Shown: one piece after another, positions 1 through 39,769 of the stretch | Position numbering within the stretch: position 1 is the first letter of the stretch | Layout: each line of letters begins with the position of its first letter | Assembly (NCBI GenBank): GCA_019233825.1 | Contig: JAFAMB010000026.1 | Location: 1 to 39,769, forward strand | Length of the DNA: 39,769 bases | Direction of reading: 5' to 3' | From: Verrucomicrobiota bacterium | Lineage (GTDB): Bacteria; Verrucomicrobiota; Verrucomicrobiia; Chthoniobacterales; JAFAMB01 | The notes under the pieces: generated by a model | The model's database searches: none | What the model saw: the letters and a program-made list of their open reading frames with translations, nothing else | Told to the model about the DNA's origin: nothing | Translations under genes and position numbers: made by a program

Positions 1-33
1 GTGCATCCGAGCCAAATCAGACGAAACTAGATC

Positions 34-255
34 ATGTCTCTCACCGAGCGAGCGGCGAAAGCGGCGAAAATCGCTGAGGAACCGCACCTTTACAAGGTTT
101 GTGAGGCGTGTGATTCGATCGTGACCAGGCGTGTTGCGACCTGCCCGAGCTGCCACGGCTACCGTTTCAATGAGGATCCAAAAGTAGTCGTTCAACAGGC
201 CAAAATCCTCGGCTCCCGCGAGCAGCGCAGCGTAGTAACTGAGGATCTCCTGTAG
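34..255 (+). CDS. Small zinc-ribbon protein, unknown function
   Basis: This 73-residue protein carries two Cys-x2-Cys pairs (C23/C26 and C37/C40) spaced as in a small rubredoxin-like zinc ribbon. The N-terminus is a short basic, Ala-rich helix and the C-terminus is charged. The sequence shows no enzymatic motif, so a nucleic-acid or protein-binding role is only a guess. It is transcribed towards the ROK gene, with a long inverted repeat in the gap between them. I do not recognise a named family. Codon use and the intact cysteine motif argue that it is a real gene. Confidence 0.7.
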   Translation: MSLTERAAKAAKIAEEPHLYKVCEACDSIVTRRVATCPSCHGYRFNEDPKVVVQQAKILGSREQRSVVTEDLL

Positions 256-273
256 GATCGATCCCTTCCAACC

Positions 274-362
274 GGTAGAGTCGCGCTCCTGCGCGACCAA
301 GGGTCGCCCGCGTAACCGTCGCCGGTCGCTCACGCCCGGTCGCGCGGGAGCGTGACTCTACC
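274..362. repeat. Long inverted repeat between convergent genes
   Basis: Two 25-nt arms (274-298 and 338-362) are complementary except at two positions. Both exceptions would be G:U pairs in a plus-strand RNA. The 39-nt loop is GC-rich. The element fills the gap between two convergent genes. It could act as a terminator, but it has no T tract and looks more like an interspersed palindromic repeat. Confidence 0.7.
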
Positions 363-388
363 GCCAAGCGCATTGCGCGGCTAAAAAG

Positions 389-1333
389 CTAGGTCGGCCG
401 GAATTCGGATTCGAGAGCGAGTGTCGCCGCGCCGATAATCCCGGCATCGTTGCCGAGTGTCGCCGGCAAGACCTCAAGTTTTTCCCAAAACGTTTTTTCG
501 CAGCGGGACCTGATCGTTTGCCGGATGTACCCGAACAATCTCTCTCCGGCATTGGCAACACCGCCTCCTATGACAATGCGGTCAGGATTGACCAGCCAGA
601 TCACATTCGTGAGGCCGACTCCAATCTTGAGCCCTATGTCGGCCCAAAGCCTATCAGCGAGTTCGTCCCCTTCATCTGCCGCTCTTGCCAGGTTCTCCAG
701 ATGTGCTTCTTCATCGGACAAGGTTTTCCCGGCTTCCTTATAGATCTCTTTGGCTCGCGCCGAGATCTGGCGATGCCCGACGTAAGCCTCGAGAGCCCCT
801 TTATTGCCATAGACGAAGTCGACACCCGCATAATCGATTGACATCTGACCGATCTCTCCGGCTACCCACGTTCCTCCACGGTATAGTCGGCTGTTTAAAA
901 TCAGCGCCCCACCAACCGCTGTCCCCAGCGTCACACAGATAACGTTTGGCACCGACTGCCCAGCCCCATGTTTCCACTCTGCGTACGCCATTGCCTTGGC
1001 ATCATTTTCCAGGTTCCCGACGAGGCTGGTGCGTTCCATGATAACCGACCGCAAAGGGACGTTGTGCCATCCTTTTACATTAGTGAGATTCACCACAACC
1101 CCTTCGATCGGATTGATGATCCCGGGAACTCCAAACCCGACGGCATCGGCATCGGGGTGTATCTCTTTCAGACGCAGAATCTCTTCAACGAAAGCGTCAA
1201 TTAGCGCCGCGGTGTTCCCATCCTGCCGGGTCGGGATGACTTCGCCTCTTGTGACGATCTTGCCATCCTTAACAACGCCCGTCTTGGTACTCGTGGCGCC
1301 CATGTCAAAACCAATTGCTGTAGGGGTTTTCAT
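389..1333 (-). CDS. ROK-family sugar kinase (glucokinase-like)
   Basis: This 314-residue protein is a ROK-family kinase that probably phosphorylates a hexose such as glucose with ATP in the cytoplasm. The N-terminal phosphate loop reads GFDMGATSTK (residues 8-17). The catalytic aspartate is in LENDAK (D111), and a second ATP motif reads TLGTAVGGAL. The sugar-contact glutamate is in GEIGQ (E160). The family's zinc site is absent: the usual His after GEIG is Gln, and the CxCGxxGC cysteines are missing. Its ATG overlaps the stop of coaX by ATGA, so the two are probably translationally coupled. The substrate cannot be read from sequence. Confidence 0.88.
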   Translation of the reverse strand: MKTPTAIGFDMGATSTKTGVVKDGKIVTRGEVIPTRQDGNTAALIDAFVEEILRLKEIHPDADAVGFGVPGIINPIEGVVVNLTNVKGWHNVPLRSVIMERTSLVGNLENDAKAMAYAEWKHGAGQSVPNVICVTLGTAVGGALILNSRLYRGGTWVAGEIGQMSIDYAGVDFVYGNKGALEAYVGHRQISARAKEIYKEAGKTLSDEEAHLENLARAADEGDELADRLWADIGLKIGVGLTNVIWLVNPDRIVIGGGVANAGERLFGYIRQTIRSRCEKTFWEKLEVLPATLGNDAGIIGAATLALESEFRPT

Positions 1334-2064
1334 GACTTCAAATTTCTTAGCGCGATCAGACGCAATCCTTCCAGAGTGAGATCCAAATCGACGATTTGCA
1401 ACTCCGGAAGTTTAGCTGCGATCAGATCGGCATAACTCCCCGTGGCGACGATTCTGACTTTCCCCTCCAGTTTCGCGACAATTTCCGTTACGATCTGGCG
1501 AACCAAGCCACGGTAACCATAAATCGCGCCCGCGAGCATCGCGTCCTTTGTTGTTTTACCAATCACAGTCACCGGCTCTTCGAGATCGATTTTAGGCAAG
1601 AGTGCAGTGCGTTGGAACAGGTAGTCCGTCATCACCCTGAGTCCGGGGGCGATTACTCCCCCTTCGTACACGCCCTTACGGGAAAGAATGTCAAACGTCA
1701 CCGCTGTTCCGAAGTCAACCACAATCGCGGGACAGCCGTAGCGGGCAGCCACCCCCACGGCGTTGGCTAGCCGGTCCGCACCGATCCCGCGCGGATCTGA
1801 GAAATCGATCCCGATCCCGAGATCAAGGTCGGGAGTAAGTTCCTTCATGCGAACACGGAGCAAACTCCGAAAAATCGAGGTCTTTTTGGGAACGACCGAC
1901 GCGATAAGCGTGTGGTCAAAACTCCATTGCCGGATGGCACGGCTGACCGCTGGGATCGACAGCGTTTCGGTGCGAATCACCTTTTTAGCGAGCAGCCTTT
2001 CCTCGTCGGCGAGAGCCAGCTTGGTTGAAGTATTGTTCAAATTGACCAGAAGAAATCTTTGCAT
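1330..2064 (-). CDS. coaX: Type III pantothenate kinase
   Basis: CoaX phosphorylates pantothenate, the first step of coenzyme A synthesis. Family motifs are visible: GIGADRLANAVG, VDFGTAVTFD (second phosphate motif with its Asp), the EGGVIAPGL segment and a closing ATGSYADLI. The first phosphate motif, normally DxGNT, reads NLNNT, so the usual Asp is Asn. The ORF track begins at a TTG at 2094; I prefer the ATG at 2064 because MQRFLLVNLNN places the first strand where the family has it. The protein is then about 244 residues, close to the family norm. It overlaps the downstream ROK kinase by four bases. Confidence 0.88.
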   Translation of the reverse strand: MQRFLLVNLNNTSTKLALADEERLLAKKVIRTETLSIPAVSRAIRQWSFDHTLIASVVPKKTSIFRSLLRVRMKELTPDLDLGIGIDFSDPRGIGADRLANAVGVAARYGCPAIVVDFGTAVTFDILSRKGVYEGGVIAPGLRVMTDYLFQRTALLPKIDLEEPVTVIGKTTKDAMLAGAIYGYRGLVRQIVTEIVAKLEGKVRIVATGSYADLIAAKLPELQIVDLDLTLEGLRLIALRNLKS

Positions 2065-2220
2065 AGCGAAGGGGGGAGCCGCGGTGGCGTTCAACTATAG
2101 CGCAGGGCAACGTCCGGAACAGGTTAAAGAGGGCCCGCTGAAGGGAGAACGTTCTCCTCTGCGGCCTTCCCCCCCATCTCCCCCATCTCCGGACCCTCTT
2201 AAGTCGAAGTTGCCGCACGC

Positions 2221-3237
2221 ATGCATTCTCCGCTAACATTCAGGATGCTTCACCTGATACATCGGCCGCGCCGGCTGCGTTCGACCGACCCAATGAGACG
2301 GATGATTCGGGAAACTCGCCTGGACGTTCACCAGCTGATCTATCCTGTCTTTGTTTCCGAAAAGATCCCCGGCCGATTTGACATAGCGAGTATGCCGGGC
2401 GTCGCTCAGCTCTCTTTGAGCACCCTGAAGGATGAAGCTGAATCGATCGCTCAGCTCGGGATTACTGCCGTACTATTGTTCGGGATTCCCGAACAGAAAG
2501 ATGAACTTGCATCCCAGGCGTACGCGGAGAGTGGAATCGTTCAACGGGCCATCCACGCGATTAAGCAGGCCGCGCCTGATTTGATCGTCATTAGCGACGT
2601 TTGCCTCTGCGAATACACCTCGCACGGACATTGCGGCGTGATCGGCAAAGAAGGGGGGCACTATCATGTCCTGAACGATGCGTCCGTTGAGCTCCTGGTT
2701 AAGACTGCGATCAGCCACGCCCGTGCGGGCGCAGATATTGTGGCTCCAAGTGACATGATGGACGGTCGGATAGGCGCTATCCGGACCGCGCTTGACAGCC
2801 ATGGATTTACAAACGTCCTGGTCATGAGCTACGCCTCAAAATTCTGTTCTGCATTTTACGGCCCGTTCAGGGAGGCTGCTGAGAGCGCGCCTCAGTTTGG
2901 CGACCGTCGCACCTACCAGATGGACCCGGCGAATGCGTTGGAGGCACTGCGCGAAGTGGCTCTGGACGTCGAAGAAGGTGCGGATCTGATTATTGTAAAA
3001 CCAGGTCTGCCCTATTTGGATATTCTCTGGCGCGTGAAGGAGCGCTTTGAACTACCCACTGCTGTCTATAACGTCAGCGGTGAATATGCGATGGTTAAAG
3101 CCGCTGCTAAAATGGGCTGGCTGGACGAGAAACGCGCCGTCATCGAGATAATGACAGGGTTCCGGCGGGCCGGCGCCGATATGATCATTACCTATTGGGC
3201 AAAAGATCTGGCAGTTTGGCTGAAAGAAGATTCTTGA
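2221..3237 (+). CDS. hemB: Delta-aminolevulinic acid dehydratase (porphobilinogen synthase)
   Basis: HemB condenses two 5-aminolevulinate molecules into porphobilinogen for heme and other tetrapyrroles. The two active-site lysines are in MSYASKFCSAFYGPF (K207) and VKPGLPYLD (K260). The metal-binding stretch DVCLCEYTSHGHCG keeps three cysteines (C128, C130, C138), which predicts a zinc-dependent enzyme. Length (338 residues) is usual for the family. An ATG nine codons in (2245) is an alternative start; neither has a clear Shine-Dalgarno. The gene is divergent from coaX and convergent with the MFS gene. Confidence 0.95.
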   Translation: MHSPLTFRMLHLIHRPRRLRSTDPMRRMIRETRLDVHQLIYPVFVSEKIPGRFDIASMPGVAQLSLSTLKDEAESIAQLGITAVLLFGIPEQKDELASQAYAESGIVQRAIHAIKQAAPDLIVISDVCLCEYTSHGHCGVIGKEGGHYHVLNDASVELLVKTAISHARAGADIVAPSDMMDGRIGAIRTALDSHGFTNVLVMSYASKFCSAFYGPFREAAESAPQFGDRRTYQMDPANALEALREVALDVEEGADLIIVKPGLPYLDILWRVKERFELPTAVYNVSGEYAMVKAAAKMGWLDEKRAVIEIMTGFRRAGADMIITYWAKDLAVWLKEDS

Positions 3238-3319
3238 TTCAGAACCCGGTTTGGATCTGAGAATGCGGCACTTGGCGGGGCGTTTAGGGCTGCTCGACGG
3301 GGCGCGGAATCCCGAAAAG

Positions 3320-4537
3320 CTACTTTCTATCCAGTTCTACAGGATAGCGCTTCTCAATCGCTGCCGGCTCCTGCCCGCGCAAAGTAGTCGCCAAACCAAA
3401 TGCCAGGGCGATGATGACTCCACCCACCAGAAACGGCGTGTTGCCGTATTGGGCATTTGGACGCAGGTGATCCCCGGCCAGCAGGAATCCAGCGAGGACC
3501 GGACCGAAGACGCGTCCCAAGCTTCCAGCTGATTGGACGACACCCAACACCCGCCCTTGGAGAGCCGCGCTGGCACCTTTGGAGGCCAGGGCGTTAACGG
3601 TCGGCTGTGACAAGCTGTTGCCAATCGCCAGGCCGACACTGAATAAAAGGAAAATTGGTACTGACCTTGCGAACGGCATCACTATCATACTGGCTGCCAT
3701 CAGAGCAAAGCCGATGATCGCCAAGTTGGCATCTCCGAAACGTTTGGAGAGCCTCCCAATGCCGCCACCTTGAATCGCAGCCCCGATGAGACCCATCATT
3801 ACGAAAATATAACTGATCTGGCTTTGATTTAGTCCGAATCGCCGATTACTGACCTGCGGATAAATGACCGTCACGATCGCAAAGCCGGCGATGGCGATGA
3901 AGTAGGTGATCGTGATGACTCCGAGGCGCCAGCTGCCGGCCTGCTCGAATAATGCATACAAATTCAACGGGCCTTTTTGGCGCGCCGCATGCCTTTCCGG
4001 TTCCGGAAGCACAATCCACATCAGAATTGCATTCAGAACCGAGAGGATCGCCGCGAACCAGAACGGTGCGATTACCGAGAAGTGGCTAAGAATACCGCCG
4101 ATCGCGGGACCGAGAACGAAACCGACCCCAAAAGCAGCACCGATCAATCCTATCCTCTTTGAACGGTTTTCGGGCGGCGTGATATCGGCGATATAGGCTG
4201 AAGCCGTACCGACGCTGGCACCGGCTACGCCGGCAAGAATTCGCGCTAAAAATAGCATAGTAAGCGATGCGGCATTGGCCATCAGGAAATAGCCGGCAGC
4301 CGACCCGGCCAGGCTGCAAAGCAGAACCGGTTTACGACCATAACGATCGGAAAACCAACCTAACACCGGCGACGCTAGAAACTGCATGAAGGAATAAGAA
4401 GCAAGCAGGATCCCGATTTGCCATTCGGTTGCCTGAAAGCGTTGCGCGTACAAAGGCAGGATCGGTATGATCATGCCAAATCCGATCAGGTCAATGAAAA
4501 CAATCGAAAGAATGCTTGTGAGCGGTGATTTCTTCAT
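3320..4537 (-). CDS. MFS drug/proton antiporter, TetA-like
   Basis: This is an integral membrane exporter of the major facilitator superfamily, DHA1 drug:H+ antiporter group, with about 12 predicted helices. Motif A between helices 2 and 3 reads GWFSDRYGRKP, and the antiporter motif C in helix 5 reads GAAFGVGFVLGPAIGG. The N-terminal FIDLIGFGMIIPILPLY segment is typical of TetA-like proteins. The ORF track begins at a GTG at 4573; I prefer the ATG at 4537 (MKKSPLTSIL), because the extra 12 residues lie before the first helix. The substrate cannot be told from sequence. No adjacent regulator is seen. Confidence 0.87.
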   Translation of the reverse strand: MKKSPLTSILSIVFIDLIGFGMIIPILPLYAQRFQATEWQIGILLASYSFMQFLASPVLGWFSDRYGRKPVLLCSLAGSAAGYFLMANAASLTMLFLARILAGVAGASVGTASAYIADITPPENRSKRIGLIGAAFGVGFVLGPAIGGILSHFSVIAPFWFAAILSVLNAILMWIVLPEPERHAARQKGPLNLYALFEQAGSWRLGVITITYFIAIAGFAIVTVIYPQVSNRRFGLNQSQISYIFVMMGLIGAAIQGGGIGRLSKRFGDANLAIIGFALMAASMIVMPFARSVPIFLLFSVGLAIGNSLSQPTVNALASKGASAALQGRVLGVVQSAGSLGRVFGPVLAGFLLAGDHLRPNAQYGNTPFLVGGVIIALAFGLATTLRGQEPAAIEKRYPVELDRK

Positions 4538-4595
4538 GCTGTCAAAACTTGAAAAACCGTCGGGACCAAACACAAGAACAGTGCCACGGTCGACT

Positions 4596-7088
4596 TCATT
4601 CCAGGCTTCCCTTCGTCACTCCCAATTGAAGATGCACCTTCAAATCGCGCCAGACTTCCTCCCCAGGAATCTTTCCCTGGAGTAGCCGTCGGTACAAGCG
4701 GATTAAGCGACGGGCTTCGGAACGGTTTTCGGTCAGGAACTCAATCCGGAACCGCCGCAAGCCCGCTCCCAGCAACGCTTGGGCGTACTGAGCGCCGGTC
4801 TGCGCTCGGGCGTTGAATAACGTGTTTCGGCAACCCACATCCGCCTTCAGAAGATGTTCGGAGCCGACCCGGTCACGCAACTTCACCACGTGCCGATCGC
4901 AAGGGCGTCCGCAATTTGTGTAATCGGTGCCATTAGAAAGGAAGGCAGCGAACACACAATGCTCCATATGAAACATTGGCATGTGTTGGTGAATCGTGAG
5001 TTCAAACCGGCTCGCCGGGTCGTACCGGAGTAACGATAACACCTCTTTAACGCTCAAATCATAGGAAACCGTGAGCTGTTCAAGGCCCTGCTCCAGGAAA
5101 AAGCGCGCCGTCAAAGGATTTGCGACATTCAGTGAAAAGTCTCCGTGCAATCGGAAATCCTTTTCGCGAAAGAAGGAAATTGAGCCGAGGTTTCGAATCA
5201 GCACGCCGAACGGCCGAGCGTTTTCGATCAACCGAAAAAAACCCTGTTCGCCGGGTTTCTGAATCCGCGGGGTAGCAAGAAAGACCTGCGCACGATCGCC
5301 TGTTCGCTCGATCGCTTTCTGGTAGAGCCGGACATCCTCAAAGTCGACGTAGACCGTTTCGATCGCCTCTTCGATCGCCGCCTCGATCTGCTCGAAGGAC
5401 CGGCAGAGCGTGATGAGTTCTGGAGACTTGTTTCCGAGGGCCGGCGTTTCGACGAGAAGGTCTGCTAAAGCTGACTCTGGCGAGCGCCGCGGTCGGCCCG
5501 AGATGACCCGATCTTCCGCCGCTACCAGGGACGGTCGGAACGCCTTGTTCAGGGCAGATTGTGGAGCAGCAGTTGCGGCCACCAACCTGCCGATCGCATC
5601 GCGTCGGAGCTGGTTAATGTAACGGATCGCGATAAATACGTCACCCTCCAGTTTTGCATTAAAAGTCCGTAATACGTACCCGGTATCACCCAAGCGACCC
5701 AACTGCTCGCGCAAAATCGACTCGGTGAGAACCGATGTTCGTGCAAGGCTCAGCCTTACTTCTGAATCCGCCTCAGCGGTATGCTCCCCTGAAATTACGC
5801 GCAGCCTCAGCGGTTCACCGTCCCGGCCTGACACTTCCATATCTACCGGGGTCCGTGCCGGCTCAGGATCACGCGCGAAAGTTTGCCGTAACCGCCTGTT
5901 TAGAGCAGGATCATCCGTTTTCCACAAACGGTGACCAACTTTCAACCGCTGAAAATCGATCCGGCCGTTTTGGAAATAGAGACGGCCGAATCGAAACTCG
6001 TAGATCCTGCCGCCTTGCTCTTGTTCGGTATCATCTCCGGTATCAAACACCACGCCATCGCCGGGTTTGAGCTGTGCCTCCGGGTCCACCTCGACGTAAT
6101 CTTTTCCAACTCCCCGGACGAGCCCGATAAACGGTCCCCGCTTCTTGCCGCATCGCGCGTTCACCAGCCGCTGATGGTTGACGCCCCGAAGCCAGCCAGA
6201 GAAAAGACCGCGTGAAAAAGTCATCTCCAGACTGTAACGATCTCCGGCCGAAACCTTGGCGACCTGCTCTTCGGAGCGAAGCGCTGCCATCGCGCGATCA
6301 ATCGCATTCCGATAGACTTGGGTTACCGCCGCTACATATTCCGGTGACTTCAGCCTTCCTTCGATCTTGAAACTTGCGATGCCGAGACGTATCAACTCCG
6401 GGATCTCATCAATCCCCGCGAGATCTTGCGGCGAAAGAAGATATCTTTTGTCGCCGAGATCCTTCGGCCGGCCATCAACAATGAGTTGATACGGCAGTCG
6501 GCAGGCTTGAGCGCATTCACCGCGGTTGGCACTGCGCTGGCCTAGTGACTCGCTGGTCAAACACTGGCCGGAGTACGCAACGCAAAGCGCACCGTGCACG
6601 AAAACCTCAACGGGAAACTCGCTGGTTGGAAACCGCTTCAGCTCGCGCAATGAAAGTTCCCGCGCGACAATAGCACGAGTGATGCCTAGTTCCCTTGCTA
6701 ACTCCAGACCCTCCGGAGAACTGATGGTCATCTGCGTTGAAGCGTGCAACTCAAGGTCTGGAGCAACCTCGCGAGCAAGACGAGCTAAGCCCGGATCCTG
6801 CACGATGATCGCGTCGACGGCCGCTTCGGCCAATCGGACCAGCATGTGCCCGGCATCTTGAAGCTCATTTGTAAAAATCAACGTGTTCAGCGTAACGAAG
6901 CCGCGTACCCCATACCGATGAAGGTATCCCATAATTTCCGGCAAATCTTCCTCCTGGAAATTATCCGCACGGAGACGAGCGTTAAACCGGTCCAAGCCGA
7001 AATAAACTGCATCGGCTCCATTCGCAACGGCCGCACGAAGACATTCCCAGTTGCCTGCGGGGCTAAGTAGTTCTGGCCGTCGAATCAT
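4596..7088 (-). CDS. Long peptidase U32-family protein (RlhA-like)
   Basis: This 830-residue protein belongs to the U32 family, whose characterised members include rRNA and tRNA hydroxylation factors (RlhA, TrhP) as well as proteins once called collagenases. The N-terminal half is a TIM-barrel-like U32 domain starting with ELLSPAGNWECLRAA. Its signature cluster has cysteines at C169, C176, C192 and C196, expected to hold an iron-sulfur centre. The middle resembles the DUF3656 insert of RlhA. The C-terminal part looks like a second U32-like module with its own cysteines (NCGRPCDRH). RlhA-type 23S rRNA hydroxylation is the best analogy but is inference. The protein is longer than E. coli RlhA (about 650 residues). 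Confidence 0.85.
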   Translation of the reverse strand: MIRRPELLSPAGNWECLRAAVANGADAVYFGLDRFNARLRADNFQEEDLPEIMGYLHRYGVRGFVTLNTLIFTNELQDAGHMLVRLAEAAVDAIIVQDPGLARLAREVAPDLELHASTQMTISSPEGLELARELGITRAIVARELSLRELKRFPTSEFPVEVFVHGALCVAYSGQCLTSESLGQRSANRGECAQACRLPYQLIVDGRPKDLGDKRYLLSPQDLAGIDEIPELIRLGIASFKIEGRLKSPEYVAAVTQVYRNAIDRAMAALRSEEQVAKVSAGDRYSLEMTFSRGLFSGWLRGVNHQRLVNARCGKKRGPFIGLVRGVGKDYVEVDPEAQLKPGDGVVFDTGDDTEQEQGGRIYEFRFGRLYFQNGRIDFQRLKVGHRLWKTDDPALNRRLRQTFARDPEPARTPVDMEVSGRDGEPLRLRVISGEHTAEADSEVRLSLARTSVLTESILREQLGRLGDTGYVLRTFNAKLEGDVFIAIRYINQLRRDAIGRLVAATAAPQSALNKAFRPSLVAAEDRVISGRPRRSPESALADLLVETPALGNKSPELITLCRSFEQIEAAIEEAIETVYVDFEDVRLYQKAIERTGDRAQVFLATPRIQKPGEQGFFRLIENARPFGVLIRNLGSISFFREKDFRLHGDFSLNVANPLTARFFLEQGLEQLTVSYDLSVKEVLSLLRYDPASRFELTIHQHMPMFHMEHCVFAAFLSNGTDYTNCGRPCDRHVVKLRDRVGSEHLLKADVGCRNTLFNARAQTGAQYAQALLGAGLRRFRIEFLTENRSEARRLIRLYRRLLQGKIPGEEVWRDLKVHLQLGVTKGSLE

Positions 7089-7138
7089 TTCCTTACCCTA
7101 GCGCGATACCGGCCAGCCCGCAAAAATCAGGAAGGCCA

Positions 7139-7166
7139 GTAGGGCGAGGCGGAGCGCGTCCCTACC
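7139..7166. repeat. Short palindromic intergenic repeat
   Basis: GTAGGG (7139-7144) and CCCTAC (7160-7165) bracket a GC-rich core in the divergent gap between the U32 gene and the deacetylase gene. The first 12 bases, GTAGGGCGAGGC, also occur in the tandem repeat inside rpsQ. Confidence 0.6.
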
Positions 7167-7222
7167 ACAGAGCCGGAGAATGTGGACTTGCCAGTTTTCT
7201 TCTCTTTTGCTTCATAGGCGCC

Positions 7223-8032
7223 GTGCGATTCCGTCCAACTGCGACCATCTGGTTTATCATGCTGGCACCGTTCCTGACGTTTATGTTGGTAGCAGCCGGG
7301 CGTATCTGGGGATTGTGGATCTTGTTTGTTTCTCATTTGTTGCTGCTGATGGTGACCTTGGTGCCGTCACTGCAGGGATTCGGGCCGGTCCTAACGAAAT
7401 ACTGCACCAAGGCTAAAACGGCTTGGCTGACGATCGATGACGGGCCTGATCCCAGCACCACACCACAGGTTATTGCTTTGCTAGAAAAATACGACGCTCA
7501 CGCCACCTTCTTTTTGATCGGCGAAAAAGTAGCCAAATATCCCGAGCTAACTCTTATGATCTTGGCTGCCGGTCACGCCATCGGCAATCATACTCAGACC
7601 CATCCTCAATTCAGTTTCTGGCGACTCGGCCCGAAGGCTCTTGCACGGGAAATTGACGGATTCGAAGGAACGATCACTTCTCTCGGGATTGCTACTCCGC
7701 TCTGGTTTCGTGCGCCGGCAGGCATGAAGAACCCGTTTCTGCATCCGATTTTGGCAACCCGCGGTCTCCGGCTGGTCGGATGGAGCGCCCGAGGCTATGA
7801 CACCCGGATCGCTAATTCTGGGAAAATCGTTTGCCGGATCAAACGCTCCCTCGTTTCAGGCACAATCATTTTGTTTCACGAAAGAAAGCAATCGGAAATC
7901 TGCCTGAAGGCGCTCGAGCAGCTATTGCGCGAACTTACCGTCGACCGTTTCAGCTTGATTGTTCCTACAGCGAAAGAGCTTCTGACCGGCAATGAATCTG
8001 TTGGGAAACATCTTGAACGCGGCTCAGCCTGA
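7223..8032 (+). CDS. Membrane-anchored polysaccharide deacetylase (NodB domain)
   Basis: This 269-residue protein is a carbohydrate esterase family 4 (NodB) deacetylase. It probably removes N-acetyl groups from peptidoglycan or another surface glycan. Residues 8-50 form one or two hydrophobic membrane segments. The NodB domain follows, with TIDDGP (70-75; catalytic and metal Asp), the metal-binding NHTQTH (H123, H127), RAPAG for the usual RPPYG, and LFHE for the terminal LLHD motif. An ATG at 7223 gives this N-terminal membrane anchor. A 16-nt gap to the next gene suggests an operon with the small protein and the phosphoesterase. Confidence 0.88.
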   Translation: MRFRPTATIWFIMLAPFLTFMLVAAGRIWGLWILFVSHLLLLMVTLVPSLQGFGPVLTKYCTKAKTAWLTIDDGPDPSTTPQVIALLEKYDAHATFFLIGEKVAKYPELTLMILAAGHAIGNHTQTHPQFSFWRLGPKALAREIDGFEGTITSLGIATPLWFRAPAGMKNPFLHPILATRGLRLVGWSARGYDTRIANSGKIVCRIKRSLVSGTIILFHERKQSEICLKALEQLLRELTVDRFSLIVPTAKELLTGNESVGKHLERGSA

Positions 8033-8048
8033 GTGACATTTTGCAGGC

Positions 8049-8291
8049 ATGGATGAGTACTACGGCACACTCGCGAAGGCGTTGCGGGACCGGCTGCAAG
8101 TTATTGCGGATAGCCAGCTTCGGGAGCAGGACCCGACAGGGCACCTGACAAAACTGAGGCAAGCCTCTGAACGGATAGAGGAACTGAAGAAAAGGTTGCC
8201 GTCCGATACCGATCCGATGCTCGCCCACTACTTGGATCGAATGAGCCTGAGCAAAGCGCTCGAGTTTGTTCAAAATCACTACCTCAGGTAA
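8049..8291 (+). CDS. Small helical protein, unknown function
   Basis: An 80-residue, largely helical and charged protein with no cysteines, signal peptide or membrane segment. I do not recognise it. It is placed 16 nt after the deacetylase and 12 nt before the phosphoesterase on the same strand, which is the main support for its being a gene. The composition, with coiled-coil-like RQASERIEELKKRL in the middle, is protein-like. Confidence 0.65.
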   Translation: MDEYYGTLAKALRDRLQVIADSQLREQDPTGHLTKLRQASERIEELKKRLPSDTDPMLAHYLDRMSLSKALEFVQNHYLR

Positions 8292-8303
8292 TCTTGTGGT
8301 CCG

Positions 8304-9200
8304 ATGCGAATCGCCGTGCTCGCGGACATTCATGGAAATTTGCCGGCTCTCGAAGCGGTCGTGGCGGATATCGAGCGGCGAAGTCCCGACCTCGTATTCG
8401 TGGCAGGCGATTTCCAGAATCGTGGTCCGAATCCTCGCGAAGTCACGAAGTTCGTCGCCGAGAGCGGTTGGACGCTGCTACGCGGAAATCACGAGGATTA
8501 TGTGATCAGGCAGAGCCAGGATTCTCGAGTCCTGGATATTTCCGACTACTACAATTGGCTGCCTGCACGGTGGACGGCTAATCTGACACACGATTCCGTG
8601 CATTGGATCAAACAGTTGCCCATCGCGACGTCATTGACGGGTCCAGACCAACTTTCTATCACGATCGCCCACGGTTCCAAGCGGTCGAACGACGAAGGGT
8701 TTTTTCCTACCACTTCGGAGGCTAAGGCTAAGGAAATGATCGGTGCCGACCCGCCTGGCCTTCTTTGCGTCGGACACTCTCATCTCCCTCTTGTCCGCAG
8801 GATCAGTGCCACGCTGCTAGTCAATGTTGGCTCAGTTGGATTTCCATTCGATGGCGACCAGCGCGCCTGTTACGGGCTCATCACGTGGAATCGAAATCAT
8901 TGGGAAGTTGATATTCGCAGGATTGAGTACGCGGTCGACAAAGTCGTCGCCGAATTCGAGCGAGTGAAATTCTATCATGGCGCGGGGCCCCTCGCCTACG
9001 TGATCCGGAGGGAGTTAGAGTCTGCCCGCCCTCACCTGACGCCTTTTCAGTACCTGTTCGGACCGCCGCTGCGGGCCGGCAAATTGTCAATCCTCGACGC
9101 CGTTGGAGCGTATCTGGAGATGCCGCAGAAACATATCGAGGACCAATTCATTCGGGTATTCAGTAGCCTGCATCCCTCACAAATCTTCAGAGATTTGTGA
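8304..9200 (+). CDS. Calcineurin-like metallophosphoesterase
   Basis: This 298-residue protein has the full set of metallophosphoesterase motifs: DIHGN (D8, H10), GD (D36), RGNHE (N62, H63), IAHGS (H123) and GHSH (H158, H160). These bind two metal ions and hydrolyse phosphoester bonds. The fold is closest to the YfcE/serine-threonine phosphatase-like group, but the substrate is not visible. The last codons (HPSQIFRDL) lie within a large palindrome shared with the end of rpsD, so the C-terminus may have been extended by it. It is the last gene of a short plus-strand operon. Confidence 0.88.
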   Translation: MRIAVLADIHGNLPALEAVVADIERRSPDLVFVAGDFQNRGPNPREVTKFVAESGWTLLRGNHEDYVIRQSQDSRVLDISDYYNWLPARWTANLTHDSVHWIKQLPIATSLTGPDQLSITIAHGSKRSNDEGFFPTTSEAKAKEMIGADPPGLLCVGHSHLPLVRRISATLLVNVGSVGFPFDGDQRACYGLITWNRNHWEVDIRRIEYAVDKVVAEFERVKFYHGAGPLAYVIRRELESARPHLTPFQYLFGPPLRAGKLSILDAVGAYLEMPQKHIEDQFIRVFSSLHPSQIFRDL

Positions 9201-9212
9201 GCGATGCAGGCT
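9165..9212. terminator. Bidirectional hairpin between convergent genes
   Basis: AGCCTGCATC (9165-9174) pairs with GATGCAGGCT (9203-9212), and CACAAATCT (178-186) pairs with AGATTTGTG (191-199) around a four-base loop. That gives 19 bp with one 3x3 internal loop. It ends at the stop codon of rpsD and contains the stop of the phosphoesterase. There is no T tract, so it may block or insulate rather than act as a classical intrinsic terminator. Confidence 0.7.
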
Positions 9213-9823
9213 CACCGGGAATAAAGCTCAACGACCAATTGCTCGTTCACGATCGGCGCGATCTCTTCGCGCGAAGGAATTCGCATCACTTTACCTTGGA
9301 ATTGGTCCTTATCCACGACCAGCCAGTCTGGCACCGGCTGAATCTGCGTAAGCTCTAGATTGCGCGTGACCAGGCGCCGAGAACCCGGCTTGTCTTTGAT
9401 CGCGACAGCATCGCCGGCCTTCAGATTGTAAGAAGCGACATTCACCTTTCGATTGTTCACAGTGACATGTCCGTGAGATACCAGCTGGCGAGCCGCGTTA
9501 CGAGAATTCGCGAATCCGAGGCGGTAAACTATGTTATCGAGTCTGGTCTCCAGCATCTGCAGCAACGTCTCACCGGTGACGCCGCGTTTCCGCAGTGCGG
9601 TCTCAAAGTAACGACGGAACTGCCGTTCGAGCAAGCCATACTGGTGGCGCAGTTTCTGTTTCTCGGCCAAAGCAGTAGCATAATCCGATTGCTTCCGGCG
9701 CGATCCCTTTGGGCCATGCATACCGGGCGGGTAATTCTTCCTCTCCAGGGCTTTGCTCGGACCAAAAAGCGCGATTCCGTACCGACGACTAATTTTCGAT
9801 TTGGGACCAGTATAACGAGCCAT
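9212..9823 (-). CDS. rpsD: 30S ribosomal protein S4
   Basis: S4 is a primary 16S rRNA binder that nucleates assembly of the small-subunit body. The 203-residue sequence starts MARYTGPKSKISRRYG and carries the S4 RNA-binding domain (LETRLDNIVYRLGFANSRNAA...). It has no cysteines, so it is the zinc-independent form. It is the last gene of the block; rpoA and rplQ, which often follow, are absent, and a hairpin with a convergent gene lies directly downstream. Confidence 0.97.
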   Translation of the reverse strand: MARYTGPKSKISRRYGIALFGPSKALERKNYPPGMHGPKGSRRKQSDYATALAEKQKLRHQYGLLERQFRRYFETALRKRGVTGETLLQMLETRLDNIVYRLGFANSRNAARQLVSHGHVTVNNRKVNVASYNLKAGDAVAIKDKPGSRRLVTRNLELTQIQPVPDWLVVDKDQFQGKVMRIPSREEIAPIVNEQLVVELYSR

Positions 9824-9845
9824 GATAAAGTTCTTCCTCGCGAAA

Positions 9846-10436
9846 TCAGACGCGACGCTGTTTCGGCGGGCGACAACCGTTATGCGGCACCGGTGTTACA
9901 TCCCGGATAACCGAAATATCAAGACCGATCGCTTGAATTGCGCGAACGGCGGACTCACGCCCTGCGCCCGGGCCTTTGACAAGCACTTCAACTTCTTTCA
10001 GGCCATGCCCCATGGCTTGGCGGCACGCATCCTGGGCGACCAACTGCGCTGCGTAAGCGGTGCTCTTACGGGATCCCTTAAAACCCACTTTGCCCGCGCT
10101 CGACCAACCAATGACACTGCCGTTTAGATCGGTGATCGAGACAATCGTGTTATTAAAAGTTGCCAGGATGTGAGCGACTCCTGCAGAGACGTTTTTGCTG
10201 CCCTTCGCTTTGATGATCTTCGGCTTATCGGCATCTCCGCTCTCAAGCGAAAGACTCACTTTGGCCGTCTCCGGGGCAGTCGCCTCCTTTTTCGACTTCA
10301 CTTTGGGAGCGCGCGTTGCTTTCGCCTGTTCACCACTCGGAGCCGGTGTCGACGCCTCGCGGGCGCCCGCCGGAGGCGCAGTAGGCGCCGAATCCTTTTT
10401 CGGAGCGGGTGTTGGTGTCGTGGTTTCGTCGGCCAT
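9846..10436 (-). CDS. rpsK: 30S ribosomal protein S11 with long N-terminal extension
   Basis: S11 forms part of the platform near the mRNA exit and contacts the Shine-Dalgarno helix. The core (about residues 71-196) ends in the conserved [18 protein letters not shown]. Before it lies an extension of about 70 residues rich in Ala, Pro, Thr, Lys and Glu (for example [15 protein letters not shown]), with no recognisable domain. Typical S11 is about 130 residues. No internal Met lies at the core boundary, so the extension appears to be translated. It sits between rpsM and rpsD. Confidence 0.94.
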
Positions 10437-10453
10437 TTCGAAGCTACCTTGGA

Positions 10454-10849
10454 TTAGACTTTACCTGCCTTTGCATCTTTGTTGCGTTGCACGCCGACAG
10501 TCTTCCGCGGACCTTTCCGAGTGCGAGCGTTTGTCGAGGTCCTTTGACCACGCACGGGTAGACCGCGAATGTGTCGGATCCCGCGGTAACATCGAATGGC
10601 CTGCAAACGTTTCAGATTTCCTTGAATGTCTCTGCGCAAATCGCCCTCGATAAGTAATCCGCTGGCATTGATGGCATGACCAATTTCACCCAGCTGTTCG
10701 GGTGTCAGGCTTTTGGCGCGTAGATTCGGATCGATGTTCGCTTGCTCAAGGATCTTCTTCGCCGTTCTGGGGCCGATGCCATAAATATACGGCAAGGAAG
10801 CTTCAATCCGCTTTTCTCCGGGTATATCAACTCCAAGTAATCGAGGCAT
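10454..10849 (-). CDS. rpsM: 30S ribosomal protein S13
   Basis: S13 lies in the head of the small subunit and contacts the P-site tRNA and the large subunit. I moved the start from the track's 10963 to the ATG at 10849, because [14 protein letters not shown] is the conserved N-terminus and the first 38 residues of the track belong to the rpmJ region in another frame. That gives 131 residues, within the usual 118-130 range, ending in the basic [15 protein letters not shown] tail. A GGAGG lies about 15 nt upstream, further than usual, and a perfect 8-bp hairpin precedes it. Confidence 0.95.
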
Positions 10850-10878
10850 ATTTAGTATGCGGGCCCTCCGGGTGATTC

Positions 10879-10898
10879 CAATCAGCCGGCGCTGATTG
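10879..10898 (-). promoter_or_regulatory. Hairpin in rpmJ-rpsM gap
   Basis: CAATCAGC and GCTGATTG form a perfect 8-bp stem around a CGGC loop, ahead of the rpsM ribosome-binding site. It could affect translation of rpsM or be incidental. Confidence 0.4.
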
Positions 10899-10910
10899 CA
10901 ACCAGCCGGC

Positions 10911-11024
10911 CTAGCCCTGTCGTTGTTTGTGCCGTGGGTTCTTACAAACCACGCGGACCACATTTCTTCTTTTTATAATTCTGCAGCTCTCACAGAGCCG
11001 CTTAACCGAAGGTCGTACTTTCAT
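10911..11024 (-). CDS. rpmJ: 50S ribosomal protein L36 (zinc-binding form)
   Basis: This 37-residue gene is too short for the ORF track. I translated it by hand: it begins [20 protein letters not shown] and ends [11 protein letters not shown]11, C14, C27 and H32 form the classic L36 zinc site, so this is the zinc-dependent paralogue. L36 is a small late-assembly protein of the large subunit. A GAGGA sits nine bases before the ATG. It follows infA but is separated from it by a strong terminator-like hairpin. Confidence 0.95.
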
Positions 11025-11045
11025 CCAAATTCGTCCTCAGGGGAC

Positions 11046-11084
11046 AAAAAAACGCAACCCGAGAGATACCCTCTCAGGAGCGTT
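11046..11084 (-). terminator. Intrinsic terminator/attenuator between infA and rpmJ
   Basis: On the minus strand, AACGC, CCTGAGAG, a GGTAT loop, CTCTCGGG and GCGTT form a two-part stem of about 13 bp with one G:U pair. Seven T residues follow immediately. This is a textbook intrinsic terminator shape inside the ribosomal block, 8 nt after the infA stop. Confidence 0.8.
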
Positions 11085-11091
11085 TCTGACC

Positions 11092-11310
11092 TTACTTTTG
11101 CCGGAAGGTGATTCGACCTTTCGTCAAATCGTAAGGCGACATCTCTACCATAACTTTGTCTCCTGGCAAGATCCGAATGAAATGTAATCGCATTTTTCCG
11201 GAGATATGCGCCAAAATCCGATGTCCGTTTGGCAGTTCGACGCGGAACATCGTATTCGGCAACAACTCTACTACCTTGCCTTCAACTTCGATGACGTCTT
11301 TTCGCGCCAT
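11092..11310 (-). CDS. infA: Translation initiation factor IF-1
   Basis: IF-1 occupies the A site of the 30S subunit during initiation. The 72-residue OB-fold protein contains [18 protein letters not shown] and LAHISGKMR, and ends [15 protein letters not shown], all family hallmarks. Its first 40 bases overlap the 3' end of map in another frame, which suggests translational coupling. It is followed by a strong terminator-like hairpin. Confidence 0.97.
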
Positions 11311-12047
11311 GTCAAAATCTCCGGTTCACCTTTCGTCACTAAAACCGTGTGTTCAAAGTGCGCGGATGGAGAGTGATCGGCTGTGACGACCGTCCAGTCG
11401 TCATCCAATACTTTGACTGCGGCACGACCCATGTTGACCATCGGTTCAATCGCCAAAGTCATCCCGGCTCTTAGTTTCGCAGTAGCCCCGGAGGTGCGAT
11501 AGTTCGGTATCTGCGGTTCTTCGTGAAGGTGGCGACCCACTCCGTGACCCACGAATTCTTTGACCACGCTGAATCCGTTCAACTCCACTTCATCCTGGAT
11601 CGCCGCGCAGACGTCCCCGAGACGGCGACCTTCGCGAGCATTTTCAATCCCCTTGTACAGAGCGTCCTCGGTGACGCCAAGGAGTCGCTGCACGTCATCG
11701 CTGATCACCCCGACCGGTATCGTAGCTGCGGTATCACCGACGAAGCCATTGAGAATGACGCCGATATCCAGCTTCACTATATCCCCATATTGAATCCGCC
11801 GGGAGCTTCCGATCCCGTGAACAACCTCGTCGTTCACCGAGATGCAGATATGCCCGGGAAATTGCCTGTAACCGAGAAAGGCGCTCCTGCAACCGGCCAA
11901 TTCCATCAGTTTCGCGGCAGATTGATCCACATCTCTCGTCGTGATCCCTGGACACAGCATAGAGGAAAGCTCCTCTAGAATATTGCTCGCCAGCCTGCAA
12001 GACGCTCGCATCCGATCGATTTCCTGTGGTGTTTTGATCGGGATCAT
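11271..12047 (-). CDS. map: Methionine aminopeptidase, type I
   Basis: Map removes the initiator methionine from nascent proteins. All five metal ligands are seen: D94, D105, H168, E201 and E232, with H77 in VVHGIG. Length (258 residues) fits type Ia, with no N-terminal zinc-finger extension. The protein continues about 12 residues ([12 protein letters not shown]) past the usual PEILT end, and this tail runs 40 bases into infA. Its position between secY and infA is the classic arrangement. Confidence 0.96.
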
Positions 12048-12126
12048 TCCATTATCAGTCGGCTCAAATTATTAATAACCAATCGTCTTGCCCTAGAAGA
12101 ATGATTCGTTTCTTCACCCTGATGCG

Positions 12127-13629
12127 CTATCTCTGGTTGACAAATATCGAGACGGCCACCCCGGCCACAGCCAAAACCGCGAACACCAACCACATCCACA
12201 GCAAAACGCTCTCCTTGACTACTCTCCCGGTTCCGCCTACGGCGCGCTCAAAGCGGCCCCGGATGCGACCCTTGCGCAAGAAACCATCATAGTGCCGTTG
12301 AATCAGGTGAGTCTCGACCTGCCGCATCGTGTCCAGGAGGACGCCCACGATGATTAGAAGACTCGTTCCTCCAAAAAACCGCGCCGTCATTCGCGGAACT
12401 CCAAGCAGGGTAATCATCGTTTCCGGAATCACGGCGATAACAGTCAGGAAAAGAGCTCCTGCAAAAGTCAATCGAGTCAACGTGAACTCCAGAAATTCAG
12501 CCGTCGGTTTTCCCGGGCGATATCCGGGAATGTATCCGTTGTACTTTTTCAGATCATCAGCGATTTGAGTCGGTTGGAACTGAATTGCGACCCAGAAGTA
12601 GCTAAAGAAAAAGATCAGCGCCGCCGTCAAAACGTAGTGCCAGACGCCGACCGCCAAGGCATTGGAGAGGATAACCGCCCATTCCTGGTTCCGGAACGCC
12701 ATGCTCAGGATCGTAGAAGGAAAAAGCAGAATCGCCTGGGCAAAGATCAGTGGCATCACCCCGACAGAATTGACCTTCAGGGGCAGAAACTGCGTCTGGC
12801 CGCCATAGACTTTCCGGCCCACCACTCGTTTGGCGTATTGGATGCTGATTTTCCGCTGCCCTTGCGTCAGGGCGATCACCGACGCAACAACCAAAACCAG
12901 GAACGCGAGCATTACCACCAGCACTATCGGGCTTACCCGGCTAGGAGCTCCGCCGGAAGGTACGAAAGTATTCCAAACCTGCACCAGCGCGCCCGGTAGT
13001 GAGGCGACGATCCCTACTGTGATGATCAGCGACGTTCCATTGCCAATCCCGCGATCGGTAATCTGGTCGCCAATCCACATGATAAACATCGTTCCCGCGC
13101 TCAAGGTGAGCGTAGCAATAAACTGAAAGCCAAACCCGGGGTTCTCGACCAACGGGCCGAGGCGCGCCGTTATTGCGTCGATTCCCTGCAGGAACGGATT
13201 TGAGGAAGGATTCTGCATAGAGACGGCCAGCAGATATCCCTGAAAGATGCACAAGCCGAGGGTCACATACCGCGTGTATTGAGTAATCTTCTGCCTGCCG
13301 CCATCTTCCCGAGCCAGCTTGTTCAGACGCGGAATCACCGCAGTCAGCAACTGCATCATGATCGACGCGCTGATGTACGGCATAATACCCAGGGAGAAAA
13401 CCGCGCAATGCTCCAGGGCGCCTCCGGCAAAAATATTGAAAAGCGCGGCCACGCCGCCGCCAGTCGACTTCGCCATGGAGCTTTGGAACCACTCGTTCAA
13501 GACATGGGCATTCACCCCCGGGATCGTAATTGCAGCGCCTGCTCGAATAATGACAAACATCGCAATCGTGAAGAGGATGCGCTGGCGCAATTCCGGAATT
13601 TTAAAGATATTCGTGAATGCAGAAATCAT
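12127..13629 (-). CDS. secY: Preprotein translocase subunit SecY, with extra C-terminal helix
   Basis: SecY is the channel of the Sec translocon. The 500-residue protein shows the usual ten membrane segments, the plug region after helix 1 and the QFQPTQIADDLKKYNGYIPGYRPGKPT cytoplasmic loop (quoted here as its start QFQPTQIADDL). After the normal terminus YDGFLRKGRIRGR there are about 40 more residues, including a hydrophobic stretch (LLWMWLVFAVLAVAGVAVSI) long enough for an eleventh helix. Typical SecY is about 430-445 residues. It follows rplO and precedes map. Confidence 0.96.
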   Translation of the reverse strand: MISAFTNIFKIPELRQRILFTIAMFVIIRAGAAITIPGVNAHVLNEWFQSSMAKSTGGGVAALFNIFAGGALEHCAVFSLGIMPYISASIMMQLLTAVIPRLNKLAREDGGRQKITQYTRYVTLGLCIFQGYLLAVSMQNPSSNPFLQGIDAITARLGPLVENPGFGFQFIATLTLSAGTMFIMWIGDQITDRGIGNGTSLIITVGIVASLPGALVQVWNTFVPSGGAPSRVSPIVLVVMLAFLVLVVASVIALTQGQRKISIQYAKRVVGRKVYGGQTQFLPLKVNSVGVMPLIFAQAILLFPSTILSMAFRNQEWAVILSNALAVGVWHYVLTAALIFFFSYFWVAIQFQPTQIADDLKKYNGYIPGYRPGKPTAEFLEFTLTRLTFAGALFLTVIAVIPETMITLLGVPRMTARFFGGTSLLIIVGVLLDTMRQVETHLIQRHYDGFLRKGRIRGRFERAVGGTGRVVKESVLLWMWLVFAVLAVAGVAVSIFVNQR

Positions 13630-13647
13630 GAGCAGAATGACTGGAGA

Positions 13648-14094
13648 TTAACTACGAATAACCACTGCTCCCCCAGCCTTCTCGATGCCCTGGCGCGCCG
13701 TTTCGCTGAACTTGTCGGCTTCGACTGTCAACTTCCTGGTTAATTCGCCTCGGCCCAGAATCTTCAGACCGTCAAAACTTCCGTTAACGAGCCCCTTCTG
13801 ACGCAGGAGCTGTTCGGTTACATGAGTACCGTCTTCGAACTGCTCCAAGTCGCCAATATTAACAATTGCCAGAGAGGTTCTGAATGCGGCATTGTTGAAC
13901 CCCCGTTTCGGCAGCCGCCGGATGAGCGGCATTTGACCACCTTCAAAGCCGATTCGGATACTGCCGCCAGAACGCGCCTTTTGTCCCTTATGGCCTTTTC
14001 CACTGGTCTTGCCGTGACCTGAACTTTCACCGCACCCGAGCCGCTTGACCCGATGCTTCGCTCCAGGACGAAATGCTAATTCGTGTAACCGCAT
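13648..14094 (-). CDS. rplO: 50S ribosomal protein L15
   Basis: L15 is a large-subunit assembly protein. The 148-residue sequence begins with an L15-type MRLHELAFRPGAKHR, has the flexible Gly/Lys-rich stretch (GCGESSGHGKTSGKGHKGQK) and ends with a typical EKAGGAVVIRS. The gene normally just upstream, rpmD (L30), is missing: the 81-nt gap to rpsE is too small for it. Confidence 0.96.
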   Translation of the reverse strand: MRLHELAFRPGAKHRVKRLGCGESSGHGKTSGKGHKGQKARSGGSIRIGFEGGQMPLIRRLPKRGFNNAAFRTSLAIVNIGDLEQFEDGTHVTEQLLRQKGLVNGSFDGLKILGRGELTRKLTVEADKFSETARQGIEKAGGAVVIRS

Positions 14095-14175
14095 AAACTA
14101 TAGATTGCTAGTAGCTAGAGACGCGCTCGTGCACTTCCAGGTTCTTTGGTCGGCCGGAAGCGCAGGAGCAGTTCC

Positions 14176-14703
14176 CTATCTCGTTTCCTTGCCCCGCAGC
14201 TTCAGGACATCCTGGCGGCGCCGGAGCCCGCGCAATGCTTCAATAGTAGCTTTGACCACATTGGCGTGATTACTCGAGCCGAGCGACTTGGCCAGCACAT
14301 CTTTTATGCCCGCAGCTTCTACCACAGCCCGGACGCCCCCACCCGCGATCACCCCGGTACCTGGAGAAGCGGGCCGCAACAGGACCCGTCCACCGCCAAA
14401 TTCTCCGATCACTTCATGAGGGATGGTATTTTCCTGGACAGCTACTGAAACCATCGATTTGCGCGCGGAATCAGATGCCTTGCGAATGGCCTCCGAAACT
14501 TCGTTCGCCTTGCCGAAGCCATAGCCCACGCGGCCCTTATGATCCCCAGCGACGATCAGGGCGCTGAAACTGAAACGGCGCCCTCCTTTCACCACCTTTG
14601 CACAACGATTGATGAAGACCACTTTCTCCGTCGTGTCGCTCTTCTGGGCATTCCGATCACCAGATGAACTATCACCGCGACGACTTCTTACTTCCGTTGC
14701 CAT
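14176..14703 (-). CDS. rpsE: 30S ribosomal protein S5
   Basis: S5 helps decoding accuracy near the mRNA entry channel. The 175-residue protein has the double-stranded RNA-binding-like domain ([18 protein letters not shown] and [11 protein letters not shown]) and the conserved [19 protein letters not shown] short Ser/Asp-rich N-terminal tail precedes the core. It lies between rplR and rplO. Confidence 0.97.
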
Positions 14704-14743
14704 AATGTTTCTATAATAGCGCCCAGCCTCCAGGCCTCCGAAA

Positions 14744-15100
14744 TTAAAACTCTAATCCTCCGGCGCGAGCCGCCTCGGCCAACGCCTTCACTTTCCCGTG
14801 GTAACTAAACCCTCCGCGGTCAAATACCACAGTCTTTATGTTTTTTTGCAAACTTCTTTCGGCAACGAGCGCACCAAGTTTTTGCGCCATAGCCACATTT
14901 GCATTTGTCCGCCGATTTCCCTTCACAACCGCCTCGACGGTCGAAGCAGCAGCCACGGTTTTCCCAACAGAATCGTCGATCACTTGCGCATAAATATGCC
15001 GTCCGGAGAAGTGTACTGCGAGACGAGGGCGCTCAGCCGTGCCAACAACCCGCCGGCGAATTCGTTGATGTCGAACCTTTAAGTGATTTATCGTTGCCAT
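14744..15100 (-). CDS. rplR: 50S ribosomal protein L18
   Basis: L18 binds 5S rRNA in the central protuberance. The 118-residue protein has the basic N-terminus [13 protein letters not shown], the family motif [19 protein letters not shown] and ends with the conserved [20 protein letters not shown] (near the C-terminus). Order rplF-rplR-rpsE is normal for the spc operon. Confidence 0.97.
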
Positions 15101-15144
15101 TTCTATCAGGAGACGGATCAGACCTGCCTCTACTCGGATAGTTG

Positions 15145-15684
15145 CTATTGGACCGTTTTGCCTTCCTTCCGGAGAATCTGTTCGCCGACATACCGGATGC
15201 CCTTACCCTTATATGGTTCCGGCGGATAATACGATCGAATGTCGGCGGCCACCTGACCGACCACTTGTTTGTCGATGCCTTCGATCAAAATCTTGGTGTT
15301 TTCCTGCACTGTGATTTTGATAGCATCCGGAATCGGGAAGGCGACCGGATGCGAGAACCCGATATTCAAATTCAGAAACTTCCCCTGCACCTGCGCGCGA
15401 AAACCCACACCGTGAATTTCTAGTCCCTTCTGAAAACCCTGGCTCACACCTATCACCATGTTGTTGATCAAGCTACGGGAGAGCCCGTGAAGCGCCCTTA
15501 CAGCCCTGGACTCGGTATTCCGATCCAAAACTGCCTGCTTTCCTTCCACCCGGAGTTTAATCTGTTTTGGCAAAACCCACTCCAGCTTACCCTTTGGACC
15601 TTCCACCTTGATCGCACCCGAATCGGTAACAGCCATTTTTACTTTTTCAGGAATTTCGATCGATTTCTTGCCAATACGCGACAT
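15145..15684 (-). CDS. rplF: 50S ribosomal protein L6
   Basis: L6 lies near the factor-binding site of the large subunit. The track start at 15834 is too far upstream and overlaps rpsH. I use the ATG at 15684, since MSRIGKKSIEIPEKVKM is the conserved N-terminus. That gives 179 residues, as expected, ending in the signature PEPYKGKGIRYVGEQILRKE. The new start leaves a 13-nt gap after rpsH. Confidence 0.96.
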   Translation of the reverse strand: MSRIGKKSIEIPEKVKMAVTDSGAIKVEGPKGKLEWVLPKQIKLRVEGKQAVLDRNTESRAVRALHGLSRSLINNMVIGVSQGFQKGLEIHGVGFRAQVQGKFLNLNIGFSHPVAFPIPDAIKITVQENTKILIEGIDKQVVGQVAADIRSYYPPEPYKGKGIRYVGEQILRKEGKTVQ

Positions 15685-15697
15685 ACCCAAACCTTCC

Positions 15698-16096
15698 TTA
15701 CCACACCAGAGCCAGCAACTCGCCGCCCACATGCTCTTTGCGAGCCTCGCGGCCCGTAATAATCCCTCGTGACGTCGAAAGAATTGCGACACCCATTCCG
15801 CCGAGTACCCGCGGAATATTGTGCGAGCCCACATATTTTCGGAGCCCGGGCTTGCTCATTCGTTTCAGACCGGTCAACACCGGGGTGCGATTCACAAATT
15901 TCATCGTCACTTTGATCAACGCAGGCTTGCTTTGCGTATCGACCTCGAATTCAGAGATATATCCTTCCTGTTTCAGGATCCTGGCTATTTCCTCTTTGAT
16001 TCGAGAGTAAGGCACCGATACGTCGCTCCGGTGCGCACGCGCCGCATTACGCAGCCGTGCCAGAAAATCCGCGATTGGATCTGAGAGGTTACTCAT
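15698..16096 (-). CDS. rpsH: 30S ribosomal protein S8
   Basis: S8 is a primary binder of the central 16S rRNA domain and in E. coli regulates the spc operon. The 132-residue sequence begins LSDPIADFLARLRNA after MSN and ends with the conserved STSRGIITGREARKEHVGGE near the C-terminus. Its ATG overlaps the rplE stop by four bases. This leaves no room for rpsN (S14), which usually sits between them. Confidence 0.97.
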   Translation of the reverse strand: MSNLSDPIADFLARLRNAARAHRSDVSVPYSRIKEEIARILKQEGYISEFEVDTQSKPALIKVTMKFVNRTPVLTGLKRMSKPGLRKYVGSHNIPRVLGGMGVAILSTSRGIITGREARKEHVGGELLALVW

Positions 16097-16680
16097 TTAT
16101 CATTCTCCTGCGACTGAGTCCTGGTGAGCTGCTTCTTATCACTGAACGGAACACCCAGTTCGATCAAAAGAGCTTTGGCTTCTTCATTCGTTTTCGCCGT
16201 GGTGACAATCGTAACGTCAAACCCGACATTGTGCTTAATTTTGTCCAGTTCTACTTCGGGAAAAATCGACTGATCATGGACACCCAGTGTGTAATTGCCC
16301 TGACCGTCAAATGCCTTGGGAGAGACTCCCCGGAAATCGCGGATTCGCGGCAATGCCATCTTAATCAGGCGTTCAAGGAATTCGTACATGCGGTCCCCGC
16401 GCAGAGTCACTTTCGCGCCAATCGCCTGACCCTTGCGAAGTTTAAAATTGGAAATGCTCTTTTTCGCTTTTGTTTCGGCCGGCTTCTGGCCGGTGATCAA
16501 TGAAAGCTCCCTTTTCGCATCTTCGAGCGCTTGTTTGAGGTCGCTGCCTTGAGCCGAAATGCAGGTGTTCACCACGACCTTATCCACCTTGGGCACCTGA
16601 AGAATATTTTTGTAACCCAGGCTCTTGCGAAGCGCCAACACTACTCGCTCCTGATATTCTTTGTACAGTTCGGCTTGCAT
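16093..16680 (-). CDS. rplE: 50S ribosomal protein L5
   Basis: L5 binds 5S rRNA and contacts P-site tRNA. The 195-residue protein contains the conserved VPKVDKVVVN, ITGQKPAETKAKKSISNFKLR (start ITGQKP) and LPRIRDFRGVSPKAFDGQGN segments. It overlaps rpsH by ATGA and follows rplX by three bases. The C-terminus is about 15 residues longer than in many bacteria. Confidence 0.97.
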   Translation of the reverse strand: MQAELYKEYQERVVLALRKSLGYKNILQVPKVDKVVVNTCISAQGSDLKQALEDAKRELSLITGQKPAETKAKKSISNFKLRKGQAIGAKVTLRGDRMYEFLERLIKMALPRIRDFRGVSPKAFDGQGNYTLGVHDQSIFPEVELDKIKHNVGFDVTIVTTAKTNEEAKALLIELGVPFSDKKQLTRTQSQENDK

Positions 16681-16683
16681 CCT

Positions 16684-16956
16684 TTATTCCTCCCGATTTT
16701 TTTTCGCAGGCTTGGCACTCCGAGTCTCGATCAGCTTCACATTCGAAATATGAATCGGACCCTCCCGGGTAATAATGGCCCCGTTGGGATTATCCTGCGA
16801 CTTGCGCCGAGTCTTCTTGATGAGGCGGACTCCCTCGATCAATACCTGCTGTTTGCTTGGTAAAACCTGCAAGACTTTGCCCGACGCTCCGCGATGGTTG
16901 CCGGAGATCACCTCCACTTCGTCGCCCTTTTTTACGTGAAACTTTGGCTTGTTCAT
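16684..16956 (-). CDS. rplX: 50S ribosomal protein L24
   Basis: L24 is an assembly initiator near the exit tunnel. The 90-residue protein has a KOW motif ([20 protein letters not shown]) and the typical [21 protein letters not shown] core. It overlaps the end of rplN by four bases (ATGA), showing tight coupling. The C-terminus is short and basic, without extra domains. Confidence 0.96.
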
Positions 16957-17318
16957 AACACTTCCGGAGCGAGCGATATGATTTTCATGAAATTCTTCTC
17001 GCGCAACTCGCGAGCAACCGGCCCGAAAATGCGGGTGCCCCTGGGGTTCAGATCCTTATCGATGATGACAATGGCGTTGTTATCAAACCGCAGGTACGAC
17101 CCATCATCCCGTTTCACGGGCTGCTTCGTTCGGACGACGACGGCGCGAACAACCTCCCCCTTTTTTACGGTGCCATTCGCGGCGGCTTCTTTCACGTTGC
17201 ACGTGATCACGTCGCCGACCGAAGCATAAGGAGTTTGCTTCCCGATGACACCGATCATGGTCGCCATCCGGGCGCCCGTGTTGTCGGCCACATCTAATCT
17301 GGAACGAATCTGAATCAT
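16953..17318 (-). CDS. rplN: 50S ribosomal protein L14
   Basis: L14 forms part of the subunit interface. It starts with the conserved [17 protein letters not shown] and ends with the usual [15 protein letters not shown]. Length (121 residues) is standard. It lies 19 nt after rpsQ and overlaps rplX by four bases. Confidence 0.97.
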
Positions 17319-17337
17319 GGTCTTGCCCCTCCTGCCG

Positions 17338-17835
17338 TCAATGTTTCAATACTTCGACCAGTTGCCACCGTTTCAGACGGCTCAAAGGGCGGGTCTCTTC
17401 GACACGCACCAGATCCCCGATCGCACACTGATTGTGCTCATCGTGCACGTAAAACTTCTTGGTTCGTTTGACGATCTTCCCAAACTTGGTGTGTGGAACT
17501 CGACGAACAACCGCGACCACGATCGTCTTGTTCATTTTGTTGGACACCACCTCGCCGACACGCGTTTTCCGAAGATGCCGCTTCGGAGTCTCAGACTGCT
17601 GCGGTTGAGCCGCCGGAGCTCCCGCCAAAGGGGATTCCGAGGTTGAAGTGTGTTCGTCGGATGAACCGGCGCCCTCGACCGCCGCGGTAGGGCGAGGCTC
17701 GGTAGGGCGAGGCTCGGTAGGGCGAGGCTCGGTAGGGTGAGGCTCGGTAGGGCGAGGCTCCGTCCGAGCCGCGGCGCCTGACGTCACCAAAGGCAGTTCC
17801 TCCCCGCCTTCAGCCTTTACAGTCTCTTCACTCAT
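17338..17835 (-). CDS. rpsQ: 30S ribosomal protein S17 with repeat-derived N-terminal extension
   Basis: S17 is an early-binding protein of the small-subunit body. The core starts near residue 85 and holds the conserved [20 protein letters not shown] and [15 protein letters not shown] segments. It is preceded by about 84 extra residues. Residues 26-50 are five pentapeptides, EPRPT with one EPHPT, each encoded by a 15-bp DNA unit. The rest of the extension is Ser, Ala, Pro and Gln rich. Typical S17 is 80-90 residues. The nearest Met to the core is within it (NKMNK), so the extension seems to be translated from the [11 protein letters not shown] start. Confidence 0.93.
17686..17778. repeat. Five 15-bp tandem units plus palindromic tail inside rpsQ
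   Basis: Units GGTAGGGCGAGGCTC occur at 17686, 17701, 17716, 17731 (one C-to-T change) and 17746. The last continues into CGTCCGAGCCGCGGCGCC, so GGCTC and GAGCC form a small palindrome. The unit's first 12 bases minus one G match the intergenic repeat at 7139. On the coding strand, each unit adds one EPRPT pentapeptide in frame. Confidence 0.9.
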
Positions 17836-17884
17836 CTTTTCACTTTCTTATTCCTACAAACGGCTGGAAGCTCGTCCGTCCGGG

Positions 17885-18085
17885 TCACACGCCGGCTTTC
17901 CGGGTGCGCTCAGTCAGGATCGTTTCAATCCGGGCAACCTCTCTACGGTTGCTCCGGATCACGCTCGGCTTCTCCGTCGCCCCCGTCTGCTGTTGCAGTC
18001 GGAGGTTAAACGCATCTTTCCTCAACTCGTAGCGGCGAGCGAGCAGTTCATCGTTACTTAATTCGCGTAATTCTTTTATCTTCAT
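17885..18085 (-). CDS. rpmC: 50S ribosomal protein L29
   Basis: L29 sits at the peptide exit site near the docking point for SRP and trigger factor. The 66-residue, two-helix protein has the family's KELRELSNDEL start and RREVARIETILTER end. It lies between rplP and rpsQ in normal order. No anomaly is seen. Confidence 0.95.
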   Translation of the reverse strand: MKIKELRELSNDELLARRYELRKDAFNLRLQQQTGATEKPSVIRSNRREVARIETILTERTRKAGV

Positions 18086-18104
18086 TAAACCAGCCTCCGA
18101 TCAT

Positions 18105-18530
18105 TCAAGCAGCCGCAGCGTGCTGCCGGCTGATGAATCGCGTTCGAACCGGGAGCTTCGTTGCAGCCAGCCGCAGAGATTCCCGCGCGACCGATTCCGT
18201 GACGCCGTCCAATTCGAAAAGGATGTTCCCGGGGCGAACGACCGCGACCCAGTATTCGGGGTTACCTTTGCCTTTACCCATTCGGGTTTCCGGCGGCCGC
18301 TGCGTGACTGATTTGTCCGGAAAAATTTTTATCCATAGCTTCCCTTTTCTTTTCATATTGCGCGTCAACGCAATGCGCGCTGCTTCGATCTGCGTGTTCG
18401 TGATCCAAGCCCGCTCGAGCGTTTGTAACGCGTATTCACCAAACGCTATACTGATATTCCGCGAAGCGCTGCCCGCCCGACTGCCGCGCTGCGTCTTACG
18501 ATATTTTACCCTCTTCGGCAACAAAGGCAT
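18105..18530 (-). CDS. rplP: 50S ribosomal protein L16
   Basis: L16 organises the A-site region of the large subunit. The 141-residue protein starts with the conserved [16 protein letters not shown] and contains [10 protein letters not shown], the [20 protein letters not shown] loop and [17 protein letters not shown]. Length is standard. It follows rpsC by about 20 nt. Confidence 0.97.
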
Positions 18531-18551
18531 AAGTTGTCTGCCTCCTAAAAA

Positions 18552-19238
18552 CTATCTGGAACCAGGCACGGCCTCATGCCCGGTCTCTTTCCTTGGCGGC
18601 TGCTGATCAGCCACCGGCTCCGGTTTACAAATCCAGCATTTCACACCGATTTTTCCGTATACGGTGTCCGCTTCAGCAAACCCATAATCGATCGGCGTAC
18701 GGAGTGTATGCAGGGGAATCTTCCCCTCGCGATACCATTCTGCCCGTGAGATCTCCGCGCCTCCAAGCCGGCCCGAACAACGAATTTTGATGCCCAATGC
18801 CCCAAAATCCATAGTGGTCTGAACCGCTTTCTTCATCGCCCGACGAAACGAAATACGGCGCTCAATTTGCAACGCTACGTTTTCTGCGACTAGCTGCGCA
18901 TCCAACTCAGGTGTCTTGATCTCCTGGATATCAATCTTGACCTGCTTGCCACCCGACATTCGGGTGATCTCTTCAGTCATTTTCTCGATTTCCGCACCTT
19001 TACGCCCGATCACGATCCCAGGGCGAGCCGTATAAATGGTGACCCGGATGCTATTCCAGGCCCGTTCGATCACAATCTTCGCGACCGCGGCCATGGCGAG
19101 TTTTTGCTTCACGAACTGGCGTATCTTCAGGTCGGCATGCAAGAAATCTGGAAATTCTTTCGAAGACGCATACCAGCGTGACCGCCACTCTTTACTGAGC
19201 GCGAGTCGGAACCCGATCGGATTAACTTTCTGTCCCAT
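18552..19238 (-). CDS. rpsC: 30S ribosomal protein S3
   Basis: S3 lines the mRNA entry channel. The 228-residue protein has the N-terminal [20 protein letters not shown], the KH RNA-binding motif ([20 protein letters not shown]) and the C-terminal S3 domain with [18 protein letters not shown] and [20 protein letters not shown]. It follows rplV by two bases and precedes rplP. Confidence 0.97.
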
Positions 19239-19240
19239 GC

Positions 19241-19780
19241 TTATTCTTTCTCTTCGGCCGGTTTGGTCTCGCTCACCGTTTCAGGCGGCTGCACCGGTTC
19301 CGTAACCTTCTGGGAAGCGCTCTCGCGCGAAGCGGGCGAGTCCAGCGTCTCCTTGACTGAATCACGATCCGCCTTCGGTTTCTGCGCAGTTGATCCTTCG
19401 CGACTGGCCAAACGCCGTTTAGCGCGTTTGATTGGTGCTTTCGGAGTTAGCTCGTCACTCAATACGATCCGGATATGGCTCGTCCGTTTGCGGAGTGGAC
19501 TCGCACTCCCCCTGGCGCGCGCACGGAACCGCTTGAACGTTGGCCCTTCACCGACCACAGCCTCCTTCACGAGCAAAGTGTCCACTTTGAGTTCTGCATT
19601 GTTTTCGGCGTTGGCGATCGCACTCTTCAATGTCTTCTTAACCAATAGGGCGGCTTTATTCGGGCTGAACGCCAACACGTCCAAGGCATCAGACGCTGAT
19701 CGGCCCTGAATCTCCCGCGTCACCTCGCGCGCCTTGAACGCCGAGATCCGTGCAAATCGATAGGTCGATGTTACCTGCAT
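19241..19780 (-). CDS. rplV: 50S ribosomal protein L22 with C-terminal tail
   Basis: L22 contributes a beta-hairpin to the exit tunnel. The core of about 110 residues contains [20 protein letters not shown] and the hairpin region [21 protein letters not shown]. It is followed by about 65 residues of Lys, Ser, Pro and Glu-rich low-complexity sequence ending KPAEEKE. The tail would extend from the solvent side. Start spacing and order between rpsS and rpsC are normal. Confidence 0.95.
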
Positions 19781-19807
19781 GACTCTTCCGTCAAATTCAG
19801 ACGCTCC

Positions 19808-20086
19808 TTACTTGGCAACCTTAGCCGTGTGGGCACCATGTTTTTTGAAGCTTCGGGTCGGCGAAAACTCGCCAAGCTTGTGCCCTACCATATTCTCAGT
19901 CACAAACACCGAGTTAAATATCTTGCCGTTGTGCACCAGAAAAGTGTGACCGACGAAATCGGGCGTAATCATTGAGCGGCGCGACCAGGTTTTGATCGGC
20001 TTCTTTGGGCCGGCACCGCTCATCTTCTCAATCTTGTCGACCAGCTTGACGTCAACAAAGGGACCTTTTTTCAGCGATCTACCCAT
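19808..20086 (-). CDS. rpsS: 30S ribosomal protein S19
   Basis: S19 is in the head of the small subunit and forms a complex with S13. The 92-residue protein starts with the invariant [12 protein letters not shown] and contains [22 protein letters not shown] and [13 protein letters not shown]. It lies three bases after rplB. Confidence 0.97.
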
Positions 20087-20089
20087 ACA

Positions 20090-20941
20090 CTATTTCGTCT
20101 TTTTCCTGCTTTTCCGATGCTCCACTATAAATGAGTCGCTGGTCTTATGAGTGCGCCGAGTTTTGAACCCTTTGGCCAGCTGTCCCCACGGACTCACCGG
20201 GTGATGTCGCCCGCCACCGCCTTTGCTTTTGCCTTGGCCGCCACCCATCGGATGGTCGATTGGGTTCATTGCCATACCGCGGACGTGCGGACGCCGGCCC
20301 AGCCAACGACTTCGTCCTGCCTTGCCGCTGGAAACGTTCATATGGTCAACGTTCCCAACTTGCCCGATCGTCGCATACGCATTCTCATGGATTCGACGAA
20401 TCTCCCCGGAAGGCAGACGCACAAGCGCGTAACCGCCCTCGCGGTTGCTCAAAATCGCCTGTTGACCGGCGCTGCGGGCCACCTGACCGCCTCTGCCAGG
20501 AATAATCTCAATGTTGTGAATGGCTGTCCCTAGCGGGATTGCCTTTAGCGGCAGCGCATTTCCAAGTTCTGGTGCAACGTTATCCCCGGCCACAATCCTC
20601 GAGCCAACCGCCAGCCCATTCGGCGCCAGAATGTAGGCTTTTTCCCCTCTCGGATATTGGAGAAGAGCAATGCGCGCCGAACGGTTCGGGTCGTATTCAA
20701 TCGCTTCTACCGTGGCCTCGACATCTCGAAGCCTTCGCTTGAAATCGATGACGCGATACTTTCGTTTGTGGCCCCCGCCAATGTGCCGCGCAGTCAAGCG
20801 CCCTTTGTTGTTGCGTCCACCGCTTCGTTTGAGCGGCTCCAGCAGAGACTTCTCCGGCTTGTCTTTGGTGATCTCGTCGTATGCCGGCGTTTGCTTGAAA
20901 CGCTGTGTCGAAGTGAGCGGCCTGAATTTCTTTAGTGCCAT
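20090..20941 (-). CDS. rplB: 50S ribosomal protein L2
   Basis: L2 is needed for subunit joining and sits close to the peptidyl transferase centre. The 283-residue sequence contains the conserved [20 protein letters not shown], and near the end [20 protein letters not shown], which includes the histidine important for activity. Length is standard. Confidence 0.97.
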
Positions 20942-20958
20942 TGCTTCCGGACTCCTCC

Positions 20959-21243
20959 CTAAACGAGATCGATTTTCTCCCCTTCAGCGAGCGTCACGAT
21001 CGCCTTCTTCCAGTGGGCTCGCCTGCCAAAATCAGCCCGGCGTTCACGTTTCTTCTTCCCAGCGTATTGGCAGGTGTTCACCCGAACCACTTTCTTGCCA
21101 AGAATTTCCTCGATTGCCCGCTTGATCTGCAGTTTGTTCGCTCGAGGATCGACACGGAAAACGTACTGATTATTCTTTTCGCCAAGCAGGCTGGCCTTCT
21201 CCGTCAGTCGAATGTTGTGAATCAAATTCGTCGGTTCGTTCAT
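20959..21243 (-). CDS. rplW: 50S ribosomal protein L23
   Basis: L23 is at the tunnel exit and is a docking site for trigger factor and SRP. The 94-residue protein has the family's [20 protein letters not shown] and [22 protein letters not shown]. Its start overlaps the rplD stop by four bases. Confidence 0.96.
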
Positions 21244-21848
21244 GCCAATCTCTCCGCTAGTTCGACCAATGCTTCGCTGGTCACCACAATCTTCTGGAAG
21301 GCGAGCAGTTGTTCGGTATTCACCTCGGCAGCGGTATTCAAAAGCACAGGCCGGATATTACGAGCGGCCCGGTACGTGTTTTCATCAAAACGCGTTGAAA
21401 TGAAGAGCACCTTGTGTGCGGCGGTCTGCGACCTAAGAAAAGCCATAAACTCCTTGGTCTTCGGTGCCGTAACCTTGATCTCCTCGGTGACCAGAACGTC
21501 CCCCGCAACGATCCGCGAACTGAGCGCCTTCAGCAAAGCGAGTCGCTTAACATTCTTTGGGACCTTCTTCGAATAGTCCCGCGGTTTCGGGCCAAAGGCC
21601 ACACCGCCACCGGTCCATACAGGAGATGACGTATAGCCTGCACGCGCGCGGCCGGTACCTTTTTGCCGCCACGGCTTTTTGCCAGAATAAACGACCTCCG
21701 CCTTAGTCTTGGTGTTTGCCGAACCGCTCCTGCGATTTGCCCTCATTGCGACCACGACATCGTGGACCGCCTGCGTGCCGCGACCATTTTCGATTACGTC
21801 AATCTTTGCTTCCTTGGCAGCTGCAATCGTCAAAACTGTTGCACTCAT
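21240..21848 (-). CDS. rplD: 50S ribosomal protein L4
   Basis: L4 lines the exit tunnel with L22; in E. coli it autoregulates the S10 operon. The 202-residue protein contains the diagnostic GKKPWRQKGTGRARAGYTSS loop and VWTGGGVAFGPKPRDYSKKV. It overlaps both rplC and rplW by four bases, so the trio is tightly coupled. Confidence 0.96.
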   Translation of the reverse strand: MSATVLTIAAAKEAKIDVIENGRGTQAVHDVVVAMRANRRSGSANTKTKAEVVYSGKKPWRQKGTGRARAGYTSSPVWTGGGVAFGPKPRDYSKKVPKNVKRLALLKALSSRIVAGDVLVTEEIKVTAPKTKEFMAFLRSQTAAHKVLFISTRFDENTYRAARNIRPVLLNTAAEVNTEQLLAFQKIVVTSEALVELAERLA

Positions 21849-22501
21849 TCGGTCTTGCCTCCGCCGGCCGCGCTTTTCTTCTTCGCCGGGCGCACCACGA
21901 CGTAGCTCCCGTTCGACCCCGGAACTGCGCCACAGACCAGGATAATGTTTTCCTCCGGGCGCACCTGAACGATCCGCAGGTTTTGAATCGTCACCCGGTC
22001 ATCGCCCATGTGACCCGGCATCCCCATATTTTTCCAAACTCTGCCCGGAGTGGAACGGTTTCCGATGGCGCCGTTCCGGCGATGCATCTTGGACCCGTGC
22101 GCGGCTGGCTGACCGGCAAATCCGTGCTTTCTCACGACACCTTGGAAGCCCTTGCCCTTCGAGCGGCCGATCACGTCGACAAATTCGCCCGCCTCAAACT
22201 GGTTAACACTTAAATTCAGGTCCCCGTCCAGCGGTGTACCGTCAGGCAGGCGGAATTCTCTCACAAATTTTTTGGGCTCAGCATTCGCTTTCTTGAAATG
22301 TCCGAGCAATGGCTTCGGAACACGCGATTCCTTCTGCGCATCAAAACCTACCTGAACTGCGTTGTAGCCATCCTGCTCCTGGGTCTTAATCTGGAGGATC
22401 GTATTGCCACCGGCATCGATGACCGTAACAGGCGTGGCCTTTCCGCTCGCGTCATAGACACGCGTCATTCCGATTTTTCGACCTAGTAGACCGATCTTCA
22501 T
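21845..22501 (-). CDS. rplC: 50S ribosomal protein L3
   Basis: L3 is an assembly initiator near the peptidyl transferase centre. The 218-residue sequence starts MKIGLLGRKIGMTRVYD and contains SKGKGFQGVVRKHGFAGQPA and GNRSTPGRVWKNMGMPGHMG (the region whose Gln is methylated in some bacteria reads NRSTPGRVWK here, without Gln at the usual site). Its C-terminal tail is Ala/Gly/Lys rich. Confidence 0.96.
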   Translation of the reverse strand: MKIGLLGRKIGMTRVYDASGKATPVTVIDAGGNTILQIKTQEQDGYNAVQVGFDAQKESRVPKPLLGHFKKANAEPKKFVREFRLPDGTPLDGDLNLSVNQFEAGEFVDVIGRSKGKGFQGVVRKHGFAGQPAAHGSKMHRRNGAIGNRSTPGRVWKNMGMPGHMGDDRVTIQNLRIVQVRPEENIILVCGAVPGSNGSYVVVRPAKKKSAAGGGKTE

Positions 22502-22519
22502 GCTCTATTGGGCCAACGG

Positions 22520-22831
22520 TTAAATCTTAATGGTGATATCTACCCCGGCGGGCAGATTGAGCTTCCGTAGCTCGTCTACCGTCTTAGCGGTCGGCTCGAT
22601 AATATCGAGCAACCGCTTGTGAGTGCGCATCTCGAACTGGTCCATCGACTTCTTGTCGACGTGAGGTGAACGGTTCACCGTGAATTTTTCGACCTTTGTC
22701 GGCAATGGAATCGGCCCGGCCACTTTGGCGCCCGTGCGCTTTGCCGTCTCGACGATCTCGACCGCAGATTGGTCCAGCATGCGGTAATCGAAACCTTTAA
22801 GGCGGATCCGGATGCGTTGACCATTCGTCAT
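22520..22831 (-). CDS. rpsJ: 30S ribosomal protein S10
   Basis: S10 is a head protein of the small subunit and also NusE in antitermination. The 103-residue protein has [20 protein letters not shown] and the loop [20 protein letters not shown]. It starts three bases after the fusA stop, so there is no tuf gene and no separate S10 leader; the str and S10 operons are continuous. Confidence 0.97.
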
Positions 22832-22834
22832 AAT

Positions 22835-25018
22835 TCAGACTCCTTTCTGATCCAATACCGCCGCGACGATCTGAGCTGGGACCGGCTCAAAATGAGACGG
22901 CTCCATCGAATAGGAGGCGCGTCCTTTTGAAAGGGACCGGATTGCCGTCGCATAACCAAACATCTCGGCGAGCGGCACTTCAGAATGAATGATGGTCGCG
23001 AAATTCTTTGCCTCAATGCTCACGATGCGGCCACGACGCCTGTTCAGATCACCCATTATGTCGCCCTGGTACTCATCCGGGGTAACACACTCCACCTTCA
23101 TGATCGGCTCGAGCAGGATTGAATTCCCCTTTTTAAAGGCATCCTTCATGGCGAAGATCGCAGCGAGCTTGAACGCCAACTCATTCGAATCAACATCGTG
23201 GTACGATCCATCGACGATCTCAACGTAGAAATCGATGACCTGGTACCCTCCGATCACCCCGTTCGTAAGCGATTCTTCTATCCCTTTCTTGACCGCAGGA
23301 ATGTACTCCTTGGGAATTACGCCGCCCACAATCTTGTTCTCGATCGTAACGCCTTTTCCTCGTCCCCGCGGTTCAACTTTCACCACGACGTGTCCATATT
23401 GACCACGGCCACCGGATTGCTTGATCAACTTGCCCTCGCCCGTAGCGTTTCTCGTAATCGTTTCGCGATAGGCAATTTGTGGCTTTCCCGCGTTCGCATC
23501 GACCTTAAACTCCCGCAGCATACGATCGCGGATGATTTCAAGATGCAGCTCACCCATTCCCGCGATAATGGTCTGTCCAGTGTCTTCGTGCGTGTACACG
23601 CGGAAAGTCGGATCTTCTTCGGACAACCTCTGCAGAGCGTTCGCCATTTTTTCCTGGTCGAGCTTTGTTTTCGGCTCAATCGCCATCGAAATAACCGGAT
23701 CCGGAAACGACGGAGGCTCCAGGAGGATCGGATTCGATTCATCACAAAGCGTGTCGCCGGTTGTGATGTTTTTTATCCCCACAATGGCAGCAATATCGCC
23801 CGAATAGCAGGTTTGAATGTCCTCCCGCTTGTCGGCCTGAATCTGGATCAGACGGCTGATACGTTCGCGCTTGCCGGTGCGGGGATTGTAGACCGTCTCA
23901 CCCTTCGAGAGGCTTCCAGAATATACCCGAAAAAAGACGAGTTTCCCCACAAACGGATCACTCCATAGCTTGAACGCCAAAGAACAGAAATCTCCGTTAT
24001 CATCGGTGGGAGCGCTTTTTTCCTTATGCGTATCCGGGTCAATCCCTTTGGCCGGCGGAATATCGAGCGGGCTTGGAAGATAGTCGACTACGGCATCAAC
24101 CAGATACTGAACACCTTTGTTCTTAAACGCAGAACCGCCGGCGACCGGGATAAACAGATTTGCAATGGTCAGCCGACGGATTGCAGCTTTCAGATCTTTT
24201 GGCGTTACCGGCTTTTCTTCGAGGAAGAGAGTTCCGACTTCGTCGTCAAGGTTGGCTACTTGTTCTACCAGGTCGTTGTAGGCCTGATCGATCATCTCTC
24301 TATGCTCTTCCGGCACGGGAGTGACCTCGTACGTCGATCCGAAGGCATCGCTGTCTGAATAAATGATCGCCTTTTTGTTGATAACATCGAGCTGTCCCTT
24401 CAGATGATCTTCCTTACCTAGCGGAATCAAAATCGGCCACGCATTCGCACCGAGCTTGGTACGAATTTCCCTCACAACGTTGTCGAAATTTGCGCCGACC
24501 TTGTCCATTTTGTTAACAAAACAGATCCGAGGAACATGATATTTGTTGGCCTGGCGCCAGACGGTTTCGGTCTGAGGTTGAACACCAGCCACGCTATCGA
24601 AGACCAGGATCGCCCCGTCCAGAACGCGCAATGACCGCTCGACCTCCGCCGTAAAGTCGACATGGCCGGGGGTGTCGATAATGTTGATCCGCTGCTTCTG
24701 GTTTTCAAAGAGCTTGAAAACCCCTTCTTCCCTTCGCTGATTCCAGAAACAGGTGGTCGCAGCCGATGTAATCGTTATGCCCCGCTCTTTCTCCTGCTCC
24801 ATCCAGTCGGTCACCGTGTTGCCGTCATCCACATCGCCGATCTTGTGAATCATCCCGGTGTAGAACAGGATACGTTCGGTCAGCGTCGTCTTGCCGGCAT
24901 CGATATGGGCGCTGATGCCGATATTTCGAGTACGTTCCAGGGGGTAGGCGCGGTTTGGAGAATTAGGGTTGGTCGTCATAATACTGGCCTTCTCTATCTC
25001 TAAAACAGATGTAGACAT
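22835..25018 (-). CDS. fusA: Elongation factor G
   Basis: EF-G is the GTPase that drives translocation and, with RRF, ribosome recycling. GTP-binding motifs are visible: AHIDAGKTT (37-45), DTPGHVDF and NKMDK. Domain IV and the C-terminal part contain the conserved [20 protein letters not shown]. The 727-residue length is usual for the longer EF-G1 type. Two starts are possible: ATG 25018, six bases after rpsG with a good AGGTGG, or ATG 24979 preceded by AGAAGG. I keep the first because of the tight spacing. Confidence 0.97.
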
Positions 25019-25024
25019 ACCGGT

Positions 25025-25495
25025 TTACCACCTGAAGTGCGCAAAGGCTCGGTTGGCCTGCGCCATTTTATGCGTGTCATCACGCTTCTTGATCGCGTTC
25101 CCCTGACCCAGCGCGGCGTCTTTTATCTCCGTTGCCAGATTATCCACCATGGTCCCTCGGCGGTTCTTTGCAAAATTAACAATCCATCGCATGGCCAGTG
25201 AGACCTGTCGCTCCTGCGGCACTTCGACCGGGACTTGGTAAGTTGCGCCACCCACTCGCCGGGATTTCACTTCCAAACGTGGCTTGGCGTTTTCCAAGGC
25301 CTTGTGCAGCGTATCGAGTGGATCGACAGAATCCGAACCTTCCCGACTCCTTTCAATTGCCTCATAAACAATCCGCTCGGCAACAGATTTCTTGCCGCTC
25401 CGCATGACAGTACTGATCAGACGCGCCACCACCGGGCTGCCGTATCTGCTGTCTACTGATTCAATCTTATGAATGACTCTGCGACGACGTGACAT
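25025..25495 (-). CDS. rpsG: 30S ribosomal protein S7
   Basis: S7 nucleates the head of the small subunit and represses the str operon in E. coli. The 156-residue protein contains the conserved [20 protein letters not shown] start and [18 protein letters not shown], and ends [13 protein letters not shown], as in other bacteria. It lies between rpsL and fusA. Confidence 0.97.
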
Positions 25496-25544
25496 AAGTT
25501 TCCTTCGCCACGGAAACGGGTCTCAGACCCATCTCCGCTGAATG

Positions 25545-25958
25545 TTACATCTTCTTCGCCTTGCCGGCTCCGGCCGCTTCCGTTCCCTCCTTCGGACGTT
25601 TCGCTCCATATTTCGACCGGCTGCGGCGACGACCATCTACGCCGAGGCTGTCCAGGGTTCCCCGGACGACGTGATAACGAACACCAGGCAAATCTTTGAC
25701 ACGACCGCCGCGAACCATCACGATCGAGTGCTCCTGCAGATTGTGACCTTCGCCAGGGATGTAGGCGATGACTTCGTAGCCGTTCGTCAAACGAACCTTG
25801 GCTACCTTCCGCAAAGCCGAGTTCGGCTTTTTCGGCGTACGCGTCATCACCTGCACGCAGACTCCCCGTCGCTGCGGACAGTCGGCGAGGGCTGGTGATT
25901 TTGATTTCACCGCCATCTTCCGGCGACCCTTTCTTACGAGCTGGTTAATCGTTGGCAT
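25545..25958 (-). CDS. rpsL: 30S ribosomal protein S12
   Basis: S12 controls decoding accuracy. The 137-residue sequence holds the conserved [12 protein letters not shown] start, [17 protein letters not shown] and the [12 protein letters not shown] loop. The two lysines altered in streptomycin-resistant mutants are present, so the protein is of the sensitive type. The C-terminus has about 14 extra residues, [15 protein letters not shown], beyond the usual end. It is the first gene of the ribosomal block. Confidence 0.97.
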
Positions 25959-25996
25959 TTAACAAAATCCGGTTTAGTCCCAATCGTTCGGAGATT

Positions 25997-26037
25997 AAAA
26001 AAGCCGCTCTGGCAGCATCACCCTCATTTCCGCCAGA
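25997..26037 (-). promoter_or_regulatory. Leader hairpin before rpsL (possible attenuator)
   Basis: On the minus strand, TCTGGCGG and CTGCCAGA form an 8-bp stem with one G:U pair and a 14-nt loop. A short GCGGC and six T residues follow. It lies in the rpsL leader, about 40 nt before the start codon. The shape suits an attenuator or an autoregulatory element. Confidence 0.5.
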
Positions 26038-26052
26038 CGCGAGGGAGCGTGG

Positions 26053-26080
26053 ACTATATTAGTTTTCCTATTCCGCGCAA
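26053..26080 (-). promoter_or_regulatory. Promoter for the rpsL (str/S10) operon
   Basis: TTGCGC, a 16-nt spacer and TATAGT read as a sigma-70-like promoter. The predicted start is near 26046, giving a leader of about 88 nt. The rest of 25959-26266 holds no gene. Confidence 0.5.
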
Positions 26081-26182
26081 GAGATTTTTCCTGAAAGCCA
26101 ATGCCAGAATCCCCTGGGAAATGGACGAAAAGATTAGCACAGATTTCGCGAGTTTCACTATATAAAATCAAAGCGAAGCGCC

Positions 26183-26221
26183 CTTACCCTGCAGAGGGGC
26201 GCGTCCCCACCGGGCGGGACG
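26183..26221. repeat. GC-rich palindromes upstream of rnpB
   Basis: GGGGCGCGTCCCC and CGTCCC/GGGACG form overlapping small hairpins. The reverse strand (GGTGGGGACGCGCCCC...) looks like a diverged copy of the repeat at 7139. This is a weak similarity. Confidence 0.35.
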
Positions 26222-26232
26222 GTAGCACTGGC

Positions 26233-26261
26233 TGGCAAACGGGCTCGCTTCATGCTATTCT
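26233..26261 (+). promoter_or_regulatory. Promoter for rnpB
   Basis: TATTCT (26256-26261) with a poor -35 (TGGCAA, 17-nt spacer) predicts a start near 26267, which agrees with the 5' end of RNase P RNA. The weak -35 lowers confidence. Confidence 0.4.
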
Positions 26262-26404
26262 ACAGGCCGTGGCGGGCGATCGCTGGCTTGACACCCGTTT
26301 TGCCAGAGGAAAGTCCGAACACCGGAAGGCGGCATGCCTCGTGAAATCGAGGGCGCTCGAGATGCAAATCCCGGGCGACGGAGAGTGTCACAGAAAATAC
26401 ACCG

Positions 26405-26478
26405 CCCAGCACTACCTTCGCGCCATTGAATGGACCGGGAGGGCACTCGAGTCAAAATGGCGCAAAGGTGGTGCTGGG
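26405..26478 (+). repeat. Extended P12 hairpin of rnpB
   Basis: A 23-nt arm (26405-26427) pairs with 26456-26478 with one G:U and one mismatch. Its outer 12 nt, CCCAGCACTACC/GGTGGTGCTGGG, are nearly the same as those of the second rnpB hairpin. Confidence 0.7.
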
Positions 26479-26628
26479 TAAGGGTGAAAAGGCGGGGTAA
26501 GAGCCCACCGGACCTTCGCGTAAGCGTAGCCGCACGAAAAACCCCATGTGGTGCAAGACAAAGCAGAGGGAGGGTTGCCTGCCCCTTCTCCTGCGAGTGC
26601 GGGAGGAAACCCTCGGGTCATAGTCGCA

Positions 26629-26712
26629 CCCAGCACCACCCAGCCCCATTTTCAGATCCGGCAGTAAGACCCGCCGAGGTCGGACCTGAAAGTGGGGCTG
26701 GGTGGTGCTGGG
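26629..26712 (+). repeat. Inserted 31-bp hairpin in rnpB
   Basis: Arms 26629-26659 and 26682-26712 pair over 31 positions with one G:U and one mismatch, around a 22-nt loop. The stem begins with CCCAGCACCACC, shared with the P12 hairpin. It resembles an inserted palindromic element. Confidence 0.75.
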
Positions 26713-26789
26713 CACTTGGGAAACCGAGTGAGATAAATGATCGCCATCTCGCGAAAGCGAGAACAGAATTCGGCTTATGCCACAAAAGC

Positions 26790-26821
26790 GAGGCCCGTCC
26801 GGACTTCCCGAAACGGGCCTC
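26790..26821. terminator. Hairpin terminator for rnpB and the pterin dehydratase
   Basis: GAGGCCCGT and ACGGGCCTC form a perfect 9-bp stem with a 14-nt loop. It lies between the 3' end of rnpB and the stop of the convergent gene. The minus strand has a short T run after it, so it may work in both directions. Confidence 0.7.
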
Positions 26822-26828
26822 GACCGCT

Positions 26829-27110
26829 TCAGGCTAGCTTATCAATCTTTGTGGCCAGCATGAAATCCAGATCGGTCAACCCCCCCGCGGAATGCGTGGA
26901 TAACACCAGTTTTACCTTGTTCCATCGGATGTCGATGTCCGGGTGATGGTTCATTCCCTCGGCTTCCTTCGCCAGTCTGTTTACGAATTCAATCGCGGGT
27001 TGGAACCCGTCGAATTCGAAGGTGCGTTCGATATTGTTGTCGCCGAGCTTCCATTTTGGGACTTCGTCTAACAGCACCTGAACTGTCTCTGGCTTTAACA
27101 ACTCCGCCAT
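26829..27110 (-). CDS. Pterin-4a-carbinolamine dehydratase
   Basis: This 93-residue enzyme dehydrates 4a-hydroxytetrahydropterin and recycles the pterin cofactor. The signature MNHHPDIDIRWNKVKLVLST, with H55, H56 and H73, and the closing GGLTDLDFMLATKID are diagnostic. The track ORF starts at 27677, inside cysK antisense; I use ATG 27110, preceded by AGGAAAG. The gene is divergent from cysK and convergent with rnpB. No aromatic amino acid hydroxylase is seen nearby, so it may have another partner or act in a different pterin pathway. Confidence 0.92.
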   Translation of the reverse strand: MAELLKPETVQVLLDEVPKWKLGDNNIERTFEFDGFQPAIEFVNRLAKEAEGMNHHPDIDIRWNKVKLVLSTHSAGGLTDLDFMLATKIDKLA

Positions 27111-27182
27111 TGGCTTTCCTTTCTCGTTTTCATTCGATTCAGGCTCCCTCCTGAGATACCCTCTTAACAGCTTGGCATGATT

Positions 27183-27208
27183 GGAGGGGCGTTGCTTGCA
27201 ACCCCTTC
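27183..27208. repeat. Hairpin in the divergent gap before cysK
   Basis: GGGGCGTTGC and GCAACCCC pair around TT, with one bulged base. It may be an interspersed repeat or a transcriptional element; the position between two divergent genes suits either. Confidence 0.4.
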
Positions 27209-27232
27209 TCATCGTACGGAATCGTTCGCGAC

Positions 27233-27260
27233 TTGAATGGTTCTCCGGTTTGCGTATGTA
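27233..27260 (+). promoter_or_regulatory. Promoter for cysK
   Basis: TTGAAT, a 16-nt spacer and TATGTA predict a start near 27267 and a leader of about 34 nt. Confidence 0.4.
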
Positions 27261-27300
27261 ACCAGTTCCCGCCTGTCCCTTAAACATAACCCCATAGGCA

Positions 27301-28275
27301 ATGCAAACGAACGGTAAACTATTTAACAATATAGTCGAGACGGTAGGTCGCACTCCTCTGGTCAAGCTGAATCGCATCACCAGAGACGTCGAAGCCACGA
27401 TCGCGATCAAGTGCGAATTCTTTAATCCACTCGGCAGTGTGAAGGACAGGATTGGCATGTCCATGATCGAAGCAGCTGAACAAGAGGGCATCATTAATCT
27501 CGATACCGTGATCGTCGAGCCCACCAGCGGAAACACCGGGATTGCCCTGGCGTTTGTCTGTGCCGCGAAGGGATACAAGCTGATTTTGACGATGCCTGAA
27601 ACGATGAGTCTGGAACGGCGCACGCTGCTGGCCATGCTGGGTGCCAAATTGATTCTCACACCGGGATCCGAAGGCATGAAAGGCGCTATTGCTCGAGCGG
27701 AGGAACTTCTGAAAACGACTCCGAACGCCTGGATGCCTCAGCAGTTCAACAATCCTGCCAACCCTGCGATCCATCAAAAAACGACCGCTGAAGAGATTTG
27801 GGCTGATACTGACGGGCAAGTCGACATTCTTGTTTCAGCCGTTGGAACGGGCGGAACGATCACCGGCGTCGCCGAAGTCATCAAAGAGCGGAAGCCGGCC
27901 TTCAAAGCAATCGCGGTTGAGCCGAAAGATTCGGCCGTGATTCTACAAACCTTGCGGGGCGAACCGTTGAAGCCTGGTCCGCACAAGATTCAGGGAACCG
28001 GAGCCGGCTTTGTTCCGAACAATCTGCATCTGAAAATTGTCGACGAGGTCATCACGGTTTCCAACGAAGATGCGTTGAACATGGCTCGACGTTTGGCCAA
28101 AGAAGAAGGCATCCTGGCAGGAATCAGTTCCGGAGCGAACGTTCATGCGGCGCTCCAAGTAGCCAACCGTCCGGAAAACAAAGGTAAACTCATCGTGACA
28201 GTCGCATGCTCGACCGGTGAACGCTACCTCAGCACCGCGCTCGCTGACGAAGCCAGAGCCGAGGTCGGCGGTTAG
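27301..28275 (+). CDS. cysK: Cysteine synthase (O-acetylserine sulfhydrylase)
   Basis: CysK makes cysteine from O-acetylserine and sulfide using PLP. The Schiff-base lysine is in [11 protein letters not shown] (K48). The substrate loop reads [13 protein letters not shown], and the phosphate-binding loop [11 protein letters not shown]. The C-terminal [11 protein letters not shown] is also typical. Length (324 residues) fits the CysK/CysM group; the exact paralogue is not certain. It is followed 29 nt later by a TPR protein on the same strand. Confidence 0.95.
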
Positions 28276-28304
28276 TCATTCTTTTGTCCACTTACTTAGT
28301 CCAA

Positions 28305-29012
28305 ATGAGTAGTCAGCCCGCTACCCAGCCATCGCACCCGGTTTCCAGTTTCGATCCCGAGATTTTCTGGGCGCTTCATAAACAAAAAATCCTTATTGGC
28401 GCGATTGTCTTGACCGCAGCCCTGCTTGGCGGCGGTGCCTATTTCGGATTCCAGGCAATACAGACTCAGAAAGCCGAAGCAGCCTACGCCGCGGCTGATT
28501 CGGTCGAACGATGGCAGGCTGTGATTCGCCGGTTTCCCAACGCGATAGCGGCCGGTAACTCTTACCTGAGAATCGCGGCGAAGCTGAGGGACGAAGCCAA
28601 ATACCGGGAATCCGATAGCGCTTACGACTCATTTATCCACCGATATCCGAAACATCCTTTACTGATCGATGGTTACATGGGGCTGGCCGCGAACGCGGAA
28701 CTGGAGAAACTTCCGGCCAAAGCACTGGAGTATTACAAGGATGTGACAACTCAATTTGGCAATTCCTATCAGGCACCGATGGCACTATTCCATCAGGCTC
28801 GGCTGACCGAGGCAAAAGGTCAGTTTAAGGAAGCGCAGCAATTATTTGAAAGTGTCGTGCAGCGCTACCCGGACAGCATCGCGGCCGGCATCGCGGGACG
28901 CGAGGCCGGCAGATTAGCAGACAAGCTTTCCCAGCAAATCCCAAAGCCGAAAGCGGAAAAAACGGCCTCACCATCGCCAACGGCTTCGGCCGCGAAATTG
29001 CCTGAGCCATAG
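28305..29012 (+). CDS. Membrane-anchored TPR protein (YfgM-like)
   Basis: One membrane helix (ILIGAIVLTAALLGGGAYFG) follows a cytoplasmic N-terminal tail of about 28 residues. The rest is helical with TPR-like units, for example YRESDSAYDSFIHRYPKHPL and KALEYYKDVTTQFGN, and ends in a Pro/Ala/Lys-rich tail. This resembles YfgM/BamD-like proteins that bind partners at the outer face of the inner membrane. The track starts at a TTG (28284); I prefer the ATG at 28305. It follows cysK and is convergent with the bactofilin genes. Confidence 0.75.
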   Translation: MSSQPATQPSHPVSSFDPEIFWALHKQKILIGAIVLTAALLGGGAYFGFQAIQTQKAEAAYAAADSVERWQAVIRRFPNAIAAGNSYLRIAAKLRDEAKYRESDSAYDSFIHRYPKHPLLIDGYMGLAANAELEKLPAKALEYYKDVTTQFGNSYQAPMALFHQARLTEAKGQFKEAQQLFESVVQRYPDSIAAGIAGREAGRLADKLSQQIPKPKAEKTASPSPTASAAKLPEP

Positions 29013-29022
29013 ATCTTTTGGA

Positions 29023-29841
29023 TTATGCAGGAACCAACCTGAAATCCGCGCCCAGGTCGGGTTCTCTTCGCGATTCCGGCGGACGACTCGGCGCCTCAAG
29101 CAATTCGCCCTGTGTCATCTCGACATTCCCGATAGAAAGTTCGCCGAAAAACTCGCCCCCTTTCTCGACCGAGAATCCGCGACCAAACACCGCACCGGTC
29201 AGGCGGCCGGTTTTCTGAATCACTACTTTGCCGGTGGATATGATTCGCGCCGAAATAATTCCCTCGATGTTGACCAATTCTGCCCGGATCGGGCGAACAA
29301 ATTCCGCCTCGCATTTCTTATCGATGTGGACGGTCTTGGCCTCGATGCTGCCGCTGAGCTTGCCCTTCAGCTTAATGTGGACGTCGCCGCTGCAAATCAG
29401 GCTTCCACGCATAGATCCCTGGATTTCAGCCGACTCGCAGATCACTCGGTTGCTGTTCAGGTCGCCTTTGCTGGTAATGATCAGGCTACCCCGCGTCCGA
29501 ATTGAGCGGCTGTAATTACCGATTATCCGGTAGTCCTGGAGATCTATGTATGCGCCGCACTGTGGACAGATAGTCGATGTCGCGTTGCTGGGAACCTCAC
29601 GCTTTCCGGTGCATTCGAAGCAACGGGCAATAACCGTGCGCTGAACACCGAGAAGTCCTTCCAACTTCTGGAAGACCCCAGGATGTTTCTTTGCCTCCTG
29701 CGGCTCACTCGATTTTCGACCTTTACCCAGCTGAATGTAACCGCTGCATTTTCGGCAGTAGGTAGACTTCGCAAGTTCAGGCTCCAACTGAATGTTACCG
29801 CAATGAGGACATTGTACTTCGATCCGTCCTTTAGCAGCCAC
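29023..29841 (-). CDS. Zinc-ribbon protein with C-terminal bactofilin domain
   Basis: Two zinc ribbons (C11/C14/C29/C32 and C74/C77/C92/C95) precede a bactofilin domain, a right-handed beta-helix that polymerises into cytoskeletal filaments. The domain contains RGSLIITSKGDLNS, GSMRGSLICSGDVHIKLKGK and GSIEAKTVHIDKK. The zinc-ribbon half may recruit a partner; that is inference. It lies about 10 nt after a plain bactofilin on the same strand, which suggests the two form one filament system. Confidence 0.82.
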   Translation of the reverse strand: MAAKGRIEVQCPHCGNIQLEPELAKSTYCRKCSGYIQLGKGRKSSEPQEAKKHPGVFQKLEGLLGVQRTVIARCFECTGKREVPSNATSTICPQCGAYIDLQDYRIIGNYSRSIRTRGSLIITSKGDLNSNRVICESAEIQGSMRGSLICSGDVHIKLKGKLSGSIEAKTVHIDKKCEAEFVRPIRAELVNIEGIISARIISTGKVVIQKTGRLTGAVFGRGFSVEKGGEFFGELSIGNVEMTQGELLEAPSRPPESRREPDLGADFRLVPA

Positions 29842-29851
29842 TCAGAACTCC

Positions 29852-30250
29852 TTAACGTGGAGCACCAACTTTTTGCGGCTCTTCCTTATGCGGGATACCT
29901 AAATCTTTGACGATATTCTTATTCGGCGTCACCTCGGACTTGCCGACGAACGTAGCACCCTCCTCGATCACCAGACGAGCCGCCTTCAAGTCTCCGATCA
30001 ATTGCGAGCGCGAATGCAGCTCGCACCGTTCTTGTACCGTGATGTTGCCGTGTACTTTGCCTTTTACAATCACGGTCTTGCTCTTCACTTCACCGCGAAC
30101 ATCTGCATTCTCGCCAACTGTCAGCACCCCGTCGACGGATGAAATCTCACCTTCAATATTTCCGTCAAAGACGAATTCATTTGCAAACTTAATCGAGCCT
30201 TTAATTTCGACGTCCTTCGAGAGGTTGTTCTTATTAGGTATATCTGCCAT
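29852..30250 (-). CDS. Bactofilin
   Basis: This is a polymer-forming cytoskeletal protein with repeating beta-helix turns (SSVDGVLTVGENADVRGEVK, then KTVIVKGKVHGNITVQERCE). The likely start is the ATG at 30250 (MADIPNKNNLSKDVEIKGSI). The track begins at a TTG at 30412, which would add a Pro-rich segment (KKFIPQKPGQTPPGE) and also coincides with a promoter-like TTGACA. The zinc-ribbon bactofilin follows directly. Bactofilins commonly act in cell shape, stalks or polarity. Confidence 0.85.
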   Translation of the reverse strand: MADIPNKNNLSKDVEIKGSIKFANEFVFDGNIEGEISSVDGVLTVGENADVRGEVKSKTVIVKGKVHGNITVQERCELHSRSQLIGDLKAARLVIEEGATFVGKSEVTPNKNIVKDLGIPHKEEPQKVGAPR

Positions 30251-30383
30251 AACAGGTATTGGTTGTGTTACAATTTTCGGTTCAGCAGCCGGCGGAGTTG
30301 GCGAATCCTCCCCTGGTCCAGCGTCTTCCCCAGGTGGCGTTTGTCCTGGCTTTTGGGGGATAAACTTCTTCAGCACGCCCGCA

Positions 30384-30412
30384 ACTATGACGGGGGCCAA
30401 AAGCAGTGTCAA
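30384..30412 (-). promoter_or_regulatory. Promoter for the bactofilin pair
   Basis: TTGACA, a 17-nt spacer and CATAGT make a strong sigma-70-like promoter. Start would be near 30377, about 127 nt before the proposed ATG at 30250. It supports the downstream start choice. Confidence 0.55.
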
Positions 30413-30431
30413 CGACTTCTATCGTTCTTGT

Positions 30432-30536
30432 TTCGGGTTTCTGGTTTTTGGCATTTTACATGCGCGCCCTTTTATTTTTCTGATTCCGTGGTTGCTGCCG
30501 TTTGCACCCGGTGCAGCGAGAAACCAGAAACCGGAA
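30432..30536. repeat. Inverted repeat flanking a 73-nt core
   Basis: GGTTTCTGGTTT (30436-30447) and AAACCAGAAACC (30521-30532) are a perfect 12-nt inverted repeat, extending to 16 nt with one mismatch. Seven-base periodicity (GGTTTCT, GGTTTTT) is visible. It lies between the oxidoreductase stop and the bactofilin promoter and resembles the larger gyrB-gyrA element. Confidence 0.65.
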
Positions 30537-30551
30537 CCCTGAAGCGGGCAG

Positions 30552-31943
30552 TCACGCTAATGCTTCGGCCGGATAGGTCCAGATTTCACTTAACGTCGGA
30601 TGATAGTGGGGAATTGAGGCCAGCGTAGCTGCAGTTGCATGGAAATGCATTGCGACGACAATTTCATGGATCAGCTCCGAAGCTTCCGGACCGACCACTG
30701 CACCGCCGATGATCTCGCCGCTCTTGGCATCGGTGATCAGTTTGACAAAACCTTCGGTCTCACCCCGAATAATGGACTTTCCGTGATCGTTAAAAGGGTA
30801 TTTTGCGACCCGAACTTCCAACCTTTGTTCCGCAGCTTCGCGCTCACTGATGCCCGCCACGGCGACCTGAGGCTCCGGGAACATAGCAAACATCTTGAGA
30901 CGATAATCGATCTTAGCCAGATCTTTGCATTCCAGTAACCGCCCGGCATTCCTGGCAGCCAACTCAGCTTGTTGAATCGCGATGTGCACGATTTCGTAGA
31001 GACCGATCACGTCGCCGGCGGCAAAGATATGGGATTGCGACGTCTGGAGGCTGGCGTTGACGACCACCGCGCTTTGTTTGTTTGTCTCGACCCCGGCTTT
31101 TTCCAGACCAAGTCCCTGTACGGCGGGCTTACGGCCAAGTGCATAGAAGATTTCGTCTCCATCAGCAACTTGTTCTTCGCCATCCTGTTCGTACCGGACA
31201 CGCTTACCAGTCGCGGTTCGTTCAACGCGCACCAGCTTAGTCCCGCAGATGACCTTGATTCCACGCTTCCGGAACGCCGAGACCAATGCTTCCGCGACAT
31301 CTGGATCTGCTTCCTTGATGACCTGCTTGCTCCTTTGCAAGATGGTGACCTCTAAACCGAGTGCGTTATAAAAATGAGCGAACTCGAGCGCTATCGCTCC
31401 GCCGCCTAAAATCACCACCGAACGTGGAAAATGATCGGTGTCCAGCGCCGTATCACTATCAAGAAACCCGACCTCGGAAAGCCCTGGCAGCTTTACTACA
31501 TTGACAACCGACCCGGTCGAAATCAAAAATGTCTTCCCTGCGATCTCTTCTTGGCCCCCGACCCTTAGTTGCACTTGCACGTGGTAGGGATCTCTGAATT
31601 CGGCGCGACCCCGCATAAACTCAAACTCTCCGCCGGTCAATTGGCACACTCTGTAATCGGCGAATCCGCCGATTAAATCTCGCTTCCGCTGAATAATGGC
31701 CTTCGAATCGAACGCGCTGTGTCCGGCGCTTAACCCAAACTCCGCCGCTCGCCGCAGCGTCAGAAAACGATTTGCAGATTCGATTAGCGTTTTGCTTGGC
31801 ATACAACCGCGCAGTATGCAAAGCCCTCCAACCTGATCTCCGCCTTCGATACAAACCGTTTTCAACCCTAACCGCGCCGCCGTAGTCGCCGCAAAATAGC
31901 CGGCACTGCCTCCACCGATCACCACAAAGTCATAGCTTGCCAT
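30552..31943 (-). CDS. Pyridine nucleotide-disulfide oxidoreductase (dihydrolipoamide dehydrogenase-like)
   Basis: This 463-residue FAD enzyme has the N-terminal dinucleotide fold (VVIGGGSAGYFAATTA), the redox pair C42/C47 in GGLCILRGCMPSK, a central NAD(P)-binding motif (VVILGGGAIALEFAHFY) and a second FAD-binding GxxFAAGDVIG. The C-terminal dimerisation domain ends with HYHPTLSEIW, where the conserved His-x-x-Thr/Glu proton relay lies. The substrate could be lipoamide, mycothione-type or a metal ion; no E2 gene is nearby to support lipoamide. A 14-nt overlap exists with a doubtful upstream ORF. Confidence 0.9.
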   Translation of the reverse strand: MASYDFVVIGGGSAGYFAATTAARLGLKTVCIEGGDQVGGLCILRGCMPSKTLIESANRFLTLRRAAEFGLSAGHSAFDSKAIIQRKRDLIGGFADYRVCQLTGGEFEFMRGRAEFRDPYHVQVQLRVGGQEEIAGKTFLISTGSVVNVVKLPGLSEVGFLDSDTALDTDHFPRSVVILGGGAIALEFAHFYNALGLEVTILQRSKQVIKEADPDVAEALVSAFRKRGIKVICGTKLVRVERTATGKRVRYEQDGEEQVADGDEIFYALGRKPAVQGLGLEKAGVETNKQSAVVVNASLQTSQSHIFAAGDVIGLYEIVHIAIQQAELAARNAGRLLECKDLAKIDYRLKMFAMFPEPQVAVAGISEREAAEQRLEVRVAKYPFNDHGKSIIRGETEGFVKLITDAKSGEIIGGAVVGPEASELIHEIVVAMHFHATAATLASIPHYHPTLSEIWTYPAEALA

Positions 31944-32183
31944 CGCACTGGAAAGTTAGCGTGGGTGACAGTTTTTCCAAGGCCTGCCTGAATTCCGGGA
32001 TCAACTTGACGTCCCACCCACGGATCTTGCCGGGAGCGCGGGCGGACGCCCCATGCACATTCAAGGAGAAGGGAAAAATCCACCAAAACAAGATCCGAAA
32101 AGAAGGCCGAGCAACTGGCCCCGAAGCCCAAAATATTGGATAGTGCAGCAGCAGATCCACAACAAGTTGGGCCCGCTGAATGC

Positions 32184-32212
32184 TTGCAAATCGTTTCCTC
32201 CAGCCCTACTAT
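32184..32212 (+). promoter_or_regulatory. Promoter for gyrB
   Basis: TTGCAA, a 17-nt spacer and TACTAT predict a start near 32219, giving a leader of about 53 nt. Confidence 0.5.
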
Positions 32213-32234
32213 TAGCTCTAAACTCTGTAGTCAC

Positions 32235-34821
<2,587 letters not shown>

Positions 34822-34822
34822 C

Positions 34823-35028
34823 GGGTTTTGAGTTTTGAGTTTTGGGTTTTGAGTTTTGAGTTTTGGGTCTTCCGGATTCCAAGTTAAGTGCAGCGGTAAG
34901 CCGCTTTGCTTACGGTTTCGAGCAGGTCGTAGCCCATAATGAGCTCGTTGCTCCTCCCAGGAGATGATTTTGCACGCTAGGCCCCAACCCAAAACTCAAA
35001 ACTCAAAACCCAAAACTCAAAACCCAAA
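34823..35028. repeat. Heptamer arrays in inverted orientation between gyrB and gyrA
   Basis: Six tandem heptamers (TTTTGAG or TTTTGGG) fill 34826-34867. An inverted set of CCCAAAA/CTCAAAA fills 34988-35028. The arms share a perfect 35-bp inverted repeat (34833-34867 with 34988-35022) around a 120-nt core. The right arm ends 12 nt before the gyrA ATG. The core has a small GTAAGC/GCTTAC hairpin. Confidence 0.92.
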
Positions 35029-35040
35029 GCCGGCCGCCCG

Positions 35041-37623
35041 ATGCCAATTCATCCAAATGAAAAAGTCGAACCCGTAAACGTCGCGGAAGAGATGTCGAAG
35101 TCGTTTCTCGACTACTCGATGTCGGTCATTATTTCGCGCGCGCTGCCGGACGCTAGAGACGGATTGAAGCCTTCGCAAAGGCGCATTCTCTACGCGATGA
35201 ACGGACTCGGCCTTCTGCCGAATCGGAAACATAGCAAGTGCGCCAAGATCGTGGGCGAAACGATGGGTAACTATCACCCGCATGGTGACATGGCCATCTA
35301 CCCTACCCTTGTGCATATGGCACAACAGTGGGCAATGCGAGAGATCCTCATCGAAGGCCAGGGAAACTTCGGCTCCATGGACGGTGACCCACCGGCATCA
35401 ATGCGTTACACCGAGGCACGACTGACCCCTCTCGGCGCCGTCCTCATGGAGGATATGGAAAGGGATACGGTTGACTTCGTTCCGAACTATGACGATACGA
35501 CGACCGAGCCGACTGTCTTTCCGGCCGCCTTTCCTAATCTGCTGGTCAACGGCGGGACCGGTATTGCCGTCGGCATGGCCACCAACATTCCGCCCCATAA
35601 CCTCAGTGAGGTCGTGGACGGCATTTGCGCGCTGATAGATGATCCAGACCTTGGCACCGATCGATTGTTGGGCCTGATCAAGGGCCCCGATTTTCCGACC
35701 AGATGCACAATTTATGGCACTAGCGGGATCCGGCAATACTTCGAAACCGGCCGGGGTAGCCTGAAGGTCCGCGGCAAAGCCACGATCGAAGAAACAAGGA
35801 ACGGACGCGAACAGATCCTGATCACTGAGATTCCATTCAACGTCAATCGCGCCGAACTGATCAAACGCATTGCAGGGCTCATTCAGGAAAAGGTTATTAC
35901 CGATATCAGCGATGTACGAGATCTCTCCGACGAAAATACGCGCATCGAGTTGGAACTGAAGCGGGACGCCAACGCGAAGGTCGTTCTGAACAATCTCTAT
36001 ATGCACACCGCAATGGAGAGCTCGTTTGCCGTAAACATGCTCGCCATCGACCATGGCCGGCCTAAGCTGCTGTCACTCAAAGAAGCGCTCCTTTGCTATA
36101 TTGAACATCGGCGGGATGTCGTTCTGCGCCGTACCCGATATCTCCTCCGCCAGGCCGAGGCCAGAGCCGAAACGCTCGAAGGCTATCTGATCGCTCTAGC
36201 CAACCTTGACGATTTTATCGAAATCATTCGCGGCTCCGCCAATCGTGAAGAAGCAAAGATCAAACTTCTCGCCTATGAATTTGGTCGCGAGACGGTCGAG
36301 CATATCGGCGTTCGGATCCGAAGCGAAACCAGGTTGATCGACGGACGGTATATTTTCAGCGAACATCAGGCGGAGCAGATCCTGGAATTGCGCCTCTACC
36401 AACTGACCGGCCTCGAACGCGAGAAAATCATCAGCGAGTACACCGAGATCATCCGAAAAATTGATGATCTGCTTGACATTTTGAGACGTGCAGACCGGGT
36501 GATGTCCATCATCAAGGAAGAACTCTGGCGAATAAAGGATAAATACGGATCCGAACGACTCACCGAGATTCTCCCTGACCAGGGCGAAATAGACATCGAG
36601 GATCTCATAGCCAAAGAGGGGTGCATTATTACTATTACCCACGGGGGCTACCTCAAACGGACTGCCGAGAGTGAATTCCGGGCCCAGCGGCGCGGCGGAC
36701 GCGGTGTAATCGGGATGAGCACTCACGAAGCCCAGATGGCGGGAGATCAGGGAGATTTCGTTGAACACCTGTTCACGGCCAGTACCCATGATTCTCTGAT
36801 GTTCTTCACGCAGACGGGCCGGTGCTACGTGGAAAAAGTCTATGAGATCCCCGAAATGAGTCGTGCTTCCAAGGGCCGCTCCATTGCGAATCTGCTGGAG
36901 CTGCGGCCCGAAGAAAAGATTGCTGCCACGCTCCGAATCGAAGCTATGGACCAAAATGGTGATTCAGAAGGTGTTGGCGGCACCTGGAATTCGGCCCTGC
37001 ATATCATGTTTGCAACGCGGTCCGGTATCGTCAAAAAGACGAACTTGGCCGACTTCAGCAATGTCCGCAAGGGCGGGATCATCGCGATTCAGATTGAGCC
37101 AGGGGATGAACTAATCGACGCACTTCTTACTAATGGGTCGGATGAAGTGGTGCTGATTACACGGCGTGGCATCAGTATCCGATTTCACGAAGCCGAGGCC
37201 CGGGATATGGGACGGAATGCGGTCGGGGTCTGGGGTATTCGGCCGGAAGATGGGGATGAAGTCGTCGCAATTGCCAAGGTCATTCCGGACGCTCAACTGC
37301 TCGTGGCTGGCTCAAACGGCATTGGGAAACGCACGGGCTTCGAAGAATATCGGGTCCAATCTCGTGGCGGGAAGGGCATCATCACGATGAAGACCGGCGA
37401 GCGTACGGGCAACGTCGTCGGTGCATTAACTGTCCGTGATTCCGACCAGTTAATGTTGATCACTACGGGCGGCCAAATGGTCCGAATCCGAGTCAGCGAA
37501 GTGCGCGAAGCCGGCCGGAATACCATGGGTGTGAAGCTCATGGACCTTCGAGAAGGCGAAACTCTCCAGGACATCGCACCGGTTGTCTCCCAAGAGGACA
37601 TTGAGCAGAGCGCGGATACGTGA
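35041..37623 (+). CDS. gyrA: DNA gyrase subunit A
   Basis: GyrA cuts and rejoins DNA through its catalytic tyrosine, Y123 in SMRYTEARL. The GyrA box QRRGGRG (about residue 549) marks it as gyrase, not topoisomerase IV. A C-terminal beta-pinwheel follows with repeats such as [11 protein letters not shown]. The quinolone-determining region reads [12 protein letters not shown], with Met84 and Pro88 where E. coli has Ser83 and Asp87. The start is fixed by the conserved [15 protein letters not shown] beginning; no Shine-Dalgarno is seen, since the heptamer repeat ends 12 nt upstream. Length (860 residues) is normal. Confidence 0.97.
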
Positions 37624-37625
37624 GC

Positions 37626-37677
37626 GCCGCTCGTTCCCGACTCCGCCCCTGTCCCGCGTCTGCGGAACGACGGCGGC
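37626..37677. terminator. Hairpin after gyrA
   Basis: GCCGCTCGTTCC pairs with GGAACGA and GCGGC through a two-base bulge, giving 12 bp. There is no T tract, so termination is uncertain. Confidence 0.4.
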
Positions 37678-37748
37678 CGTCGTAGCAGCCACCGTGGAAC
37701 AGCTTCAGGATCCCTGAGCCTGGAGCGGAGATAGAGATACATCCGGAT

Positions 37749-38066
37749 TTAGGTTATTGAACGATCTGTAAAGAAGTCATCGAAAACGTTACCAGAGCCG
37801 AGATCAGCGTTGAGGAGGGCACTGCGAAGACAGAGCATGCACGGCAATTTTAAAGAAACTCGACCTTCAACTGATGGCAGAGCTGGTTTCCCAAAAACGG
37901 TGAATTTCCGCTTCCGAAAGCGCATCCGCATATCCCCCAGCCTCTGGACGGACCTCGCCAAGCGCGGCGGCTCGCTCAGGATCGGAGACGAGAAGCGGAA
38001 CACCAGCAGCCCGGCTCGCGCACCGCACGGCGCCATCAAACCCTTGCATGTCGTGTCGGTGATCAT
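37749..38066 (-). other. Doubtful small ORF with a strong Shine-Dalgarno
   Basis: AGGAGAG lies five bases before the ATG at 38066 (MITDTTCKGLMAPCG), an excellent ribosome-binding site. The predicted protein (105 residues) is basic and shows no domain. Another minus frame in the same stretch (MQGFDGAVRCASRAAGVPLL) looks more protein-like, so a frameshifted small gene is possible. The plus strand also has an open frame. I cannot assign a function. The 37624-38412 stretch otherwise has nothing I can support. Confidence 0.25.
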
Positions 38067-38412
38067 AATTTCTCTCCTGATTATCTGGGCGCTGTCGAGC
38101 GCGCACTAAGAACTCTTTTGCTTCAGAAAGGTTCTCCTGAGGTGCGCCCGCTCGAGACGGTACGCAACCATGCTGCCAAAACTGCGCCGCGTGAAAGGTT
38201 CGCAAAGGGAACACATCCAGGGCGCTGACCTTGCGCGAACTATAGGCAGAGTAAAACTATGGGGGCCGGTGTGCTGAGCGTGCGAGGTCCGCAGGCTGGC
38301 CGTGTTTGAATGGATGCAGGCGACCCAAGACCAAATCATCACCGCGTTAGGCACGACAGTGAATCAGAAGGACGTGTACAAAGTTTTAAGGCGATGGACT
38401 CCCTTGGAAGAA

Positions 38413-38964
38413 ATGAAAAAATCAATGATCGCCCTGGTTGGCCTCATCTCGATAGGTAGCGGAATTTTTCAGCAAAGCAGGGCCGGCACTTTAAATGGCG
38501 TTTTGATCAGTGGCAGCATGTACTTTGACGGAGGACATACAATCAGTGGCGACCAAAGCGTCATCGTCATGAGCTTAGGTACCGACCCGGAATCGCCCTG
38601 CGAGTTTCATTTTCCCGGTGACGACAGGTCCTACTGGACCTTGAGCAAATACATCACCGCGCCCACTCCGACCCCCGCGCCGACTCCCAGCACGAATTCT
38701 ACGCCAGCTCCGGCAGCGGCTGCTCCAACACCTCAACCGGTGCAGGAGCAGTACAACGACCACGCTGTCGTCGCGCAGCCTACGCCGCCGCTAAAGCGCC
38801 GGCACGCGATCAAGGAAGGCGAGCCCGATGAGGATGGCAAGATCTGGCACCGCGATGCCGAGGGGCACCTCAAATGGCTACCGGCTAACAAAGCACGCCG
38901 GGATGAGAAAGTGCCTCTCGGCGAATCGTCTGGCGCATCCGTACCCACAAATGACGGCAATTAA
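38413..38964 (+). CDS. Secreted proline-rich protein, unknown function
   Basis: The ATG at 38413 (MKKSMIALVGLISIGSGIF), preceded by GGAAG, starts a signal peptide, possibly cleaved near QSRAGT. The mature part has a small domain (LNGVLISGSMYFDGGHTISG), then a Pro/Thr/Ala linker (APTPTPAPTPSTNSTPAPAA) and a charged C-terminal part (EDGKIWHRDAEGHLKWLPAN). The track start at 38302 (GTG) would bury the signal. About 183 residues. I do not recognise a family; it is probably exported or surface-attached. Confidence 0.6.
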   Translation: MKKSMIALVGLISIGSGIFQQSRAGTLNGVLISGSMYFDGGHTISGDQSVIVMSLGTDPESPCEFHFPGDDRSYWTLSKYITAPTPTPAPTPSTNSTPAPAAAAPTPQPVQEQYNDHAVVAQPTPPLKRRHAIKEGEPDEDGKIWHRDAEGHLKWLPANKARRDEKVPLGESSGASVPTNDGN

Positions 38965-39117
38965 TGATTTCGCAATCGGCTCATTGGGATCGGCTATGGC
39001 CTGAACCGCAATCGATTTGTTCCGCAGCTGAGCCACTGTTGTAATCCCTGACTCCTTTGTTACGATGATCTTCTGCACGTTGAACAGTTCCGCTCTCATG
39101 GAGGCACTCGTAGATGG
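38965..39117 (-). pseudogene. Fragment of an ABC solute-binding protein (family 3-like)
   Basis: The minus-strand stretch LFNVQKIIVTKESGITTVAQ followed by LRNKSIAVQAIADPN matches the region of periplasmic solute-binding proteins where the ligand-binding domain crosses over (compare the usual xxxSGIxxxxDLKGKxVxV pattern). The frame is closed by a TAG just upstream and no signal peptide or remainder of the protein is found. It is a decayed remnant, lying antisense and next to the secreted protein gene. Confidence 0.5.
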
Positions 39118-39375
39118 CTACTAACTCTCTGACAAATGAATTTTAATTAGCGATGTCTTCGAAGTTAACTCCGTCGTTTACCAACAATTCTTCCTACAAC
39201 ATCCCAATTTAAACAGGCAACTGATAACTGTGCCCTAATCATATTATTCGCGTCTGCGCAATGCTGGGCTTCTGCCTAGCGTCGCCCAATATCCACGCCG
39301 TCCACTCCTTTAGTTTGCAGTGGGCTGGAATCCGGAAGACGCGACAGCATCGGCGCGGTCGATTTGCCTTAAAAT
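39118..39375. other. AT-richer stretch without a gene
   Basis: Several stop codons in all frames and lower GC than the neighbourhood. A short minus-strand peptide ending VNDGVNFEDIAN looks coding-like but has a stop close upstream. Nothing further can be supported. Confidence 0.4.
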
Positions 39376-39741
39376 TTAGTGACCGACACCGCCAGACTCC
39401 CCCCTCTCAAGATGGTCAACCATCCGTTGGACAACCTCCAGATAATTCTTCTTGAAGGCACGGACAGCCTCGTCAACTTTGCCCTTCCGATAATATTCTA
39501 TGAGCACCTCTCGTTGTCGGGGCCTTGTCGCCGGATCTGGGAAGAGCTTGAGGGATAACGGGTAATAGCGAGTGGTTCGGTCGTCCAGTCGCTCGAAATT
39601 TCCCACCGTAACTACTCGTTTCACTACTAGTCGATCCGTATTGCGGCGGAGTTTCTGCCGGCGCGCCGACTTGCCAATCCCGCTTTCCTTTCTTAATATC
39701 GCGGCCGCGCCAAATTCCCGGATCAACGATTCCACCAGCAT
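39376..39741 (-). other. Doubtful ORF, possible C-terminal part of a helical regulator
   Basis: The 121-residue frame ends in a helical segment (RQREVLIEYYRKGKVDEAVR then FKKNYLEVVQRMVDHLERGE) that recalls the C-terminal helices of FCD-type GntR regulators. The N-terminal half is basic and unlike that family. A stop lies just upstream in frame, and a different frame is open to the window edge, so a frameshift or a decayed gene is possible. Function is not assigned. Confidence 0.3.
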
Positions 39742-39769
39742 GAAGCACCGTGGCCAAAAATACGATCAC

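Follow-up and report, generated by a model that had tools for sequence, protein, structure and literature searches.

Inverted heptamer arrays between gyrB and gyrA in a Verrucomicrobiota genome: a probable non-coding member of a group of dispersed elements with S23- and GxxExxY-coding relatives

Introduction

In the window analysed here, a stretch of 39,769 nucleotides from a Verrucomicrobiota bacterium of the order Chthoniobacterales (contig JAFAMB010000026.1), the gap between gyrB and gyrA is filled by an array of heptamers, a core and an inverted array. The locus raises the question of what this structure is, and of how it came to stand between two gyrase genes. The explanation preferred here, to which a probability of about 0.68 is given, is that it is a non-coding member of a group of dispersed, probably selfish elements with inverted arrays of 7-9-bp units at their ends, the coding members of which carry an S23 or a GxxExxY gene. 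No description of such an inverted-array element class was found in the open-licence literature.

Structure of the insertion

The features of the locus are as follows (window coordinates).

32272..34821, plus strand: gyrB, upstream neighbour (Pfam DNA_gyraseB, Toprim and DNA_gyraseB_C), with the stop codon ending at 34821
34826..34867, plus strand: left heptamer array of six TTTTGRG units (direct reading and repeat search)
34868..34987, no strand: core of 120 nt, unrelated to the core of the nearest relative
34930..34980, plus strand: REP-like hairpin within the core, a decayed copy of a dispersed repeat (matches in the genomes G003 and G000)
34988..35029, minus strand: right heptamer array, with five exact TTTTGRG units followed by a degenerate one (reading and repeat search)
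35041..37623, plus strand: gyrA, downstream neighbour (Pfam DNA_topoisoIV and DNA_gyraseA_C), with the ATG at 35041

The units of the left array are ordered GAG GAG GGG GAG GAG GGG, and those of the right array consist of the exact units at 34988-35022 followed by a degenerate sixth unit, CCCAAAG, at 35023-35029. The arms as a whole (34824-34868 and 34987-35031) are 45 nt long, complementary at 43 of 45 positions (96%) and separated by 118 nt; perfect pairing is limited to the innermost five units, which make up the 35-bp repeat described in an earlier sequence-only reading of this DNA. That this repeat is real was confirmed, since 11 array matches were counted in the window against 1.1 expected and none of 100 shuffles reached 11. 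Across sites the unit order of the two arms, coded by hand as letters, was not mirrored above chance: 27 of 57 positions agreed, where 23.3 were expected (P = 0.16). Mirrored order was therefore dropped as a sign of hairpin repair, and the perfect arm match at gyrB-gyrA may be luck.

The predicted RNA fold of the element has an energy of -104.6 kcal/mol (z = -9.6), and the terminal inverted repeats would thus form a long stem of the kind found in intervening sequences (IVSs) of rRNA. The suggestion of a structured RNA, taken in the sense of a conserved RNA, was not borne out by the Rfam search, in which nothing exceeded the gathering threshold (the best match, MIR2630 with 45.7 bits against 144 needed, is probably a palindrome artefact), nor by the core, which is not conserved; a transcript of the region would still form the long hairpin.

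The REP-like hairpin of the core, about 53 nt in its full form (CTAGCCCGCAATGAGCTCGTC..GTGATTTTTGCGGGCTAG), is matched, less strongly, dozens of times in G003 and several times in G000 (L297-L316), and has simply been captured in the core of the insertion. A tiny minus-strand ORF overlaps the edge of this hairpin copy; no family match was found for the ORF or the core, and the core around it is not conserved. The ORF is probably due to chance, as had already been suspected.

Copies in the same genome

The window's own genome (G000) is a 1.9-Mb draft, and the two genomes that carry the TTTTGRG type are 71-74% complete. A search of the draft with a 21-nt array pattern gave 57 matches at about 19 sites, so that the gyrB-gyrA locus is not unique. 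The sites are mostly inverted pairs around cores that range from a few dozen nucleotides to about 170 nt and are mostly dissimilar. All sites with readable neighbours are intergenic, with flanking genes co-directional at 13, convergent at 2, divergent at 2 and unresolved at 2, and a stop or start codon often lies no more than about 20 nt from an array edge.

A survey covered 731 kb of the same genome, including the known sites, for which it was partly picked. With a minimum arm length of 18 nt it gave 122 inverted repeats, and an equally long Markov control gave 5. Of the 122 repeats, 26 were periodic, 22 with a period of 7, and the unit types among them were GTTTTGR, GTTCGGR, GTTTCTS and GTTCACC; by inspection, the period-7 pairs carry GTT units on the left arm, reading towards the core. 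In a search of 388 genomes of the phylum, TTTTGRG arrays were present in four, one of them the window's own; those of the other three are direct or single arrays. Among viral contigs, 29 had direct or unpaired arrays and one was a possible inverted case (L415), and the only S23 match there was weak and about 2 kb from its array (L406); the idea of a phage feature was rejected.

The likeness to cyanobacterial STRR repeats proposed in the sequence-only reading extends only to the unit length; the inverted partner array and the core set the present element apart. STRRs are direct tandem heptamers built from a single fixed unit, and they lack an inverted partner, a core and a linked gene family.

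The gyrB-gyrA junction in relatives

The first 200 residues of GyrA are 84% identical to those of a Chthoniobacterales bacterium, the closest named genome, and in the nearest relative, G003, GyrA is 98% identical over the first 201 residues. The junction of G003 is occupied by heptamers of GTTCAAC/GTTCGCC type around a core unrelated to that of the present element. GTTC-type arrays were also found at this junction in G008 and G010, short GTTC pieces in G002 and G001 (the junction of the latter being cut by a contig end), and a spacer of only 8-11 nt, that is, an empty site, in G005 and G007. In other families of the order (L068 and L076), 9-mer arrays surround a GxxExxY gene at the same place, that of L068 being confirmed as TIGR04256. 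The junction seems to be a recurrent place of insertion. In two other families (L056 and L070) it ends in a different small ORF; a PIN domain was suspected in that of L056, and no Pfam match was obtained.

These comparisons bear on the view that the repeat is a regulatory site of gyrA, either a supercoil-sensitive cruciform or an mRNA hairpin adjusting gyrase expression. The position immediately before gyrA and the very stable predicted hairpin would suit such a site, but the same arrays separate many unrelated gene pairs, the insertion is missing in G005 and G007 and replaced by another sequence in G003, and the core is not conserved; this explanation, the cruciform form of which had been put forward from the sequence, is considered very improbable. 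It had also been noted that gyrA has no visible Shine-Dalgarno sequence. The repeat is not the cause, because relatives without the insertion show none either (for example TGATCAAAATCAATG in L051).

Empty sites, nesting and inversion

Ten TTTTGRG sites could be located in G003 by both flanks, and all ten are occupied by arrays there, which differ in unit number and mostly enclose a changed core; recent movement of the TTTTGRG type was therefore not seen. Filled and empty pairs were obtained with more distant genomes: site S19 corresponds to 4-5 nt, and the C217 site to 11 nt, in both G001 and G002. No target duplication was visible when S19 and C217 were compared with the short spacers of these two genomes. 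At C454 of G003, a GTTCGGR pair is nested in a GTTCACC pair, and the counterpart in G000 is a 67-nt spacer with no heptamers. Between G000 and G003, the core of site S110 has changed orientation (the reverse alignment scores 18, against a null of 5.2 +- 1.1), unlike that of S118b, which is colinear. In the sister species G001, the spacers orthologous to S76 (L204) and S118c (L207) contain inverted arrays with very different units, the 9-mer ACAGATTTC and ATTCAGG.

The empty sites, the nesting and the core inversion, together with the S23 unit at three places described below, support insertion and rearrangement, and we infer that the array elements have moved as units. The main rival holds that there is no mobile element and that inverted heptamer arrays grow in place, by slippage and template switching in intergenic hairpins. 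It accounts for the turnover of units: no orthologous site has kept its unit number and order, whereas occupancy does not change between G000 and G003, and unit types differ among relatives at a single junction, gyrB-gyrA. It does not account for one unit being common to unrelated sites of one genome, for nested pairs of two unit types at a place where the sister site is heptamer-free, for the same S23 gene and array type at three unrelated places, or for the association with two gene families, and it is regarded as unlikely.

Association with S23 and GxxExxY genes

Flanks of candidate genes were compared by a pair-similarity test with offset controls, which lie mostly in coding DNA. Across the order, inverted-copy flanks were found at 22 of 26 S23 four-helix-bundle loci (offset controls, 1 of 164) and at 25 of 29 GxxExxY (PF13366) loci (offset controls, 2 of 169); for another set of S23 loci, taken from the family to which the window belongs, the count was 17 of 18. 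A stricter first test, based on periodicity, had recovered only 2 of the 29 GxxExxY loci, because the arrays there are short and irregular; crude flank z-scores were disregarded on account of false positives in GC-rich coding flanks. By inspection, the units are mostly 7-8-mers at S23 loci and 8-9-mers at GxxExxY loci, often with a unit of their own.

In G000 itself, a four-helix-bundle gene (PF05635, interrupted by a stop) is enclosed by inverted GGAGTTCA arrays. One S23 gene (89-92% DNA identity) with arrays of GGAGTTCA type recurs in three contexts in G000 and G003, the contexts having been compared by reading, and at C17 and C111 of G000 the GGAGTTCA units enclose non-coding cores that are unrelated. 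In G001, GTTCACT/GTTCGCC arrays bracket an S23 gene; heptamers of this class also occupy the gyrB-gyrA gap of G003. No gene was found inside TTTTGRG arrays in the two 71-74%-complete carrier genomes, and the tie of the TTTTGRG unit to S23 is drawn by analogy: the window element would stand to a coding member as the non-coding copies at C17 and C111 stand to the GGAGTTCA S23 locus.

Two further loci were noted. At L362 (C61 of G001), the S23 frame enters the right heptamer array, so that its C-terminus is encoded by the array (LPNGEPRTVNAPCAV). Unlike the rest, the GxxExxY locus L288 (C85 of G011) is bounded by long inverted repeats without periodicity (AGCGTTTTTAAGCGG..).

Comparison with known elements

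The sequence-only reading had listed a mobile element with heptamer ends among its possibilities. Further copies, empty sites, nesting and coding relatives speak for it; the cores, against its expectation, are mostly dissimilar. A classical MITE, that is, a DNA transposon that has terminal inverted repeats but, being non-autonomous, depends on an ordinary transposase elsewhere in the genome, would agree with the short, non-coding body, the terminal inverted repeats and the many dispersed intergenic copies (about 19 sites). MITEs, in contrast, have conserved ends, homologous cores and usually target duplications, whereas here the arms are variable tandem arrays, the cores are mostly unrelated, no duplication was seen at the two empty sites and the enclosed genes are S23 and GxxExxY rather than transposases. 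A MITE in this strict sense is improbable. REPs are likewise dispersed, short, intergenic palindromes and, like MITEs and REPINs, are comparable to the present elements in being probably selfish, but they are fixed palindromes of 20-40 bp, while the arrays here are variable. The REP transposase (Y1_Tnp) was rejected as the mover, as neither of the two loci encoding it in the genome has such arrays.

The TAACTGA heptamer repeats of Beggiatoaceae (PMC4679880) and the GGGNATC heptamer repeats of Xanthomonas and Nostoc (PMC4692102) are similar in that they too are tandem heptamers between genes, often adjacent to a start codon; they differ in being direct arrays of one fixed unit, with no inverted partner, core or gene family, where inverted pairs are found here.

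The closest resemblance in working is to the 23S rRNA IVSs, such as that of Coxiella burnetii, which has a 28-bp terminal stem and an S23 ORF and is cut by RNase III (PMC4990558). In both, inverted terminal repeats give a long RNA stem around a dispensable core, with a likely neutral effect on the host, and the coding members share the protein family PF05635. The gyrB-gyrA element differs in lying between protein genes and not in a 23S rRNA gene, in having arms made of tandem 7-mer arrays the unit of which varies between relatives, and in containing no S23 ORF itself, although S23 occurs inside such arrays at other loci; moreover, a second gene family, GxxExxY, has the same architecture. Since it is outside rRNA and has no S23 gene of its own, the element was not filed as an IVS.

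Proposed origin and meaning

In the preferred explanation, the arrays of a coding member would enclose either a GxxExxY gene or one for a four-helix bundle of S23 type, and those of a non-coding member nothing but a short core that is freely exchanged; the gyrB-gyrA copy would be a non-coding relic of an element of the S23/GxxExxY type. The S23 or GxxExxY protein is possibly involved in moving, and insertions that fall after one gene's stop codon and before the following start would be tolerated by the host. The arms would pair, in the gyrB-gyrA transcript, into a stem of about 45 bp, RNase III would cut it, and the two mRNAs would separate at little cost. Removal of the element from the gyrB-gyrA mRNA by RNase III is probable by analogy with the rRNA IVSs, and cutting in an intergenic gap, which would be cheap for the host, would fit the intergenic placement. 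After insertion, the arrays would turn over by gain and loss of units, and recombination between the arms could flip or replace the core.

A broader proposal is put forward tentatively, at somewhat less than even odds: the S23 and GxxExxY proteins would be working parts of an undescribed mobile class with self-renewing inverted 7-9-mer ends, non-coding copies would be moved in trans, and the rRNA IVS would be a special case.

The families TIGR02436 (four helix bundle) and TIGR04256 (GxxExxY) have many copies in these genomes and no settled role. Their array-enclosed location gives these genes a genomic context and a testable role, and suggests that these very common genes ride on an undescribed kind of selfish element. 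It also connects the rRNA IVSs with a far larger range of insertions between genes, and some of the intergenic DNA that changes fast in these bacteria is explained by the array elements. For annotators, such hairpins should not be taken for regulatory sites of the neighbouring genes.

Other inverted repeats

Inverted repeats were also present in the window at 9165-9212, 273-363 and 26629-26712, the first two of which belong to families recurring across G000 (AGCCTGCATCGCTCACAAATCT and GGTAGGGTCGCGCTCC). An inverted repeat of about 100 nt with a 60-nt loop (CTAGAATCCTTGAAAGGCAA) occurs many times in the same genome (L329, L333, L334, L336, L337, L352 and L039).
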